The notes under the pieces were generated by a model that was not told the DNA's origin, searched no databases, and saw only the letters and a list, made by a program, of their open reading frames with translations. From Halorussus gelatinilyticus (GTDB lineage: Archaea > Halobacteriota > Halobacteria > Halobacteriales > Haladaptataceae), in NCBI RefSeq assembly GCF_023238445.1, contig NZ_CP096658.1:496001-560000 (forward strand): a stretch of 64,000 nucleotides of DNA. The letters are read 5' to 3'. The position numbers were made by a program, and so were the translations under genes. Of this stretch, positions 1-64,000 are shown piece after piece; positions within the stretch are counted from its first letter, which is position 1, and each line of letters starts with the position of its first letter.

Positions 1-486
1 CCCGACGTTACTACGATATTCCATTTCGACCGTTTTTGGTCTTGCATCTGTTTTTAGAGGGAGGAAACCATCGACACAGAGAACCTCTCCCTCTAATTCT
101 ACATCCTCTTTCTCGGTCGTAGCATCAACTGAGAGTTCGTGAGCAGGCCCATTTCCGAGGTTCAAAATACCGTACTTTCCATCGGAATCTATCCCCACGA
201 AAAGGGTTGGTGCGACGTCTACCTCGCGATTACGTTTGCTCTCGCGGACTGAGAGGAGAGTAAAAAATGCTGCTATAAAAGTTACAGCGACACGTAGCTC
301 TATCTTAAATATGTATATAAATAGAAGCATTGCTGCTACGAGAATTACGGCAGACAAAAGAGAGATTCTGTCAAAAGAATATCTGTCTGTAATTTTGGTA
401 AGCATACTTTCATTTCGTTGAGTTACCTGTTTCACAGTCTTATAACTCGCTTCACCAGACTGTTTTTCGTTTTGTCCTAAAGACAT
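1..486 (-). CDS. Partial two-helix membrane protein, unknown family
   Basis: An open frame of 162 codons starts at the ATG complementary to 484-486 and runs off the left edge without a stop. Translation shows a polar N-terminus, two hydrophobic segments at about residues 42-60 and 65-80 separated by a short charged turn, then a soluble beta-rich stretch containing a NLGNGPA motif, a pattern seen in uncharacterised extracytoplasmic or membrane-anchored domains. Codon use is AT-rich, with many AAA, ATA and TTA codons, quite unlike the GC-rich genes from 570 onward, which suggests acquired DNA. No function is assigned. The C-terminus lies outside the window. Confidence 0.7.
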   Translation of the reverse strand, partial: MSLGQNEKQSGEASYKTVKQVTQRNESMLTKITDRYSFDRISLLSAVILVAAMLLFIYIFKIELRVAVTFIAAFFTLLSVRESKRNREVDVAPTLFVGIDSDGKYGILNLGNGPAHELSVDATTEKEDVELEGEVLCVDGFLPLKTDARPKTVEMEYRSNVG

Positions 487-569
487 ACCGCGAACCTATC
501 TCCGATGCTACTTGTAATCTCTGTCAGTGATAGTGCCACAATCTCCAATTCGAGCGCAAAAGATGAGAA

Positions 570-1286
570 CTACCGCGCTAGCTTTCCTTCCAACTTCTTC
601 ACCCGCGTCGCCAACGCCAAGAACGTCGCCGCGATAGTAATCACGACCGCCCCGGCCGCAGCGATTTCGTGAGTCGGCGACGAGTGGGACATGAACCCCG
701 TCTCTAACAGTTCCTGCGCCGGAAGAGTCGTGTGGTGGGGCGTGCCGACGATGGGGAGGAAGTAGTCCACCACGTCGTTGAAGCCGTACCAGACCACCGC
801 GACGAGGACCGCACCGACCGGGAAGTCGCTGTAGCGGTGAATCAGGAACGCCTCGGCGACCATCCCGAGGTGGCTCCAGAACAGGAAGTTGTACATCAGC
901 ACCGAGTTGTACGAGAAGCCCTCCATGAACGCCAACAGGGTGAACGGCGTCCAGAGGCCGAGTTTGAGACAGCCGAAGAAGGCCAAGGCGTTCACCACCT
1001 CCGAATTCCGGTCGAGCTTCCAGAGCGCGAGGCTGGCCGCGATGAAGAACGTCGCCACCGGACTGTCGGGGACGAAGGGCCACATGACGGGCGGTTCGGC
1101 CGCGAACTGCCACGTTATCAGCGGGTCGCCGAGCGGGAACGGGTGGAAGCCGTAGTACCAGAAGCCGAAGGCGGTCCCGGCGAGGTTGACCGCGACGATG
1201 ACCCACGCGTACCGCAGGGCGAAGTCCTCCAGTGACTCCGGCAGGGGCGCGAGATAGCGCGGCAGGACCGCACGGTCGGGGAGCAT
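570..1286 (-). CDS. DUF1405 family integral membrane protein
   Basis: A 238-residue protein with about six hydrophobic helices and conserved-looking aromatic motifs (FWYYGFHPFPLGDP, HRYSDFPVGAV, WYGFNDVVDYFLP), matching the DUF1405 family (Bacillus YpjA relatives). The function is unknown. The frame is open upstream to 1592, but I chose the ATG at 1286 because the extra 102 residues have no membrane or family character and are arginine/serine-rich like antisense-type translation. The C-terminus is basic (VKKLEGKL) and probably cytoplasmic. It stands alone, convergent with nothing on its 3' side except the AT-rich left edge. Confidence 0.85.
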   Translation of the reverse strand: MLPDRAVLPRYLAPLPESLEDFALRYAWVIVAVNLAGTAFGFWYYGFHPFPLGDPLITWQFAAEPPVMWPFVPDSPVATFFIAASLALWKLDRNSEVVNALAFFGCLKLGLWTPFTLLAFMEGFSYNSVLMYNFLFWSHLGMVAEAFLIHRYSDFPVGAVLVAVVWYGFNDVVDYFLPIVGTPHHTTLPAQELLETGFMSHSSPTHEIAAAGAVVITIAATFLALATRVKKLEGKLAR

Positions 1287-1712
1287 ACCCGACCTCTCTC
1301 GCGTCCGGCGCAAAGATTTGGCGGTCTTAGATGAGTATGGTTTAGGGATACAACTGAAGACTAATCGACGGATTCGGGATCTCGAAAGCCCTCGCGCGGT
1401 TCGCGGCCGCTCACCGGGATATTCTCGCGTCTCACTTCGTTCGACGCTCGAATAGTGGCCCGCTGAGACGACCAAGTGGAACGCGAACTGCGCTCGCCCT
1501 TTCAGTCCGCCGAGGAAATCGGTTGCGTCACAGGCCTCCCGAAATTCGGATGAGTCAACGGTCCTACAAAATACGGTTGAATCACTGGGCAACGTGGATG
1601 GTGGTCTCGTTCGTTCGAATCATCTCTCGCCGACTCGACGCGCTCGCCCTCTCCCGGCAGGTCGGACCGGCAACCGGTACTCATTAGCCCGTCGCGTCCT
1701 CAGTTCCCAGAC
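1287..1712. other. Intergenic region of 426 bp
   Basis: Lies between the divergent DUF1405 and pdxS starts. I see no credible gene in it. It should hold both promoters, but no strong TATA-like element stands out close to pdxS. Several short open frames here are continuations of the DUF1405 frame or its antisense. Confidence 0.5.
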
Positions 1713-2621
1713 ATGGCCGAAGAGACAGATATCGAGGAACTCAAGCGAGGGAGCGAACTCGTCAAGCGCGGGTTCGCGCGGATGCAGAAGGGCGGCGTCA
1801 TCATGGACGTGGTGAACCGCGAGCAGGCACGCATCGCCGAGGACGCGGGCGCTGTCGCGGTGATGGCGCTCGAAGCCGTCCCGGCCGACATCCGCAAGCG
1901 CGGCGGCGTCGCCCGGATGGCCGACCCCGCCGACGTCGAGGAGATAATCGACGAGGTGTCGATTCCGGTGATGGGCAAGTCCCGTATCGGCCACGCGAAG
2001 GAGGCCCAGATTCTGGAGGCCGTCGGCGTGGACATGATCGACGAGTCGGAGGTCCTGACGCCCGCCGACGACCGTTACCACATCGACAAGCGCGAGTTCA
2101 CCTCGCCGTTCGTCTGCGGCGCGCGCAACCTCGGCGAGGCCCTGCGGCGCATCGAGGAAGGCGCGGCGATGATTCGCACGAAGGGCGAGGCGGGCACCGG
2201 CGACGTGAATCAGGCGGTCCACCACCAGCGCAACATCAAGGGCGCGATTCGGAAGATAGAGGGCATGACGAAGGAGGAGCGCGAGGCGTTCGCCCGCGAG
2301 ATAGAGGCCCCCGCGCATCTCGTCCACGAGACGGCCGAGGAGGGTCGCCTGCCGGTCGTCAACTTCGCGGCGGGTGGCATCGCCATGCCGGCGGACGCCG
2401 CGCTGATGATGCACCACGGCTGCGACGGCATCTTCGTCGGCTCGGGCATCTTCGGTGCCGAGGACCCCGAGGCGATGGCCGACGCCATCGTGGAGGCGAC
2501 GAACAACTGGGACGACCCCGAGCGACTCGCGGCCATCAGCAAGGACATCGGCTCTGGCATGAAGGGCGAGGCCAACGCCGACCTGCACGAGGAAGAGCAG
2601 TTGCAGGGTCGCGGGAACTGA
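1713..2621 (+). CDS. pdxS: Pyridoxal 5'-phosphate synthase, PdxS lyase subunit
   Basis: PdxS builds pyridoxal 5'-phosphate from ribose 5-phosphate, glyceraldehyde 3-phosphate and ammonia supplied by the PdxT glutaminase. The 302-residue protein has the family length and motifs: Asp32 in IMDVVN, the Schiff-base lysine Lys89 in VMGKSRIGH, and the second lysine Lys157 in [10 protein letters not shown], followed by the phosphate-binding [13 protein letters not shown] and GIFVGSGIF segments of the TIM barrel. The partner gene pdxT is not in this window. The gene is convergent with the iron-sulfur repair gene, with a strong inverted repeat between them. Confidence 0.97.
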
Positions 2622-2662
2622 ACGGAACTGCACGCCGGAACTGAACCGTGTCGCGGTGTGCC

Positions 2663-2697
2663 GCGTCTCGTCGCTCGCACGGCGAGCGACGAGACGC
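2663..2697. repeat. Perfect inverted repeat between convergent genes
   Basis: A 16-bp perfect stem (2663-2678 and 2682-2697) with a 3-base loop lies at the junction of convergent pdxS and the iron-sulfur repair gene, overlapping the latter's stop codon (2697-2699). It could act as a bidirectional RNA hairpin at the transcript ends. Archaeal termination depends mainly on T-tracts, which are absent here, so the role is inferred only. Confidence 0.6.
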
Positions 2698-3407
2698 TAC
2701 GCGGCGGCGAGCCGTTCCTCGGCTTCGGGGAACAGCACGTTGTTCTCCTTGTGGACGTGGCGGTGCATGTCCGATTCGAGCATCTGCAATCGGTCGAGCA
2801 TGTTCCGGTAGCTCGTGCAGGCGTCGTCGGGAATCTCGTAGCCGTCGGTCAGGTCTCGAATCCGTTCGAGGCTGGACGCCGCCGCGTCGTGTTCCGATTC
2901 GAGGTGGTCGATGGCGTCGCGGATGCGCTCGTCGTCGGCGTCGGCGGGCGGGATCTCGCTGTCGAGTTTCAGGAGTTCGGGGAAGACGTTCTCCTCCTCG
3001 TCTTCGATGTGGTGGGTGACCTCCTCCTTGAGGTCGAGGAACTCCGACTCGACGTCGCGGAGTTCGGGGTGCGAATCGCCGTGAACGCGCGCGACCTTCC
3101 GGACGACGCGTTCGAGCGACGGGAGTTCCGACCGGAGGTAGTCGTGGTGGGTCTCGACCACGTCGTCCACGAGTTCCGAGAGCGACTCGGCGGACGCGTC
3201 CGTCTCCGCGGAGTCGGACGACCGAGCGTCTGCCAATCGGTCGAGGACGGTCCGGAGTTCGAGGTCGGTCTCCTCGCAGGCCCGCTCCAGCGGTACGTCG
3301 CCGCCACAGCAGTAGTCGATGCCGAGCGATTCGAAGACGGACGCGAACTCGGGGTTGTCTCTGACGAGCTGTCCGAGGCCGGTCGCGGGGTCGATGGTCT
3401 CTGTCAT
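2697..3407 (-). CDS. Iron-sulfur cluster repair di-iron protein (RIC/ScdA family)
   Basis: The 236-residue protein has the RIC architecture: an N-terminal DUF542 domain with the Cys-Cys pair at residues 33-34 (YCCGGD), then a hemerythrin-like domain with metal-ligand histidines and acids (VETHHDY, VTHHIEDEEENVFPE, LESEHDAA, HVHKENNVLFPE). Family members repair iron-sulfur clusters damaged by nitric oxide or peroxide and donate iron. The start at 3407 places the DUF542 domain at the very N-terminus, as in the family. It is monocistronic and upstream of nothing on its strand for 158 bp. Confidence 0.93.
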   Translation of the reverse strand: MTETIDPATGLGQLVRDNPEFASVFESLGIDYCCGGDVPLERACEETDLELRTVLDRLADARSSDSAETDASAESLSELVDDVVETHHDYLRSELPSLERVVRKVARVHGDSHPELRDVESEFLDLKEEVTHHIEDEEENVFPELLKLDSEIPPADADDERIRDAIDHLESEHDAAASSLERIRDLTDGYEIPDDACTSYRNMLDRLQMLESDMHRHVHKENNVLFPEAEERLAAA

Positions 3408-3565
3408 GGTCGGTCGAGAGGATACTGCGTCTATTCGAACCGAACAGTGGCGCGACCAAGCGCGCTCTCCCGAATATGTTCCCCGTCCCCCGCGGCGGTC
3501 GGCTCTCGGCGGAGCGGCCGCCGCCCCCGAGCGGACTCACCGGCAGCGAGACGCCACGAACAGAT

Positions 3566-4447
3566 TCACCGACAGAACGTCGCTCCGTCGCCGAGTTCCG
3601 TCTGGTAGGCGCGGGCGTCCACCCCGGCGTCGCCGAAGGCCCCGACCATCGCGGCCGCAACGTCGCGGCGCTGGCCGCGGTGGCGACACACCGCCAAGAC
3701 GCCGGGACCCGCGCCCGAAATCGTGACGCCGGTCGCGCCCGCCTCGCGCGCCGCTTCGGTGACGGCGTCGTAGCCGTCCACGAGTTCGGCGCGGGCGGGC
3801 GTCACCACGGGGTCGGTCAGGCCGCGCCCCACGAGTTCCGGGTCGTCGCGGGCCATCCCCGCGACCAGCGTCGAGGCGTTGCCGACCGTCTCGACCAGTT
3901 GGTCCATCTTGACGGAGTCGGGGACGACGTCGCGCGCGTCGCGGGTCGAGACCACGATGTCGGGCAGACAGACCACGACCGGGAGGTCGGCGTCGATTTT
4001 CGTGATGCCGCCGTCGGTGACGACGGTGAAGCCGCCGAGAATCGAGGGCGCGACGTTGTCGGCGTGGGCGTCGCCGGAGACGACCGCTTCGCCCTCCGCG
4101 GCGAGCCAGACCAACTCCTCGTCCGAGAGACCGCGGTCGTAGAGTTCGTTGAGCGCGACCGCCGCGCCCGCGGCGCTCGACGCCGAAGAGCCGAGGCCCG
4201 ACGACGGGCGGACGCCCTTGTCGATTCGGATGTGGGCGGGCGCGTCGAGTTCGCGGGCGACGACGCCCGCCGTGTTCTCCGCGGGGTCGGTCGGGACGTA
4301 CTCCGCGCCCGCGCCGGTCACCGAAATCGTCGTCTCGCTGGCGCGTTCGACTCGCACCACGTCCGCGGGGTGGCCCAACGCCGCCCCGAACACGTCGAAG
4401 CCACTGCCGAGATTCGCACTCGTCGCCGGGGCCCGCACCGTGAGCAT
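3566..4447 (-). CDS. thrB: Homoserine kinase
   Basis: A GHMP-family kinase that phosphorylates homoserine on the path to threonine. The 293-residue protein shows the N-terminal substrate motif (APATSANLGSGFDVFG), the glycine/serine-rich ATP loop PSSGLGSSASSAAGA, the acidic EGEAVVSGDAHADN segment and the C-terminal GVTISGAGPGVLAV motif. The length is normal for the family. It is divergent from adk across 129 bp. Threonine synthase and homoserine dehydrogenase are not in the window. Confidence 0.96.
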   Translation of the reverse strand: MLTVRAPATSANLGSGFDVFGAALGHPADVVRVERASETTISVTGAGAEYVPTDPAENTAGVVARELDAPAHIRIDKGVRPSSGLGSSASSAAGAAVALNELYDRGLSDEELVWLAAEGEAVVSGDAHADNVAPSILGGFTVVTDGGITKIDADLPVVVCLPDIVVSTRDARDVVPDSVKMDQLVETVGNASTLVAGMARDDPELVGRGLTDPVVTPARAELVDGYDAVTEAAREAGATGVTISGAGPGVLAVCRHRGQRRDVAAAMVGAFGDAGVDARAYQTELGDGATFCR

Positions 4448-4545
4448 GTCCCGTGAGTAATCAGGGGCAAATCAAAAACCTGCCGGGGCGCGGCGACATT
4501 TGTTGTCAACCACTCGCCCCAGTCGCTGTTCCGCTTCTTTAAGAC

Positions 4546-4554
4546 CTTTATATG
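4546..4554 (+). promoter_or_regulatory. TATA-box-like element for adk
   Basis: A CTTTATATG sequence centred about 27 bases before the adk ATG, the spacing expected for a leaderless haloarchaeal transcript. Position and AT content stand out from the GC-rich surroundings. Confidence 0.6.
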
Positions 4555-4576
4555 TGGGCGACGCACGTTCGGATAC

Positions 4577-5221
4577 ATGGACCCGCACATTCTGATACTG
4601 GGCGCACCGGGCGCAGGTAAAGGAACGCAGAGCGACCGCATCGTCTCGGAGTTCGGCGTCGAACACGTCACGACGGGCGACGCGCTCCGCTCGAACAAGG
4701 AGATGGACATCGGCCACCTCGACTTGGAGTACGACACGCCGGGCGAGTACATGGACCGAGGCGAACTCGTCCCCGACGTGGTCGTCAACGAGATCGTCGA
4801 CAAGGCCCTCTCGGAGGCCGACGGCTACGTCCTCGACGGCTATCCCCGAAACCTCGAACAGGCCGAGACCCTCTCGGAGATGACCGACCTCGACGCCGTC
4901 CTCTACCTCGACGTGGACGAGGACGTGCTGGTGGACCGACTGACGGGCCGGCGCGTCTGCGAGGAGTGCGGCGCGACCTACCACGTCGATTTCAACCCGC
5001 CCGAGGAGGAGGGCGTCTGCGACGAGTGCGGCGGCGACCTCTACCAGCGCGAGGACGACACCGAGGAGACGGCCCGCGAGCGCATCCGCGTCTACGAGGA
5101 GAACACCCAACCGGTCGTGGAGTTCTACGACGACGAGGGCCGTCTGGTCCGCATCGACGGCGAGCAGACCCCCGACGAGGTCTGGGACGACGTGAGAGAC
5201 GCCATCGAAGCGAACGCCTGA
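4577..5221 (+). CDS. adk: Adenylate kinase with zinc-type lid
   Basis: Catalyses ATP + AMP = 2 ADP. The 214-residue protein has the P-loop GAPGAGKGT (residues 9-17), the AMP-site TTGDALR, the [10 protein letters not shown] motif, and a LID domain carrying four cysteines (Cys128, 131, 148, 151) in two CxxC pairs, so a structural zinc is likely. This is the long bacterial-type enzyme used by haloarchaea. In many archaea it directly precedes the DUF106-cmk-truB genes; here a divergently oriented lipoprotein gene separates them. Confidence 0.97.
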
Positions 5222-5311
5222 CCCGCGCGCCGCTGCGCCGGTCCGAACTCGGAAACGAAATCTATCTTTCGGCGATATAACGCCCCGAACGCGATACGTT
5301 CCCCAGAGGAA

Positions 5312-6979
5312 TCACTTCGTCCACGTCGCGCCCACGTCGTCGGACGGCGACCAGCGGACCGTGAGGTCGCCGACCGCCGTCCCTGCGGGGACCTGAAACA
5401 CCAGCCAGCCCCACTCGGTCTCGTCGGGGTCGTAGGTCTCGGTGGGCGCGTAGAACGGTCCTTCGACCGGCGACCCGAACGTCGTCCCGGTCGAGGACTG
5501 GTGGAACACCCCGGACGATTCGCCGCCGACGGCGACCGAGAACCGGCGAGAGCCGGGGAACGAAATCGGCTCGTCGGTCGTGTTCCGAGCCTCGACGCGG
5601 ACGAACGCGAACGTCTTGCCCTTCTGGGCGCGGTACGTCTGGCTCTCGCCGGAGTCGTAGATGTACGACCCGAGCAGGCCGTCGAACCCGTCGGTCCCGA
5701 CGCGGACCCGAATCGCCGCGCCGTCGGGCGTCGTGAACGTCTCGCCGAAGCCGCGCTCGGCCGCGAGGACGCTCGCCGTTTCGACGGCGCTCCCCGGCCG
5801 GAGGCGGTATTCGGCCCGGCCTGCTTCGGGTGGCGTCCACTCGGTCGTCCACGTCCGTCGTTCGCCGGGCGAAAGGTCGAGTTCGACGGTCTCGCGCGTC
5901 CGCCACGTAGTCTCGTCGCCGAACCGGCGCTCGAAGACGGCGCGGTAGGTGCCCGACGCCGCCCCGACGTTCTCGACGGTCGCGCTCGCCGAGAGCGTCG
6001 TTCCGAGTTCGGTCTCGGCCGGGAGCGAGAGGTCGGCGACCGAGAACTCCGGGAGGTCGGCCGAGTCGAACTGCCAGCGGACTTCGGGGACGGAGTCGGG
6101 GGCGTCGCGTTCGCCGCCACCTGCGGAACTGCTCTGGCTGTCACTCGCCGAACTGGTCTCGCCGTCGCGCGCAGCCTCGCGGCGCGCGCGACCCCACGCG
6201 ACCCGAAGCCCCTCGGCCGCGCGCTCGGCGGGAACGTCGGCGACGAGCCAGCCGGACCGCGAGTCGCCGGGCGCGAGCGGCGACCCGCCGAACGGGTCGC
6301 CCTCGACCGCGAGCGAGGCGAGACCGTCCGCCGCTTGGTCGAGCGCGGCGACGACCGCGCCGTCCGAGGCGGCGAACGACGACGGGTCGGTCGGAATCGG
6401 GCGGGTCGTTCGGTTCTCCATCCAGACGCGGACGACAGCGAGAACCGAATCGTCGTCGGCGTCTCGTCGCTCGCCCGCGGCGAGTACCTCGCGTCCGCTC
6501 GGCGCGTCGAAGAACAGCGCGCGGTGGTACGCCGGGTCCGCGACCGACACCGCCAACCCGTCGGCGAAGGCGAACCGCTGGCCGCCGGGGAGTGTCTGTG
6601 TCGCGGCCGAGACGGTGTGGGCGGCCTCGCTCCCGGCGAGCCGGAACCGGTGGTGGCCGGCGTGCGACAGCGAGAACGGTCCGACCTCGACGCTCCGGGT
6701 TTCGCCGCCCGCCACGTCGCCGATTCGAATCTCGGTGTCGTCGGCTTCGGAGCCCTCGGCAGTCAGCGTGTCGGTGAAGTCGCCTGATTCGCCGCCCGCG
6801 TTGGTCGCCGCGACCGACAGCGAGAACCGCTCGCCGACGCCGACTTCGGTGGGTCCCGACAGCGTCACCTCCTCGAACGCGGCCGGGTCGCTCGACAGCG
6901 ACCCGCCGAACACTTGACAGCCCGCGAGTGACGGCAGAACGGCCGTGCTGGTGAAAGAAAGGAGCCTCCGGCGATTCAT
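5312..6979 (-). CDS. Large secreted lipoprotein with repeated beta domains, unknown function
   Basis: A 555-residue protein beginning with a twin-arginine-like signal (NRRRLLSF) and a lipobox ending LAGC at Cys21, so it is probably exported folded and lipid-anchored outside the cell. The rest is made of immunoglobulin-like beta segments with phrases such as ASATVENVGAASGTY and SLSVAATNAGGESG, typical of CARDB-type adhesion modules, in at least two copies, alternating with domains containing PGDSRSGWLVADVPAE and DETEWGWLVFQVPAG. I chose the ATG at 6979 rather than an upstream TTG because it places the RR motif correctly and sits about 25 bases from a TATAA box. It interrupts the adk-DUF106 neighbourhood. 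The specific role is unknown. Confidence 0.82.
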   Translation of the reverse strand: MNRRRLLSFTSTAVLPSLAGCQVFGGSLSSDPAAFEEVTLSGPTEVGVGERFSLSVAATNAGGESGDFTDTLTAEGSEADDTEIRIGDVAGGETRSVEVGPFSLSHAGHHRFRLAGSEAAHTVSAATQTLPGGQRFAFADGLAVSVADPAYHRALFFDAPSGREVLAAGERRDADDDSVLAVVRVWMENRTTRPIPTDPSSFAASDGAVVAALDQAADGLASLAVEGDPFGGSPLAPGDSRSGWLVADVPAERAAEGLRVAWGRARREAARDGETSSASDSQSSSAGGGERDAPDSVPEVRWQFDSADLPEFSVADLSLPAETELGTTLSASATVENVGAASGTYRAVFERRFGDETTWRTRETVELDLSPGERRTWTTEWTPPEAGRAEYRLRPGSAVETASVLAAERGFGETFTTPDGAAIRVRVGTDGFDGLLGSYIYDSGESQTYRAQKGKTFAFVRVEARNTTDEPISFPGSRRFSVAVGGESSGVFHQSSTGTTFGSPVEGPFYAPTETYDPDETEWGWLVFQVPAGTAVGDLTVRWSPSDDVGATWTK

Positions 6980-7000
6980 ACGCAATGTCTGACAGCCACC

Positions 7001-7006
7001 TTATAA
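7001..7006 (-). promoter_or_regulatory. TATA box of the lipoprotein gene
   Basis: TTATAA centred about 25 bases upstream of the lipoprotein ATG at 6979 on the minus strand, consistent with a leaderless transcript. It directly abuts the 9-bp inverted repeat at 7010-7034. Confidence 0.6.
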
Positions 7007-7009
7007 CTC

Positions 7010-7034
7010 CTCCGGCCGAACGGTGCGGCCGGAG
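7010..7034. repeat. 9-bp inverted repeat beside the lipoprotein promoter
   Basis: Perfect 9-bp arms (7010-7018 and 7026-7034) with a 7-base spacer lie immediately upstream of the TATA box of the minus-strand lipoprotein gene, where a BRE or an activator/repressor site would be. It is possibly an operator; no protein can be assigned. Confidence 0.4.
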
Positions 7035-7155
7035 CGCTCCCTCACCGACGACGCGACCCACCCGAAGGGCGACCCGCTCGAAAACCCCTCGCGTCCTCCG
7101 CAGTACGCGCACGAGAGCGAAAGTTGATTAACCGGGGGATTCCAAATCTCTCACA

Positions 7156-8076
7156 ATGGCACGGACCGCGGACAAAATCGAGTCGCTCATCGCCGACGAT
7201 TCGGCGATGGCCGACGCCCTAGCGGTCGTCTACGACCGCACCGACGGCGGTTCCGACCGCATCGAGTGGGCCGACGTCAACGACGCCCTCACGAGCGGAC
7301 AGTGGGGCCGACTCATCGAAAAGGACGTGTTGGAGAGCGTCGGCGACGAGTTCCGACTCGCCGACCCCGACGCCGTCGAGACGGCGCTGGACGACGACGT
7401 ACCGAGTACGACGGTTTCGACCTCGACACCGGACGGCGAGGACGCGGACATCGACTCGGAGGAATCGTCGTGGACCACGTGGGACAAACTCGCCGCGGTC
7501 GGCGCTGGTGGGTTGTTCCTCGGCTACTCCCAGAACTCGGTTCGCAACGTCGTCGGGAGTACGGTCGAGATATTCATCGGTCCCGTAGACAGCGTGTTGC
7601 CCTTCTACGTCGTCGTGTTGGTCGTCGCGCTCCTGACCGGACTGTTCAGCACCCTCCTCCAAGCGAACCTGATGGACATGGACAAGATGAGCGCCTATCA
7701 GGAGCGCATGAAGGCGATTCAGGACAAGCGCAAGGAGGCCCGCGAGCGCGGCGACGACGAGGCGCTCGAACAGATTCGCGAGGAGCAGATGGACGCGATG
7801 GGCGACCAGTTGGGCATGTTCAAAGAGCAGTTCCGCCCGATGGTCTGGACGATGTTCGTCACCATCCCCGTCTTCCTCTGGATATACTGGATGGTGCTGG
7901 ACGGCCACGTGGCGACCGGTGAGACCCAAATCGTCGCGCCGCTCATCGGCGAGGCGACGTGGCGGGCGAAGGTCCTCGGCCCGATGCAGATGTGGATCAT
8001 CTGGTACTTCCTCTGCTCGATGAGCCTGACCCAACTCATCCGGAAGTCGCTGAACATCCAGACCACGCCGACGTAA
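7156..8076 (+). CDS. DUF106 membrane protein, archaeal EMC3/YidC-like insertase
   Basis: A 306-residue protein. Residues 1-110 form a soluble, acidic N-terminal extension. They are followed by hydrophobic segments at about 112-128, 145-165 ([17 protein letters not shown]), 238-260 ([19 protein letters not shown]) and 280-300, with a charged cytoplasmic coiled coil ([26 protein letters not shown]) between helices. This is the DUF106 arrangement, the archaeal branch of the Oxa1/YidC/EMC3/TMCO1 superfamily thought to insert membrane proteins. Its neighbours cmk and truB are conserved partners of this gene in archaea. Confidence 0.9.
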
Positions 8077-8299
8077 GGCGGATTTCGGGGTTCTTCGGGT
8101 TCGCCGAGTTTCGCCGGTGATTCTTCGGACGATTCGTCTCTTTTCTCGGTCGATTCGCGCTCGCTTCCGGTCGGTCTGTGTCGGGTTTCGGTCACAGACC
8201 GTAGTCGAGAGCGCTACTTCAGCGCCGTGCGAGACCGTCGCACGCGAGCCTCCGGCGGAAGTTCAAAACCTCTTTCATACCTCCGCTCCGAGTGGAGAT

Positions 8300-8875
8300 A
8301 TGCTAATTACGGTCTCCGGACCTCCGGGTAGCGGTAAGAGTACGACCGCCTCGGAGTTGGCGGACACGCTCGGATTCGACCACATCAGCGGCGGAGACAT
8401 CTTCCGCGAGTTGGCCGACGAGCGCGACTACACCACCCTCGAATTCAACAAACTCGCCGAGGAGGACGACCAGATAGACCGCGATTTGGACCGTCGCCTC
8501 CAGCAGATCGCCGCCGAGCGCGACGACGTGGTGCTGGAGTCCCGGCTCGCCGGGTGGCTGGCGGGCGACCACGCCGACTTCCGCATCTGGCTCGACGCGC
8601 CCCTCGAGGTCCGCGCGGAACGCATCGCCGACCGCGAGGACAAGGCCGTCGAAGCGACCCGCGAGGAGACCGCGGCTCGCCAGGGGAGCGAGGCCGAGCG
8701 CTACCGCGAGTACTACGGCATCGACATCACCGACCTCACCATCTACGACCTCTCTGTCAACACGGCTCGGTGGGACGCCCCCGCAGTGCTGGACATGCTC
8801 GTGACGGCCATCGACGAGTACGACCCCGAGACCGACGAAGGCAAGTACCCCGTGGATTCGGATTACGATTTCTGA
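8300..8875 (+). CDS. cmk: Cytidylate kinase
   Basis: Phosphorylates CMP/dCMP to the diphosphate. The archaeal-type protein of 191 residues has the P-loop [10 protein letters not shown] (from residue 5), the CMP-site [20 protein letters not shown] and a C-terminal IYDLSVNT. The frame is open upstream from a GTG at 8117, but that extension has no family character; the ATG at 8300 puts the P-loop at the N-terminus as expected. It ends 4 bases before truB, so the two are co-transcribed. Confidence 0.95.
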
Positions 8876-8879
8876 CGCC

Positions 8880-9749
8880 ATGCTCCGCGGACCACCGGAC
8901 GAACGGACCCCCGACGAACTGCTCGCCTTCGGCGTCGTGAACCTCGACAAGCCGCCCGGCCCCTCCGCTCATCAGGTCGCGGCGTGGGTCCGGGACATGG
9001 CCGAGGTCGAACAGGCCGCCCACGCCGGAACTTTGGACCCGAAAGTCACGGGCTGTCTCCCGGTGCTGACCGGCGCGGCGACCCGCCTCTCGCAGGTGTT
9101 TCTGGAGGGAAGCAAGGAGTACGTCGCAGTGCTGGAACTCCACGACGACGCTCCCGCCGACATCGAGGCCATCGTCGCGGAGTTCGAGGGACCGCTCTAC
9201 CAGAAGCCCCCGAGGAAGAGCGCGGTCGCTCGCCGACTCCGCGTCCGGGAGGTCTACGACCTCGACGTGCTGGAGGTCCGCGACCGACAGGCGCTCCTCC
9301 GGATTCGCTGCGAGAGCGGGACCTACATCCGAAAGCTCTGTCACGACCTCGGACTGGCGCTCGGGACGGGCGCGCACATGGGCCACCTCCGCCGGACCGG
9401 AACCGACCCCTTCGACGACTCGACGCTGGTGACGATGGAGGACCTCGCGGACGGACTAGGGAGATGGCGCGAGGACGAGGAGGACGACTGGCTCCGGGAG
9501 GTCGTCCAACCGGCCGAGCGCGCGCTGACGCACCTTCCCGCGGTGACGATTGCGCCGAGCGCGGCCGAGCAGGTCGCACGGGGCGCGCAGGTGTACGCGC
9601 CGGGCGTCATCGACGCCGAGGACGCCGACGAGGGCCAACTGGTCGCCTGTTTCACGCCGGACGGGGCCGCGGTCTGTCTCGGAACGATGATGGGGGACGC
9701 CGATGCGGACGAGGGGTTGGTGGTCGAGTTGGAGCGCGTGTTGGTGTAG
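8880..9749 (+). CDS. truB: tRNA/rRNA pseudouridine synthase, TruB/Cbf5 family
   Basis: The 289-residue protein carries the family active site HAGTLDPKVTG with catalytic Asp53, the KPPGPSAHQ motif I region, the RRLRVREVYDLDVLE segment and RCESGTYIRKLCHDLG. A short C-terminal PUA-like domain follows (about residues 205-289). In archaea this is the Cbf5 homologue, the catalytic subunit of H/ACA guide RNPs, which also modifies U55 of tRNA. It is translated just after cmk. Confidence 0.95.
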   Translation: MLRGPPDERTPDELLAFGVVNLDKPPGPSAHQVAAWVRDMAEVEQAAHAGTLDPKVTGCLPVLTGAATRLSQVFLEGSKEYVAVLELHDDAPADIEAIVAEFEGPLYQKPPRKSAVARRLRVREVYDLDVLEVRDRQALLRIRCESGTYIRKLCHDLGLALGTGAHMGHLRRTGTDPFDDSTLVTMEDLADGLGRWREDEEDDWLREVVQPAERALTHLPAVTIAPSAAEQVARGAQVYAPGVIDAEDADEGQLVACFTPDGAAVCLGTMMGDADADEGLVVELERVLV

Positions 9750-9904
9750 TCCGGAGTCCGGTCTCGAAGTGCTGTGTTCGGCGAATCGTGCATGGATAGG
9801 TCGGGACAGGCTGACAGACGAGGACCGAACCGGTATCCGTTCTCGGCCGGTCGTCCCCTGCCGCCAAACTGAACTTTTTCACCCCGCCCGGACACCGCTA
9901 CGTC

Positions 9905-11020
9905 ATGCAACTCGGAACCGCAGAGTCCGAACCCGGCGAACTCGTCACGGGGTGGCTCGACGTGACCGACCTCCCGACGGGCACCCCCGAGCGACTCCCC
10001 GTCCTCGTCGCGGAGGGCGAAGAAGACGGCCCGACGCTCTGGATTACGGCCGCCATCCACGGCAACGAGGTCACGGGCCTCGCGGTCGCGCAGGACGTGA
10101 TGACCGACGAGTTGGCCGCCGAAATCCGGGGCACAGTGGTCTGCATCCCGAACCTCAACCCCGCGGGTCTGCGGCGCACCACCCGCACCTCCTACTACGA
10201 CGACGAGGACCCCAACCGCTACTTCCCCGACCCCGACGCCGAGAGCAGTCGCCCGCCGAGCGTCCAGCAACTCGTGGACGAGCGCGTCTACGAGGCCTTC
10301 GAGGATTCGGCGGACGCGCTCGTGGACCTCCACACCGCCCACGTCGGATCGATGCCGTTCCTGATTCGGGACAGAGTTCTCTACGGAGACCAGCGCACCG
10401 AGGACGAGGCCCGCGAACTCGCGGACGACCTCGAATCGCTCGTGGACGCCTTCGGCATGCCGGTCGTCAACGAGTACGCCGCTGCGGAGTACACCGAGCA
10501 GAACCTCCAGCGCTCGACCGCGGGCGCGGCGCTAAACAACGCCGGCATCCCGGCGTTCACCGCGGAGTTAGGCGGCCACGCCGTCGTGGAGGAGGACACC
10601 CGCGAGGCCGGCGTCACGGGCGTCCGAAACGTGATGCGCGAACTCGACGTTCTCCCCGGCGACCCCGACCCCGGCGCGGTCGGCCCGGAGCCACCGGTCG
10701 AGTACCCCGTCAAACGCGCGGTCCACCCTCACACCGAGACGCCGGGCATCGCGCGCCACCGCGTCGAAGCGGGCGACGTGGTGTCCGAAGGCGACGTGAT
10801 TGCGGACGTCTGCACGCCTCACGGGGAGTCGAAGGCGACCGTCGAGTCCGACCACGACGGCTACGTCATCGGACGCATGCACGGCGTCGCGGTCTACGAG
10901 AACGACGCGCTAGCGAGTCTGGCGGTCCGCGACGATGGCGACCTCGTGGTCCCGCGCGATGCGAACGAGGACGGGACAGCGGAGAACGAGGCGGACGAGA
11001 GCGACGGAGCGTCCGCTTGA
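9905..11020 (+). CDS. Succinylglutamate desuccinylase/aspartoacylase family zinc hydrolase
   Basis: A 371-residue M14-like protein. Zinc-ligand motifs are visible: AAIHGNEV (His and Glu), then VDLHTAHVG for the third ligand, with NLNPAGLRR in the substrate site. The C-terminal about 90 residues (HPHTETPGIARHRVEAGDVVSEGDVIADVC) form a lipoyl-like barrel common in this family. Members cleave N-acyl amino acids; the actual substrate cannot be told from sequence. The tail (from about residue 350) is acidic and low-complexity. It is single, upstream of tRNA-Pro. Confidence 0.88.
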   Translation: MQLGTAESEPGELVTGWLDVTDLPTGTPERLPVLVAEGEEDGPTLWITAAIHGNEVTGLAVAQDVMTDELAAEIRGTVVCIPNLNPAGLRRTTRTSYYDDEDPNRYFPDPDAESSRPPSVQQLVDERVYEAFEDSADALVDLHTAHVGSMPFLIRDRVLYGDQRTEDEARELADDLESLVDAFGMPVVNEYAAAEYTEQNLQRSTAGAALNNAGIPAFTAELGGHAVVEEDTREAGVTGVRNVMRELDVLPGDPDPGAVGPEPPVEYPVKRAVHPHTETPGIARHRVEAGDVVSEGDVIADVCTPHGESKATVESDHDGYVIGRMHGVAVYENDALASLAVRDDGDLVVPRDANEDGTAENEADESDGASA

Positions 11021-11092
11021 AATCGCTCGACGTGAAACGAAGCGCTTAACTCCGGGACGGGCTTTTGTTCGATTGCACGCGAAGTGCATCGC

Positions 11093-11163
11093 GGGACCGT
11101 AGGGTAGTGGTATCCTCTGCCGATGGGGTCGGTAGGACCTGAGTTCGAATCTCGGCGGTCCCA
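11093..11163 (+). tRNA. tRNA-Pro (GGG)
   Basis: A 71-nt cloverleaf: 7-bp acceptor GGGACCG/CGGTCCC perfectly paired with discriminator A, D-loop AGTGGTA, anticodon stem TGCCG/CGGTA around loop ATGGGGT (anticodon GGG), and a T arm of CTGAG/CTCGG around TTCGAAT. CCA is not encoded. There is no intron. The variable loop is minimal (4 nt). Confidence 0.93.
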
Positions 11164-11334
11164 TACCAGATTTTACACGTTCTTCTGATTCGAGGGACTC
11201 CGTTCCTCGGCCTCGATATCTCCGTCTCGTTTCGAGGCTCGACTTGGAGATCAACCGATAGAAGACTTTGGTCGCGGGTGAGCCGTTCGTTCACCTGTAA
11301 ATTGCACACCTGAATATAGTTAATTGGGAAAAGT

Positions 11335-11346
11335 ATTAAATAAAAT
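11335..11346 (+). promoter_or_regulatory. AT-rich TATA element for the DUF849 gene
   Basis: An attaaataaaat sequence centred about 27 bases before the ATG at 11367, in an otherwise moderate-GC gap; it fits a leaderless haloarchaeal promoter. Confidence 0.55.
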
Positions 11347-11366
11347 TTAGTGCAACCCAGAATGGT

Positions 11367-12413
11367 ATGGTGTCAGATAGCTCCGATTCGGACGGCGACT
11401 CTCTACACAGGAATCTCTACGACGACCTCGCGTTCGACGAGCTAGAACCCTCGGGCACGTTCACGCGGGAGGCCGCCGAGCGGTTCTTCCCGGTCCACGA
11501 GGAGAAGCGAATCGACACGATGGACAGGCCCGTCGTCATCGAGTGCGCCTGTCCGGGGTGGCAACCCGGCGGCGACCACTATCCCGCAGTTCCGGACTCG
11601 AAGGGCGAGCAGATTCAGGAACTCGTAGACAGCGTCGAGGCCGGGGCCGCCGCGGTCCACGTCCACCCCCGCGACGAGGACCGCCGCCCGCGGTGGAACG
11701 ACAACGAACTCCTCGTGGACCTACTCGACCCCGTGTTCGAGGAGTGCGGCGACGTGATAACCTTCAGTCAGGGGTGGGAGGTCAGTCCCCACGCCGACTA
11801 CGTGTCGGGCGTCGCGGACCTCCTCGAACGCGGCGACGGGAACAAGTACTGTCAGGGTGGCGTCGTCCTCCCGCCCGGTCTGTTCGGCGCGGGCGCGCTC
11901 CACTCGGTGTCGTCCATCACGGAGGCGGTCCGGTACTACGAGGAGAACGGCGTCAAGCCCGTCTTCCAGTTGTACGACACGCACGTCCTGCGCGACCTCA
12001 AACACCACGTCTTCGACCAGGACGAGGCCGTCTGGGACCCGTTCGTCCTCTGCATCCGGGCGGGCGCCCACGACTCGCTGACGACGGGCAACGACCCGTG
12101 GTCGTACTTCAAGGTCATCTCGGAACTACACAACGTGCGCCAGACCGTCGACAACAGCGTCGTCGGACTCTATCCCGGCGGTCGAAACTGGCTGCCGATG
12201 CTGGCGATGGGGCTGATAGCGGGCGCGAACGTCGTCCGCGTCGGCATCGAGGACGCCTACTGGAAGTATCCCCACAGCGACGAGTTAATCGAGAAGAACT
12301 CCGAGGTCGTGGAACTGGCGGTCGAACTCGCCGAGATGCTCGGGCGAGAGGTCGTCACCGACCCCGTGCGCGCTCGGGAGATCCTCGGGATGGAGTACAC
12401 TTCGCCGCGGTAG
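11367..12413 (+). CDS. DUF849 / beta-keto acid cleavage enzyme (BKACE) family protein
   Basis: A 348-residue TIM-barrel protein of the BKACE family, whose members condense a beta-keto acid with acetyl-CoA to give acetoacetate and a new acyl-CoA. Motifs seen are PVVIECACPG near the start of the barrel, the zinc-binding HVHPRD, and the C-terminal GANVVRVGIEDAYW. About 50 acidic residues precede the barrel, more than is usual. The second zinc-site pair typical of the family (HxH near the C-terminal half) is not obvious to me, so catalysis should be treated with caution. It stands alone, so the substrate is unknown. Confidence 0.85.
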   Translation: MVSDSSDSDGDSLHRNLYDDLAFDELEPSGTFTREAAERFFPVHEEKRIDTMDRPVVIECACPGWQPGGDHYPAVPDSKGEQIQELVDSVEAGAAAVHVHPRDEDRRPRWNDNELLVDLLDPVFEECGDVITFSQGWEVSPHADYVSGVADLLERGDGNKYCQGGVVLPPGLFGAGALHSVSSITEAVRYYEENGVKPVFQLYDTHVLRDLKHHVFDQDEAVWDPFVLCIRAGAHDSLTTGNDPWSYFKVISELHNVRQTVDNSVVGLYPGGRNWLPMLAMGLIAGANVVRVGIEDAYWKYPHSDELIEKNSEVVELAVELAEMLGREVVTDPVRAREILGMEYTSPR

Positions 12414-12458
12414 TCGGGGGACCGCGGTGAAGCAGAATACAGCGAATCGAGACGCAGT

Positions 12459-12989
12459 TTACCACGAAATCTGGAACGTCGAGACCTCGCCCTCGCTGGT
12501 CTGTTCGACGCGGACGAACGCGCCGTCGTCGCTAAACTTCTCGGCGGTGGCCTTCAGCAGGCCCTCGTCGAGCGCGTCGGGGTAGGGGTTCTTGCACTCG
12601 ACGACGCCCCCGTCGTCGCCGGACTTCTCGAAGTCGTAGTAGCCGATTTCGTCGCCGCGATGGGTGTTCTGGTACTGCTCGTCGAGGGCGGCGAGCGCGC
12701 CCTCCACGCTGTCGATGGTCGGCGGCCACTCGACGAGACCGGGAATCTCCGAGCCGATTTTGGTCACCGTCTTCGGACCGACGGTGTCGGCGAGGTCCTC
12801 GAAGGCGTCGATGTACGCGCCCCACGAGTACCACTCGTCTTCCTGTGGTTCGGGCAGACCGTGGTCGTCGAGGATGTCGAGCGCCCGGTCCTCGTACGCG
12901 CTGGAGAACTGCCCGACGCCGTCTACGACCGACCGCACCGTCTGTCCGCTCACTTCGCCGTCTCGACTGAAGGCTTTCTGTTGTGCCAT
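12459..12989 (-). CDS. Conserved-looking hypothetical protein, 176 aa
   Basis: A soluble, acidic protein with no signal or membrane segment. It shows an ordered pattern: EDEWYSWGAYIDAFEDLADTVGPKTVTKIG, EWPPTIDSVEGALAALDEQY, then NTHRGDEIGYYDFEK and ECKNPYPDALDEGLLKATAEKF. The helical first half and the CKNPYP/GLLKA second half recall the general build of small ligand-sensing domains (V4R or heme-NO-binding type), but I cannot assign it. The ATG at 12989 is preceded by an AT-rich TATA-like stretch at 13004-13013. Confidence 0.8.
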   Translation of the reverse strand: MAQQKAFSRDGEVSGQTVRSVVDGVGQFSSAYEDRALDILDDHGLPEPQEDEWYSWGAYIDAFEDLADTVGPKTVTKIGSEIPGLVEWPPTIDSVEGALAALDEQYQNTHRGDEIGYYDFEKSGDDGGVVECKNPYPDALDEGLLKATAEKFSDDGAFVRVEQTSEGEVSTFQISW

Positions 12990-13033
12990 ACGTCCCCCAT
13001 ATCGCTTAATTAACTTATCTTTATTGGTGTAAT

Positions 13034-13051
13034 ATTATCAGTTATGATAAT
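13034..13051. repeat. 7-bp palindrome in an AT-rich divergent promoter region
   Basis: Arms attatca (13034-13040) and tgataat (13045-13051) with a 4-base spacer, in the 206-bp gap between the divergent unknown gene (start 12989) and the methyltransferase (start 13196). It is a candidate regulator-binding site. Confidence 0.4.
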
Positions 13052-13163
13052 TTATAATTCCAGGAGTTGGCCGTAATCTAGTAGTCGTCGGGCGTATTTC
13101 GAATCTACAGCCTCCGTCGCTATCGAACACCGCGCCTATTGTACGATTAGCACGATGGGTTAA

Positions 13164-13170
13164 TTTTATA
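13164..13170 (+). promoter_or_regulatory. TATA box of the methyltransferase gene
   Basis: TTTTATA centred about 29 bases before the ATG at 13196. Confidence 0.6.
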
Positions 13171-13195
13171 GCTAGAAAGATACGGTATGTAATAC

Positions 13196-13894
13196 ATGGG
13201 TGACACGGAGACGTACGCGATAGACGACGTCGCCTTCATCGGTCGGACGGTGGGGGAGTACGAGAAGATGTTCGACATCGACCTCTCGGCGTGGGAGGGT
13301 GAGTCGGTGCTCGACTGTCCGGGCGGAGCGTGCGCGTTCGTCGCCGAAGCGAACAGGCGAGACATCGACGCGGTGGGCGCGGACATGCTCTACCACGTCC
13401 CGCCCGAGAAACTCCGCGAGAAGTGCGAGCGTGACATCGACACCGCCATCGCGGGCTTCGACGGCGTGGAAGACCAGTTCGTCTGGCAGTTCTACGACGA
13501 CGTGGCGGACGTGCGCGACCACTGGACGCGTGCCTACGAGGAGTTCATCGCCGACTACGCCGACTACCACGACACCGACCGGTACGTGAAAGCCGAACTG
13601 CCGGACCTGCCGTACGCCGACGACTCGTTCTCGCTGGTCCTGTCGGCCCACCTCCTGTTCCTCTACATGGACAAACTGGAACACGAGTTCCACCGAGAGT
13701 CACTGCTCGAACTGGCCCGCGTGGCCAGCGACGAGGTCCGAGTCTACCCGCTGGAACGCTTCGACGGCAAGCGCTACCCGCGACTGGACGACCTATGCGA
13801 GACGCTGGCGGACGCGGGCCACGAGACCGAGATTCGGTCGGTCCCCTTCGAGTTCCAGCAGGGCGCGGACGAACTGATGCGAATCAAGGTCTGA
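13196..13894 (+). CDS. Class I SAM-dependent methyltransferase-like protein
   Basis: A 232-residue protein with a Rossmann-type motif I (VLDCPGGACAFVAEA, about residues 39-53), an acidic loop ending strand 2 (AVGADMLY) and a motif IV-like LPYADDSFSLVLSAHLLFLYMD. The insert between them (residues 68-140) is helical and rich in acidic and aromatic residues. The substrate cannot be inferred from context; neighbours are unrelated. Motif I has Cys-Pro in place of the usual Gly-x-Gly start (DCPGGACAF), a variant found in a haloarchaeal subgroup as far as I recall. Confidence 0.8.
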   Translation: MGDTETYAIDDVAFIGRTVGEYEKMFDIDLSAWEGESVLDCPGGACAFVAEANRRDIDAVGADMLYHVPPEKLREKCERDIDTAIAGFDGVEDQFVWQFYDDVADVRDHWTRAYEEFIADYADYHDTDRYVKAELPDLPYADDSFSLVLSAHLLFLYMDKLEHEFHRESLLELARVASDEVRVYPLERFDGKRYPRLDDLCETLADAGHETEIRSVPFEFQQGADELMRIKV

Positions 13895-14106
13895 ACGGGA
13901 CTCACTGTAGATATTTTAGAGCAATATTTTCCGTCTCGAAGAACAGGTGTTTCTTTTGAGGGACGCACAGCAAGCACCGTCTAGTTAGCGCGGGTTGAGA
14001 AGTGAGTAGGTCGTAGCGGTTGTGTCCGTGCGAGTCGCAAACCTGTCAAAGAGACGTTAGACACGGCTACTCTTGACTGTCGGCAACGGGAGGCCGACAG
14101 AGAGGA

Positions 14107-14586
14107 TTAGCCTTCGGACATGTCCGTTACTGCCATTCCGATTCCGTACGTCAGGGAGACTAACGCGACACCGAACATGAGAAGCCACAAGATAAGGATG
14201 AGATTAAACGGAACGGTCCTTACTCCCTCGGGGAGGACGCGCTTTACTGCGATTTTATCTGTAACGATCGGGCGGTAGACCAGCTGTGCAACCATCATAA
14301 CGAGTCCGGTGGTGGCACCGAAGGCGAGCGTCCACCAACTCCCGCCATCGTAGGGGGTCTGTCGGAGGATACTGACATAGTCGATTACGAGCGTAACTCC
14401 GATGGAGTACAGGAGACAGATGGTCACAGATACTACAGAATAATCGAGTATCAGAAAATGCGAACTCAGGCCGATACATATCCCAGCTACACCACCAACG
14501 AGCGCTGCTCGCTTCGTTGGCGGATTTCGAGTCGTCTTCTTGGACGCTGAAGACGGAGTGGAGTGGTTTGATCGATCGGGGTTCAT
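14107..14586 (-). CDS. Small four-helix membrane protein, unknown
   Basis: A 159-residue protein with a polar Ser/Thr/Lys-rich N-terminus (residues 1-26) and four hydrophobic segments at about 28-47, 50-68, 84-104 and 124-150. There is a positively charged loop (TDKIAVKRVLPEG) before the last helix. No family is recognised. GC content is lower than that of its neighbours, and it is bordered by a 577-bp gene-poor stretch, so it may be accessory DNA. Confidence 0.65.
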   Translation of the reverse strand: MNPDRSNHSTPSSASKKTTRNPPTKRAALVGGVAGICIGLSSHFLILDYSVVSVTICLLYSIGVTLVIDYVSILRQTPYDGGSWWTLAFGATTGLVMMVAQLVYRPIVTDKIAVKRVLPEGVRTVPFNLILILWLLMFGVALVSLTYGIGMAVTDMSEG

Positions 14587-14958
14587 CTGATACTCACCAG
14601 CTGTTGACGGGGATATCGGTTCGGGGGGACCGTTCTATACGGAAAGATAACCGAAATTGCAATAAAGAAACCGGTCTTCTAGAGCGAATTGTTCGTGAGT
14701 TCTCGCCGTCTACAGATAAGCGAGGCGAGTGCCTCGGGGCTTGACCTCGAGGGTGCAGCCGACACGAACTTTTATTTGTATGATTCGGACAGCAGAGTAC
14801 AGTCAGAAATCCCGAAGACGGCGCATCAAGCCCTCGATGAACGCACGCCAGTCGAGGAGGAAAACTAGACGATTCCCACAGCAATTTCCGTTCACCGTGG
14901 CAACAATCTTCTCCTAGTCACCGTTGGAAAACGACCCGAATACGCGCTCGAGTACCGA

Positions 14959-14996
14959 CCTACTCGGCGCGTTTCACGCCCGGATTCGTCACCGCC
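14959..14996. repeat. Truncated second copy of the ilvD 3' end
   Basis: These 38 bases match 15163-15200 with one mismatch. Read on the minus strand they encode the last ilvD residues TNPGVKR, one changed residue (Asp to Ala), Glu and the stop codon. The homology ends abruptly on both sides. Confidence 0.85.
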
Positions 14997-15118
14997 GACG
15001 TTTTTACGTCGTCGGGTGTCCTCGCTCGCTCCCTGTGGTCGCTCGCTGTGGGCACCGCTCCTCGTAAAAACGTCGATGAAAAACCTCCGCTCGCTCACGT
15101 CCGTTCGCTCGCGGCGAA

Positions 15119-15139
15119 ACGGCGCGCTCCGCGCGCCGT
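15119..15139 (-). repeat. Hairpin just downstream of ilvD
   Basis: Perfect 9-bp GC-rich arms (15119-15127 and 15131-15139) with a 3-base loop, 25 bases past the ilvD stop. It may mark the transcript 3' end, although no T-tract follows. Confidence 0.45.
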
Positions 15140-15163
15140 ACCGTCCCCTGAAACGACACTCTC

Positions 15164-16873
15164 CTACTCGTCGCGTTTCACGCCCGGATTCGTCACCGCC
15201 CCGTTCGCCGCCGACCCGAACGTCGCGCCGTACTTCGCCAGCACGCCGTTCTGATACGCCATCTCCGGTTCGTCCCGCGATTCCAACCGCGACTGCAACT
15301 CCTCGTCCGACAGTTCCGCGTCGAGGGTCCGGTCGGCGATGTCGATAGTCACGTGGTCGCCGTCCTCCAAGGCTCCTATCGGCCCGCCTGCGAACGACTC
15401 GGGCGCGACGTGGCCGATCATCGGTCCGCGAGTCGCGCCCGAGAACCGGCCGTCCGTGACCATCGCCACGTCGTCCTCGTGGCCCGCGCCGACGACGGCG
15501 GAGGTGACCCCGAGCATCTCGCGCATGCCCGGCCCGCCCCGCGGCCCCTCGTTGCGGATGACGATGACGTCGCCCGACTCGATGCGGCCCTCTTGGACGT
15601 AGGCCATCGCGTCTTCCTCGGTCTCGAAGACGCGGGCCGGGCCTTCGTGGTGGAAGTTGTCCTCACCGGTGACCTTCAGCACGGCACCGTCCGGCGCGAG
15701 GTTGCCGGTGAGAATCTTGATGGCTCCCTCCTCGTGGAAGGGGTCGTCCACCGGCCGGACGAACTCGGCGTCGATGGCGTCGTCCGCCGGCAGGTCCAAC
15801 TCCTCCAGTTCCTCCGAAATCGTCCGGCCCGTGACGGTCATGGCGTCGCCGTCGAACAGCCCCGCGTCCACGAGGCGGCGAATCACGACCGGGACGCCGC
15901 CCTGCTCGTAGAGGTCGAACATCACGCGCTCGCCGCCGGGTTGGAGGTTCGCGATTTTGGGCGTCCGGCGCGAGATAGCGTCGAACTCCTCGATGTCGAG
16001 GTCCACGCCGGCCTCGGCGGCGAGTGCGAGCAGGTGGAGGACGCCGTTCGTAGAGCCGCCGATGGCGACCTGTAGCGCGATGGCGTTCTCGAACGACCGC
16101 TTGTCGAGGATGTCGGAGGGCGTGCGGTCGTTCTCGATGCAGTCGAGCGCGAGTTCCCCGGCGCGCTCGGCGACCTCGTAGCGCTCGTCGAACTCGGCGG
16201 GCGCGCCCGCGCTCCCGAGCGGCGCGAGTCCCAGCGCCTCCGCGACGGAGGCCATCGTGTTCGCGGTGAACATCCCGCCGCACGACCCCGCGCCCGGACA
16301 GGCGTGGCGTTCGAGGTCGTCGAGTTCCCCCTCGCTCATCTCGCCCTCGGCGACCGCGCCGACGCCCTCGAAGACGTTCTGGATGGTGACCTCCCGGCCG
16401 TCGTGCTCGCCGGGCATGATGGACCCGCCGTAGAGGAACACGGAGGGCAGGTCGGTCCGAATCGCCGCCATCATCATCCCCGGCAGGTTCTTGTCGCACC
16501 CGCCGACCGTGACGAGACCGTCCATGCGCTCGCCGAACGCGACCAACTCCACCGAGTCGGCGATGACCTCGCGGGAAATCAGCGAGGCGCGCATCCCCTC
16601 GGTCCCCATCGAGATGGCGTCCGAGATGGTGATGGTTCCGAACTCGATGGGCATCCCGCCCGCCCCATCGACGCCCTCGTAGGCCGAGGCCGCCACGTCG
16701 TCCAAGTGGACGTTGCACGGCGTGATATCGGCCGCGGGGTTCGCGATTCCGACCATCGGCGACGAGAGGTCGGCGTCGTCGTACCCCATCGCGCGGAACA
16801 TCGCGCGGTGCGGCGCTCGCTCGACGCCTTCAGTGACCTCGCTACTCCGCAAATTTCCGGGTTTCTCGGTCAT
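15164..16873 (-). CDS. ilvD: Dihydroxy-acid dehydratase
   Basis: Dehydrates dihydroxy-isovalerate and dihydroxy-methylvalerate, the third step of valine and isoleucine synthesis. The 569-residue protein has normal length and the iron-sulfur cysteines in [24 protein letters not shown] and [17 protein letters not shown], and the C-terminal [21 protein letters not shown] motif. No other ilv genes are nearby. The last codons are duplicated downstream at 14959-14996. A CTTAAG sequence about 25 bases upstream of the start is the likely TATA element. Confidence 0.97.
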
Positions 16874-16997
16874 ACGTCCGCATGACCGCGGAGGGGCTTA
16901 AGTTACCGCCCTCGGACAGATGTTGCTGTCGAACCTCGGAACGACCGAACATCTCCGGTCCGTCGCTCGCGGGAGTCCGCTCACTTCTGGCGTCCGC

Positions 16998-18050
16998 TCA
17001 CTCCGGGAGGTCGAGGACGACCGTCTCGGCCTCGTAGTCCTCCACGAACGCGCCGTCGCCGCCCACGCTGTACCGACCGGCCCCGGTCTCGACGACCAGC
17101 GCCGCCTCTACCGGGAACGAGTTGTTCGCGGGTTCGACCAGTCCCTGCCGGACCGCGACGACCCGGCCGGATATCTCTCCGGGACCGTCGTCGGCGTTGA
17201 GCGCCCGCCCCCGGACGGTTGCGGTCGGTTCCGCGCCCGCCCGGAGGTGGAGCGTCGCCTGCAGGACCGCCTGCCGGAAGTCGGCGTACGTCTCCGGGAG
17301 GTCGTGGGCGTCGGCGACGTACACCTCCTCGGCCATCGGCCAGTAGTTGCCGAAGAACGACCCGATCAGCACCGGAGCCAACTGGCGCTGGGTGAACGCG
17401 ATGGCGCGCTCGCCGCTGTTCGAGCGGGCTATCATCTGGGGCGGCGCGACGAGACTGCGAGTCCGGTCGGCGGTTATCATGGTCGGGGTCTGCTCGCGCC
17501 ACGCGCGGGCGACCGTGGCGACGCCGTCGAGCGCGAGGTCGTCGGCGGGGTCGGTGCCGGTGACGACCAACAGCACGAGGACCCCGCGCTCGACGGCGTC
17601 CCGGAGTTCCGACTCGACCTCCGAGAGGTGGTCGTAGGGTATCGACAGCGACACCTCCTCGGTCGCCTCTCGGACGAGCGCAGTGACGCGCTTGAGAACC
17701 GTCACGCGGGACTTGATGACCTCGAACTGGTTGGTCTCGGGCGTGGCCTTCGAGTACCGGGCTTCGAGCGCGGGTCCCATCCGCTCGACGTCCTCGGTGA
17801 GCGAATCGACCACCTCCTGGGGCGGGACCGCCCGGATGGTGGTCGGGACCGCGTGGTCGTTGACCGAGACGAACCCCCGCTCCTCTAACTCCTCGCTGAC
17901 GCTGTAGACGTATCGCTTGGAGACGCCCGCGTCGTCGGCGACGACGCTGGCCTTCGCTTCGCCGTGGTCGAGGACCGTCAGGTAGATGTCTATCTCCTTG
18001 TCGGAGAGCCCGAACTCCCGGAGCAGTCGGGAGAGCGTCGAGTCGTCCAT
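16998..18050 (-). CDS. TrmB-family sugar-responsive transcription regulator
   Basis: The 350-residue protein has an N-terminal winged helix-turn-helix (residues 10-60: GLSDKEIDIYLTVLDHGEAKASVVADDAGVSKRYVYSVSEELEERGF broken at several family positions), a helical linker, a PLD-like fold from about residue 120 (VSLSIPYDHLSEVESEL) and a C-terminal sugar-binding beta domain. This is the TrmB architecture known from archaeal maltose and trehalose operons, and it stands next to amylase, glucoamylase and sugar ABC transporter genes, so it very likely controls them. It lies 64 bp downstream of the amylase gene on the same strand. Confidence 0.9.
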   Translation of the reverse strand: MDDSTLSRLLREFGLSDKEIDIYLTVLDHGEAKASVVADDAGVSKRYVYSVSEELEERGFVSVNDHAVPTTIRAVPPQEVVDSLTEDVERMGPALEARYSKATPETNQFEVIKSRVTVLKRVTALVREATEEVSLSIPYDHLSEVESELRDAVERGVLVLLVVTGTDPADDLALDGVATVARAWREQTPTMITADRTRSLVAPPQMIARSNSGERAIAFTQRQLAPVLIGSFFGNYWPMAEEVYVADAHDLPETYADFRQAVLQATLHLRAGAEPTATVRGRALNADDGPGEISGRVVAVRQGLVEPANNSFPVEAALVVETGAGRYSVGGDGAFVEDYEAETVVLDLPE

Positions 18051-18114
18051 CGCTCGTATTTGTCCGGTGGCGGCACTTAACAGTAGTTGGTAGCGCGATT
18101 CCCGCTCGCCGCGC

Positions 18115-20352
18115 TCAGCGCTCGCATTCGAGGACGACCGCGTCGGCGACTTCGACGCCGTCCCCGGCCGCGACCGACTCGCCGGTCAGCAGGTCGGTCG
18201 TCCCGACCGGTTCGCCGAGCGCCACCTCTCGCGACTCCGCGCCGAAGTTGAGGACGACGACGACCCGCGAGTCGCCGTCGTCGCGGGCGTAGGCGACGGT
18301 GGGGTCGGGAGTCCGGTCGTCCCGGCCACCGCCCGTCCGGTCGTCCGCCAGTCGGTCGGCATCTGCCGGTTGGTCGGCATCTACCGGTCGGTCACCGTCG
18401 CCCGGTCGGTCACCGTCCGCTCGGCGGACGAACTCCCGCTCGACGCGCTCCACGTCGCCGCGACGCAGAACCGACCGCTCGCTCCGCAGTTCGGAGAGGC
18501 GACGGTGGTGCGCGGTGAGGTCCGAATCCCCGTCGTACCACTTCATCTCCCCGCGCTGGTCCGCGACGCCGCGCTCCTGTCCGTAGTAGATCATCGGCGC
18601 GCCCGGCAGGGTGAACGTCGCGGCCGCGGCCGCCCGGAGCGCCGCCTCGTCGCACTCCTCGACGTAGCGCGTCTCGTCGTGGTTCTCGACGTACCGGAGC
18701 AGTAGCGACGACTCCGGGAACCCCTCGCGGTGGTTCGCCTCCAGCGCGTCGAATAGCACCTCGGCCGGGGCCTCGCCCCGTCCGACCTCCCGGAGCGCGC
18801 CGTAGAGCGCGGTGTCGTAGTGGGCGTCGAACTCGTTCTCGTGGAACTGCGGGTCGCGCGGGATGGTCTCGTCCAGCAGGAGGAACTCCGATTCCGCGTC
18901 TTTCAGGCGCTCGCGGACCTCCTTCCAGAACCCGTGGGGGACGCCCCACGCCACGTCGGCCCGGTAGCCGTCCACCAGCGGTGCCCACTCCTCGACCACG
19001 TCGAGCATCCACTCGCGGACCGCCAGCGAGTCGTAGTTCAGGTTCGGGATGCGGGTCCAGTTGAAGTAGTACCCCGGCGCGCCCTCGCCCGCCCAGTCCA
19101 CGTCGTCGGTGTCGGTCGCGTCGCGGGCCGACTCGGCGGGGTCGGCGGGCACTCGCTCGTAGTGGTCGGCGTACTCGGGCACGCCCGCCGAGTGCATCTG
19201 GAACGCGGGGTGGTCCCGCGAGGTGTGATTGATGACGAGGTCGAAGACGACCCGGACGCCCGCCTCTCGGAGCGTCTCGACCAGCGACTCGAACTCCGCG
19301 CGGGTGCCGAGGTCGGCGGCGGTGTCGAAGTAGTCGGTGACGTGGTAGCCGTGGTCGGTCGGACCGCCCACGACGGGGGTGAGCCAGAGGCAGTCCACGT
19401 CGAGCGATTCGAGGTAGGGAACCCGCCGCTCTATCTCCTCGAAGGTCGTCTCGACGGTCTCGCCGGCGAACCGCCGGACGAATATCTGGTAGACGGTCGC
19501 CTCCTCGGCCCACTCGGGCGGGTCGTTGGGCCGCGAGACGGCGACGTTCCCCGAGTCCGCCTCGCTCTCGTCCGCGGATTCGCTCCCCTCCACGGATTCG
19601 TCCGCACCGGTCTCGACGACCAGCGTGTCGGCGACGCTGTGGCGCTCCGCGACGGCGACGGCGTGGATTCGCGCCCGGTCGGGGAGGGCCGCGACGGGCG
19701 CGCGGAGTTCGGGTCCCGATGTCTCGACGGCCGACTCCGAGAGGTCGTCGCGGTCGTCCAGCCAGAACTCCACCTCGGGGTCGCTCCCGGCGGGCGCGGC
19801 CTCCGCGCGCGCGGTCACGACGAGAGTGCCGTCCTCGACGCGCCCGTCGAGGTGGACTCGCGGCCGCCCGGCCCCCGGCACAGAGACGTCCACCGTGTGG
19901 GAATGTTCGAAGTCGTCGTTCACGACGCAGATGCCCTCGTGGTCACCCGGCGGGAGGGCGTACTCGGCGACGAACTCGTCGCCCTCTCGGACCATCCGGT
20001 CGCGCCCGAGCGTGTAGTCGTTGAACAGGCCGGTGAGCGAGACGGCCGTTATCTCCGCCTCGGGGACCGAGAGGTCCGAGACGGGGAGCGAGAATCGGGC
20101 CTCGCGTCGCGGGTCGGGGAACGCACGGACGGTCTGTCGGTGGGTGCCGTCGGGCGCGTGCAGTTCGAGTTCGTAGACGCCGGGTTCGTCGGGTTCGAGG
20201 TGGACGACCGCGCCGTCGCCGACGCCGGCCTCGCTGTCGGCGGGACGGTCGCGGACCCGCCACGAGAAGTCGGCGTCGGGGGTCGGTCGGCGCGGCGCGA
20301 GTTCGACGGACTCGCCCGCGTGGACGAATCTCGGCGGACCTGGTTCGTGCAT
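18115..20352 (-). CDS. GH13 family alpha-amylase / cyclomaltodextrinase-like enzyme
   Basis: A 745-residue glycoside hydrolase. Residues 1-270 are beta-rich E-set or glycogen-binding-like modules ending in an acidic linker. The GH13 barrel follows with VYQIFVRRF, region I DLVINHTSRDH, region II GYRADVAWG (catalytic Asp), region III LLLDETI (catalytic Glu) and region IV RYVENHDETR. There is no signal peptide, so it acts inside the cell on imported maltodextrin. A repetitive DADRP-like linker (about residues 660-700) interrupts the C-terminal beta domain. I chose the ATG at 20352; the open frame upstream is antisense to the glucoamylase. It is divergent from GH15. Confidence 0.92.
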   Translation of the reverse strand: MHEPGPPRFVHAGESVELAPRRPTPDADFSWRVRDRPADSEAGVGDGAVVHLEPDEPGVYELELHAPDGTHRQTVRAFPDPRREARFSLPVSDLSVPEAEITAVSLTGLFNDYTLGRDRMVREGDEFVAEYALPPGDHEGICVVNDDFEHSHTVDVSVPGAGRPRVHLDGRVEDGTLVVTARAEAAPAGSDPEVEFWLDDRDDLSESAVETSGPELRAPVAALPDRARIHAVAVAERHSVADTLVVETGADESVEGSESADESEADSGNVAVSRPNDPPEWAEEATVYQIFVRRFAGETVETTFEEIERRVPYLESLDVDCLWLTPVVGGPTDHGYHVTDYFDTAADLGTRAEFESLVETLREAGVRVVFDLVINHTSRDHPAFQMHSAGVPEYADHYERVPADPAESARDATDTDDVDWAGEGAPGYYFNWTRIPNLNYDSLAVREWMLDVVEEWAPLVDGYRADVAWGVPHGFWKEVRERLKDAESEFLLLDETIPRDPQFHENEFDAHYDTALYGALREVGRGEAPAEVLFDALEANHREGFPESSLLLRYVENHDETRYVEECDEAALRAAAAATFTLPGAPMIYYGQERGVADQRGEMKWYDGDSDLTAHHRRLSELRSERSVLRRGDVERVEREFVRRADGDRPGDGDRPVDADQPADADRLADDRTGGGRDDRTPDPTVAYARDDGDSRVVVVLNFGAESREVALGEPVGTTDLLTGESVAAGDGVEVADAVVLECER
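18300..18425. repeat. Degenerate short tandem repeats in the amylase linker
   Basis: Imperfect copies of an approximately 18-base unit built on GGTCGGTCACCGTC and GGTCGGCATCT follow each other, coding for repeated GDRP, DADQP and DADRL hexapeptide-like units. They form a polar, surely disordered linker. Confidence 0.6.
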
Positions 20353-20383
20353 ACCCCCACGAGGCGTGCCGACGTACTTCACT

Positions 20384-20393
20384 ATTGCGCAAT
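20384..20393. promoter_or_regulatory. ATTGCGCAAT palindrome between divergent glycosidase genes
   Basis: A perfect 10-bp palindrome in the 105-bp gap between the amylase and glucoamylase starts. It could be a regulator site (for the neighbouring TrmB protein, for example), but no second copy was seen at the malK/malE gap, so this is speculative. Confidence 0.3.
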
Positions 20394-20424
20394 TTGAAGA
20401 TGTGTGAATAACAATTACACCAAA

Positions 20425-20434
20425 GGTTATTAAC
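20425..20434 (+). promoter_or_regulatory. TATA element of the glucoamylase gene
   Basis: GGTTATTAAC centred about 28 bases before the ATG at 20458, in an AT-rich stretch. Confidence 0.55.
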
Positions 20435-20457
20435 CGACCCGTCGCTTTCTTCCGGCA

Positions 20458-22605
20458 ATGAAACTCCGCGACGCTCTCGACGACTTCAAACGTCACGAGG
20501 GCCACGACAATCGATTTCCTGGCGAGCGTCGGACGACGAGCGGCCGATTCTCGGGCTACACCCCCGCGGACGGCGAGGGACGACTCGTCCACATCGACCG
20601 GGACGGCGACCTCCGGGACTTCGGGTCGCCGCTGACCGGCCGCCACGGACTCGACGCCGCCAGAATCGGCGTCCGAACCGACGACGGACTGCGCTGGTTC
20701 GACGAGTGCGAGACGGTCGCCCAGTCGTACCGCGACGGGACGACGCTGGTCGTCACCGAGCATCGACTCCCGGACGGCGAGACGGTCATCCAGTACGACC
20801 TCACGCTCGGCCGCGCCCACGTGACTCACGTCGAACGCGGCGGGAGCGAGGACGGTGACGGTGACGACCGCGACGGTGACGACGGCAACGACGCGAACGA
20901 GGGCGAACTGGTCGCGTTCCTCGGGTTCGCGCCCGACGGGCGGGACACCGGCGTCAGTCAGCTTCACCACGCCGACGCGGTCGAACTCTACCACGACGCC
21001 GAACACGACTACGTCGCCAGCGCGACGGGGTTCGAGGCGGCGAGAGGTTGCGTCTCGGCCGACTTCGACCGACTCCTCGACGCGGCCCCGGTCGAGTACC
21101 CCCTGACCGACGAGGGCGGCCGAAACGAGGAGTCCAGTCTGAGCGGGGACCTCCGGTGCGAACTCCCCTTCGAGGACGGGGCGGCGACGCTGGCGACTCT
21201 GCTGACCGACGCGACCGAGACCGACCGCGCGGCGGCGCTCGACCGCCTCGACGCCGTCCTCGACGAGTACGACGACCCGGACGCGCTGGCGCGGGCCGCG
21301 GCCGAGCGCGCCCCCGAGATTCCCGACGGACTGCCCGAGCGCGACGCGGTGGCGGCCGACCTCCGCGCACTCGGCCTGCTGTCGGCCCCCACCGGTCTCC
21401 GCATCGCGGGGCCGGAGTTCGACCCCTACTACGCCCACTCGGGCGGGTACGGCTACACGTGGTTCCGCGACGACGCCGAAATCTCGCGGTTCCTCCTGCA
21501 CGCCGACCGGCGGTTCGACCTCGGTCTCGACGACTGGCACGCCCGGAGCGTCGAGAACTACTGCGAGACCCAACTCCCCGACGGGACGTGGCCCCACCGG
21601 GTCTGGCCTCGGAACCGACGGCTCGCGCCGGGGTGGGCCAACAGTCACCTCGCGGTCGGCGACGACGCCGACTACGGCGAGTATCAGGCCGACCAGACCG
21701 CCAGCGTCGCGGCGTTCCTCGCGGACGCGCTCGCCGACCTCGACGGTGCCCTCGCCGAGAGCGCGACCGAGACGCTCGCGGACGCGCTCGACGGTCTCGA
21801 CCGGACGCTGGGAGACGACGGGCTTCCCGTCGCCTGTCAGAACGCGTGGGAGGACGCCACCGGCCGGTTCGTCCACACCGCGGCGACCTTCCTCGAAGCG
21901 TACGCCGCCGTCGCAGCCACCGACACCGACCTCGCCGACCGCGCGGCCGAGCGAGCAGACCGGGTGTACGACGCGCTCGACGACCTCTGGGCGGCCGACG
22001 GGGGCGTCTACGGCTATCGGCTCGTGACCGAATCGGAGACCGGACTCGGCGAGGGCGACCGCCGGTTCGAGGCGGGCGACCTCGACACTCGCTGTGACTC
22101 CGGGTCGCTCGCGCTGGCGAGCGCCCACCTCGCCTACGCCCGTGTCGGCGAGGTCGGCGACCGCCGCGTCGAGAGACTGGTCTCCCACGTCCGGACCGTC
22201 ACCGAACGACTCCACCGCGACCCCGCGGAGAGCGACGTCCGCGGCCTCGTCCGGTACGAGGGCGACGACTGGCGCGCCCGGTCGCAGGACGACGAGAAGA
22301 TATGGACCGTCTCGACCGCGTGGGGCGCGTTCGCGGCCGGAAACGTCGCGGTCCTGCTGGACGACCGCGGTGACCCGCGCGCCGACGGGTTCGCCGCGAC
22401 CGCCCGCGACCTACTCGGTCTCGTCCTCCCCGAGGGACCGCTCTGTCCGGACGGCGCGCTGCTCCCCGAGCAGGTGTTCGACGACGGCACTCCCGACAGC
22501 GCGACGCCGCTGGGGTGGCCTCACGCGCTCCGGACGACGACGCTGGCGCTGCTCGACGAACGCGACGCGCTGAGCGACGACGCGGTTGCCGTTCCCGAGA
22601 AGTAG
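20458..22605 (+). CDS. GH15 glucoamylase-like glycoside hydrolase
   Basis: A 715-residue protein with an N-terminal beta-sandwich (about 1-260, including an acidic insert around residues 130-150) and a C-terminal (alpha/alpha)6 barrel. GH15 motifs seen are GYGYTWFRDDAE, LPDGTWPHRVWPRNRRLAPGW (broken up), YQADQTASVAAFL and, near the end, LLPEQVFDDG carrying a catalytic-type Glu. There is no signal peptide, so it is probably cytoplasmic, releasing glucose from maltodextrins together with the divergent GH13 enzyme. Confidence 0.9.
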   Translation: MKLRDALDDFKRHEGHDNRFPGERRTTSGRFSGYTPADGEGRLVHIDRDGDLRDFGSPLTGRHGLDAARIGVRTDDGLRWFDECETVAQSYRDGTTLVVTEHRLPDGETVIQYDLTLGRAHVTHVERGGSEDGDGDDRDGDDGNDANEGELVAFLGFAPDGRDTGVSQLHHADAVELYHDAEHDYVASATGFEAARGCVSADFDRLLDAAPVEYPLTDEGGRNEESSLSGDLRCELPFEDGAATLATLLTDATETDRAAALDRLDAVLDEYDDPDALARAAAERAPEIPDGLPERDAVAADLRALGLLSAPTGLRIAGPEFDPYYAHSGGYGYTWFRDDAEISRFLLHADRRFDLGLDDWHARSVENYCETQLPDGTWPHRVWPRNRRLAPGWANSHLAVGDDADYGEYQADQTASVAAFLADALADLDGALAESATETLADALDGLDRTLGDDGLPVACQNAWEDATGRFVHTAATFLEAYAAVAATDTDLADRAAERADRVYDALDDLWAADGGVYGYRLVTESETGLGEGDRRFEAGDLDTRCDSGSLALASAHLAYARVGEVGDRRVERLVSHVRTVTERLHRDPAESDVRGLVRYEGDDWRARSQDDEKIWTVSTAWGAFAAGNVAVLLDDRGDPRADGFAATARDLLGLVLPEGPLCPDGALLPEQVFDDGTPDSATPLGWPHALRTTTLALLDERDALSDDAVAVPEK

Positions 22606-22645
22606 CCGGGAGTCGCGGGCGAGAGTAGAACTGTGAGTCTCGTTT

Positions 22646-23770
22646 TCAGACCGTCGGCGTCGCGGACCGCTCGGCCTCGTAGAGCAGCGACTCGCCGTCG
22701 CTCGCGTCGAAGAGGTGGAGGTCCGACGGGTCGAACGAGACGTGAATCGTCTCGCCGGTGTCGGGTTCCACGTCCGAAGCGACCCGCGCGATGGAGTCCT
22801 CGCCGAGCGCGAGGTGGAGGTAGTTGTCCGACCCGACCGGTTCGATGACCTCAACGGTCGTCTCGACCGCGTCGAGTCCCGGCTCCGCGACCCGAACGTC
22901 CTCGGGCCGAATCCCGAGTCTGACCTGCTCGCGGCCTCGGACCGCGTTCCGGAGACGCTCGTCGGTGAGTCCGTACTCGAAGCCGTCCTCGCCGACGAGT
23001 CGGGTCGTCCCGCCGCTCTCCTCGACGGTCACCGTCAGGAAGTTCATGCTGGGCGAGCCGATGAACCCGCCGACGAACTCGTTGGCCGGGTCGTTGTACA
23101 CCTCCTTCGGGACGCCGCTCTGCTGGAGTTCGCCGCCGTTCAGGATGACGATGCGGTCGCCCATCGTCATCGCCTCCTCCTGGTCGTGGGTCACGTAGAC
23201 GGAGGTGGTCCCCAGTTCGTTCTGGAGGCGCTGAATCTCGGTGCGCATCGTGGTCCGGAGCTTCGCGTCGAGGTTCGAGAGCGGTTCGTCGAACAGGAAC
23301 ACGTCGGGGTCCCGGACGATGGCGCGCCCGAGCGCCACGCGCTGCTTCTGGCCGCCCGACAGTTCGTCGGGCTTCTGGTCGAGGAGGTCCTCGATGCCCA
23401 TCATCTCGGCGGTCTCCCGGACCGTCTCGCGTCGCTCGTCCTTCGAGAGGTCGGTGCTCATCCGCAGGCCGAAGGCCATGTTCTGTTCGACGGTCTTGTG
23501 CGGGTAGAGCGCGTAGTTCTGGAACACCATCGCCACGTCGCGCTTCCGGGCGTGGACGCCGGTCACGTCGTCGTTGCCGACGTAGATGCGCCCGTCGGTC
23601 GGCCGTTCGAGGCCGGCTATCATCCGCAGGGTCGTCGATTTGCCGCAGCCGGACGGGCCGACGACGGTGACGAACTCCCCGTCCTCGACCGTCAGACTCA
23701 CGTCGTCGACGGCCACGATCTGTCCGTTGTCGTACTCCTTTCGAAGGTGGTCCAGTGTTACAGTCGCCAT
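22646..23770 (-). CDS. Sugar ABC transporter ATPase (MalK/MsmK/UgpC type)
   Basis: A 374-residue ATPase with Walker [11 protein letters not shown]-loop [10 protein letters not shown], signature LSGGQKQR, Walker [13 protein letters not shown], switch His in VTHDQEEA, and a C-terminal TOBE/MOP extension (about residues 240-374) typical of carbohydrate importers. It is divergent from the binding protein and permease genes at 24039-27382, with which it should form one importer. A GAATTAAAC element about 30 bases upstream of the start is the likely TATA box. Confidence 0.95.
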
Positions 23771-24038
23771 CTTTCTGCTTGCGTACGTCTGCCAAGGTTT
23801 AATTCTTGCCCTCTTCGCTAAATCTGTGACGCACTATTTCGTCGCTGTTTTTCCAGACGTTCGTCCGGTCGCGGCGGTTCGATGCGGCTGACGACCGACA
23901 GATATAGGTAGCCCCGTCGCAGGGAAGACCGAAACGGAAGTTACGGACGGGGTCGCGGTTCCCGCACCGACCGGAAAAAACCGTGACAAAATCCGAGGTT
24001 TTAAGTTATGAACAACTAATTCATCACCTATTCACCCC

Positions 24039-25328
24039 ATGACAATGAATCGCAGAAAAGCGCTAAAGAGCATCGGTGTGAGCGGTGTCGTCGGTGTTCT
24101 GGCGGGTTGCGCGAGCGTGCAGGAGAACGGCGAGACGACGACCAGCGGCGACGGCGCTGGGACGACCGACGGAGACGACTCCACTCAGACCGAGACCACC
24201 GAGACCGGTCCCGCGGGGACCGCGAAGGCGTGGTACAGACTCCAGAACACGGAACTGGAAGCTCGGAAGGAGGCGCTGTCGCAGTTCAACGCCGACTCCA
24301 AGCACACCATCGAAGGGTCGGACGTCTCCGACCTGAAGAAGAAGACGACCAGCGCGATTCCGGCGGGACAGGGACCGCACGTCTTCGACTGGGCTCACGA
24401 CTGGGTCGGCGACTACCTCCAGCGCGGGTTCGTCGTCGACCGCAGCGACCAACTGAACGTCGACCTCAACACGTTCACCGACGCCGCCGCAGGGGCCGTC
24501 CAGTTCGACGGTAACGTGGTCGGACTCCCGTACGCTGCCGAGACGGTGTCGCTAGTCTACAACAAGGACATGGTCGACGAACCGCCCGAGACCGTCGCGG
24601 ACATGAAGTCGGTGATGAAGGAACACCACGACCCGCAGAACGGCACCTACGGGCTGAGCTACCCCTTCGACCCGTACTTCGTCAGCGCGTGGGCGCAGGC
24701 GTTCGGCGGCTACTACTTCGACCCGGACAAGGACCCTCAGCTCGGGCTGACGAAGTCCGAGACGGTAAAGGGAATCGAGTTCGCGCTCGACAACCTCAAG
24801 CCCTACATGCCCAAAGACCCCAGCTACGGGGCGCAGGCCGCGCCGTTCTCGGAGGGGAACGCCGCGTTCGCTATCAACGGACCGTGGTACCTGACCACGC
24901 TGAAAGAGAAGGGCGTCAACTTCGGAGTCGCGAGTCTCCCCAAACTGGAGAGCGGCCAGCCCCGACCGCTCACCGGCATCCAGATGTGGTACTTCTCGAA
25001 GGCCATGGGTGAGGACGGAGCCGACACCGCCGCGGCCCAGTCGTTCGTCGAGTGGTACGTCACCAACGAGGACCTCCTGACGACGGCCGCCGAAGAACAC
25101 GGGAGCATCCCGGTCCTCGAGAGCCTCAGCGGGAGCGACGCTCTGCCCAGCGACGTGCAGGCGTTCTCCGAGACGGTCTCGCAGGGCGTCCCGATGCCGA
25201 CCCATCCGAAGATGGGTAAGGTGTGGCAACCGCTCACCGACGCGCTCACGAAGGTGTACAACGGCGACGCCGGCGTCGAACCAGCGATGAAACAGGCCGA
25301 GAAGACCGTTCGAGAGAACTGGGAGTAG
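24039..25328 (+). CDS. Maltodextrin-type ABC transporter substrate-binding lipoprotein
   Basis: The 429-residue protein starts with an RRK signal and a lipobox LAGC (Cys24), followed by a Thr/Glu/Gly-rich linker, so it is anchored outside the membrane. The mature part resembles MalE (family 1 solute-binding proteins): GQGPHVFDWAHDWVGDYLQRGFV, NVVGLPYAAETVSLVYNKDMV, and EGNAAFAINGPWYL, which is diagnostic of maltose-type binders. Clustering with amylase genes supports maltose or maltodextrin as ligand. A GGTTTTAAGTTA element lies about 35 bases upstream. The second Met (24045) is an alternative start. Confidence 0.92.
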   Translation: MTMNRRKALKSIGVSGVVGVLAGCASVQENGETTTSGDGAGTTDGDDSTQTETTETGPAGTAKAWYRLQNTELEARKEALSQFNADSKHTIEGSDVSDLKKKTTSAIPAGQGPHVFDWAHDWVGDYLQRGFVVDRSDQLNVDLNTFTDAAAGAVQFDGNVVGLPYAAETVSLVYNKDMVDEPPETVADMKSVMKEHHDPQNGTYGLSYPFDPYFVSAWAQAFGGYYFDPDKDPQLGLTKSETVKGIEFALDNLKPYMPKDPSYGAQAAPFSEGNAAFAINGPWYLTTLKEKGVNFGVASLPKLESGQPRPLTGIQMWYFSKAMGEDGADTAAAQSFVEWYVTNEDLLTTAAEEHGSIPVLESLSGSDALPSDVQAFSETVSQGVPMPTHPKMGKVWQPLTDALTKVYNGDAGVEPAMKQAEKTVRENWE

Positions 25329-25337
25329 CCCGAATCA

Positions 25338-26303
25338 ATGAGTACCGTCTCTCGCGTCGCTGGCCGGGTCGAGGAGGTGCCCTTCCTCGAACGGGAAGAC
25401 GCGTCGCTGCTACTCGTCCTCCCAGGGCTGTTCGTCTTCTCGGCGTTCATGCTGTTCCCGATACTGTACCTGCTCGGCATCTCGTTCACGAACGCCGAGC
25501 CCGCGACCCTGTTCGCCGGCGACGGCGCCATGTCGGTGCTGACCTTCGGAGAGGCGTCGTTCGTCGGTCTTCGCAACTACGTCACGATTCTGACCGACCC
25601 GAACTTCTGGAACTCGTTCGGCATCACGTGGCTGTTCGTCGCCACGAGCGTCACGCTGAAACTCACCCTGAGCATCGGCGTCGCGCTGATAGTCACGGGC
25701 GACCGGGTCCGGGGCAAGCGACTGATGCGGTCGCTCATCATCATCCCGATGGGCCTGCCCGCCATCTTCACCATCACGGTGTGGCGCGGCATCTTCAGTT
25801 CCGCGGAGTTCGGACTGGCGAATCAGGTTCTTGACGCGCTCGGGTTCGCGTCGGTGTCGTGGCTGAGCGAACGCTGGATGGCGTTCCTCGCGTACAACGT
25901 CACCGAGGCGTGGCTGGCGTACCCGTTCATGGTCATCATCACGGTGAGCGCGCTTCAGGACGTGCCCGAGGAACTCCACGAGGCGGCGAAGGTAGACGGC
26001 GCAGGCTACCTCGCGCGATTCCTCCACGTCACGCTACCGTCCATCAAGCGGCCGGTGCTGTTCGCGGCCATCCTGACGGCCGCCGCCTCGTTCCAGCAGT
26101 TTCTCATCCCGTACGTGTTCAATCAGGGCGGTCCGGCCCGCGCGAACGAACTCATGGTCGTCTACGGCTACCGTGAGGCGTTCACCTACTTCCAGTACGG
26201 ACAGGGAGCCGCCATCAGCCTCGTCGCGGTGGCGTTCATCGGGGCGTTCATGTGGCTGAACGTCAAGCGCGGGAAACTCGCAGACGGGGTGGGCGACACG
26301 TGA
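25338..26303 (+). CDS. Sugar ABC transporter permease (MalF-like)
   Basis: A 321-residue inner membrane permease with six predicted helices and the EAA loop (EELHEAAKVDGAGYLARF) that contacts the ATPase. It lacks the long MalF periplasmic domain, as is usual for this family outside enterobacteria. It begins 9 bp after the binding protein gene and overlaps the next permease by 4 bp, so the three form an operon. Confidence 0.93.
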   Translation: MSTVSRVAGRVEEVPFLEREDASLLLVLPGLFVFSAFMLFPILYLLGISFTNAEPATLFAGDGAMSVLTFGEASFVGLRNYVTILTDPNFWNSFGITWLFVATSVTLKLTLSIGVALIVTGDRVRGKRLMRSLIIIPMGLPAIFTITVWRGIFSSAEFGLANQVLDALGFASVSWLSERWMAFLAYNVTEAWLAYPFMVIITVSALQDVPEELHEAAKVDGAGYLARFLHVTLPSIKRPVLFAAILTAAASFQQFLIPYVFNQGGPARANELMVVYGYREAFTYFQYGQGAAISLVAVAFIGAFMWLNVKRGKLADGVGDT

Positions 26304-27382
26304 GCCTGCTCCGCTCCGTCGCCCGCGAACTCAAGAACGACTTCGTTGGCGCGGCGACGACGCCCCTCGACCTGTACCGCGAACTCCGGTACACCGCTGC
26401 GGGCGTCCGCTCGGGGGAGATCTCCCCGATGCGTCCGCTGAAGACGGCGGGACTGACGCTGGGCGCGCTGGTCGCCGTCCTCACGCTACTGTTCCCCATC
26501 TACTGGATTCTCATCTCGGCGCTGTCGGGAACCGGCGGGTCGATACACTCCGTCGACGGACTGCGACTGCTCCCGGAGAAGCCGTCGCTCCAGCCGTTCA
26601 TCTGGGTCATCGGCGACCTCATCCTGCCCAGCTACGAAATCGGGCTCGGCATCCCGTTCAGTGATTCGACGCTGGTGTTCAACACGCCGGGGTTCGAACT
26701 CCTCGACGCCTCCGACTACGGCGTCGAGAGCCCGTCCGGGTTCAAGAAGTTCTTCTGGAACAGCCTCATGGTCGCCATTCCGACGGTGATACTCGGGATG
26801 TGTCTCATCGTCCCCGCGGCGTACGCGCTGTCCCGCCGGGAGTTCATCGGCCGTCGGAAGATTCTGTTCGGCTACGTGCTGTTGACGCAGGTCGGCGGCG
26901 GTCTCGGTATCGCGCTGCTCATCGGACTCTACACTGTGTTCGTGCAAGTCGGTATCAACGACAACAAACTCGCGCTGTCGGTCTACTACGCCGCGACCGC
27001 GGTCCCGTTCAACACGTGGCTGTTGAAGACGTACATGGACGGCATCCCGGTCTCCTACGAGGAGGCCGCAGTCGTGGACGGCGCGCCCGCGTGGCGCGTC
27101 GTGGTCGAAGTCATCCTGCCGCTGTCGAAGGCGGGACTGGCGACCGTCTTCATCTTCACCTTCCTGACGGGATGGACCGAGTTCGTCGTGGCTCAGACGC
27201 TGTTGGGGACCGAGAACTACACGCTTCCGGTCGGCCTGTTCTCGCTCGTCTCCGAGTACTCGGTGCCGTGGGCGCGGTTCTCGGCGTTCGCGCTGACGTT
27301 CGCGTCGCCGATAATGCTCGTCTACCTGTTCGCCCAGCGGTACATCGAGGGCGGACTCTCGTTCGGCGGGATGGAAGGCTGA
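26300..27382 (+). CDS. Sugar ABC transporter permease (MalG-like)
   Basis: The second permease, 360 residues from a GTG start that overlaps the TGA of the upstream gene (GTGA), the best-supported start; the open frame extends 16 codons further up but without merit. It has an extended N-terminus (about 70 residues), six helices with a large loop after helix 1 (about residues 90-150), and the EAA motif VSYEEAAVVDGAPAWRV. It pairs with the MalF-like protein and the MalK-type ATPase. Confidence 0.92.
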   Translation: MSLLRSVARELKNDFVGAATTPLDLYRELRYTAAGVRSGEISPMRPLKTAGLTLGALVAVLTLLFPIYWILISALSGTGGSIHSVDGLRLLPEKPSLQPFIWVIGDLILPSYEIGLGIPFSDSTLVFNTPGFELLDASDYGVESPSGFKKFFWNSLMVAIPTVILGMCLIVPAAYALSRREFIGRRKILFGYVLLTQVGGGLGIALLIGLYTVFVQVGINDNKLALSVYYAATAVPFNTWLLKTYMDGIPVSYEEAAVVDGAPAWRVVVEVILPLSKAGLATVFIFTFLTGWTEFVVAQTLLGTENYTLPVGLFSLVSEYSVPWARFSAFALTFASPIMLVYLFAQRYIEGGLSFGGMEG

Positions 27383-27561
27383 AATCGCCTCCGTTCCTGT
27401 CGGCCCAAAACGATTTTCTTGGAGGATCGCTGGCTTCCGGTCGCCGCGACGAGAAACGAACCCCGGACGAGCGAATTAGACGATGCACGGCCGAACGGCG
27501 CGCCAGCCGACGAAATCCTAGAATGAGAACATACTTTTCGGGAGGCCGTCGAAGGGAGTCC

Positions 27562-28521
27562 ATGGACCTGACGGTCGCCGTCGCTCACTACCCCGAAGGC
27601 GCTGGCCACGCCACCCGGATGCTCGCGGTCGGGCAGGCCTTCGAAGACGCGGGTGCGGACATCGCGCTTGCGGGCGGCGGCCCCGGCTCGCGCTTCATCG
27701 AACACAACGGCTACGACGTGTTCCGGGCGGCCCCGGTGGACTACATCGGCGACTACCAGCAGGGGTCGCTCGGCCGCGTCCTGACCAGAAGCCTCCCCTA
27801 CAGCGGCAAGCGCGTCTTCGACCTCGTGCGGTGGCTCCGCCGGGTTGACCCCGCGGCGCTGGTGACCGACGACATGTTCGCCGCGATGGCCGCGTCGCTA
27901 ACCGGGACGCCGCTCTACATCGTCACGCACAACGCGGCGTCTTACTACGACGCCGCTGTCGAACAGGTGTTCACGTGGCTCCTCAACCGCTATCAGTTGG
28001 GCGCGGCCGAATCGTTCCTCTATCCCGCGGTCTGGCCGCCCGACGAGGGCGACCCGCCGGGAGTGACTCACGTCCCGCCCGTCGCGCTCGACCCCGCGGG
28101 CTGTCGCGGTCCCGACGAGGAAATCGGCGTGCTGGTCGTCCCGAGCGTCTACTCCACGAACTTCGACGTCCTCGCCGAGACCTTGCGGACCGAAGGCCAC
28201 CGCGTGACGCTGGTCGGCGACGACGACTGGGAGGCCGTGCCCGCGCTCTTACCGTGGATTCGGGCCGCCGACGTGGTGGTCTGCTCCGGGTACTCGACCG
28301 TGATGGAGGCCGCGGTCGGGGGGACGCCCTGCGTGGTTTACCCCTTCACCGACGAGCAACACGGCGTGACCCGCGTCATCGAGCGCCGGGGCGTCGAGGG
28401 GTTTCAGGTCGAACACTCCGTCACGCACGTCGCGCGGGCGGTCCGCCACCCGCCCGAGTCGCCGGACCACGACAACGGCGTCGAGCGCGTGGCCGACCAC
28501 GTCCTCGACGCGCTGACCTGA
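27562..28521 (+). CDS. GT28-like glycosyltransferase
   Basis: A 319-residue protein with a GT-B fold. The N-terminal domain has YPEGAGHATRMLAVGQAF, the glycine loop typical of MurG/MGDG-synthase relatives; the C-terminal domain has ADVVVCSGYSTVMEAAVGGTPCVVYPFTDEQ, the nucleotide-sugar site. It probably transfers a sugar to a lipid or other acceptor. An ATG 13 codons upstream (27523) is possible, but the first residues there are not family-like. It is 54 bp upstream of the GHMP-family gene. Confidence 0.85.
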   Translation: MDLTVAVAHYPEGAGHATRMLAVGQAFEDAGADIALAGGGPGSRFIEHNGYDVFRAAPVDYIGDYQQGSLGRVLTRSLPYSGKRVFDLVRWLRRVDPAALVTDDMFAAMAASLTGTPLYIVTHNAASYYDAAVEQVFTWLLNRYQLGAAESFLYPAVWPPDEGDPPGVTHVPPVALDPAGCRGPDEEIGVLVVPSVYSTNFDVLAETLRTEGHRVTLVGDDDWEAVPALLPWIRAADVVVCSGYSTVMEAAVGGTPCVVYPFTDEQHGVTRVIERRGVEGFQVEHSVTHVARAVRHPPESPDHDNGVERVADHVLDALT

Positions 28522-28575
28522 CCAGTTTTTGCCACTGTCGGAACTACGAACCCCGTTGCTCGCCAACCCGACTGT

Positions 28576-29541
28576 ATGGCACGAGTCGCGGCCGGGGCGC
28601 GCCTGCACTTCGGCTTTCAGAACCTGTCGCTGGCCCACCAGCGTCTCTACGGGTCGCTCGGGGTCGCGCTCGATTCGCCCGAAGTCGAGGTGGTCGCGGA
28701 CCCCGCGGAGTCGGTGCGCTGTTCGCACGACGACGCCCGCGAGTACGTCCGCCGAGCGGTCGAACTGCTGGACGTACCGGGCGCGGAGGTGACCGTCGAG
28801 CGAACCCTGCCGCGGCACGTCGGTCTCGGGAGCGGGACGCAGTTGGCGCTCGCGGTCCTCGCGGCGGTCGCGCGCGCTCACGACCGCGAGGCACGGGTCC
28901 GCGAGCGCGCCCCGAAGCTCGGCCGCGGCGGTCGAAGCGGCGTCGGAGTGGCGACCTTCGAGTCCGGCGGGTTCGTCCTCGATTCGGGCCACCCGACCGA
29001 GCGGTTCACGGCCGACCGACCCGCGCAGGGCGCGTGGTCGGTCCCGGCGGTCGCGGCCAGCCACGAGGTCCCCGAGGACTGGCGGTTCGTGGTCGTCCTC
29101 CCCGACGCGGAACCCGGTCGGAACGGCGACGACGAGGAGGCCAGCATGCGCTCGGTGGTCGAGCGCGCGGACCCGCAACTCGCCGACGAAATCGCCGCGG
29201 TCGTGACTCGTCGCGTCCTCCCTGCGGTCGCCGAGGGCGACGTCGAGGCGTTCGGCGCGGCGGTCGCCGAGGTGGGCCGACTCAACGGCGCGTGGTACGC
29301 CGACGAGCAGGGCGGCGTCTACCGCCCGCCCGTCGGCGAACTCGTCGCAGAACTGTCGGGAGCGCCCGCGATAGCCGGTGCTGGTCAGTCGTCGTGGGGG
29401 CCCGCGGTCTACGCCGTGACCACCGACGAGCGTGTGGCCGCGGCCCGCGAGGCGGCACACGCGGCGCTCTCGGCGGCGGGCGTCGGCGGCGACGTGCTGG
29501 TCGCCGAACCTCGGAATCGCGGAGCGGACATCGATGGATGA
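28576..29541 (+). CDS. Beta-ribofuranosylaminobenzene 5'-phosphate synthase family protein (GHMP fold)
   Basis: The 321-residue protein starts ARVAAGARLHFGFQNLS, as in beta-RFAP synthases, with the glycine-rich loop LPRHVGLGSGTQLALAV and a RGGRSGVGVATFESGGFVLDSGH segment. In methanogens the enzyme joins p-hydroxybenzoate (or p-aminobenzoate) to PRPP in tetrahydromethanopterin synthesis; haloarchaeal homologues are of uncertain substrate, since these organisms are thought to use folate. The C-terminus (AIAGAGQSSWGPAVYAV) also matches the family. Confidence 0.85.
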   Translation: MARVAAGARLHFGFQNLSLAHQRLYGSLGVALDSPEVEVVADPAESVRCSHDDAREYVRRAVELLDVPGAEVTVERTLPRHVGLGSGTQLALAVLAAVARAHDREARVRERAPKLGRGGRSGVGVATFESGGFVLDSGHPTERFTADRPAQGAWSVPAVAASHEVPEDWRFVVVLPDAEPGRNGDDEEASMRSVVERADPQLADEIAAVVTRRVLPAVAEGDVEAFGAAVAEVGRLNGAWYADEQGGVYRPPVGELVAELSGAPAIAGAGQSSWGPAVYAVTTDERVAAAREAAHAALSAAGVGGDVLVAEPRNRGADIDG

Positions 29542-29954
29542 CCGGATTCAGCGAGTGATGGAACTCGGCGGATGACAGAACTCGGCGGTGAATGGCACAG
29601 TCCTCTCGGAGTAGTCGGACTGGCGGTTTGCGAGGTCATCGACACTGGTGGCCGACTCGCCACCTCCCTGCCCGCAACCGCCGGAAGACGGTTCCGCTTG
29701 GCCGCCGGCCTGCGCGGACCGTGTCTTCCGAGGTCACGCTCACGTTTCTCGTGGCGCCTTGAGGCACGAACCGCTCGCGTGACCGCACGAAACGTCCGGG
29801 CGAGGTTCGTCCCGACTTCGTATTTGAAGGTTAGCGTACGAGGGGCGAACCGTGGTTCGGTGAGTCGGGCCGCGAGAGGTGGCGGTCCATTCGCGCGAAG
29901 GCCCGATAGACGAAAGACCCAAGCACCCCCGCCGAGACGCCTGAGACGAGAGTT
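29542..29954. other. Intergenic region of 413 bp
   Basis: No credible gene. Near its left end a phrase (GAACTCGGCGG) occurs twice within 25 bases. GC is high and no clear TATA element lies 25-30 bases before the KaiC-like gene start at 29955. Confidence 0.45.
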
Positions 29955-30791
29955 ATGGACCGAGTCCCGTTCGGCGTCTCCCGACTCGACGACATCATCG
30001 GCGGTGGCGCGCCGCCCGGAAGCGTGGTCCTGCTGGCGGGCGAGGCCGGGGCCGGTGCCCGCGAGTTCTGCTACACCAGCGCGACCATCAACGGGTTGGC
30101 CCACACCGACGAAGAGCAGTTCGACCTCCACTACGGCGACGTGTCCGACCACGCCGCGGTCCCCGAGGACATCCACTACGTCTCCTTTACCGCGAGCGGC
30201 GACGAACTCCGGCGCGAAATCGAGTTCACGATGAGCGAGGAGATCGTCCGCGCGGGCGTCGAGACCGTCGAGTTCGCCGACTTCAGTCAGGAGTACTTCC
30301 AGCTATCGGCCATCCCCCGCGAGTGGTACACCCGCAAGACGCAGACCATCACCGACCTCGGGCAGGGGAGCGACCGCCGCGGCGTGCTGGAGGCGCTCGG
30401 GGAGTACCTCAACGAACACGCGACCGGCAACCTCGTGGTCATCGACTCGCTGACGGACCTCGCCCGCGCGCCGAACGAACACCTCGACTGGAGCGACATC
30501 ACCCTGCTGGTCAAGGGTCTCCAGAAGGCCTCTCGCACATGGGACGGCCTGATTCTCGTTCTCGTCAATCAGGAGGCACTCTCGGACACCCAGATGGGGA
30601 GTCTGATGGGCGCGGCCGACGGCACCATCGCTTTCGAGTGGGAGACCGGCGGTAACGAGCGCGACCGGGTGATGTTCGTCCGGGAGTTCCGCGGCGTGCT
30701 GTCGCGGTTGGAGGCCGAGGACATCATTCGGTTCGAGACCGAGATTCACGACGCCGGCTTCGACGTGAGTAACGTGCGGAAGATTCGCTAA
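29955..30791 (+). CDS. KaiC/RecA-like ATPase-fold protein with degenerate P-loop
   Basis: A 278-residue protein of the KaiC-like RecA fold: GVSRLDDIIGGGAPPGSVVLLAG at the start, Walker B-like NLVVIDSLTDLA, and a C-terminal VMFVREFRGVLSRLE. The P-loop reads GEAGAGAR at 29-36, so both the catalytic Lys and the following Ser/Thr are lost (Ala35, Arg36); it probably does not hydrolyse ATP normally. Haloarchaeal relatives are annotated as HTR-like proteins with unclear signalling roles. It is convergent with the 166-residue gene, 3' ends overlapping by 4 bases. Confidence 0.85.
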   Translation: MDRVPFGVSRLDDIIGGGAPPGSVVLLAGEAGAGAREFCYTSATINGLAHTDEEQFDLHYGDVSDHAAVPEDIHYVSFTASGDELRREIEFTMSEEIVRAGVETVEFADFSQEYFQLSAIPREWYTRKTQTITDLGQGSDRRGVLEALGEYLNEHATGNLVVIDSLTDLARAPNEHLDWSDITLLVKGLQKASRTWDGLILVLVNQEALSDTQMGSLMGAADGTIAFEWETGGNERDRVMFVREFRGVLSRLEAEDIIRFETEIHDAGFDVSNVRKIR

Positions 30792-31288
30792 TCGGCGTCG
30801 GTCGTATCGACGTAGCCGTCGTCAACCTTCTCCGCCAACCCCAACAACACCGCCCAGTCGAGCAAGAACTCGACTCGTTCACCCCAAATCGTCTCCCACG
30901 AGCTCGGATTCTTGTGATGCTCCCACGTCGGTACCTCGTCTTCGAACGCCTCGAACATCTCCGCGGCAGAAAGCGGCGTCTCGACGTCGGCCAGAATCTC
31001 CAACAGCGCGGGCACACCGAAGACGTTCTCGCGGAACTGCTCGGCCAGAAACTCCGGCGTCGGGTCCTCGCGCGTCCGGGTGAACCCGGAGGACTGCTCC
31101 TCAGCAAGTCCGAGCGCGCGCAGGAACGTCAGCCACGTCCGGGCCTCGTCGCGGCTCGTCAGGTCCGTCCGGTCGAGCATTCGGGCGCAGCAGTCGTCCT
31201 CGCTACCGGGCACGAGGGGCACCGCGCGCTGTGCGTCGGCCACGAAGTCGAGGGTTCGTGGGGGTTCGGGAACCAGTTTGAATTGCAT
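30788..31288 (-). CDS. Hypothetical protein, 166 aa
   Basis: A small acidic protein with no signal or membrane segment. It has two DEARTWLTFLRALGLAEE and VEFLLDWAVLLGLAEKV segments that look like an internal duplication of a helix-rich unit, perhaps winged-helix-like. It is 37 bp downstream of mch on the same strand, so probably in its transcript. No family was recognised. Confidence 0.75.
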   Translation of the reverse strand: MQFKLVPEPPRTLDFVADAQRAVPLVPGSEDDCCARMLDRTDLTSRDEARTWLTFLRALGLAEEQSSGFTRTREDPTPEFLAEQFRENVFGVPALLEILADVETPLSAAEMFEAFEDEVPTWEHHKNPSSWETIWGERVEFLLDWAVLLGLAEKVDDGYVDTTDAD

Positions 31289-31325
31289 CGAGTGTCACCT
31301 CCGTTCTGTCTCGTCGTCCGAGGAC

Positions 31326-32258
31326 TCAGATACCGAAGCTCTCGGCCAGTAGCTCCTCGTCGCGCTCGCCGACGACGTAGGTGTCGCCGCCGATTACATC
31401 GACTGTCGCGCGGGCGGGCGCGAACACGCCCTCTTCGACCTCGTAGAAGTCCCAATCGACCGACTCGAAGATGTCCGCGAAGTGGGTGCCGTACTCGTCG
31501 TTGGCGGTCGAGACGATCTCGTCGAAGCGGTCGAACTCCTCGCGGACGGTGACGTGGACCTCACCGCCGTAGGCCAGCGCGTCGTTCGTCCGCGCGATGG
31601 CGGTCTCCTCGTCGCCAGCCACGGGCGCGACCGGTGCGGAGCCGGTGATGCTCACCACGTTGAGCGGGTCGTAGCCGAGCTCCGAGAGGCGGAAGACGGT
31701 CATCTCTGCCGCGCGCGAGGCGATGCTGACGCTCCCCGCGAGGCACGCCGTGGGGACCGCCGCGAGGAAGACGCTGCTCGTCTCGACGCCGGTCAGGTCC
31801 GCGACCTGCTCGGCGGCCGCTTCAGTGGGGTAATCGTCACTCTCGACGGCCAGCACCGCGAAGTCGCTCACGTCCTCGTAGCCGACGCGCGCGAACTCGT
31901 CCTCCTCGGCGACGAGCGCGCGGGCCGGGCCGCTCCCGAGTCCCTCGAAGTCGTCGGTCGCGACCTCCCAGCCAGCTTTCTGCGAGCAGAGCAGGGCCAG
32001 CGCGGGGTGGTCGCTCGTCAGTTCGACGTGTTGGAACGGCGCGCCCGCCACCTCGTCCATCCGGGTCTGGACCGTGGCGAGACCGGCGGTCTGCATCTCC
32101 GCAAGGAGGAGTCCGGCTTCGACGCCGCCGTCGAACTCGTGGCCGAAGTCGAGGACGGTGGCTCCGTTGTCGAGTTCGCGCGCGCCGATGTCCAACTCCT
32201 CGGCGAAGTCCAGCGCTTCGTCGGCGAGTTCCAGCGCGTTCCGATTGAGACTGTCCAT
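31326..32258 (-). CDS. mch: Methenyltetrahydromethanopterin cyclohydrolase (Mch)
   Basis: The 310-residue protein has Mch signatures: MDSLNRNALELADEAL, GGVEAGLLLAEMQTAGLA, LTSDHPALALLCSQKAGW and VVSITGSAPVAPV. In methanogens and methylotrophs it converts methenyl- to formyl-tetrahydromethanopterin; in haloarchaea it presumably serves C1 metabolism on tetrahydrofolate-type cofactors. A TATA-like GATAAACG lies about 30 bases upstream of the ATG. Confidence 0.95.
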   Translation of the reverse strand: MDSLNRNALELADEALDFAEELDIGARELDNGATVLDFGHEFDGGVEAGLLLAEMQTAGLATVQTRMDEVAGAPFQHVELTSDHPALALLCSQKAGWEVATDDFEGLGSGPARALVAEEDEFARVGYEDVSDFAVLAVESDDYPTEAAAEQVADLTGVETSSVFLAAVPTACLAGSVSIASRAAEMTVFRLSELGYDPLNVVSITGSAPVAPVAGDEETAIARTNDALAYGGEVHVTVREEFDRFDEIVSTANDEYGTHFADIFESVDWDFYEVEEGVFAPARATVDVIGGDTYVVGERDEELLAESFGI

Positions 32259-32293
32259 GCGCGTGGGTTGGGCGTCACCCCGTAAACCGTTTA

Positions 32294-32779
32294 TCAGTCA
32301 GTAGTGCGCGAGGTGGCGTGGGTCCGAACCGCGGTCCCGTTCCCGACGAGATACGCGATGGGCGCTCCGATGTAGTCGCCGTGTCGGCCGTCGTCGCCGT
32401 AGTAGGCCGCGCCCTGACAGAGAACCACGACTCGATAGCCGCCGCGCACGGCCTCGACCGATTCGACGCTACAGCCGACGGTAATCTCGTTCACGGTCTC
32501 ACCGTCCATCGAGTTGTACATCCGGCGCTCCTCGTAGGCGACCGCGTATCGTTTCGCGGACTCCTCGGTCCACGTCTCCGGGGGGTCGGGCGGCGACTTC
32601 GGTCCGGGCGGGAGGTCGTGGCGTCTCCGCGGAAGCGTCGTCGGTGTCCGCTCGGTCGTCGGCGTCCTTCCGGGCGTAGCGGTCGGCGAGTCCGACCGTC
32701 GCTCGCCCGCACAGCCAGCGAGGAGACCCGCCACGGAACCGCACGAGAGCCGAAGAAACTGCCGTCTGGAGACGTTCAC
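32294..32779 (-). CDS. Small Tat-type lipoprotein, unknown function
   Basis: A 161-residue protein with a textbook Tat signal (SRRQFLRL) and lipobox LAGC (Cys23), then a Thr/Pro/Arg-rich linker (residues 24-65) and a compact C-terminal domain of about 95 residues (EESAKRYAVAYEERRMYN, GYRVVVLCQGAAYYGDD). It starts at GTG 32779, which is required to include the RR motif. It is presumably attached to the outer face of the membrane. Confidence 0.78.
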   Translation of the reverse strand: MNVSRRQFLRLSCGSVAGLLAGCAGERRSDSPTATPGRTPTTERTPTTLPRRRHDLPPGPKSPPDPPETWTEESAKRYAVAYEERRMYNSMDGETVNEITVGCSVESVEAVRGGYRVVVLCQGAAYYGDDGRHGDYIGAPIAYLVGNGTAVRTHATSRTTD

Positions 32780-32825
32780 GGCCGAACGTTACCGCGGTAT
32801 GGTAAGTGTTTTGTCGTCTCGTGAG

Positions 32826-33137
32826 TTATCGCTCGCGCTTGGCCTCCCTCCCCAGCGCTTCCTCGACCGCATCGACTTTCTCGTGCGCGCGTTGCTCGCG
32901 CGTGCGCTTGTCGTCTATCTTCAGGAACGTACTCACGCGGTCGCCGTCCACCGCTTCGTGGGCGGCCTGCGCCGCGGCGAACAGTTCGTCCACGGTTTCG
33001 GCCTCGACGACGGTCCCCATCGGATTGGTCTCGTAGGACACGTCGAAGTCGTCCAGCGCGGCGACGGCCTTCGCCACCTCGTCCGCCATGCTTCCCTCAA
33101 CGACCGGAGCGACGCTCAGGAGTGCGATTGCGGTCAT
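32826..33137 (-). CDS. MTH1187/YkoF-type thiamine-binding family protein (DUF77)
   Basis: The 103-residue protein fits the MTH1187 family: an N-terminal strand ALLSVAPV, a helix with VAKAVAALDDF, the strand YETNPMGTVVEAE and DRVSTFLKIDDKR. Family members form tetramers and bind thiamine-like ligands; a transport or salvage role has been proposed. The C-terminus ends in a charged helix. It is monocistronic. Confidence 0.88.
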   Translation of the reverse strand: MTAIALLSVAPVVEGSMADEVAKAVAALDDFDVSYETNPMGTVVEAETVDELFAAAQAAHEAVDGDRVSTFLKIDDKRTREQRAHEKVDAVEEALGREAKRER

Positions 33138-33245
33138 AGCGAGTGGACCGACACGAGCCAGTACCTTTGCGGTTTTGTCCTGCCGGTCGTAACTCCAGAG
33201 TACTATACGGAGACGTAGCTATGGAAAACGGAAAACCGAGAGAAG

Positions 33246-33316
33246 TGCGCTGGCGGGGATTTGAACCCCGGTTGCGACCATGGCAAGGTCACGTGATACC
33301 ACTACACTACCAGCGC
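33246..33316 (-). tRNA. tRNA-Gly (GCC)
   Basis: A 71-nt cloverleaf on the minus strand: acceptor GCGCTGG/CCAGCGC perfectly paired, discriminator A, D-loop AGTGGTA, anticodon stem GACC/GGTC around a loop with anticodon GCC, and T arm CGGGG/CCCCG around TTCAAAT. CCA is not encoded and there is no intron. Confidence 0.95.
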
Positions 33317-33466
33317 CCTGCGAGTGCATTTCCAAATAATGCCCGGTTACTAAATAAGGCTTGCGAATCGAGCTAGAATCGGGAGACGGTGACACGATTC
33401 AAGTCCCGATTTACGGGGCTACGGGCTTTGTGACGCGCCCCCACGGGTAGAACCAAAGCGGCACCC

Positions 33467-33474
33467 TTTTAAGA
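33467..33474 (+). promoter_or_regulatory. TATA element upstream of the ribosomal protein operon
   Basis: TTTTAAGA about 60 bases before the first gene (33530) in the 213-bp gap after tRNA-Gly. It would give a short 5' leader of about 30 nt, and no closer TATA element is seen. Confidence 0.45.
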
Positions 33475-33529
33475 ACCAAGCCGGTACGATTCGCTACAGT
33501 CTAGTGAGCGGGCGCCGAAGCGTCACGGT

Positions 33530-34420
33530 ATGACCGTCAGCGTACTCGTTCCGTCATCCCTCGTCCGGGAAGCCGAGGACAAACGCGAGGCAACTCGCAA
33601 AATCGGCTACGTCGCCCGCGCGGCGACGGTGTTCCGGGCCGACCGCCTCGTGGTCTTTCCGGACCCCGACGGCGAACGGCACTGGGGTGGCGGGTTCGTA
33701 AGCACCGTGCTGGAATACGCCGCGACGCCGCCCTACCTCCGAAAGGAGGTATTCGGCAAGCGGGACGAACTGGAGTACGCGGGCGTCCTACCGCCGCTCC
33801 GCGCCCCCTCACTGACCGGCTCCGAATCCGAGGGTTCGGGGTCGTTAAGACAGGGAATCGTGACCGAGGTCGGACCTGAAGGGCGCGTTCGGGTCAATTG
33901 CGGACTGCAACACCCGATCTCCCTCGTCACTCCGTCAGAAATGACGGTCGGCGAGGGGGAGCGCGTTACCGTCAGGATCTCTTCGCGAAGTCCGGTCCGT
34001 GCGAAACTCGTAGACCCGCCCCCTTCGGGCTGGTCGGTGACGCGCACGGACCTTCCGGCGGCACTCGACCGCGACGACGCGGGCGTCCGAATCGCGACGT
34101 CCCGCCACGGGGTCGAAGTGACGACCCGGCGGCTGACCGACGTGGTCGGCCGCGTCGAACGCGACGGCATGACCGTGGCGTTCGGTTCACCGGGTCGTGG
34201 CCTGCCGGAGATACTCGACCTCCCCACCGACTCGCTGGCCGACGGACGGCCCGGCGACGACGGGGAGGACGAGGCGGACGCGGAGTCCGGAGTCGAACAC
34301 GGCGCACCCAGCCGGTTCGACCTCTGGCTGAACGCGGTTCCGAATCAAGGCAGCGAGGTCGTGCGAACCGAAGAAGCGATGTTCGCCGCTCTCGCCTGCC
34401 TGAACCTCAAAGAGAAGTGA
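33530..34420 (+). CDS. Putative SPOUT-class RNA methyltransferase (COG2106)
   Basis: A 296-residue protein with a SPOUT-like split build: an N-terminal half (SVLVPSSLVREAEDKREATRKIGYVARAATVFRAD), a central beta insertion of OB type (about residues 105-165: QGIVTEVGPEGRVRVNCG) and the C-terminal knot end LNAVPNQGSEVVRTEEAMFAALACLN. Genes of this family precede rpl3 in many archaea. The RNA target is probably rRNA. An acidic insert sits at about residues 240-265. Confidence 0.88.
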   Translation: MTVSVLVPSSLVREAEDKREATRKIGYVARAATVFRADRLVVFPDPDGERHWGGGFVSTVLEYAATPPYLRKEVFGKRDELEYAGVLPPLRAPSLTGSESEGSGSLRQGIVTEVGPEGRVRVNCGLQHPISLVTPSEMTVGEGERVTVRISSRSPVRAKLVDPPPSGWSVTRTDLPAALDRDDAGVRIATSRHGVEVTTRRLTDVVGRVERDGMTVAFGSPGRGLPEILDLPTDSLADGRPGDDGEDEADAESGVEHGAPSRFDLWLNAVPNQGSEVVRTEEAMFAALACLNLKEK

Positions 34421-34424
34421 TACG

Positions 34425-35441
34425 ATGTCAGATACAAGCAGACCACGTAAAGGTTCGCTAGGGTTCGGCCCCCGCCAGCGCGCGACCAGTGAGGTGCCGC
34501 GCTTCAACTCGTGGCCCGACGGAGACGGCAGTCCGTCCCTTCAGGGCTTCGCGGGTTACAAGGCAGGCATGACCCACGTGGTGATGGTGAACGACGAATC
34601 CGATTCCCCGCGCGAGGGGATGGAGGAGACCGTTCCCGTCACCATCGTGGAGACGCCGCCGATGCGGGCAGTCGCTCTGCGAGCCTACGAAGACACGCCG
34701 TACGGCAAGAAGCCGCTGACGGAAGTGTGGGGCGATGACTTCCACGACCACCTCTCGCGCACGCTCGACGTGCCGGAGGACCACGACCCGGACGCCGCCG
34801 AGGACGAACTCCGCGCGGCGCTCGAAGACGGCGACATCGCCGACCTTCGGGTCGTCACCCACACCGTCCCCGACGAGGTTCCCAGCGTGCCGAAGAAGAA
34901 GCCCGACGTGATGGAGACTCGCGTCGGCGGCGGGTCGCTCGGCGACCGCGCCGACTTCGCGCTGGACCTCCTCGAAGACGGCGGGGAACACGACATGAAC
35001 GACGTGTTCCGCGCAGGGGAGTACACCGACATCAGCGGCGTTACGAAAGGTAAAGGTACGCAGGGTCCCGTCAAGCGATGGGGCGTCCAGAAGCGGAAGG
35101 GCAAGCACGCCCGGCAGGGATGGCGACGACGGATCGGCAACCTCGGTCCGTGGAACCCCTCCCGCGTCCGCTCGACGGTTCCCCAACAGGGCCAGACCGG
35201 CTACCACCAGCGCACCGAACTCAACAAGCGCCTCATCGACATCGGTGAGGACGACGACATCAACGTCGACGGCGGCTTCGTCAACTACGGCGAAGTCGAG
35301 GGTTCGTACGCGCTGGTCAAGGGGTCGGCTCCCGGTCCGGACAAGCGGCTCCTGCGTTTCCGCCCGGCCATCCGGCCGAAAGACCAGCCGCGCCTCGACC
35401 CCGAGGTGCGCTACGTAAGCACCGAATCCAACCAGGGATAA
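34425..35441 (+). CDS. rpl3: 50S ribosomal protein L3
   Basis: The 338-residue archaeal/eukaryal-type L3 has RPRKGSLGFGPRQRA at the N-terminus, GFAGYKAGMTHVVMV, and the long tentacle KGKGTQGPVKRWGVQKRKGK that reaches the peptidyl transferase centre. It starts the ribosomal protein part of the operon, 4 bp after the methyltransferase gene. Confidence 0.98.
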   Translation: MSDTSRPRKGSLGFGPRQRATSEVPRFNSWPDGDGSPSLQGFAGYKAGMTHVVMVNDESDSPREGMEETVPVTIVETPPMRAVALRAYEDTPYGKKPLTEVWGDDFHDHLSRTLDVPEDHDPDAAEDELRAALEDGDIADLRVVTHTVPDEVPSVPKKKPDVMETRVGGGSLGDRADFALDLLEDGGEHDMNDVFRAGEYTDISGVTKGKGTQGPVKRWGVQKRKGKHARQGWRRRIGNLGPWNPSRVRSTVPQQGQTGYHQRTELNKRLIDIGEDDDINVDGGFVNYGEVEGSYALVKGSAPGPDKRLLRFRPAIRPKDQPRLDPEVRYVSTESNQG

Positions 35442-35444
35442 CAT

Positions 35445-36191
35445 ATGCAGGCAACTATCCGAAACCTCGACGGCGAGGAAGACGGCACGCTCGACCTGCC
35501 GGACGTCTTCTCGAAGACGGTCCGGCCGGACCTCATCAAGCGCGCCGTCCTCGCCGCGCAGGCAAACCGCAAGCAGGACTACGGCGCGGACGACTACGCC
35601 GGGATGCGAACCTCGGCGGAGTCGCCCGGCAGTGGTCGCGGGATGGCTCACGTCCCCCGAACGAACGGACAGGGCGCACGAGTGCCCCAGACCGTCGGGG
35701 GTCGCAAGGCCCACCCGCCGAAAGAAGAGAAGGACCGCTCGCTCGACATCAACACGAAGGAGCGCAAGAAGGCGGTTCGCTCGGCCGTCGCCGCGACGGC
35801 CGACGCCGACCTCGTGGCCGAGCGCGGCCACCGCTTCGACGAGGACCTCGACCTGCCGCTCGTCGTGAGCGACGACTTCGAGGAGCTCGTGAAGACGAAG
35901 GAAGTCGTCTCGTTCCTCGAAGCGGTCGGCGCGGACGCCGACATCGAGCGCGCCGAGGAGAACAAGTCGGTCCGAGCAGGCCGCGGGACCACGCGTGGGC
36001 GTAAGTACAAGACGCCCAAGTCGGTCCTGTTCGTGACCAGCGACGAACCCTCGAAGGCCGCCCGCAACCTCGCGGGCGCCGACGTGGCGACGGCGCAGGA
36101 ACTCAACGCCGAGGACCTCGCGCCCGGCGCGCATCCCGGCCGACTCACCGTCTGGACGGAGAGTGCCGTCGAGGAGGTGGCCGACCGATGA
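35445..36191 (+). CDS. rpl4: 50S ribosomal protein L4 (L4e)
   Basis: A 248-residue archaeal L4 with the extended loop GRGMAHVPRTNGQGARVPQTVGG that lines the exit tunnel. The C-terminus is SAVEEVADR. It overlaps the L23 start by 4 bp (ATGA), so the two are translationally coupled. Confidence 0.98.
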   Translation: MQATIRNLDGEEDGTLDLPDVFSKTVRPDLIKRAVLAAQANRKQDYGADDYAGMRTSAESPGSGRGMAHVPRTNGQGARVPQTVGGRKAHPPKEEKDRSLDINTKERKKAVRSAVAATADADLVAERGHRFDEDLDLPLVVSDDFEELVKTKEVVSFLEAVGADADIERAEENKSVRAGRGTTRGRKYKTPKSVLFVTSDEPSKAARNLAGADVATAQELNAEDLAPGAHPGRLTVWTESAVEEVADR

Positions 36192-36439
36192 GCGTCATCG
36201 AGTACCCGTGGGTCACGGAGAAGGCGATGAACCAGATGGACTTCGACAACAAGCTCCAGTTCGTCGTGGACCTCGACGCCGAGAAGCCCGAGATCCGCGA
36301 CGAGATCGAAGAGCAGTACGAAGTCACCATCGAGAAGATCAACACGCAGGTCACCATGAACGGCGACAAGAAGGCCACGGTGACGCTTTCGGAGGACGAC
36401 GACGCCCAAGAAGTCGCCTCTCGAATCGGGGTGTTCTGA
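36188..36439 (+). CDS. rpl23: 50S ribosomal protein L23
   Basis: An 83-residue protein: IEYPWVTEKAMNQMDFDNKLQF and VEKINTQVTM-like core, the rim protein at the tunnel exit that docks SRP and the translocon. Normal archaeal length. Confidence 0.97.
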   Translation: MSVIEYPWVTEKAMNQMDFDNKLQFVVDLDAEKPEIRDEIEEQYEVTIEKINTQVTMNGDKKATVTLSEDDDAQEVASRIGVF

Positions 36440-36442
36440 CAC

Positions 36443-37162
36443 ATGGGACGACGAATCCAAGGACAGCGACGCGGGCGTGGCGGACCGACGTTCCGCGCTC
36501 CGTCGCACCGATACAAGGCGGACCTCACACACAAGAAGCCCGAAGACGTCGATACCGTCTCCGGCACGGTCGTGGACATCGAACACGACCCGGCCCGGAG
36601 CGCGCCGGTCGCGGCCGTCGAGTTCGAGGACGGCGACCAGCGTCTCATCCTCGTGCCCGAAGGCGTCGGCGTCGGCGAGGAGATTCAGGTCGGCGTCAGC
36701 GCCGAGATCAAGGAGGGCAACACCCTGCCGCTGGCCGAGATTCCGGAAGGAGTCCCGGTCTGTAACGTCGAGCGCCAGCCCGGCGACGGCGGGAAGTTCG
36801 CTCGCGCCTCCGGCGTGAGCGCGAACCTCGTCACGCACGACCGCAAGGCCGCGGTCGTCGAGCTTCCGAGCGGCGAGGTCAAGCGCCTCTCGCCCGACTG
36901 TCGGGCGACCATCGGCGTGGTCGCCGGTGGCGGCCGGACCGAGAAGCCCCACGTCAAAGCGGGGAACAAGTACCACAAGATGAAAGCGCGCGGCACCAAG
37001 TGGCCGAACGTTCGCGGCGTGGCGATGAACGCCGTAGACCACCCGTTCGGTGGCGGTGGCCGCCAGCACCCCGGCAAGCCGAAATCCGTCTCGCGCAACG
37101 CGCCGCCGGGACGGAAGGTCGGGGACATCTCGTCTCGCCGAACGGGACGAGGAGGCAACTGA
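36443..37162 (+). CDS. rpl2: 50S ribosomal protein L2
   Basis: The 239-residue protein starts [23 protein letters not shown] and holds the conserved [20 protein letters not shown] segment near the C-terminus, containing the His important for peptidyl transfer. Four bases separate it from L23. Confidence 0.98.
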
Positions 37163-37163
37163 C

Positions 37164-37589
37164 ATGAGCGAAGGCGAATACCGAACCGGCCGCGATGGTG
37201 AGTTCACCTTCCGCGGTCATGACCTCGACGAACTGCAGGACATGAGTCTTGAGGAAGTCGCGGAACTGCTTCCCGCACGCCAGCGGCGAACCATCGAGCG
37301 CGGTCTGTCCACCGAGCAGGAGAAACTGCTCGAAAAGGCCCGCGAGGCGACCGAGGAAGGCTCGGCCAACGACCCGATTCGGACTCACCTCCGGAACATG
37401 CCGATTCTGCCCGAGTTCGTCGGGAAGACGTTCGCCGTCTACGACGGCCAGAGCTTCGAGCGCGTCTACGTCGAGCCCGAGATGCTCGGTCACTACCTCG
37501 GCGAGTTCCAGCTGACGCGCAAGTCGGTCGAACACGGACAGGCCGGTATCGGCGCGACCCGCTCCTCGAAGTTCGTGCCACTCAAGTAA
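37164..37589 (+). CDS. rps19: 30S ribosomal protein S19
   Basis: A 141-residue archaeal S19 with the N-terminal extension ([20 protein letters not shown]), the [23 protein letters not shown] core and the C-terminal [27 protein letters not shown]. The frame is open upstream into L2, but ATG 37164, right after the L2 stop, gives the family N-terminus. Confidence 0.97.
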
Positions 37590-37592
37590 ACC

Positions 37593-38054
37593 ATGGGAAT
37601 CAGCTACAGCGTCGAGACCGACCCGGACACCACCGCCAAGGGGATGCTCCGGGAGCGGCACATGAGCCACAAGCACAGCAAAGCCATCGCCCGCGAGATC
37701 AAGGGCATGACCGCGGCGGACGCCACGGAGTACCTGCAGGCGGTCATCGACGGCGAGCGGTCGGTGCCGTTCAAGCAGCACAACAGCGGCGTCGGCCACC
37801 GTAGCGACATCGACGGCTGGGACGCCGGTCGCTACCCCGAGAAGGCCAGCGAGGCCTTCCTCGACCTCATCACGAACGTCGTCAACAACGCCGACGAGCA
37901 GGGCTTCGACGGCGAGTCGATGGAGATCATGCACGTCGCCGCCCACAAGATCGGCGAGGTGCAGGGCCGCAAGCCCCGAGCGATGGGGCGAGCGAGCGCG
38001 TGGAACACGCCGGAAGTAGACGTCGAACTCGTACTCGAGGAGGTTGAAGAATAA
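37593..38054 (+). CDS. rpl22: 50S ribosomal protein L22
   Basis: A 153-residue protein with MGISYSVETDPDTTAKGMLRERHMSHKHSK-type start (archaeal) and the tunnel-lining hairpin near the C-terminus (GRKPRAMGRASAWNTPEVDVE). Its TAATG stop overlaps the S3 start by one base. Confidence 0.97.
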   Translation: MGISYSVETDPDTTAKGMLRERHMSHKHSKAIAREIKGMTAADATEYLQAVIDGERSVPFKQHNSGVGHRSDIDGWDAGRYPEKASEAFLDLITNVVNNADEQGFDGESMEIMHVAAHKIGEVQGRKPRAMGRASAWNTPEVDVELVLEEVEE

Positions 38055-38998
38055 TGGCAGACGAACAGCAGTTCATTCACGACGGACTCCAGCGCTCGCA
38101 GATAGACGAGTTCTTCTCCGACGAACTCGGTCGCGCGGGCTACGGCGGCATGGACGTCGCCAAGACCCCGATGGGCACTCAGATCGTCCTCAAGGCCGAG
38201 AAGCCCGGTATGGTCATCGGCAAGGGCGGGAAGAACATCCGGAAGATTACCACGCAGCTCGAAGAGCGGTTCGACCTCGAAGACCCGCAGATCGACGTGC
38301 AGGAAGTCGACGAGCCGGACCTCAACGCCCGCATCGTCGCGGACCGACTCGCCAACGCACTCGAACGCGGCTGGTACTTCCGGAAAGCCGGACACACCAC
38401 CATCGACCGCATCATGGACGCCGGTGCCCTCGGTGCCGAGATCGTCCTCTCGGGCAAGGTCACGGGCGCTCGCTCGCGCGTCGAGAAGTTCAACCGCGGC
38501 TACATCAAGCACAACGGCGAACCCGCCGAGAACATCGTCGACCACGGACAGGGCGTCGCCGTCCTGAAGCTCGGCACCATCGGCGTGGACGTGAAGATCA
38601 TCCCGCCGAACGCCAAGCTCCCCGACGACTTCGACATCGAAGAGGACGCGAACCCCGAGGAGATCGTCCCCGAAGCCGTCGAGGCCAACGAGCAGGCCGG
38701 CGTCGAGGAACTCCTCGAAGAGCCGACCGACGAGGAACTCGAAGAGCTTCGTGAGGACGAGTCGGCCGACGAAGAAGCCGCCGAACCCGGCGAAGAGGAC
38801 CTCGACGAGGAAGTCGTCGAAGAGGTCATCGAGGACGAGACCCAGAGCGACTCGGAGGAGTCGGCCGAGGAGGCCGAGTCCGAGCAGCCCGTCGAGGAGG
38901 AACTCGACGAGCTCGAAGAGGAAGTCGAGCAGGAAGCCGAGGACCTCATGGACGAGATGGAAGACGAGGAGAGCGAATCCGAGGAGGGTGAGGAATAA
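38054..38998 (+). CDS. rps3: 30S ribosomal protein S3 with long acidic tail
   Basis: The 314-residue protein has a KH domain with [13 protein letters not shown] and a normal archaeal core to about residue 190. The last about 115 residues are almost purely Glu, Asp, Ser, Ala and Val ([18 protein letters not shown] and similar), a haloarchaeal feature that exceeds the core in negative charge. Overlaps the L29 start by one base. Confidence 0.97.
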
Positions 38999-39219
38999 TG
39001 GCGATTCTTCACACCGAGGAGATCCGCGACATGACTCCCGCAGAACGCGAGTCGGAGCTGGAAGACCTCGAAACCGAACTCCTCAACGCGAAGGCCGTGA
39101 AGGCCGCCGGTGGCGCGCCGGAGGACCCCGGCCGATTCAAGGAGCTTCGCCGGACCATCGCGCGAATCAAGACGATTCAGCGCGAGGAAGGCGACCTGGA
39201 CGAAGCAGACGAAGAATAA
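38998..39219 (+). CDS. rpl29: 50S ribosomal protein L29
   Basis: A 73-residue two-helix protein: [26 protein letters not shown] and [17 protein letters not shown]. It partners L23 at the tunnel exit. The acidic end [11 protein letters not shown] is haloarchaeal. Confidence 0.97.
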
Positions 39220-39225
39220 CCGCAC

Positions 39226-39705
39226 ATGCCACTCACACCCGAGACACTGACGCGACACGAACTCAACGGACTCCACGTCCGCGTCGCCGACGCGCCGAAC
39301 CCGGACCTCGTGGGAATCGAGGGCCGGGTCGTCGCCGAGACGCAGGGCACGTTGAGCGTCGCGTCGGACTCTCGGGTGCGGCAGGTGCCCAAAGAGGGCT
39401 CGACATTCGAGTTCGCGCTCACAGATGAACCCGCCGGGGTCGAGAAGGCTCCGGGGACCGCGTCCAAACTTGCATCGGAAACTGCCGGAGTCCAATCCGG
39501 TCAGTCTGGTGCTGTCTCCGAACCACGTTCGGAGGGCTGTCAGGCTTCGTCTGACTGCACCTCCGAGGGGCACTCGGAGGCCCATCGGACCTCGTCCGAT
39601 GGTAGCGAGGGCGTGGCCTACGTTACGGTGGATGGCGCGCGGCTGCTCTCACGACCCGAATTGCGCACCGAAAACGCAGGTGAACCAACATGGCAACAGG
39701 ACTGA
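39226..39705 (+). CDS. rnp1: RNase P protein component 1 (Rpp29/Pop4) with large in-frame insert
   Basis: Subunit of RNase P, which trims the 5' ends of pre-tRNAs. The Rpp29 core is clear on both sides: [21 protein letters not shown] and [13 protein letters not shown] (residues 26-65), then [17 protein letters not shown] (131-147). Between them, residues about 68-129 form a Ser/Glu/Gly/Ala-rich loop not needed for the fold; the protein is 159 residues against roughly 90-130 for most archaeal homologues. The insert DNA is a chain of palindromes (39481-39602). Overlaps rps17 by 16 bp. Confidence 0.92.
39481..39602. repeat. Chain of five inverted repeats inside rnp1
   Basis: Successive hairpins: actgccgg/ccggtcagt (39481-39505, one bulge); ctccgaa/ttcggag (39516-39534, perfect 7 bp); gtcag/ctgac (39539-39555, extendable to 7 bp with one G-T); cctccgag/ctcggagg (39560-39580, perfect 8 bp); ccatcggac/gtccgatgg (39582-39602, perfect 9 bp, 3-base loop). 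They tile the insert region of the rnp1 gene without breaking the frame. Confidence 0.9.
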
Positions 39706-40067
39706 ACGTATCAGAGCCGGAAGGGACCTGCTCCGACGAGAACTGTCCGTTCCACGGAACGCTGTCCGTGCGCGGTCAGACGCTCGAAGGAGAGGTCGCT
39801 TCCACAGACATGGACAAAACCGTGATCGTCGAGCGAGAGTACGACGTTCCGGTTCCGAAGTACGACCGGTACATGAAGCGCCGGTCCCGAGTCCCGGCAC
39901 ACCACCCGGACTGCATGGAACTGGAAGTCGGCGACACGGTTCGTATCGCAGAGACCCGACCGCTTTCGAAAACGAAGAGCCACGTCGTCGTCGAGCAGTT
40001 CGAGACGACGCGGAGCTTCGGCGCGGGCGGAACAGAACAACAAGACGAAACGGAGGGCGAGGAGTAA
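39690..40067 (+). CDS. rps17: 30S ribosomal protein S17
   Basis: A 125-residue archaeal S17 with the N-terminal extension containing [10 protein letters not shown], then [23 protein letters not shown] and [31 protein letters not shown]. The tail is acidic. Its stop overlaps the L14 start (TAATG). Confidence 0.97.
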
Positions 40068-40465
40068 TGGAAGCGCTCAAAGCCGACGTGACGCAGGGCC
40101 TCTCGAAGGGTTCACTGCTGACGTGCGCCGACAACACCGGCGCGCGCGAACTCAAGCTCATCAGCGTCTCCGGCTACTCGGGCACCAAGAGCCGACACCC
40201 GAAGGCGGGCATCGGTGACAAAGTGACCGTCTCGGTCACGAAGGGTACCCCCGAGATGCGACGACAGGTGCTGGAGGCAGTCATCGTCCGCCAGCGCAAG
40301 TCCATCCGTCGTCCCGACGGCACCCGCGTCAAGTTCGAAGACAACGCGGCCGTCATCATCGACGACGTCGAGGAACCGCGCGGGACCGAGATCAAGGGTC
40401 CCATCGCGCGGGAAGTCGCAGAGCGGTTCGGAAGCATCGCAAGCACCGCTACGATGATAGTATGA
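40067..40465 (+). CDS. rpl14: 50S ribosomal protein L14
   Basis: The 132-residue protein: [50 protein letters not shown] and the end [17 protein letters not shown]. The start is the ATG overlapping the S17 stop codon; the frame is open further upstream through S17 in another reading but without homology. Overlaps L24 by 4 bp. Confidence 0.97.
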
Positions 40466-40818
40466 CTCAGCAACCACGCAAACAACGAAACCAGACCGAG
40501 CGCGCCTCGCTCCACGAGCGACACGAGCAGGTCAAGGCGACGCTCGCCGACGACCTCCGCGAGGAGTTCGACACCCGCAGCGTCCGCGTCAACGCGGGCG
40601 ACACCGTCGAGGTGATGCGCGGGGACTTCGCCGGCGAGGAAGGCGAGGTCATCGACGTAGACCTCCGCGACGCGGTCGTTCACGTCGAGGACGTGACCGT
40701 CGAGAAGGCCGACGGCGAGGAAGTGCCCCGGCCGCTCGACGCGAGCAATCTCAAAGTCACCGACCTCGACCTCGAAGACGACCTGCGCGAGGAGCGCCTC
40801 CGAGGTGAGAACGAATGA
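40462..40818 (+). CDS. rpl24: 50S ribosomal protein L24
   Basis: A 118-residue protein with a KOW motif ([25 protein letters not shown]) and the archaeal N-terminus [27 protein letters not shown] overlap with the next gene. Confidence 0.97.
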
Positions 40819-41531
40819 CGAAACACCAGAAGCGACTCTCAGTTCCGAAGTCCTGGCCGGTCGAGCGCAAGACCGAAACCTTCACCGTGAAGGCCGACTC
40901 CGGCCCCCACGGCGAGGACGGCGTACCCCTCATCATCCTGCTGCGGGACGTGCTGGGCTACGTCCAGTCCCGGAAGGAAGCGCGGTACGCCCTCGACCAA
41001 GGCAACGTGCTGGTCAACGGCGACGAGAACGTCGCCGAGGACCGACCCATCGGGATGTTCGACATCCTCGCGTTCACCGAGCGCGACGAGCACTACCGCG
41101 TCTTCCCCGACGAAGGCGGTCGCCTCGCGCTGAGCGAGATCGACGCCGACGCCGCCGAGAGCAAACTCGGCAAAATCGAGGACAAGACGAAGGTCTCGGG
41201 CGGTCGCACCCAGCTCAACCTCCACGACGGGCAGAACATCCTCGTCGAGGACGACGAGTACAGCGCGGGCGACTCCATCGTCGTCAGCAACGACGACAGC
41301 GAGGTCGTCGCGCACTTCCCCTACGAGGAAGGCAGTCTCGTGACCGCGGTCCGCGGTTCGCACGCGGGCGACATCGGCGAAGTCACCGAGATTCTGGTGA
41401 CGCCGGGTAGCGGTTCGAACAGCGTCGTGGTCGAGACCGACGACGGCAGCTTCGAGACGGTCGAAGAGTACGTCGTCGTCATCGACGAGAACTTCGTCGG
41501 CGGCGACGATACCGGAGGTGACGACGAATGA
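40815..41531 (+). CDS. rps4e: 30S ribosomal protein S4e
   Basis: A 238-residue archaeal/eukaryal-specific small-subunit protein with an S4-like RNA-binding domain ([31 protein letters not shown]), a central domain and a C-terminal KOW ([20 protein letters not shown]). Overlaps L5 by 4 bp. Confidence 0.97.
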
Positions 41532-42052
41532 GCGAAGCGGAAAGCGAGTTCCACGAGATGCGCGAACCCACCGTCGAGAAGGTCGTCGTCCACATGGGCG
41601 TCGGCGAAGGTGGCCGCGAACTCGCGGACGCCGAGGACATCCTCGAAAGCGTGACGGGCCAGCAGAGCGTGCGGACGCTGGCCAAGTCCACCAAGCCCGA
41701 GTTCGGCATCCGTCAGGGCGACCCCATCGGCGCGAAGGTCACCCTGCGCGACGACGAGGCTCAGGAGTTCCTCCAGAAGGCGCTGCCGCTGGCCGACATC
41801 GCGGCTCGTCAGTTCGACGAGACCGGGAACTTCAGCTTCGGCGTCGAGGAACACACCGAGTTCCCGAGCCAAGAGTACGACCCGAACGTCGGCATCTACG
41901 GTCTCGACGTGACGGTCAACCTCGTCCGGCCGGGCTACCGAATCAGCAAGCGCGACAAGGTCACGCGGTCGGTCCCCTCGGCCCACAAGCTGGACGCCGA
42001 GGACGCCATCGCGTACCTCGAATCGAACTTCGACGTGGAGGTGCAACGATGA
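41528..42052 (+). CDS. rpl5: 50S ribosomal protein L5
   Basis: The 174-residue 5S rRNA-binding protein: [42 protein letters not shown] and [21 protein letters not shown]. Overlaps S14 by 4 bp. Confidence 0.97.
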
Positions 42053-42231
42053 GTGAAAGCGAGATAGACGCCGAGACGACTGGGGAACACGCCGCCAAGC
42101 GCACCGGGCAGACGGACGAGTGCCAGCGCTGCGGTCGCAAGCAGGGTCTCGTCGGCAAGTACGACATCAACCTGTGTCGGCAGTGTTTCCGCGAAGTCGC
42201 CCGAAGCATGGGCTTCAAGAAGTATCGATAA
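42049..42231 (+). CDS. rps14: 30S ribosomal protein S14 (zinc-binding type)
   Basis: A 60-residue protein with two CxxC pairs (ECQRCGRK and [11 protein letters not shown]), so a zinc ribbon, and the family end GFKKYR. Too short to be reliably called by length alone, but it sits precisely at the ATGA overlap with L5. The first about 20 residues are an acidic extension. Confidence 0.95.
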
Positions 42232-42233
42232 TC

Positions 42234-42626
42234 ATGGCAGGAAACGATCCGCTGGCCAACGCGCTCTCGGGCATCGACAACGCCGAGAGCGTCGGCCATC
42301 TGGACCACAACGTACAGCCCGCCTCGAACGAGATCGGCAGCGTACTCGAAGTCTTCTACGACCGCGGGTACATCGACGGCTTCGAGTTCGTCGACGACGG
42401 CAAGGCCGGTCAGTTCGAGGTCGAACTGAAAGGCGCCATCAACGAGTGCGGCGCGGTCAAGCCCCGGTACTCCGCCGGGTCCGACGAGTTCGAGAAGTGG
42501 GAGAAGCGGTTCCTCCCCGCCCGTGACTACGGGGCGCTCGTCGTCACGACCAGCCGCGGCGTCATGAGCCACTACGAGGCCCGCGAAGAGGGCGTCGGTG
42601 GTCAGGTCATCGCGTACGTCTACTAA
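42234..42626 (+). CDS. rps8: 30S ribosomal protein S8
   Basis: A 130-residue protein: [28 protein letters not shown] and the C-terminal [29 protein letters not shown], the 16S rRNA-binding end. The start is the ATG 2 bases after the S14 stop; open frame upstream is not coding. Confidence 0.97.
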
Positions 42627-42628
42627 CA

Positions 42629-43165
42629 ATGGCACGAACAGAACTCGAAATTCCGGACGACGTGACCGCGGAGATGGACCACCTCGAACTCACCGTCGAG
42701 GGGCCGGAGGGTGCCGTCACGCGACGCCTCTGGTATCCCGACGTGTCCGTGAGCGCCGAGGACGCCTCGGTGGTCATCGAGAGCGAGGAGGAAGACGCCA
42801 AGACCAACGCGACCGTGGGCACGTTCGAGAGCCACGTTCGCAACATGTTCCACGGCGTGACCGAGGGCTGGGAGTACACCATGGAGGTGTTCTACTCCCA
42901 CTTCCCGATGCAGGTCCGCGCCGAGAACGGCGAGGTCGTCATCGAGAACTTCCTCGGCGAGAAGGCTCCTCGAACCACCAATATTCACGGCGATACGACC
43001 GTCGACGTGGACGACGAGGTCCTCCACCTGAGCGGCCCGAGCATCGAGGACGTCGGCCAGACGGCCGCGGACATCGAACAGCTCACCCGCGTGCAGGACA
43101 AGGACACCCGCGTCTTCCAAGACGGCGTCTACATCACCGAGAAGCCCCAGACTGGAGGTGTCTAA
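42629..43165 (+). CDS. rpl6: 50S ribosomal protein L6
   Basis: The 178-residue protein with two similar beta-sheet domains: LELTVEGPEGAVTRRLWYPDVSV and RNMFHGVTEGWEYTMEVFYSHFPMQV. Located near the factor-binding site of the large subunit. Confidence 0.97.
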   Translation: MARTELEIPDDVTAEMDHLELTVEGPEGAVTRRLWYPDVSVSAEDASVVIESEEEDAKTNATVGTFESHVRNMFHGVTEGWEYTMEVFYSHFPMQVRAENGEVVIENFLGEKAPRTTNIHGDTTVDVDDEVLHLSGPSIEDVGQTAADIEQLTRVQDKDTRVFQDGVYITEKPQTGGV

Positions 43166-43168
43166 CGA

Positions 43169-43885
43169 ATGGCAGACGAAAACGACGAACCCCAATCGCT
43201 CGAAGACGTAAGCGGGGTCGGCCCGAGCAAGGCCGACGCGCTCCGCGACGCAGGCTTCGAGTCCGTACAGGACGTGAAGGCCGCGAGTCAAGACGACCTC
43301 GCGGAGGTCGAAGGCATCGGGAACGCCCTCGCCGCCCGCATCAAGGCGGACGTTGGCGGTCTCGAAGTCGAAGAGGAGACCGAGGCCGAAATCGAAGAGG
43401 AAGAGCCGGAGGAACCGGAAGCCGAGACCGAGGAGGAGGTCGAGACCGAACTCCAGCCTCGCGGGCTGGTCGACAAGACCCCCGACCTCAGCGAGCGCGA
43501 GGAGGAACTCCTCACGCAGCGCAAACGCGTCGGCAAGCCGCAGTTCAACCGGCAGGACTACCACAAGAAGAAGCGGACGCCGACCTCGTGGCGACGCCCG
43601 CGCGGTCAGCTCTCGAAGCAGCGCCGCGGCATCAAGGGCAAGGGCGACACGGTTCAGGCCGGCTTCCGGACGCCCAAGGAGGTGCGCGGCAAGCACCCCA
43701 GCGGCTTCGAGGAGGTCCGCGTCCACAACACCGACGACCTCGAAGGCGTGGACGGCGACACGGAAGCGGTCCGCATCGCCTCGAAGGTCGGCGCTCGCAA
43801 GCGCGAGCGCATCGAGGAACAGGCCGAAGAACAGGGCATCCGCGTTCTGAACCCGACCTACGTCGAAGTGGAGGTTGAAGAATGA
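43169..43885 (+). CDS. rpl32e: 50S ribosomal protein L32e with N-terminal helix-hairpin-helix extension
   Basis: The 238-residue protein has a C-terminal L32e core ([33 protein letters not shown] broken across the core, then [15 protein letters not shown]) preceded by about 95 residues absent from other lineages. That part carries a helix-hairpin-helix ([26 protein letters not shown]) and a Glu-rich linker, as known in haloarchaeal L32e. Overlaps L19e by 4 bp. Confidence 0.96.
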
Positions 43886-44322
43886 GCGACCTGAGCGCAC
43901 AGAAGCGACTCGCCTCGGACGTCCTCGACGTCGGCGAGAACCGTGTCTGGTTCGACCCCGAAGCGCAGGGAGCTATCGCGGAGGCGATTACTCGCGAAGA
44001 CATCCGCGAACTCGTCGACGAGGGCTCCATCAAAGCGAAAGACGCGAAGGGCAACTCCCGCGGCCGCGCTCGCAAGCGCAAGGCCAAGCGCGACTACGGT
44101 CACCAGACCGGCGCCGGCACCCGCAAAGGGAAGTCGGGCGGTCGCCAGCAGCGGAAGGAACAGTGGCAACAGACGATTCGCGCGCAGCGAACGAAGCTCC
44201 GCGAACTTCGTGCCGAAGGCGAAATCACGCAGTCGCAGTACCGCGACCTGTACGACAAGGCCAAGGGCGGGGAGTTCCGTAGCGTCCAGTACCTGCTGAA
44301 CTACATCGAGAGTAACTACTAA
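43882..44322 (+). CDS. rpl19e: 50S ribosomal protein L19e
   Basis: A 146-residue archaeal/eukaryal protein: [25 protein letters not shown] and the basic stretch [22 protein letters not shown], ending in a long helix that spans to the small subunit. Confidence 0.97.
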
Positions 44323-44324
44323 CA

Positions 44325-44876
44325 ATGGCAACAGGACCACGATACACGGTGCCGATGCGCCGTCGCCGCGAGGTCCGGACTGACTACCATCAGAGGTTGC
44401 GCCTGCTGAAATCGGGCAAGCCCCGGCTTGTCGCTCGCAAGAGCAACAAGCACGTCAGGGCGCAGCTGGTCACGATGGGTCCAGACGGCGACGAGACGGT
44501 TGCGAGTGCGTACTCCGGCGACCTCGAAGAGTACGGCTGGGAAGCCCCCACGGGCAACCTCCCCAGCGCGTACCTGACGGGGCTGCTGGCCGGGAAGCGC
44601 GCGCTCGACGCCGGATACGAGGAAGCGGTCCTCGACATCGGTCTCAACACCGCGACGCCCGGAGGAAAAGTATTCGCAGTGCAGGAAGGCGCAATCGACG
44701 CCGGCCTCGACATCCCCCACAACGACAGCGTGCTGGCCGAGTGGCCGCGCAACCGCGGCGAACACATCGCCGAGTACGCCGAGCAGTTGGACGAACCGCT
44801 GTACGGCGGGGATTTCGACGCCACCGAACTACCCGAGCACTTCGACGAAGTGCGAGAGAACCTCATGGAGGACTAA
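44325..44876 (+). CDS. rpl18: 50S ribosomal protein L18
   Basis: The 183-residue 5S rRNA-binding protein of archaeal length: MATGPRYTVPMRRRREVRTDYHQRL start, YLTGLLAGKRALDAGYEEAVLDIGL and HNDSVLAEWPRNRGEHIAEYAEQL. Confidence 0.97.
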   Translation: MATGPRYTVPMRRRREVRTDYHQRLRLLKSGKPRLVARKSNKHVRAQLVTMGPDGDETVASAYSGDLEEYGWEAPTGNLPSAYLTGLLAGKRALDAGYEEAVLDIGLNTATPGGKVFAVQEGAIDAGLDIPHNDSVLAEWPRNRGEHIAEYAEQLDEPLYGGDFDATELPEHFDEVRENLMED

Positions 44877-44879
44877 CGT

Positions 44880-45524
44880 ATGTGTGCTAACCACGACGGC
44901 TGGGAACCCCAGACCCGTCTCGGCCGCAAAGTCGCCGAGGGCGACATCGACACGATGGAGGACGCCCTCAACTCCGGGCTCCCGCTGAAGGAGCCGGAGC
45001 TGGTCGATCAGCTGCTGCCGGGACTGGAGGACGAGGTGCTGGACATCAATATGGTCCAGCGCATGACCGACTCCGGTCGCCGCGTGAAGTTCCGCTGCGT
45101 CGTCGCCATCGGCAACCGCGACGGCTACGTCGGCTACGCCGAGGGCCGCGACGACCAAGTCGGCGGTGCCATCCAGAAGGCCATCGACATCGCCAAGCTG
45201 AACATGATTCGAGTCAACCGCGGCGCGGGGTCGTGGGAGGACCGAAGCGAACGACCGCACTCGCTGGCTCGCCGGACGAAAGGCAAGGCAGGCAGCGTCG
45301 AGGTCGAACTGATTCCGGCCCCGACCGGGCTGGGTCTCGCGGCGACCGACACCGTCCGTAAGATTCTGGAACTGGGCGGCGTCGAGAACGCGTGGACCAA
45401 GAGCCACGGCAACACCCGGACGACGCTCAACCTCGCCAAGGCAACGTACAACGCCTTGGAGAACGCAGCCGAGTCCCGCGGTCCGCGGGGCCGAACCGAC
45501 TTCAGCGAGGAGGTGGCCGAGTGA
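44880..45524 (+). CDS. rps5: 30S ribosomal protein S5
   Basis: A 214-residue protein with the dsRNA-binding-type N-terminal domain ([25 protein letters not shown]) and the S5 C-terminal domain ([33 protein letters not shown]). Its TGA overlaps the L30 ATG by one base. Confidence 0.97.
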
Positions 45525-45988
45525 TGAAGGCAGTCGTTCAGATTCGCGGCGAAGTCGACATGACCGGCACGACGCAGGACACGCTGAAGATGCTGAACCT
45601 GCACCGCGTCAACCACTGCACGCTCGTCCCGGACACCGACGCCTACCGCGGGATGATCACGAAGGTCAACGACTACACCGCGTACGGCGAACCCAGCCAA
45701 GACGTGCTGGAGACGGTGCTCCGCAAGCGCGCCGAACCCGAAGAGGGCGACGCCCAAATCGACGACGAGTGGGTCGCGGACAACACCGACTACGACGACG
45801 TGAGCGACCTCGCGGCCGCACTGCTGGACGAGGAGACGACGCTGCGCGAGCAGGGTCTCTCCCCGGTCCTTCGGCTGCACCCGCCGCGCGGCGGTCACGA
45901 CGGCATCAAGCACCCGACCAATGAGGGCGGGCAACTCGGCAAGCACGAGACCGAGGAAATCGACTCGCTCCTGAAGGCGATGCGATAA
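45524..45988 (+). CDS. rpl30: 50S ribosomal protein L30
   Basis: A 154-residue archaeal L30: [35 protein letters not shown] start region and LHPPRGGHDGIKHPTNEGGQLG at the end. The ATG at 45524 overlaps the S5 stop; the GTG one codon earlier is a possible alternative. Confidence 0.96.
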   Translation: MKAVVQIRGEVDMTGTTQDTLKMLNLHRVNHCTLVPDTDAYRGMITKVNDYTAYGEPSQDVLETVLRKRAEPEEGDAQIDDEWVADNTDYDDVSDLAAALLDEETTLREQGLSPVLRLHPPRGGHDGIKHPTNEGGQLGKHETEEIDSLLKAMR

Positions 45989-45990
45989 CC

Positions 45991-46476
45991 ATGACGGACA
46001 AGAAACGACGACAGCGCGGCTCCCGCACGCACGGCGGCGGTAGTCACAAGAACCGGCGCGGTGCCGGTCACCGCGGCGGTCGCGGACGCGCGGGTCGCGC
46101 CAAACACGAGTTCCACAACTACGAACCGCTCGGCAAGCACGGCTTCTCCCGACCGGACAAGGTTCAGGACGAGGTCCTGACCGTCACGGTCCAGAAGCTC
46201 GACGAGGACGCGGCCCTGCTGGCCGCCGACGGCGACGCCGAGGAGACCGACTTCGGTTACCGCCTCGACGCCCGCGACGTCGTCGAGGACGGCTGGGAGG
46301 CCGACGCCGTAAAGGTGCTCGGCGACGGGCAGGTCCGCAACCAGCTCGAAGTCACGGCCGACGCCTTCTCCGCGAGCGCGGTCGAACTCATCGAGGAAGA
46401 GGGCGGCGACGCCGTCCTGAGCGACCGCGCCGAGGAAGCCGACGACGAAGAAGCCGACGAGTCGGACGACGAGTAG
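45991..46476 (+). CDS. rpl15: 50S ribosomal protein L15
   Basis: The 161-residue protein with the basic, glycine-rich N-terminus (KKRRQRGSRTHGGGSHKNRRGAGHRGGRGRAG, core contacts) and an acidic tail. It closes the ribosomal operon. In many archaea secY follows directly; here four other genes come first. Confidence 0.96.
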   Translation: MTDKKRRQRGSRTHGGGSHKNRRGAGHRGGRGRAGRAKHEFHNYEPLGKHGFSRPDKVQDEVLTVTVQKLDEDAALLAADGDAEETDFGYRLDARDVVEDGWEADAVKVLGDGQVRNQLEVTADAFSASAVELIEEEGGDAVLSDRAEEADDEEADESDDE

Positions 46477-46558
46477 TCGCGTTCCGCGCGGATTTTCGTT
46501 TTCGTTCTTTCGTGTCGTCACCGTCCGCGAGCCGACGGTGGCGAACTGAGTGAAACGC

Positions 46559-46564
46559 TTATAA
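46559..46564 (+). promoter_or_regulatory. TATA box of the HAD phosphatase gene
   Basis: TTATAA centred about 26 bases before the ATG at 46587 in an otherwise GC-rich gap; shows that the HAD gene has its own promoter rather than only reading from the ribosomal operon. Confidence 0.65.
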
Positions 46565-46586
46565 CTCCCCCTCTTCAATACGCACT

Positions 46587-47246
46587 ATGACGTACGATAC
46601 CGTCGTCTTCGACAACGACGGTGTCCTCGTCGGCCGGACGAGCTTCGAAGTCCTCCGCGATGCGACCCTGCGGACGTTCGAGAAGTTCGACGTGACCGAC
46701 CCGGACCCCGATCACATCGACGACATGACCGTTGGGGCGACTCCAAGTCGCGTCAACGAGATCTGCACCGAGTACGACCTCACGCCGAAGACGTTCTGGA
46801 AGGCGCTTGACAGCACCTCCTCGCGCGCCCAGCAGATGGAGGCCCGCGAGGGGCGCAAGACGCCCTACGACGACATCCACACGCTCGCGGACTTGGACGC
46901 CTCGATGGGCATCGTCTCCTCGAACCAGCAGGAGACGGTGGACTTCCTCATCGAACACTTCGAGGTGGACCACCTCTTCGACACCGCGTACGGTCGCGAG
47001 GCGACCATCGAGAGCCTCGACCGTCGCAAGCCCAACTCCCACTACATCGACCGGGCGCTGGCCGACTTGGACGCCGACTCGGCGCTGTTCGTCGGCGACA
47101 ACGAGTCGGACATCCGGGCCGCCGAGAACGCGGGCATCGACTCGGCGTTCATCCGGCGACCCCACCGCACGGACTGGGACCTGAACGTCTGGCCGACGTG
47201 GGACATCGAGTGTCTCGACGACCTCCACCGCATCTGTAGCGCCTGA
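46587..47246 (+). CDS. HAD-superfamily hydrolase (phosphoglycolate phosphatase-like)
   Basis: A 219-residue haloacid dehalogenase-type phosphatase with motif I FDNDGVLV (Asp nucleophile with the variant Asn-Asp), motif II MGIVSSNQ, the motif III lysine in DRRKPNS and motif IV ALFVGDNESDIRAA. A helical cap (residues about 20-85) is of the C1 type. The substrate is unknown. It sits between L15 and secY. Confidence 0.9.
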   Translation: MTYDTVVFDNDGVLVGRTSFEVLRDATLRTFEKFDVTDPDPDHIDDMTVGATPSRVNEICTEYDLTPKTFWKALDSTSSRAQQMEAREGRKTPYDDIHTLADLDASMGIVSSNQQETVDFLIEHFEVDHLFDTAYGREATIESLDRRKPNSHYIDRALADLDADSALFVGDNESDIRAAENAGIDSAFIRRPHRTDWDLNVWPTWDIECLDDLHRICSA

Positions 47247-47290
47247 GCCTCGTCGCCGACCTCGCTCGTGAGGCGGGTCGGCGAGAGCTA

Positions 47291-47845
47291 TCAGTAGCGT
47301 TCGCCGACCCGCCCGTCGTCGCCGACGAGCAGGTCGTCGTCGGCCACCCCGAGTCGCTTGCCCGCAGTTTCGACCTCGTCGTCGGCCCGGCGGAGCCGTC
47401 CGGCCGCCCCGAGACCGAACCGCGGCATGTCGTTGTAGAGGCTCTCGTAGTCGTCGCCCTCGACCACGTACGTCTCGTGGAAGATGCCGACGTCGCCGGT
47501 CCCGGCGCTCGACTCGTTGTACGACGCCCACGCCGGGACGTGTTCCCGGTCGAGGTCCCGCGCGTAGGCTCGAAGCTCCTCGAAGGAGTCCCAATACTGC
47601 ACCGAGACGAGGAGTCGCCATCCGAACAGGCTCTCGTGGTGTAGGAGACCGGACTCCGGGTCGGCGTCGAGTTCCCGGAGCATCCGGGGCATCGCCGCCG
47701 CCACCGGGAGCCACTTGTGGACCTTCCAGAGTCGGTTGAGGCGCATCCCGATGACGAACACGACGAACTCGCCGTCCAGTTGCGCAGTCGTTCGTTCGGC
47801 GCGGATTCGGCCATCGTCGGGCGTCTCGCGAGACGAATCGGTCAT
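47291..47845 (-). CDS. DUF4188 family protein
   Basis: A 184-residue protein with the DUF4188 signature: FVVFVIGMRLNRLWKVHKWLPVAAAMPRML-type opening, HHESLFGWRLLVSVQYWDSFEELRAYARD, and GDVGIFHETYVVEGDDYESLYNDMPRFGLG. The ferredoxin-like fold resembles small heme-binding monooxygenase-like proteins, but no activity is established. It is convergent with the HAD gene and divergent from the Bat-type regulator, leaving about 90 bp for two promoters. Confidence 0.85.
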   Translation of the reverse strand: MTDSSRETPDDGRIRAERTTAQLDGEFVVFVIGMRLNRLWKVHKWLPVAAAMPRMLRELDADPESGLLHHESLFGWRLLVSVQYWDSFEELRAYARDLDREHVPAWASYNESSAGTGDVGIFHETYVVEGDDYESLYNDMPRFGLGAAGRLRRADDEVETAGKRLGVADDDLLVGDDGRVGERY

Positions 47846-47937
47846 ACACGGGGATTTATGCCGCTGGTCGATAGAGTTTGCACCAACATGTTGGGGACGG
47901 CGCGACGGAACGACGCGACGGCGAGCGGGGAGTCGCC

Positions 47938-48609
47938 GTGATTCGAGCGCGGTTCCGGATGGCGCTCCCCGAGGACGTTTGGATTTCGACGGTCTCGCGG
48001 TCGTTCCCGGACGCGACGTTTCGACTGCTCACCGGCGTTCCGGTCGAAGACCGAGCGATGGAACTGGGCGAAATCGTCGGCGACGAGGCGGTGTCGGCGA
48101 GCGAGGCGATTCGGTCCCACTCAGACGTCGTCGCGTACGACCCGCTCTACACCGCCGACGAGCGCACGCTCGCCCAGTACGAAGCGACCGACCAGCGACT
48201 CTACGACTTTCTGGGCCGGTCGTCGCTCCCGCCGGAGTTTCCGGTCGTCGTCACCGACGGGCGCTTCGAGTTCGACCTGACCGCGACCCGCGAGCAGTTC
48301 GAGGCGGTCGGAACCGCGCTGGACGAGAGTGCCTTCGACTACGACCTCTTGTCGGTGGTCGAGACCGACGACCAGACGGACAGTCGGACCGACCGAGAGG
48401 GCGGGCTAACCGGCCACGGCACCCTATTGACCGACCGCCAGCGAGAGTGTCTCGACGCCGCGCTCCGCAAGGGTTACTTCGAGGTGCCTCGCGAGTGTAC
48501 GCTGGCCGACCTCGCGGAGACACTGGAAATCGACAAGTCCACCGCGAGCGAGATACTGCGCCGCGGCGAGCGTCGGATTCTCGGAGCGGTCCTCCTCGGG
48601 AACGACTGA
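47938..48609 (+). CDS. Bat-type HTH transcription regulator
   Basis: A 223-residue protein with an N-terminal beta-rich sensing domain (residues 1-150) and a C-terminal HTH-10 domain: LLTDRQRECLDAALRKGYFEVPRECTLADLAETLEIDKSTASEILRRGERR in order. This domain pair is typical of the bacterio-opsin activator-like regulators of haloarchaea. The first plausible start is GTG 47938 (VIRARFRMALPED); open frame further upstream lacks an ATG. The target is perhaps the divergent DUF4188 gene, inferred from position only. Confidence 0.85.
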   Translation: MIRARFRMALPEDVWISTVSRSFPDATFRLLTGVPVEDRAMELGEIVGDEAVSASEAIRSHSDVVAYDPLYTADERTLAQYEATDQRLYDFLGRSSLPPEFPVVVTDGRFEFDLTATREQFEAVGTALDESAFDYDLLSVVETDDQTDSRTDREGGLTGHGTLLTDRQRECLDAALRKGYFEVPRECTLADLAETLEIDKSTASEILRRGERRILGAVLLGND

Positions 48610-48667
48610 TGGCGAGAGCGCGCGAGCCCCGGACGTTGAGCCACGGCGTCACGAGAGTAGACCACGG

Positions 48668-49450
48668 CTATTCGAGCGGTTCCGGAGGCCGTGGCCGGTC
48701 GTAGGTCTCCCGGAGCGTGTCGGCGAACTGTCCGCCCTTGGCGAGCGCGATGGTGACGACGACGAACTCCCCGCCTTCGGGCCGGAGGACGAACACCTCG
48801 CGCGGGGCCGACCCCTCCTGCTCGTTTACCCTATCGACCAGCGGCTCGACCGGACGCGTGCCGTCGCGGAACGCCTCGAACGTGCCGTTCGTCGGGTCCT
48901 CGGCGAAGACGTAGAGGACGCCGTTGACCTCGTTGTCGGTGTTTCGCGTGACGCGACTGTTCATCGAGTCGCCCGCGGCGCGCGCGTCGCTCCACGTCTC
49001 GCGGGCCGCCTCGAACACCGGGTCGATGCCGTCGGCGAAGACGTACAGCGTCGGGCGGCGGACCGACACCGACTCGACGGTCGGGTCGGGACTCGACCAG
49101 TCGAGGACCGCGTCCACGAGGTAGCCGGGTCGGAGGTCCCCGACCGGCGCGTCGTGGCCGTCCTCGGCGGTGACGACCGGCTCGAAGGTCTGACGGTCGA
49201 GCAGTCGGAGACCGTCGTCCATCGGCGTGGCGAGCACGCGATACTCCGTCTCGTCGTCGGTCCGGTCGGCGTCCACGGTTCGGCCGTCCCCGTCTCTCGA
49301 GTCGGCGTCCCCGTCTCTCGAGTCGGCGTCGTCGGCTCCGTCGTCGGCCGCGGCCCGACCGCTGGCCGACCGGTCCTCCGTGCGCCAGATGTCGTCGGTC
49401 CGAGCATCGTCGCCGATTCTGTCGTCGTCCGAATCCCGCTCGTCGGTCAT
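48668..49450 (-). CDS. DUF6663-like haloarchaeal protein with repetitive acidic N-terminus
   Basis: A 260-residue cytoplasmic protein. Residues 1-70 are a disordered Asp/Arg/Ser-rich tract with a repeated DSRDGDA unit. The rest is a compact domain: TEYRVLATPMDDGLRLLDRQTFEPV, DLRPGYLVDAVLDW, PTLYVFADGIDPVFEAARETW. I recall this as the haloarchaeal DUF6663 family, with moderate confidence. I chose ATG 49450; an upstream ATG (49489) would add 13 residues of basic sequence. Confidence 0.75.
   Translation of the reverse strand: MTDERDSDDDRIGDDARTDDIWRTEDRSASGRAAADDGADDADSRDGDADSRDGDGRTVDADRTDDETEYRVLATPMDDGLRLLDRQTFEPVVTAEDGHDAPVGDLRPGYLVDAVLDWSSPDPTVESVSVRRPTLYVFADGIDPVFEAARETWSDARAAGDSMNSRVTRNTDNEVNGVLYVFAEDPTNGTFEAFRDGTRPVEPLVDRVNEQEGSAPREVFVLRPEGGEFVVVTIALAKGGQFADTLRETYDRPRPPEPLE
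49286..49327. repeat. Two perfect tandem 21-bp repeats
   Basis: Two identical 21-bp units (49286-49306 and 49307-49327) code for the repeated DSRDGDA in the disordered N-terminus of the DUF6663-like protein; a slippage-prone, length-variable site. Confidence 0.8.
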
Positions 49451-49606
49451 GCGCTCGCTACGAATCGAAGCCGGGAAAATCGCTCGCATCGGTTCGGTCG
49501 CCGCGAACGCGGTGGCGACGCCCGCCCGAACCGTGCGAAGGCCTCACGCTCCGACCGTGATTCAAAGCGAAGCACATACAAGCCCCCGTCCGATGTATTG
49601 CGATAT

Positions 49607-51079
49607 ATGAGTTGGAAAGAAGCCGCAGAACCAGTACTCACCCGGATGCCCTCCGTGAGGCGCCCGGATGGCCACGTTCCGTTCAAGCGGAAGCTTGGAT
49701 GGACCGCGGGCGTGTTGGTTCTGTATTTCTTCCTCACGAACGTATTCCTGTACGGGGTCAATCTCGGAGGCCAAGACGCCTTCGGCCAGTTCCGCTCGAT
49801 TCTAGCGGGCGGACAAGGGACAGTTTTGCAACTCGGTATCGGTCCGATAGTCACCGCGAGCATCGTCCTCCAATTGCTCGGCGGTGCCGACCTGCTCGGA
49901 CTGGACACCGACGACCCCCGCGATCAGGTGCTCTATCAGGGCCTCCAGAAGCTGCTGGTGGGCGTGATGATCTGTCTGACCGGTCTGCCGATGGTGTTCG
50001 CCGGCGGCTTCCTGCAGGTAGACCAGCAGGTCGCCCAGAATCTCGGTATCGGCGTGATGGGCGTCAAGTGGCTCATCTTCGCCCAGATTGCGGTCGGTGG
50101 CATCCTCGTCCTGTTCATGGACGAGATCATCAGCAAGTGGGGCGTCGGCTCCGGTATCGGGCTGTTCATCATCGCCGGCGTGAGCCAGAAGCTGCTGGGC
50201 GGCCTGTTCGCGTGGCCGAGCCTCCCCGGTCGAACCGGTCTCGTCCCGACGTGGGTCGGTCTCATCACCGGGAGCGCGGAGAACGCGCCCTCGCTGCTGA
50301 CCGGGAGCGGGATTCAGTACCTGCTCGTCGGTAACGGTGACATCATCGCGCTCGTCACGACGGTCCTCATCTTCGCGGTCGTCGTGTACGCCGAGAGCGT
50401 CCGGGTCGAGATTCCCCTGAGCCACGCCCGCGTCAAGGGCGCTCGGGGCCGATTCCCCGTGAAGCTCATCTACGCCAGCGTCCTGCCGATGATCCTCGTC
50501 CGGGCGCTGCAGGCCAACCTCCAGTTCCTCGGGCGCATCCTCTACAACCAACTCGGTGCGGGCGGGATGCCCGACTGGCTCGGGACGTACTCGGGCGGCT
50601 CGCCGACCGGCGGGCTGTTCTACTACCTCGCGCCCATCCAGTCGCCCGGTCAGTGGATGTGGTGGACCGGGACTATCGGCCAAGAGCCGTGGCAGGTCAT
50701 CATCCGGGTCCTCATCGACCTCACCTTCATGGTGGTCGGCGGTGCCATCTTCGCCATCTTCTGGGTGGAGACCACCGACATGGGTCCGGAAGCGACCGCC
50801 AAGCAGATTCAGAACTCCGGGATGCAGATTCCCGGCTTCCGCCAGAACACGGGTGTCATCGAGAAGGTCATGGAGCGCTACATCCCGCAGGTCACCGTCA
50901 TCGGCGGTGCGCTCGTCGGCTTGCTCGCCGTGCTGGCGAACATGCTCGGCACCATCGGCGGCGTCTCCGGGACGGGACTGCTGCTGACCGTCTCCATCAC
51001 CTACAAGCTCTACGAGGAGATCGCCGAAGAGCAGTTGATGGAGATGCATCCGATGATGCGTCAAATGTTTGGAGATTAA
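49607..51079 (+). CDS. secY: Protein translocase subunit SecY
   Basis: The 490-residue channel subunit of the Sec translocon, with ten membrane helices, starting MSWKEAAEPVLTRMPSVRRPDGHVPFKRKLGWT. The cytoplasmic loop VEIPLSHARVKGARGRFPVKLIYASVLPMI (helix 6/7 region) and IAEEQLMEMHPMMRQMFGD end are typical of haloarchaea. The open frame extends upstream to 49154 but that part is antisense to the DUF6663-like gene. A CATACAA element about 30 bases upstream suggests an independent promoter. Confidence 0.97.
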   Translation: MSWKEAAEPVLTRMPSVRRPDGHVPFKRKLGWTAGVLVLYFFLTNVFLYGVNLGGQDAFGQFRSILAGGQGTVLQLGIGPIVTASIVLQLLGGADLLGLDTDDPRDQVLYQGLQKLLVGVMICLTGLPMVFAGGFLQVDQQVAQNLGIGVMGVKWLIFAQIAVGGILVLFMDEIISKWGVGSGIGLFIIAGVSQKLLGGLFAWPSLPGRTGLVPTWVGLITGSAENAPSLLTGSGIQYLLVGNGDIIALVTTVLIFAVVVYAESVRVEIPLSHARVKGARGRFPVKLIYASVLPMILVRALQANLQFLGRILYNQLGAGGMPDWLGTYSGGSPTGGLFYYLAPIQSPGQWMWWTGTIGQEPWQVIIRVLIDLTFMVVGGAIFAIFWVETTDMGPEATAKQIQNSGMQIPGFRQNTGVIEKVMERYIPQVTVIGGALVGLLAVLANMLGTIGGVSGTGLLLTVSITYKLYEEIAEEQLMEMHPMMRQMFGD

Positions 51080-51097
51080 GGGTACCCACTGGGTCAC

Positions 51098-51117
51098 CCA
51101 ACTTTCCAAGCCTTTAC
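51098..51117. repeat. Direct repeat copy 1 (possible attachment or operator site)
   Basis: Twenty bases just past secY that recur at 51164-51183 with one mismatch; both are followed by a GT-AATC or GTCAATC variant tail. They lie at the junction between core and integrative element. Confidence 0.7.
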
Positions 51118-51163
51118 AGTAATCTCTCCGGCCGCGTCCGGTTGGGGAGGTCGAGGTCGGTAT

Positions 51164-51183
51164 CCAACTTTCCAAGTCTTTAC
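51164..51183. repeat. Direct repeat copy 2 (possible attachment or operator site)
   Basis: Second copy, ending about 30 bases before the start at 51214. Its TCTTTAC part is at the right distance to be the TATA region of the DNA-binding protein gene, so the repeat may be a promoter/operator rather than an att site. Confidence 0.7.
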
Positions 51184-51213
51184 GTCAATCCTCGTTAGCG
51201 ATACTGGCGAGAA

Positions 51214-51807
51214 ATGCCAGACCGAAACCAAGTACCGCTAAACGTCCGCGTCACTCCCAAGAAAAAAGAGGAGTGGAAAACCTCGATCGATAACGACGAA
51301 ACTCTTGCAGGAGTCGTCCGTCGCGCAGTGGATCGGGAACTCAATAACGAGTACGTCCACGTGGACGCTGCTGACTATTTGGATGGTGGCGACGATATCG
51401 ATTTTAGCGAGGTGACTACCGATCTCGATTCACTCTCTGGGCAAGTTGAAGCGCTCCAGAGTGAGCTTGACGATGCGCTCACACCGGGGTCAATGCCACC
51501 GGAAGATCAGTTAAGCGAGGTGGCGATGCAAGCACTCGCGCACATCCCGCGGTATAGTGATCTCTCTGATGACGTGAGACGAGAGATCGGTGAGAGAGAT
51601 ATGGATCGACTACGAGGTGTTAAGATCTCGATTGAGGGTCGGCAAACACGAGTAGACGGGAGTGCGCAAGCAATCGCGTTCAAAATGGACGGTGACGAAA
51701 GCGAACTCATCGTTCGACAGGCCCTCATTTACCTAGAGAACCGGACGACAGAGAACGTCCGGAGTACGATTGCTGACGGGACTCGGAACTGGGTGAGAGG
51801 GGTATGA
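51214..51807 (+). CDS. Putative ribbon-helix-helix-type DNA-binding protein of the integrative element
   Basis: A 197-residue protein beginning with PLNVRVTPKKKEEWKTSIDNDETLAGVVRRAVDREL, which looks like a ribbon-helix-helix (CopG/Arc-type) strand and two helices, followed by an acidic coiled-coil stretch (residues 75-95) and a C-terminal domain of unknown type. Its stop overlaps the recombinase start (ATGA), so the two are translated together; it may regulate excision or act as the recombination directionality factor. GC is clearly lower than in the ribosomal region. Confidence 0.75.
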   Translation: MPDRNQVPLNVRVTPKKKEEWKTSIDNDETLAGVVRRAVDRELNNEYVHVDAADYLDGGDDIDFSEVTTDLDSLSGQVEALQSELDDALTPGSMPPEDQLSEVAMQALAHIPRYSDLSDDVRREIGERDMDRLRGVKISIEGRQTRVDGSAQAIAFKMDGDESELIVRQALIYLENRTTENVRSTIADGTRNWVRGV

Positions 51808-52919
51808 GGGACGACAAAGGCAGGTACGTAACACCAGAAAGCGAGAAGCTCAGCGAGGAGATGGAAGAGTTGCGTGGACGGTATCTCGACTCACTCACGT
51901 CACAGAAAACTGAAACAAGCAAAAGAACACGAACTACTCGGCGAAGGGAAGTCGGGTACTGGCTGCAGTTCTGTAGCGTTAACGGGATTGATCCGCTCGC
52001 CGCCGAAGAGTCCGATGTCCGCGGATATATCCAAACCATCAATGATCACGCAGATACGACGGTTCACTCCTACTTCACGTCAGTCCAATCGTTTTACTCA
52101 ATAATCATAAAAGACGCTGTAGATGACACCCTCGAACTTGATAACACCGGAGAGCACCCCTGCGATGGAATCAGCCTCAAGAAAGATTATGAAATCAGCA
52201 GGACATCGGAGTACAAACGACAGCATGTAATTACAGACGACCTTGAAAACGCCCGAGAGAACGAAGACGTCATCGCCCTCCGTCCGGACGCGGTTAAAGA
52301 GTTGTTTGACGCTGTGCCCGGAAAACGACGTGAAACTCAACTTCGGAACGAGGTGATTGTCCGTCTTTCATGGTATACCGGTGCTCGAAGCATTGAGCTG
52401 TCGAATATGCGGATTGGGAAAATTGACTGGGAGCGGTGTATGATAAACATCGAGTCCGCTAAAATAGATCCTCGGGAAAATCCCGGACTCGCCCGCCGGA
52501 ACGTTGTGTTTCCGAAAGAGTTCAAGTTGACACTCAGGCGGTGGTGTGAGCGAGTTCGACATTCCTTTTCAGGACAGGTCACACCGGAGGAGGGACACAT
52601 CCTCTGTACGACGCATAGTGACGTGATGCAGCCAGCGGATATCAACGACGTCATTAAACAAACTGCCCGGAACGCTGGGCTCCAACGGCCGCTGCGACCC
52701 GCGGATCCAGATTCGGAAGATGATGTCAAAGAGTGGTTCGTTACGTCACATCGCCTTCGCCGATCAGCGATTAGCCATTGGGTTAACGACATCAACACTA
52801 TCGATATCAACCAAGCTAGAATCTTAGCAGGCCACGCCCAACTCTCACAGACAATTGACTATGTCGAAGACGATAACGATTCACTCGCAGAAGATTACCA
52901 GGAAGGGGTGCAGGGGTAA
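51804..52919 (+). CDS. Tyrosine recombinase / phage-type integrase
   Basis: The 371-residue protein has a SAM-like N-terminal core-binding domain (about residues 40-110: VGYWLQFCSVNGIDPL, TVHSYFTSVQSFYSIII) and a catalytic domain with Arg in YTGARSIELSNM, HRLRR (His and Arg), GHAQLSQT and the nucleophile Tyr in TIDYVEDD. This completes the R-H-R-H-Y set. It should integrate and excise the element that begins after secY. Followed by 344 bp without a gene. Confidence 0.93.
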   Translation: MRDDKGRYVTPESEKLSEEMEELRGRYLDSLTSQKTETSKRTRTTRRREVGYWLQFCSVNGIDPLAAEESDVRGYIQTINDHADTTVHSYFTSVQSFYSIIIKDAVDDTLELDNTGEHPCDGISLKKDYEISRTSEYKRQHVITDDLENARENEDVIALRPDAVKELFDAVPGKRRETQLRNEVIVRLSWYTGARSIELSNMRIGKIDWERCMINIESAKIDPRENPGLARRNVVFPKEFKLTLRRWCERVRHSFSGQVTPEEGHILCTTHSDVMQPADINDVIKQTARNAGLQRPLRPADPDSEDDVKEWFVTSHRLRRSAISHWVNDINTIDINQARILAGHAQLSQTIDYVEDDNDSLAEDYQEGVQG

Positions 52920-53263
52920 CGTTATCGATACCCCGTCGGGTTTCCATCCAACAGTATCAAAAACACACCCCCTCATCGAAATTATCACCGGCCTCCAGTT
53001 CACTGTCGTTCTTGACCAGCCTCGCTTCAGCCAAAGCAAGGCGGCTCAACCGGGCACCTGTTCGTATCCTGCTGACATCCCGTCCCGTTTGTCCGATGCT
53101 TCCTCTTCCAGCCAAGTTCCTCTCCAACATCTGCTGGATCCTATGGAGAACGCATCACCGAGCGTGAACACCACTAGAAAGCTGGCAGCACTACACTACT
53201 TCGTGAAAGTCACCCAATTACAGGTATTCTCACGCCAGCCGTTGGTGAGTTACCTGGTCCCCA
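52920..53263. other. Gene-free stretch of 344 bp in the element
   Basis: Lies between the convergent recombinase and MCM genes. A 160-codon open frame crosses it but overlaps the coding ends of both neighbours and is Ser/Arg-rich without domain signals, so I do not call it. GC is about 52 percent, lower than the core. It may hold remnants of lost genes. Confidence 0.5.
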
Positions 53264-55303
53264 CTACGATTTCCGCAGTTTGCCTCTTGTCTCGTAGATC
53301 TTGCCGTTCTGTTTCAGCGAGTCGATGTCATGCCTAATCTTCTCCTCATCCATGTCGATGATCTCCGCGACCTCTTCGGCGGTCGTCCCGTCTTGGTCCT
53401 CAATGATGGCAAGCACCTGTTTTCGCCGGTCCCGCTGGCTCTTCGACTGCCCCGTCTCAACTACGTCCACATCGAACTGCCCGCTCTCGGGGTCGATGCC
53501 GACCTGCTCCATCGACTTCCGAACCAGCGTGAGGGCACGGTCCACGTCCTCTCGCCGAACTTCGTCGGAGAGACGCACCCGTGCAGACGCCTCAGCGAGG
53601 CGTTCGATGGCTTCTTCTTGTCGGTAGGTCACCGGCACTGGGTTGTCTTCTTCGTCGGCGTTGGCGAGACGGATCTTCAGGAATTCCTCACGGAGGTACT
53701 CTTGGGTCTCCTCATTCTCTGCCCGGATGTACGGCGTCACCTCGTCCTTCGCATAGGCGATGTACGCACGCAGCGTCTGGTGGGGGATATCCGGCTCGAT
53801 GCTTTTCCGCTCTTCCTCGGTGAGCTCCTTGCCGAGCTCCTTTTTTGCCTTCGCCCGCCGGGACCGCATCTGGTGGTTGACGACTCCTCGGTCAGTCTCC
53901 TTGTCGGGCGAGTCGGAGACCATGAACATCAGATCGAACCGCGACATCAGTGTCGGTCCGAGGTCAAGTTGTTCGGCAATCGGCTCGTAGTTATCGAACC
54001 GTCCGTATTTTGGGTTTCCCGCCGCTAGCATTGCGGTGCGCGCGTTCAGTGTCGCGTTGATTCCTGCTTTGTTTACCCGGACTTTCTGACTCTCTAGGGC
54101 GTCGTGGAGAGATGAAATGACGTTGTCGTTGACCTTATCGATCTCGTCGATACACGCGACGCCGCCGTCAGCGAGGACGAGAGCACCTGCTTCGAGGCCC
54201 CATTCGGCGTCGCCGAAGTCGTCGGCTACCGCCGCCGCGGTTAACCCTGCAGCCGTGGCTCCCTTTCCTGAGGCGTACGTTGAGCGCGGCGCGAGGTCAT
54301 TGGCTGCCTTCAGGAAGGTCGATTTTCCGCAGCCAGGGTCACCCATCAGGAGAAGGTGGGAGTCCCCGCGCGTCTGCCCGCCGCGGGACCACCCGCCGAA
54401 CAGTTGGAGCGCGATGGCGAGTTTCACAACCTCGTGTCCTTCGTGTCCCGGGTTGATCGATTGAACTAGCAGGTCGTACGGGTCACCATGCTCGCCGGCG
54501 GCAATGGCCTCTATCTCGTCTCGGTGTTCGGAGATGTCGATGTCGTCGTAGGAACTCTCCTCTCGGACGACTGCCTGCCCGTCTACGGTGGTGTCGAAGT
54601 CAAGCGACTGGTTACTCCCAGGTTCCTCGGTGTCGAGAATACCGGTGAGGGTGACGCGATCACCGGCGTCGAACGACTGAATGAGGTCGTCTTCAAGATG
54701 GACGTCGATGGTCTCGCCCTCACCACCTTTCGTGCGCTCGGGCGGCTGCTGAATCCGAGCGAACTGGTGGTCGGTCCACGTGCTGGCCGACGAGTCGGGA
54801 CGGAATGGACCCTGTCGTTCGCATCCCTGACACTCGTGCGGTTCATCAAGTTGGTCACCGGTCTGCAGGATATCCGTCTGGGTTCCGCAGCGCTGGCATT
54901 CGAAGGTGGCTTCGACGATGCGTGGCTTCACCGCGCTGACCTTCTGGACCTGGCCGCGAATCCCTAGCAGCTTCCCGATGTTCTCCTTACGTGGAACTTC
55001 CGCGACGTCGAGGACGATGTCGTCTGGTAGGTCGTGGATGCGGACGTGAGCGTCGGATAGACTGACGTCCACGGGCAGGTCGTACAGTCGAAGCGCCTCT
55101 TCGAAGTACTCCAGCATCTCTCGCGGATGCTCTTGGATGTCGTCCGCGAGATCGGGGTCGAATCGGAAGACGTCATCGTAGCGTACGTGGAGTGAGCGTT
55201 GCTCTTGCGGGTAGTGCTGAGCGAGCTGTGCGACTTCCTCCCGGTAGTAGTCCCGGAGGAATCCTATCAAACGTTCGGTGATATCTTGGTGTTCTGCTCT
55301 CAT
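53264..55303 (-). CDS. mcm: MCM replicative-type DNA helicase on a mobile element
   Basis: The protein (679 residues from ATG 55303; 686 from ATG 55324) has the whole archaeal MCM layout: N-terminal domain A, a zinc finger (FECQRCGTQTD ... HECQGC), OB fold, Walker A LMGDPGCGKSTFLKA, Walker B GGVACIDEIDKV, Arg finger LMSRFDLMF and a C-terminal winged helix (TTAEEVAEIIDMDEEKIRHDIDSLKQNG). I prefer 55303 because the core-genome MCM family begins close to the first helix. No intein is visible at the Walker A site. An element-borne MCM next to an integrase is a known haloarchaeal theme: self-replication or recruitment by the element. Confidence 0.95.
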   Translation of the reverse strand: MRAEHQDITERLIGFLRDYYREEVAQLAQHYPQEQRSLHVRYDDVFRFDPDLADDIQEHPREMLEYFEEALRLYDLPVDVSLSDAHVRIHDLPDDIVLDVAEVPRKENIGKLLGIRGQVQKVSAVKPRIVEATFECQRCGTQTDILQTGDQLDEPHECQGCERQGPFRPDSSASTWTDHQFARIQQPPERTKGGEGETIDVHLEDDLIQSFDAGDRVTLTGILDTEEPGSNQSLDFDTTVDGQAVVREESSYDDIDISEHRDEIEAIAAGEHGDPYDLLVQSINPGHEGHEVVKLAIALQLFGGWSRGGQTRGDSHLLLMGDPGCGKSTFLKAANDLAPRSTYASGKGATAAGLTAAAVADDFGDAEWGLEAGALVLADGGVACIDEIDKVNDNVISSLHDALESQKVRVNKAGINATLNARTAMLAAGNPKYGRFDNYEPIAEQLDLGPTLMSRFDLMFMVSDSPDKETDRGVVNHQMRSRRAKAKKELGKELTEEERKSIEPDIPHQTLRAYIAYAKDEVTPYIRAENEETQEYLREEFLKIRLANADEEDNPVPVTYRQEEAIERLAEASARVRLSDEVRREDVDRALTLVRKSMEQVGIDPESGQFDVDVVETGQSKSQRDRRKQVLAIIEDQDGTTAEEVAEIIDMDEEKIRHDIDSLKQNGKIYETRGKLRKS

Positions 55304-55517
55304 ATCGATTTGTTGGAGCTCCACAACACCCTTGCCGGCGTGTGGTTCCCGGACCGGAGCGAGCGGAGCGAGCGGTCAGCGAGCATACCATCAGCTAACC
55401 GACCTTTATTTACAACTGCCTCTACCGTACAACCACTACGGCCTCAGAGGGAATCGTCTGAGACCAACCCCGTCGGCGGGGGCTTCCCACCTCCGAGGTG
55501 TTGTGGGGCTCCCACAG

Positions 55518-56087
55518 TTACTCGCCTCCGTTCCTCCGACGGTGACCGACGACGCCGCCGGGGAGGTCGCCATTCTCCAGGTTCAACTTTAGCCGACTCT
55601 CCCCGCCGGAGTTGCTCTCGTACCAGAGGATGTCCGTTTTCCCGACGAGACGTGGTGCCTTCCGAAGGTCGTCATAGAACGTCGTGCGGTCGATATCGGG
55701 GTACTTCAGCGCCGCCTCAGCCTGTTCCTTGTTCAGCGAAGCCTTCGCATCCCGACCGCGCTCACGCTCTGTCTCAGCCGCCTTCTTCAGGTGTTGGATG
55801 AGTGTAATACGGCGTTGCTTCGCGGTCATCTCGTCGCTGCTTTCGACAAGAGACAGCAGGTCAGTGCGCGCGTCCAAGCGCTCAATCTCCGTTCGGAGGT
55901 TCTCGTTCTCCTGCCAGAGGTCTTCGACCTCGTCATGGAGCGCGTCGCGTTCCTCGCGGACATCGTCAAGTTCAGTTTCGAAAGACTCGATCCGTTTTGA
56001 GTGAGCCTCAAGCCGCGCCGCGATGGCTCGGAGTTTTGGAGTGTCGTCTCCGTCCAGAGACTCTCCGTTCTGCTGCTGACTGCTCAC
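55518..56087 (-). CDS. Coiled-coil protein with C-terminal helix-turn-helix-like segment
   Basis: A 189-residue protein: a coiled coil at about residues 25-80 (ERDALHDEVEDLWQENENLRTEIERL), then TAKQRRITLIQHLKKAAETE and a helical unit with YPDIDRTTFYDDLRKAPRLVG that resembles a DNA-binding helix-turn-helix. It lies upstream of the MCM gene on the same strand, 193 bp away, and is typical of proteins found beside replication genes in haloarchaeal plasmids and proviruses; role unproven. Confidence 0.75.
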   Translation of the reverse strand: MSSQQQNGESLDGDDTPKLRAIAARLEAHSKRIESFETELDDVREERDALHDEVEDLWQENENLRTEIERLDARTDLLSLVESSDEMTAKQRRITLIQHLKKAAETERERGRDAKASLNKEQAEAALKYPDIDRTTFYDDLRKAPRLVGKTDILWYESNSGGESRLKLNLENGDLPGGVVGHRRRNGGE

Positions 56088-56449
56088 ACCAAATTCCTCC
56101 GGCAGTTGGACATTTGATCGGCAGCGTCAGGGACGCTCTCACTGCTTCCGCTCATCGACAACCACCCGGTGGTGGATGATTCACCAATTCTATCTAGTCT
56201 CAGCGCATTCGTTGAGTCCAGTCGCATACTGTATTTTCCTCGTTGTGAAGCACAAGGGACCCAAAGGCGCGGGACAATCACTCCATCCCGACGTCGTTCC
56301 GGTTCTGGGTCCGTGGAATCGTGGCTACTTCCCGCTATGTTTTCACTACTTATAAAGTTTTACAGGAAACCTATCTCTCCCTATAGTTGGTATCCTGCTC
56401 TGGTAGAGACCACAATAACTAATACAGGTGGAGTATTGTAAGCTGTTAA
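56088..56449. other. Divergent regulatory gap of 362 bp
   Basis: Between the divergent coiled-coil gene and the winged-helix gene. It has a TTATAAAG element at 56350-56357 (plus strand) and AT-rich DNA just before 56450 that could be the proximal promoter, plus a small hairpin (56162-56174). A 90-codon open frame here has no protein-like features and is not called. Confidence 0.5.
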
Positions 56450-57085
56450 ATGGAGCTTTCAGATACTGACTGGGGGATCCTCAACCTCTGCAGCGACAAC
56501 CGCGAAACGCGCAAAAACATCGCCGCTGCTTTGGACAAGTCACCCAACTACATCTCGAAAGAACTCTCGAAGCTCAGCGAGATGGGACTTCTCAAACAAC
56601 CAGGTCCAGCCGAGAACTCCGGGATGCACGTCACGACGAAGAAAGGAGAATTTGTCCTTTCGAAACAGGAAAAATACGAACGCCGGCAGTCCGAACTGTT
56701 CGGGGAGCTTGTCAAGTCGGCTGCCGAACTGTCTTGTGAATTATCAGCAGAAGCCGACAAGGAAGTTACTCCGAGCGATATCGTGGTCGTGACCGAACAG
56801 GCGCATGACTTACTTCAGAAACTGGATAACAACAGCGGGATATCCCCACAAGAAGCGGCAGATCGAATTGGGATAAATCTCTACGCGACACAGGGAATCT
56901 TATACGAACTATATTTTTTCGATCTTCTGGATCAAGCAGTCACATCTGAGGGAGAAATCTATGATCTCACCGCCCGTGGTCGGCGACTTCTTGATCAGCC
57001 CGCTCAGACAACTGTGAAGGATGCGAATCGTACGTGGAACATAATTACGTCGAAAGACAAATCCGAACCATCCTTTGATAAGTGA
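56450..57085 (+). CDS. Two-domain winged-helix transcription regulator
   Basis: A 211-residue protein. Residues 1-65 form a winged helix (DWGILNLCSDNRETRKNIAAALDKSPNYISKELSKLSEMGLLKQPG pattern), a helical middle with a coiled-coil-like stretch follows (74-105), and a second winged helix is at about 127-190 (ISPQEAADRIGINLYATQGILYELYFFDLLDQ). It probably regulates element or neighbouring defence genes. The gene is AT-rich. No specific family was identified. Confidence 0.78.
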   Translation: MELSDTDWGILNLCSDNRETRKNIAAALDKSPNYISKELSKLSEMGLLKQPGPAENSGMHVTTKKGEFVLSKQEKYERRQSELFGELVKSAAELSCELSAEADKEVTPSDIVVVTEQAHDLLQKLDNNSGISPQEAADRIGINLYATQGILYELYFFDLLDQAVTSEGEIYDLTARGRRLLDQPAQTTVKDANRTWNIITSKDKSEPSFDK

Positions 57086-57358
57086 ATCGGGCAGAACGAG
57101 CGTGCGTAGTGAGCAGATGGTTCATCGGCTTTGAAGCGAAACAAACATCACAGCCCGCCTGCTGAGGATATCCTCTTTCGCTCTTGCGTAGTACATTGTT
57201 GATGGCCCGCTAACCTGCGTTTTCACCTCTTACTACCCAATCCGATAAAATACATTAGAGCGATTCAAACAGGGGCAAACTAGACGAACAGTAGGTTACT
57301 ACGTCGATATCAACAATCCTCTACGGATGAGCGTTCGGCAATTCCTGCTGTATCTCTT

Positions 57359-58525
57359 CTAGTTGTTAGAAGAACTGCAGGATCTACATCGAATTGAGCC
57401 TTTGATCGTATTCAGGGGGTTCTCTACGCTCAATACACTATCACACGATGAACACTGGACTGTTTCCGTAGTTCCGATCCCACTTCCATATCCGAGCGTC
57501 ACGGTTCGGGAAACTCCTTGCTCAGCCAGTTCGACATCGATCTCTCCCCGTTCGTACTCTACCTGTGTTACCGTCAGAGGAGTCACTCGAATATCCAGCG
57601 CATGCCGCTTCCGAATCTCTTCCTGTTTCTGGGGAAATCCCTGATCGCGCAGTTCCTGCAGAGCACTTAGTTCCGCATCCACCTCTTCATACTCAGCTTT
57701 TGCCTCTTTCCGTTTCTTCAGTGCCTCCACGCGATCGTCCTGATTACTGCCGTTGATCGTTTCACTCAGCTCATCGATCTTCGAGGACAGCTTGGAACGT
57801 TCCTCTTCCAACTCTTGGATCCGTTGTTGTTGCAGTTGCCGGTACTCTTCGACCTCTGCGTCCGCTGCTCTCGATGCCTCATTATGGACCTCATCAATTT
57901 TGTTCTGGATGCTCTGCATCAGCTGATCTTGGGCTGTGCCGAGAAGCGATCGTGCGTCTGATCCCGATAATGAGGACTCCGTGGTAGTGGGAGAACCGTT
58001 CGTGGGTATCGACGTCATTTGAAGAAACGTCTCCTCTAACGCCGGAAGTCTCTGTTCCGAGCGGTGGTCGATGGCGATGGCGCGAAGGAGCTCTTGTTGG
58101 TACTCACTGACGGTTTCGATACTCACCTCGAAGAGAACTACAATCGCTGTGCGGTCGTAATACGGAGTGAACTGGGCCTCCCTGACTTCGACGTCACCTT
58201 CTTTGATCCACTGTGGGATTTCCGCGTCGTCCCGATCGGCTTCTATCGATAGTTTCCCAGTAGGGTGGCGCTCAGTTGCCTCTCTGAGGATCCGCTGAAA
58301 GAACTCACTCTCGGGATGAAGAGACTCTTCAGTAGCATCTTCGTCTCTGTCTGCGCCACAAAGCAACGATAGGCTTCCCGCCGGCAATTCCGTATCCTCA
58401 TTGTCTGGGATCGTAACTTCCCAGGTATCCCCTCGTTTCTCGATGGTCCCACCGAGTGACTCTAAGTAGCGTTCGGCGAAGTCCTCAACGAGGGACTGCG
58501 TGACCGCGAGTGCTTCGTCAGTCAT
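57359..58525 (-). CDS. Coiled-coil protein with C-terminal zinc ribbon, partner of SNF2 helicase
   Basis: A 388-residue protein. N-terminal domain about 1-190 (ESLGGTIEKRGDTWEVTIPDNED, YYDRTAIVVLFEVSIETVSEYQQELLRAIAID), long coiled coil about 200-300 (EVEEYRQLQQQRIQELEEERSKLSSKIDEL), a beta domain (RVTPLTVTQVEYERGEIDVELA) and a final ribbon with VQCSSCDSVLSV and RCRSCSSSNN (two CxxC). The start at 58525 overlaps the SNF2 gene by 8 bp, so the two proteins are made together. I do not recognise the family. The open frame upstream of 58525 is not coding. Confidence 0.8.
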   Translation of the reverse strand: MTDEALAVTQSLVEDFAERYLESLGGTIEKRGDTWEVTIPDNEDTELPAGSLSLLCGADRDEDATEESLHPESEFFQRILREATERHPTGKLSIEADRDDAEIPQWIKEGDVEVREAQFTPYYDRTAIVVLFEVSIETVSEYQQELLRAIAIDHRSEQRLPALEETFLQMTSIPTNGSPTTTESSLSGSDARSLLGTAQDQLMQSIQNKIDEVHNEASRAADAEVEEYRQLQQQRIQELEEERSKLSSKIDELSETINGSNQDDRVEALKKRKEAKAEYEEVDAELSALQELRDQGFPQKQEEIRKRHALDIRVTPLTVTQVEYERGEIDVELAEQGVSRTVTLGYGSGIGTTETVQCSSCDSVLSVENPLNTIKGSIRCRSCSSSNN

Positions 58526-60272
58526 CGCCTTCCCCCAAGTCGAATCCTTCGAAGACGCCGTTGTTGAACTGCTCCAGTTTGTCAGCGAGCTCGCTCTGTT
58601 CTTGCAGATCGACGGCCATCGCTTCGAAGTCGTTCTCCAGATCAACCTCTGAATCAGCATTGACGAGTCGGTCGAAAATCTGGTCCTCGAAGCTTGTCCC
58701 TGACTCTTCTAACCGACTCAAGATCGAACTTAGCTCGCCCACACTTTGTTGGAACAAATCGATTTTGTGGTAGAGACGCTCCAGTACGTATTCTTCAACA
58801 GTATCCTTTAGCGCCATGTTGAAGATGAAGACATCCCGTTTCTGTCCAATCCGGTGTACACGTCCAATACGTTGTTCGACGCGCATCGGATTCCACGGCA
58901 AGTCTAAATTAACCAACATATTACAAAACTGTAAGTTTCGACCTTCGCTCATTGAGTCGGTTGAAACGAGGACCCCACCCTCCTCCTCGAAGTCCTCAAT
59001 AATCAGTTCCTTCTCGCTACTGGAGTGGCCACCGTGGAACGCGTGTACCGTGTACCCCTCCGCAGCGAGCCTATCGAGAATCTCCTGTTGAGTTGCTCGG
59101 AACTGCGTGAAGACGATGACTCGCCCCATCTCGACGTTGTCACGGGCTTCTTCGACAATGTCCAGAAGTCGTTCCTGTTTGGTGACCGTATCGATCTCAT
59201 CGATCAGATCTAAAATGGACTCCAGTTCGTCCGCGTGCGTGAGCTCCGACTGGTCGTAGAGTCGCTTCTCGATGGTCTTCTTGAGTGCGACCGGGCTGCT
59301 GACGACCTCCTTCTGCAAGAGCATCAGTACGAGCTTCTGCCCCTGGTCTTGGCTGTAGGCACCTTTCACATAGTCAGAAACCGCCTGATAGAGTTCGCGT
59401 TCCTTCGGGGTTGGATTGAACGTCCGTGTGTCGATCGTCCGGTCCGTGAAGTCAATATCCGTGTCCTCCCGTCGGTTTCGGATCATAACCTTGTTTAGGC
59501 GGTCCTGTAGTTCGTCTCGATTCACCAGCGTCTCTTGATTGCTGTTGACGAAGTACTGGTGGAAGACGTCGCGTGTGCCGAACAGTCCGGGTCGAAGTAG
59601 CGAGACGACGTTGTAGAGGTCGGTCAGCTCGTTCTGAATCGGCGTCGCCGTCAGGAAGAACGCGTAGTTGTAGGAGAGCCGGTCAATCAGGTCGTAACGG
59701 TCCGTCTCCTCGTTTTTGACGTAGTGGGCTTCGTCGAGGACCAGAACGTCCCAGTCGCGGTTGAGGACAGTCTGACGGTGTCGCTCGCTCTTCGCAGTGT
59801 CGATACTTGCGATGATGTAGTCGTGGGCGTCGAAGTCTTCGAACTCGTCGTCGTAGTTGCAGACGAAGTTGAGCCCGAACTTCTCACGGAGTTCGGCCTG
59901 CCACTGTTTCGCCAGTTGTGCAGGAGTGAGGATGAGGACGGACTCGTCCGTCTCTCGGAAGTGCATCTCCTTGAGAATCATCCCGACCTCGATGGTCTTT
60001 CCGAGGCCGACTTCGTCCGCGAGAAGGGCTTTCCCGTCCATCTCGAAGAGGGCCCGATAGGCGGCGTCCACCTGATGTTCGAGTAGCTTGACGGAGTTTT
60101 CGTCTAGTTCTTTCAGCGACCGAAGTTCGGAGTCCGGCTGGCCCGCCTGGAGACGAACGGCTTGGATGGTTTGTAAATGATCCTCCTCTGCACCATCTCC
60201 AGACAACGAATCGGGAATATCGTCCGCAGACTCGTGTGTGACCTCAACATCAACGAGGTCGTAGCTTCCCAT
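58518..60272 (-). CDS. SNF2/HepA-type superfamily 2 helicase
   Basis: The 584-residue protein has the SNF2 motor: Walker A LLADEVGLGKTIEVGMIL, motif Ia LILTPAQLAKQW, DEAH-box VLVLDEAHYVKNEETDRY, LTATPIQNELTDLYN, and in lobe 2 VIVFTQFRATQQEIL, LVSTDSMSEGRNLQF and the RIGRVHRIGQ motif VI. No nuclease or methylase domain is fused. ATG 60272 is the family-like start (MGSYDLVDVEVTH). It is divergent from the DUF499 ATPase, start codons 142 bp apart, implying shared control. Confidence 0.92.
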   Translation of the reverse strand: MGSYDLVDVEVTHESADDIPDSLSGDGAEEDHLQTIQAVRLQAGQPDSELRSLKELDENSVKLLEHQVDAAYRALFEMDGKALLADEVGLGKTIEVGMILKEMHFRETDESVLILTPAQLAKQWQAELREKFGLNFVCNYDDEFEDFDAHDYIIASIDTAKSERHRQTVLNRDWDVLVLDEAHYVKNEETDRYDLIDRLSYNYAFFLTATPIQNELTDLYNVVSLLRPGLFGTRDVFHQYFVNSNQETLVNRDELQDRLNKVMIRNRREDTDIDFTDRTIDTRTFNPTPKERELYQAVSDYVKGAYSQDQGQKLVLMLLQKEVVSSPVALKKTIEKRLYDQSELTHADELESILDLIDEIDTVTKQERLLDIVEEARDNVEMGRVIVFTQFRATQQEILDRLAAEGYTVHAFHGGHSSSEKELIIEDFEEEGGVLVSTDSMSEGRNLQFCNMLVNLDLPWNPMRVEQRIGRVHRIGQKRDVFIFNMALKDTVEEYVLERLYHKIDLFQQSVGELSSILSRLEESGTSFEDQIFDRLVNADSEVDLENDFEAMAVDLQEQSELADKLEQFNNGVFEGFDLGEGDD

Positions 60273-60414
60273 AGTTTCGTAGAGACAGGTTCGCGTCAAA
60301 TACGTTTGGTGACCGGAAAACACTGGACGGTCCGTCTGCTTGGCTCCGAGGGAGGAGGTATTCGCAAGACCATAGTGTTTATTGGGTGGCCAAGAGGTGT
60401 GTTTAAGTATCAAG

Positions 60415-63400
60415 ATGGCACAGTCAGGATCCCTGTCGAATACCCTCGAAGACACGGTGACCCTCAGTCGTGAGCTTCGAGAAGAGGGGCAAATTGACGG
60501 TCAGGTAAAGCTCTACAACGTCGATGACGATGAGGAGTTCGAGTCAGACGCGGAACTCTTCTTCGAGCGAACCCTGATGACCCAGGGGCTCCGTGAGGCG
60601 CTTTCGATTCTCCGCGATTCGCTCACGGGCGATGACCCGCGCGGGACGCACATCCTCTACGGTCCGTACGGCAGTGGGAAGTCCCACCAGATGGTGGCGC
60701 TGTACCACTGCTTCGACGACCCCGACGCAGCAGGTACGTGGGCAAGCGACTCGGTCGAAGGGTTCGAGACGGCCCTCCCGGAATCAGCGACGCCGATTAC
60801 GGTCGCCATGCAGAACGAGCAGTACGAGTACCTCTGGGAGCCGTTCTTCGAAGCGCTTGATTACGACCCTGGAACGTACAGCTCGGGCGGATATCCCGAC
60901 ATGCAGACGATTCAGGAGGCCGTCGGCGACGACACGGTCGCGTTCTTCGTGGACGAACTCGAAGACTGGTTCGACACACTCCAGGGCGACCGCAAGAGCG
61001 CAAACAAAGCCTTCCTCCAGTCGCTCCTCGAATCGACCGCGCTCTCGGATCTCGAACTATACACCATCGTCTCCGTCCTGCGTGAGGGCTCCGAGGTCCA
61101 CGACATCCTGAATCGGGAACAGGCGGTCGAGGTCAACATGAACAATCAAGTGGACAAACGCGAGGTCCTGCGTCACCGCCTGATCGATTCGGTTAACGAG
61201 AACGCTGCCCGGGAGATCGTCAATGGGTACTTCGATGCCTACGACCAATCAGATCACGTCTCCATTCCCGATGATCTGCTGTCGGAGATGCACGATCTGT
61301 ATCCGTTCCACCCTGTGCTTCTGGACGCGCTTGAGACGCGGTACTACGCTGACGAGGATAACCAGAACACGCGAGGGATGATCTACCTCTTCTCGAAGGT
61401 TCTCCTGGAGATGCAGGATCAGACGGATCTGATCACGCACGGTGATATCGATGCTATCGAGTTCGAGGACGAGTTGGCGAAGATCAACTACGAGCGACTG
61501 AACGCGGCGACGGGCGACATCAAAAGCCGCATCGATGAAGACGATGTTCCCCACGGCCGACGTATTCTGAACACGATCCTCCTGTACTCGCTGAAGCCGA
61601 GCGAGGGCGAGGGTGCAGAGGTTTCGGAGATCGTCATGGGTGCCTACCAGACTGGCGATCTCGTCTCCGACGTTGTCCTCAATCTCGAACGTCTCCACGG
61701 TGTCGCGTGGCATCTCCACAAGCTGAACGGGAAGTACGCGATCCGCGACCGGCAGAACCCGAACGCGCTCATCCGGAACGCGGCCGTGGACGTCTCCGAG
61801 ACGTCGGCGAAGGCTGAAGTCGCGGACTTCATCACCGATATCTTCGGGTCGAACGCACACCCGGTCGGATTCCGGACGAACGATATGCGGGACATCCCAG
61901 ACGACCGCGAGGTCAAGGTCGTCGTGAAGGACGACCAGTGGACGAACGAGGAGGTCGAGAAGGTCATCACGAACGACGGTCGTGGCCGCGAGTGGCGTAA
62001 CACGCTCGTGTTCGTCCAACCCTCGGGCGACAAAGCCATCGAGTCGGGGACACGGTATATCGACAAAGCACGGTACATCGAGGGCGCACGGCAGGTCCTC
62101 GCCGACGAATCTCTCGATGACGAAATCCGGACGTCGATCAAGGGTATGCGGGAGCAGGAGGAGAACGAACTCCGCGAAGAACTCCAGCTCCTGTACGGTG
62201 AGGTGCTTGACGGGAACGACCTGCTCAACGACTGGGGACAGATGACGCCGATGGAACTCGACGTCTACGTTCACGACGAGGCAGAGCTGAATGCGTCGAA
62301 CATCGCGGACTCAGCATCTGCTGATCCGTTTGACCTCCAGTCGGACGTCTGGGCTATCGCTGAGGACCTTCTGGAGCGACGCGGAGAAATTTCGGTCGAG
62401 GATATCTACGAGCAGTTCCTCCGCGACCCGGAGCTACCGATCCCCGGCAGTGCGAACGACGTGCTGAATGCGACGGTGAAAGCGCTCTCGGACAAACCGG
62501 TGCTCGCCCGTGACACTGGTGGGTTCCGCGACGATCTCTCCGGCAGTTCGCTGGACACCGTCCTCGTCCAGCAAGACGATGTGGACGTATGGGGCGTCGA
62601 TGACGTCGAACAGGAACTGCGTCAACGGTTCGGGAGCGGAACGACCGCGCTCGATATCGGTGACTTTGAACTGGAGCTCGTCGAAGACGGCGAGATCTGG
62701 ATCGACGGCGACAGTCACGACGTCGTGATGCGGGCCATCGGTCGGCTCGCTCGTGAGGAGCAGTACGTCATTGTCAAAGGGAACGAGATCCTCGATAAAC
62801 CACAGTCCGACGCGACGGTCCGAGACGTCGGCGGCGCGGAGGTCGTCGGTGCGTCGTCCCTCGTAGACCGCATCGAGACGCATATCGACGACGACGGCTA
62901 TGCGAACCTCGACACGATCATCGGCGAAATCCGTGCCGAGGAGTCGGTGTTCCTCCCGCCGGACGAGACCGAGTCCGTCGCCCGCGAGGCGGTCAACGAA
63001 TTCCTCGTAGACGACTACGTCCTGGAAGCCGGCGGTCGGTACCTCGGATCGCTGGGAGACCGTGACCCGACGACGGTAAAGATCGTCCCGACCGTTCCCG
63101 AACGGATCGGCGACCAGATCCTGGAGTACATCGAGGACCTGGACCCGGGTGACCAGTTCACGGTGAACAAGGTCACGGATCGGTTCGACAGCAGTGTTAC
63201 CGAGTACATGGTGCGGACGTACCTGCTGGAGAACATTGGAAAGGACGAAGAACCCGAGTACGTCGTCAACACGACCGGCTCGGAGAAAGCCTCCGACTGG
63301 GTCCCTGGGTACCCGTTCCGGAAGGCAGACACGGAGATTCCCACGTGGCGCTTCGAGTACAACGGCGACGACGTTGCCGCGATGCGGAGCAAGTGGCGGA

Positions 63401-63621
63401 ACAACCACCAGACAGGAAGTGTCGATTACGGCGACGTCACATTCATGTTACCAGACCGGGAGGGTGTTCCCGGCGCTCTTCAGGGGACCGCCGACGTTGA
63501 GCGGACGCAAGTCAGCCTGACGCTGCGATCCGGCCAGGACTACACGAAGGTTCAGGACCTGTTCGAGCGGATGCCCGAGGAGGCGTCAAGCCTGAAGATC
63601 GAGATCACCTTCCAGAAGTAG
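60415..63621 (+). CDS. DUF499 family AAA+ ATPase (COG1483-like), defence-island type
   Basis: A 1068-residue protein. Residues 1-75 precede a clear P-loop GPYGSGKSH (83-91) and a Walker B FFVDELEDW (with Asp180-Glu181), then an ATPase lid-like region (YPFHPVLLDALETRYY) and long C-terminal alpha/beta domains to the end (DVTFMLPDREGVPGALQGTADVERTQVSLTL). This matches the DUF499 family, found next to DUF1156 DNA methylases and SNF2 helicases in prokaryotic defence islands. Function is unproven; probably an ATP-driven sensor or loader on DNA. An alternative Met lies 11 codons upstream (60382) but has no TATA spacing. Confidence 0.85.
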   Translation: MAQSGSLSNTLEDTVTLSRELREEGQIDGQVKLYNVDDDEEFESDAELFFERTLMTQGLREALSILRDSLTGDDPRGTHILYGPYGSGKSHQMVALYHCFDDPDAAGTWASDSVEGFETALPESATPITVAMQNEQYEYLWEPFFEALDYDPGTYSSGGYPDMQTIQEAVGDDTVAFFVDELEDWFDTLQGDRKSANKAFLQSLLESTALSDLELYTIVSVLREGSEVHDILNREQAVEVNMNNQVDKREVLRHRLIDSVNENAAREIVNGYFDAYDQSDHVSIPDDLLSEMHDLYPFHPVLLDALETRYYADEDNQNTRGMIYLFSKVLLEMQDQTDLITHGDIDAIEFEDELAKINYERLNAATGDIKSRIDEDDVPHGRRILNTILLYSLKPSEGEGAEVSEIVMGAYQTGDLVSDVVLNLERLHGVAWHLHKLNGKYAIRDRQNPNALIRNAAVDVSETSAKAEVADFITDIFGSNAHPVGFRTNDMRDIPDDREVKVVVKDDQWTNEEVEKVITNDGRGREWRNTLVFVQPSGDKAIESGTRYIDKARYIEGARQVLADESLDDEIRTSIKGMREQEENELREELQLLYGEVLDGNDLLNDWGQMTPMELDVYVHDEAELNASNIADSASADPFDLQSDVWAIAEDLLERRGEISVEDIYEQFLRDPELPIPGSANDVLNATVKALSDKPVLARDTGGFRDDLSGSSLDTVLVQQDDVDVWGVDDVEQELRQRFGSGTTALDIGDFELELVEDGEIWIDGDSHDVVMRAIGRLAREEQYVIVKGNEILDKPQSDATVRDVGGAEVVGASSLVDRIETHIDDDGYANLDTIIGEIRAEESVFLPPDETESVAREAVNEFLVDDYVLEAGGRYLGSLGDRDPTTVKIVPTVPERIGDQILEYIEDLDPGDQFTVNKVTDRFDSSVTEYMVRTYLLENIGKDEEPEYVVNTTGSEKASDWVPGYPFRKADTEIPTWRFEYNGDDVAAMRSKWRNNHQTGSVDYGDVTFMLPDREGVPGALQGTADVERTQVSLTLRSGQDYTKVQDLFERMPEEASSLKIEITFQK

Positions 63622-63632
63622 TTCCGCTTCTT

Positions 63633-63845
63633 CTACTGGTCGGCGTCCGCGTTTCTGACTAAGGCTTCGACGATAATTTCGTCACTGTCCGCGTCATCCA
63701 GCATATCCCTCAGAACGGTCTTCAGTCGTCTATCGAACAAACTGCGTGGGTTCAGCGGTGTTAGTTCCGCTTCAAGCTCATCTCCGCTTACTGTTCCAGA
63801 AATCACGGAGTCTCCGTCTTCTCGTACTTCCAGCAAATCGGCCAT
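63633..63845 (-). CDS. Small acidic protein of 70 aa, unknown
   Basis: Translation gives an acidic protein (EVREDGDSVISGTVSGDELEAELTPLNPRSLFDRRLKTVLRDMLDDADSDEIIVEALV) with a likely short beta pair and two helices. Convergent with the DUF499 gene (12-base gap). It is short and lacks recognised domains, so coding status is moderately likely. Confidence 0.5.
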   Translation of the reverse strand: MADLLEVREDGDSVISGTVSGDELEAELTPLNPRSLFDRRLKTVLRDMLDDADSDEIIVEALVRNADADQ

Positions 63846-63928
63846 ATCGAACCATCCTCAGCACGCTGGATAGCCTGTTCGATTGCCGCCTAACTCAACA
63901 GTCGATGGGGAACAGTGTTAGTGTGCTT

Positions 63929-64000
63929 CTATCTGTCCCAGTACTCTGAACCCGGTTCGGGCCAGACCTCACTCGCTTGCTTTGCGAGCCACTCGCCACG
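63929..64000 (-). CDS. C-terminal end of a gene cut by the window edge
   Basis: A 23-codon open end (GEWLAKQASEVWPEPGSEYWDR, then TAG) continues past base 64000 with protein-like composition and helical amphipathic character. It lies 83 bp upstream of the 70-aa gene on the same strand. Identity cannot be told. Confidence 0.4.
   Translation of the reverse strand, partial: RGEWLAKQASEVWPEPGSEYWDR

What the first reader, a model, noticed from the sequence alone, without database searches (positions are those of the whole stretch)
57359..63621. Divergent module: zinc-ribbon coiled-coil + SNF2 helicase versus DUF499 ATPase, candidate undescribed defence system
Seen: three genes, helicase and coiled-coil protein overlapping by 8 bp, and a 1068-aa AAA+ ATPase diverging from them across 142 bp. 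Known: DUF499 (COG1483) ATPases and SNF2 helicases recur with DUF1156 (COG1743) DNA methylases in defence islands. No methylase is in the window next to them. Either it is in the neighbouring sequence or this is a methylase-free variant built from an ATPase, a helicase and a coiled-coil zinc-ribbon protein.
Basis: partly seen in the sequence, partly recalled or inferred. Interest (0 to 1): 0.85.

Follow-up and report, generated by a model that had tools for sequence, protein, structure and literature searches.

The report
Haloarchaeal DUF499 restriction system, split helicase

Summary
The three genes are real and placed as described. The "methylase-free variant" is wrong: the window ends just before the methylase. 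A DUF1156 (COG1743-type) N6-adenine MTase lies at genome C1:562623-565298 (window-equivalent 66623-69298), behind a GmrSD gene. The core is four genes: split SNF2 helicase (HEL + CCZ), DUF499 ATPase, MTase. In 292 haloarchaeal genomes, 47 of 50 standalone CCZ genes lie within 25 kb of this DUF499 clade. The "coiled-coil zinc-ribbon" protein matches by profile the C-terminal half of RapA/BrxHII/HmaA-type helicases, so it is mainly a detached helicase domain. The module belongs with the DUF499-centred BREX-related (BR)/Hma systems but fails a tested defining feature of each subtype (no fused REase, no HKD fusion, no PglZ). ATPase and MTase each form their own clade, nearest PglZ-bearing loci (17 of 17 with PglZ; none of the CCZ loci). 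The slot between ATPase and MTase holds exchangeable defence genes. The MTase's central region varies independently of helicase and ATPase, so specificity probably sits there. Best reading: R-M-like antiviral defence, a haloarchaeal variant of a known kind. Defence activity itself is untested.

The parts
57359..58525 (-). CCZ: 388-aa protein: N-terminal alpha+beta domain, long helical hairpin, beta-strands and a C-terminal 4-Cys zinc ribbon; counterpart of the C-terminal half of RapA/BrxHII/HmaA-type helicases
   Evidence: conserved residues; model pLDDT 84.9; profile match to helicase tails
58518..60272 (-). HEL: 584-aa SNF2 helicase core without Tudor domain, nuclease or C-terminal domains
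   Evidence: (closest solved structure RapA, 2.7e-39)
60415..63621 (+). [quoted passage not shown]
63929..64000 (-). 3' end of a GmrSD (DUF262/DUF1524) type IV restriction gene (612 aa) in the exchangeable slot; the gene runs on to window-equivalent 65767. Beyond it, outside the window: DUF1156 MTase at 66623-69298 (+), o145 at 70240-70677 (+), McrC/McrB-like pair at 71376-74359 (-) (L003:p = window-equivalent 64000+p)
   Evidence: GmrSD; MTase (HmaB 1.8e-32; DUF1156 2.1e-7; DPFMGGGT, DPPY); o145; McrBC

Best explanation
It is a restriction-modification-like antiviral system of the DUF499-centred BREX-related (BR)/Hma class, in a haloarchaeal variant. Inferred mechanism: the DUF1156 MTase methylates adenines at a site set by its central region and so marks host DNA. 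The same MTase, with the ORC/Cdc6-like DUF499 ATPase as loader and scaffold, finds unmodified foreign DNA and recruits the SNF2 motor, which is made of two proteins: the core (HEL) and its detached C-terminal half (CCZ). The motor translocates and stalls foreign replication or delivers the DNA to a nuclease. The core has no recognisable nuclease, so cutting, if it happens, would come from exchangeable neighbours (GmrSD, HNH, McrBC, Mrr and others). Shown here: gene content, co-conservation, homology of CCZ to helicase tails, clade structure, independent variation of the methylase's central region, variable slot. Inferred: defence activity, complex formation, order of steps, source of nuclease activity.
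For: MTase found next door. The same genes recur in about 45 haloarchaeal genomes of many genera. CCZ profile against tails of HmaA-type and BREX-type helicases: probability 94-97%, P 1e-7 to 6e-12; among 18 unrelated control profiles none is below P 0.019. CCZ distances track HEL distances (Spearman 0.91). The ATPase model resembles ORC, with BrxC among the weaker hits. The MTase central region (about residues 331-530) differs by about 50% even where HEL and ATPase are 99% identical, with no correlation to either (rho -0.06 and -0.04; DNA mosaic). Slot contents: GmrSD, HNH-MTaX1, DUF3644, DUF5677, PHP-AAA, Fic, nucleotidyltransferase. The region lies in a low-GC stretch beside an integrase.
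Against: No experiment here. Foldseek of the CCZ model gave no hit at E<=0.001 and RapA was not among the 50 listed. The CCZ part after the coil, with the zinc ribbon, did not match helicase tails. The N-domain alone matches more weakly (P 1e-4 to 3e-5). The BR literature says that a BR locus always encodes an endonuclease or PglZ; here no single nuclease is constant.
Confidence: 0.78

Rival explanations
1. Methylase-free system of ATPase, helicase and coiled-coil protein: defence without self-marking.
For: No methylase between 57359 and 64000 in the window.
Against: A DUF1156 MTase follows in the same genome and is found in most relatives where enough flank was read; ATPases and MTases of these loci each form one clade.
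Confidence: 0.02
2. An ordinary Type-1 BR/Hma system whose helicase was merely split and lost its nuclease, already included in the published survey among Type-1 loci with separate nucleases.
For: Same three protein families; the survey reports the helicase-nuclease fusion in 79% of Type-1 taxa, with other nucleases nearby in the rest (PMC12839542).
Against: The ATPase and MTase lie far from the haloarchaeal Type-1-like loci in the trees and nearest the PglZ-bearing loci; no N-terminal room for a Tudor domain; the survey's main text has no mention of split helicases or zinc ribbons. Its supplementary lists could not be read.
Confidence: 0.2
3. A sub-reading of the best explanation: the restriction step needs no nuclease. 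The motor with CCZ blocks replication or transcription of unmodified DNA, as BREX is described to stop phage DNA replication.
For: No conserved nuclease in the core; slot empty in L014, L059, L076, L080, where ATPase and MTase genes overlap or abut; HEL closest to RapA, an RNA-polymerase-associated motor.
Against: Nuclease genes are usually near, though of changing kinds.
Confidence: 0.35
4. The module is a host chromatin, replication or repair machine rather than defence (ORC-like ATPase, SNF2 motor).
For: ORC/Cdc6 and RapA similarity.
Against: Patchy (about 16% of sampled haloarchaeal genomes), on a low-GC stretch beside an integrase, among GmrSD and McrBC, with an MTase whose central region is shuffled.
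Confidence: 0.07

Closest known systems
DUF499-centred BREX-related (BR) systems, Type 3 (PMC12839542)
   Same: DUF499 ATPase and DUF1156 MTase; ATPase and MTase clades here are nearest to haloarchaeal DUF499-PglZ-MTase loci; helicase without fused nuclease
   Different: No PglZ found (iSTAND not tested); helicase split into HEL and CCZ; ATPase divergent from the helicase; extra zinc ribbon
Type-1 BR / Hma systems (PMC8565338, PMC12839542; COG1743-DUF499-SWI2/SNF2-nuclease operon of PMC7641849)
   Same: SNF2 helicase, N6-MTase, DUF499 ATPase; PADLOC HmaA/B/C all match
   Different: Helicase lacks Tudor and REase domains; ATPase and MTase far away in the trees
BREX Type 3 (BrxC, BrxXI, BrxHII)
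   Same: Homologous ATPase, MTase and RapA-like helicase; CCZ matches the tail of the BREX-type helicase set
   Different: No PglZ found; DUF499 rather than DUF6079 ATPase; helicase in two proteins
DISARM (DrmD helicase)
   Same: HEL's best PADLOC match is DrmD, 1e-83
   Different: No DrmA, DrmB or DrmC seen among the annotated neighbours; the MTase matches HmaB best

Membership tests
DUF499-centred BR / Hma class | DUF499 AAA+ ATPase | tested here: met
   Pfam 4.3e-10 over cut-off; HmaC 2.1e-18
DUF499-centred BR / Hma class | DUF1156 N6-adenine MTase in the locus | tested here: met
   DPPY and DPFMGGGT motifs
DUF499-centred BR / Hma class | Swi2/Snf2 helicase of RapA-like architecture | tested here: met
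   Core in HEL; C-terminal half as separate CCZ, so met by two proteins, not one
BR Type 1 | Tudor domain and (in 79% of taxa) C-terminal PD-(D/E)XK nuclease fused to the helicase | tested here: not met
   584-aa HEL with Walker A at residue 89 and only helicase domains; no nuclease family above cut-off in CCZ
BR Type 2 | HKD nuclease-helicase fusion (83% of taxa) | tested here: not met
   HEL has no PLD/HKD domain
BR Type 2 | standalone DUF3780 gene | tested here: inconclusive
   No hit in own genome, but the control search rang nowhere
BR Type 3 | standalone PglZ in the locus | tested here: not met
   No PF08665 hit in own genome; a home-made profile found PglZ in 17/17 other DUF499 loci and in no CCZ locus (loci read over limited flanks)
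BR Type 3 | iSTAND component (82% of taxa) | not tested
   Fast-evolving; no profile available
RapA/BrxHII C-terminal domains (for CCZ) | alpha+beta domain followed by long coiled-coil helices, placed after the SNF2 core | tested here: met
   Profile match incl. the non-coil N-domain, predicted fold, gene order after HEL; the structure search did not confirm it
Active antiviral defence system | reduces virus infection or plasmid entry | not testable with these tools
   needs an experiment

The most novel reading that the evidence does not exclude
A fourth BR subtype of haloarchaea in which PglZ is replaced by a two-protein RapA-like motor (HEL + CCZ) with no nuclease of its own: recognition sits in the shuffled MTase centre and the killing step is either nuclease-free blockage or outsourced to exchangeable slot nucleases.
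Probability: 0.4. Interest if true: 0.6.

Novelty: new variant of a known kind. Interest (0 to 1): 0.47.

Why it matters
It shows that the DUF499/BREX-related machinery can lack both the fused nuclease and PglZ, which bears directly on how BREX-like systems restrict DNA. It is found only in haloarchaea in the samples searched, some of which can be manipulated genetically, so the question "does the motor alone restrict?" is testable. The independently varying methylase centre against a near-constant ATPase and helicase suggests that one specificity subunit serves modification and restriction. Practically, a scan that stopped at the window edge would have misfiled it as methylase-free.

Tried and rejected
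Methylase-free reading: rejected. CCZ as an independent sensor that co-varies with target specificity: rejected; CCZ follows HEL (rho 0.91), not the MTase centre (rho -0.06; partial Mantel r 0.05, p 0.22). Active nuclease in CCZ: the predicted N-domain order (alpha-beta-beta-beta-alpha-beta) recalls the degenerate REase described for BrxHII, but no conserved D...(D/E)xK residues appear among the invariant columns of the 35-row alignment. PDB sequence search with CCZ gave only weak, mostly coiled-coil matches. Foldseek of CCZ was dominated by coiled-coil proteins and uninformative. The ATPase model is poor (pLDDT 55, shallow alignment), so its ORC and BrxC matches are indicative only. Att-site search: only a 16-bp chance-like repeat; no tRNA nearby. 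PMC11232893 (test of a nuclease-fused Snf2 helicase) is not held. DUF3780 searches had no working control.

Full report
Observation. The three genes are present exactly as described: CCZ 57359-58525 (-), HEL 58518-60272 (-), 8-bp overlap, then 142 bp, then the DUF499 ATPase 60415-63621 (+). Pfam assigns SNF2 and Helicase_C to HEL and DUF499 to the ATPase. The catalytic motifs of both NTPases are intact.

The missing methylase. The window is C1:496001-560000 of a one-contig genome. The next 20 kb (L003) hold the rest of a GmrSD gene (window 63929 to window-equivalent 65767) and then a DUF1156 MTase at window-equivalent 66623-69298 (Pfam DUF1156 2.1e-7; PADLOC HmaB 1.8e-32), followed by o182, o145 and a McrBC-like pair. 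The methylase-free reading is therefore refuted.

Conservation. A scan with CCZ found 11 haloarchaeal loci, and most carry the same set: CCZ-HEL diverging from the ATPase, and the MTase beyond. A profile search of 292 haloarchaeal genomes (one per species) gave 50 standalone CCZ genes. Of these, 47 lie within 25 kb of a gene of this ATPase clade; 45 genomes have both, out of 47 and 46. In a sample of 393 genomes of the phylum, CCZ was found only in the same order. Gene order varies: in one group the MTase sits beside or near HEL and the ATPase lies further off (several of L055-L065).

What CCZ is. The predicted fold is an alpha+beta N-domain, a long helical hairpin, paired strands and a small Cys4 ribbon. 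Profile-profile comparison with the tails of HmaA-type and BREX-type helicases gave probability 97% and, with standalone CCZ only, 94-95% (P 1e-7 and 2e-8), against P>=0.019 for all 18 unrelated control profiles. The N-domain without the coil still matched (P 3e-5 and 1e-4). The part after the coil did not. HEL's closest solved relative is RapA. For BrxHII, a RapA-like order of SNF2 core, degenerate REase-like domain and coiled-coil domain is described in PMC12839542. I conclude that the helicase is split into two genes and that CCZ carries its C-terminal half plus a zinc ribbon. The structure search neither confirmed nor denied this.

Which system. PMC12839542 defines DUF499-centred BREX-related systems: Type 1 (Tudor-SNF2-REase helicase), Type 2 (HKD helicase, DUF3780), Type 3 (PglZ, iSTAND). 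PMC8565338 named the helicase-methylase-ATPase trio Hma, and PMC7641849 and PMC3710099 noted it in other surveys. The present locus has the three families but neither the Type-1 helicase architecture nor an HKD fusion nor PglZ. Seventeen other haloarchaeal DUF499-MTase loci (L116-L132) all carry a standalone PglZ between ATPase and MTase, or overlapping the ATPase frame in L118, and no HEL-type helicase in the 20 kb read (apart from a fragment at the edge of L132); no CCZ locus carries PglZ (PADLOC PglZ 5e-6). In trees, the CCZ-type ATPases and MTases each form one clade (100/100), nearest to the PglZ-bearing loci and far from Type-1-like loci; several long branches meet, so the exact branching order is unsure.

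Clues to mechanism. Among 25 complete loci the mean amino-acid distance is 0.14 for HEL and 0.15 for the ATPase, 0.47 for CCZ and 0.50 for the MTase's central 200 residues, against 0.13 for the MTase C-terminus. CCZ distances follow HEL (rho 0.91); the MTase centre follows neither HEL, ATPase nor CCZ (rho about 0). At the DNA level the window and L005 are about 98% alike over HEL but 58-64% in the MTase centre. The simplest inference is that the exchanged MTase centre sets the sequence read for both modification and restriction, while motor and ATPase are generic. The slot between ATPase and MTase contains GmrSD, HNH-MTaX1, DUF3644, DUF5677, PHP-AAA, Fic or nucleotidyltransferase genes, or nothing. 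No nuclease is fixed, which leaves a nuclease-free block or borrowed nucleases as the restriction step.

Verdict. A new variant of a known kind of defence system. Defence activity, complex formation and mechanism are inferred, not shown. I could not read the survey's supplementary lists, so part of this clade may already be catalogued there.

Noticed in passing
L046-L053 (e.g. L047:3956-13931): A second conserved haloarchaeal set: PbeA-like SF2 helicase, a 280-340-aa protein, a HEL-type SNF2 helicase, a CCZ domain fused to a 630-785-residue Cys-rich array (98-124 Cys, 31-41 CxxC), an Mrr-like REase and a 298-aa protein; no DUF499 or DUF1156 gene found in the fetched 20 kb. I know of no description of it.
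   Followed up: partly
L116-L132: DUF499 - standalone PglZ - DUF1156 MTase loci without a detectable complete SNF2 helicase in the 20 kb read: a reduced Type-3-like BR system.
   Followed up: partly
L003:6240-6677 (window-equivalent 70240-70677): o145 family (about 127 aa, no Pfam or PADLOC match) downstream of the MTase in 16 CCZ-type and 8 PglZ-type loci: possible unrecognised BR component.
   Followed up: partly
window 51214-57085: Start of a low-GC stretch right after SecY: 197-aa protein, tyrosine integrase, MCM helicase, coiled-coil and HTH genes; the same series at 95-98% identity borders CCZ in L009 (Haloarchaeobius), which suggests a mobile island.
   Followed up: partly
L003:7376-10359 (window-equivalent 71376-74359): McrBC-like pair; the McrC family is found beyond the MTase in about ten relatives.
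   Followed up: partly
L133-L135: Type-1-like BR loci; in L133 a DUF7680 gene lies between DUF499 and MTase.
   Followed up: no

What the first reader, a model, noticed from the sequence alone, without database searches (positions are those of the whole stretch)
57359..58525. Unrecognised coiled-coil protein with a CxxC-CxxC tail tied to a helicase
A 388-aa protein has an N-terminal compact domain, a long coiled coil and a C-terminal zinc ribbon, and is translationally coupled to the SNF2 gene. I recognise no family. Coiled coil plus ribbon would suit a DNA- or protein-bridging factor that recruits or regulates the helicase.
Basis: partly seen in the sequence, partly recalled or inferred. Interest (0 to 1): 0.6.

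Follow-up and report, generated by a model that had tools for sequence, protein, structure and literature searches.

The report
Detached arm of a defence helicase
The unrecognised protein next to the helicase gene in this salt-loving archaeon is most likely the helicase's own missing tail, made as a separate protein, inside a predicted anti-virus defence system.

Summary
Window 57359-58525(-) encodes a conserved 388-aa protein with a compact N-domain, a coiled coil and four C-terminal cysteines. It overlaps the SNF2 gene by 8 nt.

It is probably not an independent bridging factor. Its N-domain matches the region after the helicase core in one-piece RapA/BrxHII/HmaA-type Swi2/Snf2 helicases: hhalign 97%, score 81, controls at most 20. 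A model of this domain ranks five RapA entries first (residues 704-798, Z 5.8-7.2). After motif VI, 13 one-piece helicases have 355-559 residues, 17 split ones 102-126. In haloarchaea 78 of 80 split-type SNF2 genes are followed by this gene.

The short form has a DUF499 ATPase and/or DUF1156-type methylase nearby in 27 of 31 loci. So this is a DUF499-centred 'BR'/Hma-type restriction system with its helicase in two chains. A long form adds cysteine-rich repeats and precedes an Mrr-like nuclease gene, with no methylase or DUF499 in the 20 kb held.

Split cores group together in the tree across haloarchaea, cyanobacteria and one alphaproteobacterium; the root is uncertain. My searches found no description of the split. 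New variant of a known kind; complex and defence activity are inferred.

The parts
57359..58525 (-). 388-aa arm protein (the finding): detached C-terminal arm of a RapA/BrxHII/HmaA-type Swi2/Snf2 helicase
58010..58525 (-). N-domain (residues 1-172), RapA-like alpha+beta domain (described in the literature as a degenerate nuclease fold); no position basic in 80% of rows, so no PD-(D/E)XK signature
   Evidence: hhalign 97.2%, score 81, for residues 1-195; RapA 704-798, Z up to 7.2, for residues 1-90; conservation
57605..57964 (-). coiled-coil hairpin (about residues 188-307)
   Evidence: AlphaFold model
57377..57454 (-). zinc-ribbon-like tail, C358 C361 C380 C383
   Evidence: zinc binding is inferred
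58518..58525 (-). 8-nt stop/start overlap between SNF2 and arm genes
58518..60455 (-). SNF2 helicase core; likely start at 60272 (584 aa); ends 107 residues after motif VI, without an arm
60382..63621 (+). DUF499/HmaC-like AAA+ ATPase, divergent to SNF2; likely start near 60415
63929..64000 (-). 3' end of a GmrSD (DUF262) type IV restriction gene that continues beyond the window; the DUF1156/HmaB-like methylase lies further on at genome C1:562623-565298
56450..57085 (+). winged-HTH protein convergent to the arm gene, kept in Haloarchaeobius (L006/L037); relation to the system unknown

Best explanation
The 388-aa protein is the C-terminal arm of a RapA/BrxHII/HmaA-type Swi2/Snf2 helicase, encoded as its own gene. 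It is co-translated with the SNF2 core through an 8-nt overlap and most likely docks on it to rebuild in two chains what relatives carry in one: core, degenerate nuclease-fold domain, coiled-coil arm. A zinc-ribbon-like tail is added at the end. Together with the divergent DUF499 ATPase and the DUF1156 methylase it forms a DUF499-centred BREX-related (BR, or 'Hma') restriction system: the methylase marks self DNA, the ATPase assembles on DNA, and the helicase with its arm acts on unmarked invading DNA. Shown here: N-domain homology, gene order, overlap, complementarity of the two chains, linkage. Inferred: translational coupling, the physical complex, zinc binding, defence activity, and that the arm is the fast-evolving sensing or partner-contacting subunit.
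For: (1) hhalign of the family's N-domain (no coiled coil) against the post-helicase regions of 14 one-piece helicases: 97.2%, E 2.9e-11, score 80.9; full length 98.4%, E 8.8e-15, score 114. Controls: 60 column shuffles of each of two target sets, reversed targets, 17 neighbouring families; best N-domain score 20.2, best full-length score 32.3. Repeated with nine haloarchaeal arms: 96.7%, score 80.1, residues 7-159. (2) AlphaFold model of residues 1-172 alone: the five best VIA-align rows are all RapA, residues 704-798, Z 5.8-7.2, 76-89 aligned; next HODM at 5.7 (tied with the lowest RapA row) and a VRR_NUC nuclease at 4.8. (3) One-piece haloarchaeal helicase L085 passes the Pfam RapA_C cut-off in this region (28.6 against 26.8). 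(4) Complementarity: 102-126 residues after motif VI in 17 of 17 split SNF2 proteins compared, 355-559 in 13 of 13 one-piece ones. (5) 78 of 80 split-type SNF2 genes found in 391 genomes are followed by the arm gene; 0 of 80 arm ORFs also held SNF2. (6) The 17 split SNF2 cores lie on one side of a branch (96/90), including cyanobacterial and Rhodovastum pairs whose second genes match the arm family (hhalign 96.3%, no controls run for this pair). (7) Methylase or DUF499 in 27 of 31 short-form loci.
Against: The coiled-coil half alone hardly exceeds the reversed control (13% against 5%) and the zinc tail matches nothing in one-piece arms, so those parts rest on colinearity. Of the target subsets, the N-domain is significant against the eight-row one (96.7%) but not against the five-row one (8.9%; full length there 87%) nor against single RapA or DrmD sequences. 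Foldseek gives no PDB hit at E<=0.001, the N-domain model is of middling confidence (pLDDT 62), and Z near 7 can occur by chance. No complex could be modelled; I found no phage assay for this form. Four of 31 short-form loci show neither methylase nor DUF499 in the stretch held. The methylase and the DUF499 protein stay far below NCBIfam's antiphage equivalog cut-offs (137 of 1000, 70 of 1200 bits).
Confidence: 0.8

Rival explanations
1. One reading: an independent coiled-coil plus zinc-ribbon bridging factor that recruits or regulates the SNF2 helicase but is not part of it by descent.
For: Separate gene, no convincing Pfam/NCBIfam/PADLOC match, coiled coil and cysteines present. The zinc tail has no match in the one-piece arms compared.
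Against: N-domain homology to the arm of one-piece helicases and complementarity of the two chains.
Confidence: 0.1
2. The arm protein is itself the nuclease of the system, an active PD-(D/E)XK enzyme (VRR-like fold).
For: VRR_NUC row at Z 4.8 among the best fold matches of the N-domain; the published reading of the BrxHII/RapA domain is a degenerate REase; the window helicase has no fused nuclease by Pfam.
Against: At 80% or more of 52 rows only E137, E145 and D153 are acidic and no position is basic in the N-domain; the BrxHII counterpart is described as inactive.
Confidence: 0.04
3. The SNF2-arm pair is a RapA-like RNA polymerase recycling factor, a housekeeping transcription protein, and the defence neighbours are incidental.
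For: Fold and profile match to RapA.
Against: Patchy (70 of 391 genomes at E<=1e-110), found on 15 haloarchaeal plasmid records, linked to methylase and DUF499 and, in the window's genome, to McrBC and GmrSD. Far from RapA in the tree, on a long and therefore unsure branch.
Confidence: 0.05

Closest known systems
BrxHII of type 3 BREX and the helicases of DUF499-centred BR systems (HmaA of Hma), as described in PMC12839542
   Same: Swi2/Snf2 core followed by a degenerate REase-like alpha+beta domain and an alpha+beta domain with two long coiled-coil helices; methylase and DUF499 partners in the BR loci.
   Different: Here core and arm are two genes; a zinc-ribbon-like tail is added; no fused C-terminal nuclease or N-terminal HKD nuclease by Pfam; no PglZ found in the own genome.
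RapA of Escherichia coli (Pfam RapA_C, PF12137)
   Same: Arm domain after the helicase core in the same register (RapA 704-798 by fold, 760-808 by the profile of one-piece arms).
   Different: One chain, tandem Tudor domains, a housekeeping RNA polymerase factor.
DrmD of class 1 DISARM
   Same: Nearest curated SNF2 model for the window helicase by score.
   Different: 279 bits against a cut-off of 950; DrmD is one chain. I did not search for the other DISARM genes.
Split SNF2 pairs on cyanobacterial plasmids (Nostoc, Oscillatoria, Chondrocystis) and Rhodovastum atsumiense
   Same: Same order: short SNF2 then a 333-385 aa arm-like gene.
   Different: No gene named DUF499 or DUF1156 in the annotated stretches viewed; the cysteine tail is clear only in Rhodovastum.

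Membership tests
RapA/BrxHII/HmaA-type helicase arm | Profile similarity of the domain after the helicase core | tested here: met
   hhalign 97.2%, score 81, controls at most 20; not significant against the five-row subset or single sequences
RapA/BrxHII/HmaA-type helicase arm | Fold of the first alpha+beta domain (RapA about 704-798) | tested here: met
   RapA ranks 1-5, Z 5.8-7.2, model residues 1-90; middling model, so moderate strength
RapA/BrxHII/HmaA-type helicase arm | Second alpha+beta domain with coiled-coil insert | tested here: inconclusive
   Helical hairpin plus strands predicted; colinear in full-length hhalign, not significant alone
RapA/BrxHII/HmaA-type helicase arm | Pfam RapA_C match by sequence | tested here: not met
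   No RapA_C row for P0001 at E<=1; the one-piece relative L085 passes
DUF499-centred BR / Hma system | DUF499 ATPase + N6-methylase with DUF1156 + Swi2/Snf2 helicase in one locus | tested here: met
   DUF499 38.5 bits, cut-off 23; DUF1156 31.4, cut-off 24; HmaB 1.8e-32; HmaC 2.1e-18; SNF2. Below NCBIfam's antiphage equivalog cut-offs
DUF499-centred BR / Hma system | One-chain helicase with inactive REase and C-terminal alpha+beta domain | tested here: not met
   Arm is a separate gene; hence filed as a variant
DUF499-centred BR / Hma system | Antiphage activity | not testable with these tools
BR type 2 | DUF3780 gene and HKD nuclease on the helicase | tested here: inconclusive
   DUF3780 not found, but no control genome rang; no HKD domain in SNF2 by Pfam
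BR type 3 / BREX type 3 | PglZ | tested here: not met
   0 in own genome (estimated 96.7% complete); 2 of 14 controls ring
DISARM DrmD | NCBIfam equivalog cut-off | tested here: not met
   279 of 950 and 278 of 610 bits

The most novel reading that the evidence does not exclude
Detaching the arm turned it into an exchangeable sensing subunit. The arm is the fastest-changing of the four proteins (mean identity 0.53, against 0.87 SNF2, 0.86 DUF499, 0.72 methylase), co-varies with the DUF499 ATPase beyond SNF2, and shows mosaic histories. In a second lineage the arm gained cysteine-rich arrays and joined a separate Mrr-like nuclease gene, giving an undescribed helicase/arm/nuclease defence system without methylase or DUF499 ATPase nearby.
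Probability: 0.3. Interest if true: 0.65.

Novelty: new variant of a known kind. Interest (0 to 1): 0.48.

Why it matters
One-piece BR and type 3 BREX helicases carry an arm whose role is unknown. Nature has cut it off here, so core and arm can be made, swapped and assayed separately, which makes the arm's role directly testable. It also explains a family of several dozen 'hypothetical proteins' next to haloarchaeal helicases, and it means that surveys which score such helicases as lacking an arm may have missed that the arm is next door.

Tried and rejected
Single-sequence search of the PDB with P0001 gave four weak rows (coiled-coil stretches and a short stretch of an acetyltransferase), no RapA; the profile A1 gave coiled-coil and cysteine-site matches, no RapA. 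Foldseek and VIA-align with the full model listed mostly coiled-coil hairpins, no RapA among the 50 rows shown. Foldseek with the N-domain model gave no hit at E<=0.001 and no RapA in the 50 rows shown. PADLOC rows of P0001 for JetC, LmuB, DndD and PbeC lie on the coiled coil and were set aside; PDC-S05 (residues 108-156, E 0.0048) was not followed. Among 52 family members, 4 hit a DrmD model and 3 a BrxHII model at E<=0.01; where they hit was not shown, so I do not use it. No relatives were confirmed in viral contigs. hhalign of the N-domain against the five-row subset (8.9%) and against single RapA and DrmD sequences was not significant. Co-variation: a first test with 15 loci and a linear fit suggested arm~methylase (partial r 0.32, p 0.0015) but 7 loci did not (-0.02), and with 44 loci and a quadratic fit it vanished (0.05, p 0.29). 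Arm~DUF499 given SNF2 held (0.56, p 0.006, n=11; 0.36, p 0.009, n=35), yet SNF2 changes slowly, so the arm may simply be the better clock. Active nuclease in the N-domain: rejected for lack of a conserved catalytic set. Paper searches returned no papers.

Full report
What is there. Window 57359-58525 on the minus strand encodes 388 residues. The start codon lies 8 nt inside the end of the SNF2 gene (58518-60455). Homologues of the helicase start at about 60272, so the true helicase is probably 584 aa. The AlphaFold model of the full protein (11-row alignment, pLDDT 66.4, pTM 0.44) shows an alpha/beta N-domain, a confident helical hairpin at about 188-307, strands, and a low-confidence cysteine tail. 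Cysteines are at 56, 358, 361, 380 and 383; 358, 361 and 383 are invariant in 52 homologues. Pfam, NCBIfam and PADLOC have no convincing match: the weak rows lie mostly on the coiled coil.

How common and how linked. Of 391 haloarchaeal genomes 100 have a match at E<=1e-3; the weakest rows cover little more than the coiled coil. A search with the SNF2 protein found 80 places of this clade (E<=1e-110) in 70 of the 391 genomes. In 78 of 80 the arm gene follows on the same strand. Of the two exceptions one is a fragment at a contig edge (G214:C9), and the other (G317) has a 96-aa ORF matching arm residues 2-62 in that place. Of 90 arm places that I compared (those down to E 1.6e-7), 11 do not follow a listed SNF2: two at contig starts (G268, G049), six pieces in three genomes that look broken (G068, G284, G192), one beside a truncated SNF2 (L066), one beside a DUF499 gene (L065), and one not examined (G304:C45). 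In 80 arm ORFs of fetched loci, some genomes counted twice, 58 overlap SNF2 by 8 nt at the aligned start and 11 more by 1 nt (4 nt if the first ATG is used, as in L044-L046); none contains both parts.

What it is. One-piece helicases of the RapA/BrxHII/HmaA type continue 355-559 residues after motif VI (13 of 13 compared), while the split-type SNF2 proteins stop after 102-126 (17 of 17 compared). I compared the arm family (52 rows) with the post-helicase regions of 14 one-piece helicases: nine haloarchaeal ones found with PADLOC's HmaA model (L084-L092), two next to BREX-3 PglZ genes (L106, L110), one next to DUF1156 and DUF499 genes (L108), one from a Halobacterium plasmid (L107) and E. coli K-12 RapA. 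The N-domain (residues 1-195) gives 97.2%, E 2.9e-11, score 80.9, and the full protein 98.4%, E 8.8e-15, score 114 over residues 6-313 (repeated in 57). Controls were 60 column shuffles of each of two target sets, reversed targets and 17 other families from these neighbourhoods: the highest N-domain score was 20.2 and the highest full-length score 32.3. A separate comparison with nine haloarchaeal arms gave 96.7%, score 80.1. On the weaker side: with subsets the N-domain gives 96.7% for eight rows but 8.9% for the other five; the coiled-coil half alone (13%) and the tail (under 1%) are not significant, and neither are single RapA or DrmD sequences. The one-piece haloarchaeal helicase L085 passes the Pfam RapA_C cut-off at 756-812, and the profile of such arms meets RapA chains at E 0.0034, residues 760-808, among coiled-coil hits of similar E. 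The hhalign E-values are for single comparisons, not for a library search.

Fold. A model of residues 1-172 alone (pLDDT 62.4, pTM 0.61) was searched in the PDB. Foldseek gave nothing at E<=0.001. In the VIA-align second look the five top rows are five RapA entries, residues 704-798, Z 5.8-7.2, rmsd 3.2-3.5, 76-89 aligned, model residues 1-90; next come HODM at 5.7, tied with the lowest RapA row, and a VRR_NUC nuclease domain at 4.8. Z near 7 is not proof alone, but the place in RapA overlaps the one that sequence profiles point to, and RapA followed by a VRR nuclease is what Rakesh and Krishnan report for BrxHII: a degenerate REase-like domain after the core, then an alpha+beta domain with two coiled-coil helices (PMC12839542; I saw the outline and abstract, sections 27, 29, 30 and 33, and passages). 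The N-domain keeps no catalytic set: at 80% or more of rows only E137, E145 and D153 are acidic and no position is basic.

Origin. In a maximum-likelihood tree of 30 helicase cores the 17 split-type proteins (short, long and bacterial) lie on one side of a branch with support 96/90; several long branches, RapA above all and Rhodovastum too, make root and joins uncertain. The bacterial pairs are on plasmids of Nostoc, Oscillatoria and Chondrocystis and of Rhodovastum atsumiense. An alignment of their four second genes matches the arm family by hhalign at 96.3% over 337 columns, without controls of its own; the N-domain alone reaches 30%, and by hmmsearch only the Nostoc and Oscillatoria proteins hit. 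So the split looks old and stable, not a recent frameshift.

System. Divergent to SNF2 lies a DUF499 protein (Pfam 38.5 bits, cut-off 23; HmaC 2.1e-18). Beyond the window the genome continues with GmrSD, a DUF1156 methylase (31.4 bits, cut-off 24; HmaB 1.8e-32) and McrBC. DUF499 and methylase stay below NCBIfam's antiphage equivalog cut-offs, so they are divergent members. Of 31 short-form loci, 27 have methylase or DUF499 in the stretch held (25 methylase, 15 DUF499); the four without are L037, L066, L071 and L079, and L037 lies at a contig end. In a larger, partly overlapping set of 56 entries, many re-fetched with more upstream sequence, 50 have a methylase match and 39 a DUF499 match. The own genome has no PglZ match. 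DUF3780 was not found either, but no control rang, so that is open. The locus therefore fits the DUF499-centred BR/Hma systems (PMC12839542; Hma naming in PMC8565338, passages; earlier notes in PMC7641849 and PMC3710099, passages). It departs from them in having the helicase in two chains and no fused nuclease by Pfam. Which nuclease cuts is unknown; GmrSD and McrBC lie nearby here, and UvrD/PD-(D/E)XK gene pairs in some relatives.

Long form. In 19 loci the arm gene is longer (675-1185 aa), with cysteine-rich repeats after the arm part in the four long ones that I read (L044, L050, L057, L061). None of the 19 has a methylase or DUF499 match in the 20 kb or less held. All 19 have a c3 gene; in 18 it overlaps the end of the arm gene, in L059 it lies 2 kb away. 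c3 matches Mrr_cat just under the cut-off in L048 (20.7 against 21), and the gene in that place in Haloferax lucentense L109 passes it (27.8). Core, arm, nuclease in adjacent genes repeats the domain order given for type 1 BR helicases. Eleven of 19 also have a neighbouring pair c6/c7, divergent in ten; the one c7 protein scanned is PbeA-like.

Rates. Among 35 non-redundant entries with arm, SNF2 and DUF499, mean identities are 0.53, 0.87 and 0.86, and fourfold-site identities 0.33, 0.42 and 0.49; the methylase has 0.72 in the 34 entries with all four. Relative to the window, loci with SNF2 at 94-96% and fourfold identity 0.54-0.56 carry arms at 92% (0.77; L004, L005) or at 59-60% (0.33; L019, L017), which suggests exchange of arm alleles. 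The arm co-varies with DUF499 given SNF2 (partial r 0.36, p 0.009), SNF2 with DUF499 given the arm does not (-0.03), and the arm does not co-vary with the methylase (0.05, n=44). As SNF2 changes slowly, the first result may only mean that the arm is a finer clock.

Mechanism proposed. Shown: homology of the N-domain to the helicase arm, complementarity of the chains, gene overlap, linkage to methylase and ATPase. Inferred: the arm binds the SNF2 core and restores the RapA/BrxHII architecture; with the DUF499 ATPase it recognises or handles unmarked DNA; the methylase protects the host.

Novelty. My searches for a description of the split (in PMC12839542 the words 'split', 'fission' and 'separate gene' occur 0 times in the main text) found none. 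Apart from PMC12839542 and the passages named above (and one passage of PMC12111858), I saw the papers listed as search listings only. PMC12839542 mentions occasional loss of the arm in type 2 BR helicases. Its supplements could not be read. I rate it a new variant of a known kind.

Noticed in passing
L044-L062, for example L050:9003-11030(-), L044:6778-10335(-); L109:8680-12417(+): Long arm proteins carry arrays of cysteine/histidine repeats (B-box-like to the eye, in those read) after the arm part and are followed by an Mrr-like nuclease gene and, in 13 of 19, a 298-aa unknown gene; 11 of 19 have a neighbouring PbeA-like helicase gene with a partner: a possible undescribed defence system.
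   Followed up: partly
window 51804-55324: A phage-type integrase (51804-52919) and an MCM homologue of 686 aa (53264-55324, minus) lie beside the defence genes; the MCM, a 189-aa coiled-coil gene and the winged-HTH gene recur in Haloarchaeobius (L037), which hints at an integrated element.
   Followed up: partly
L002:11376-14404(-), L002:3929-5767(-): McrBC and GmrSD type IV restriction genes lie in the same island; relatives of this McrBC or GmrSD lie beside the short form in 5 and 1 of 31 loci.
   Followed up: partly
L065:5805-10178: An arm protein lacking about 87 N-terminal residues follows a DUF499 gene directly, with no SNF2 match in the locus.
   Followed up: no
L039:11643-14504 with the gene after it, L075:10963 onward, L118:15535-22721: UvrD-helicase plus PD-(D/E)XK gene pairs, AddAB-like, recur next to the short form in some relatives and could be its nuclease.
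   Followed up: no
L109:8680-12417(+) (Haloferax lucentense plasmid): The 1245-aa long arm ORF has no listed gene in the PLSDB table, which shows small genes on the opposite strand there; the table is incomplete, so this may not be an annotation error.
   Followed up: no
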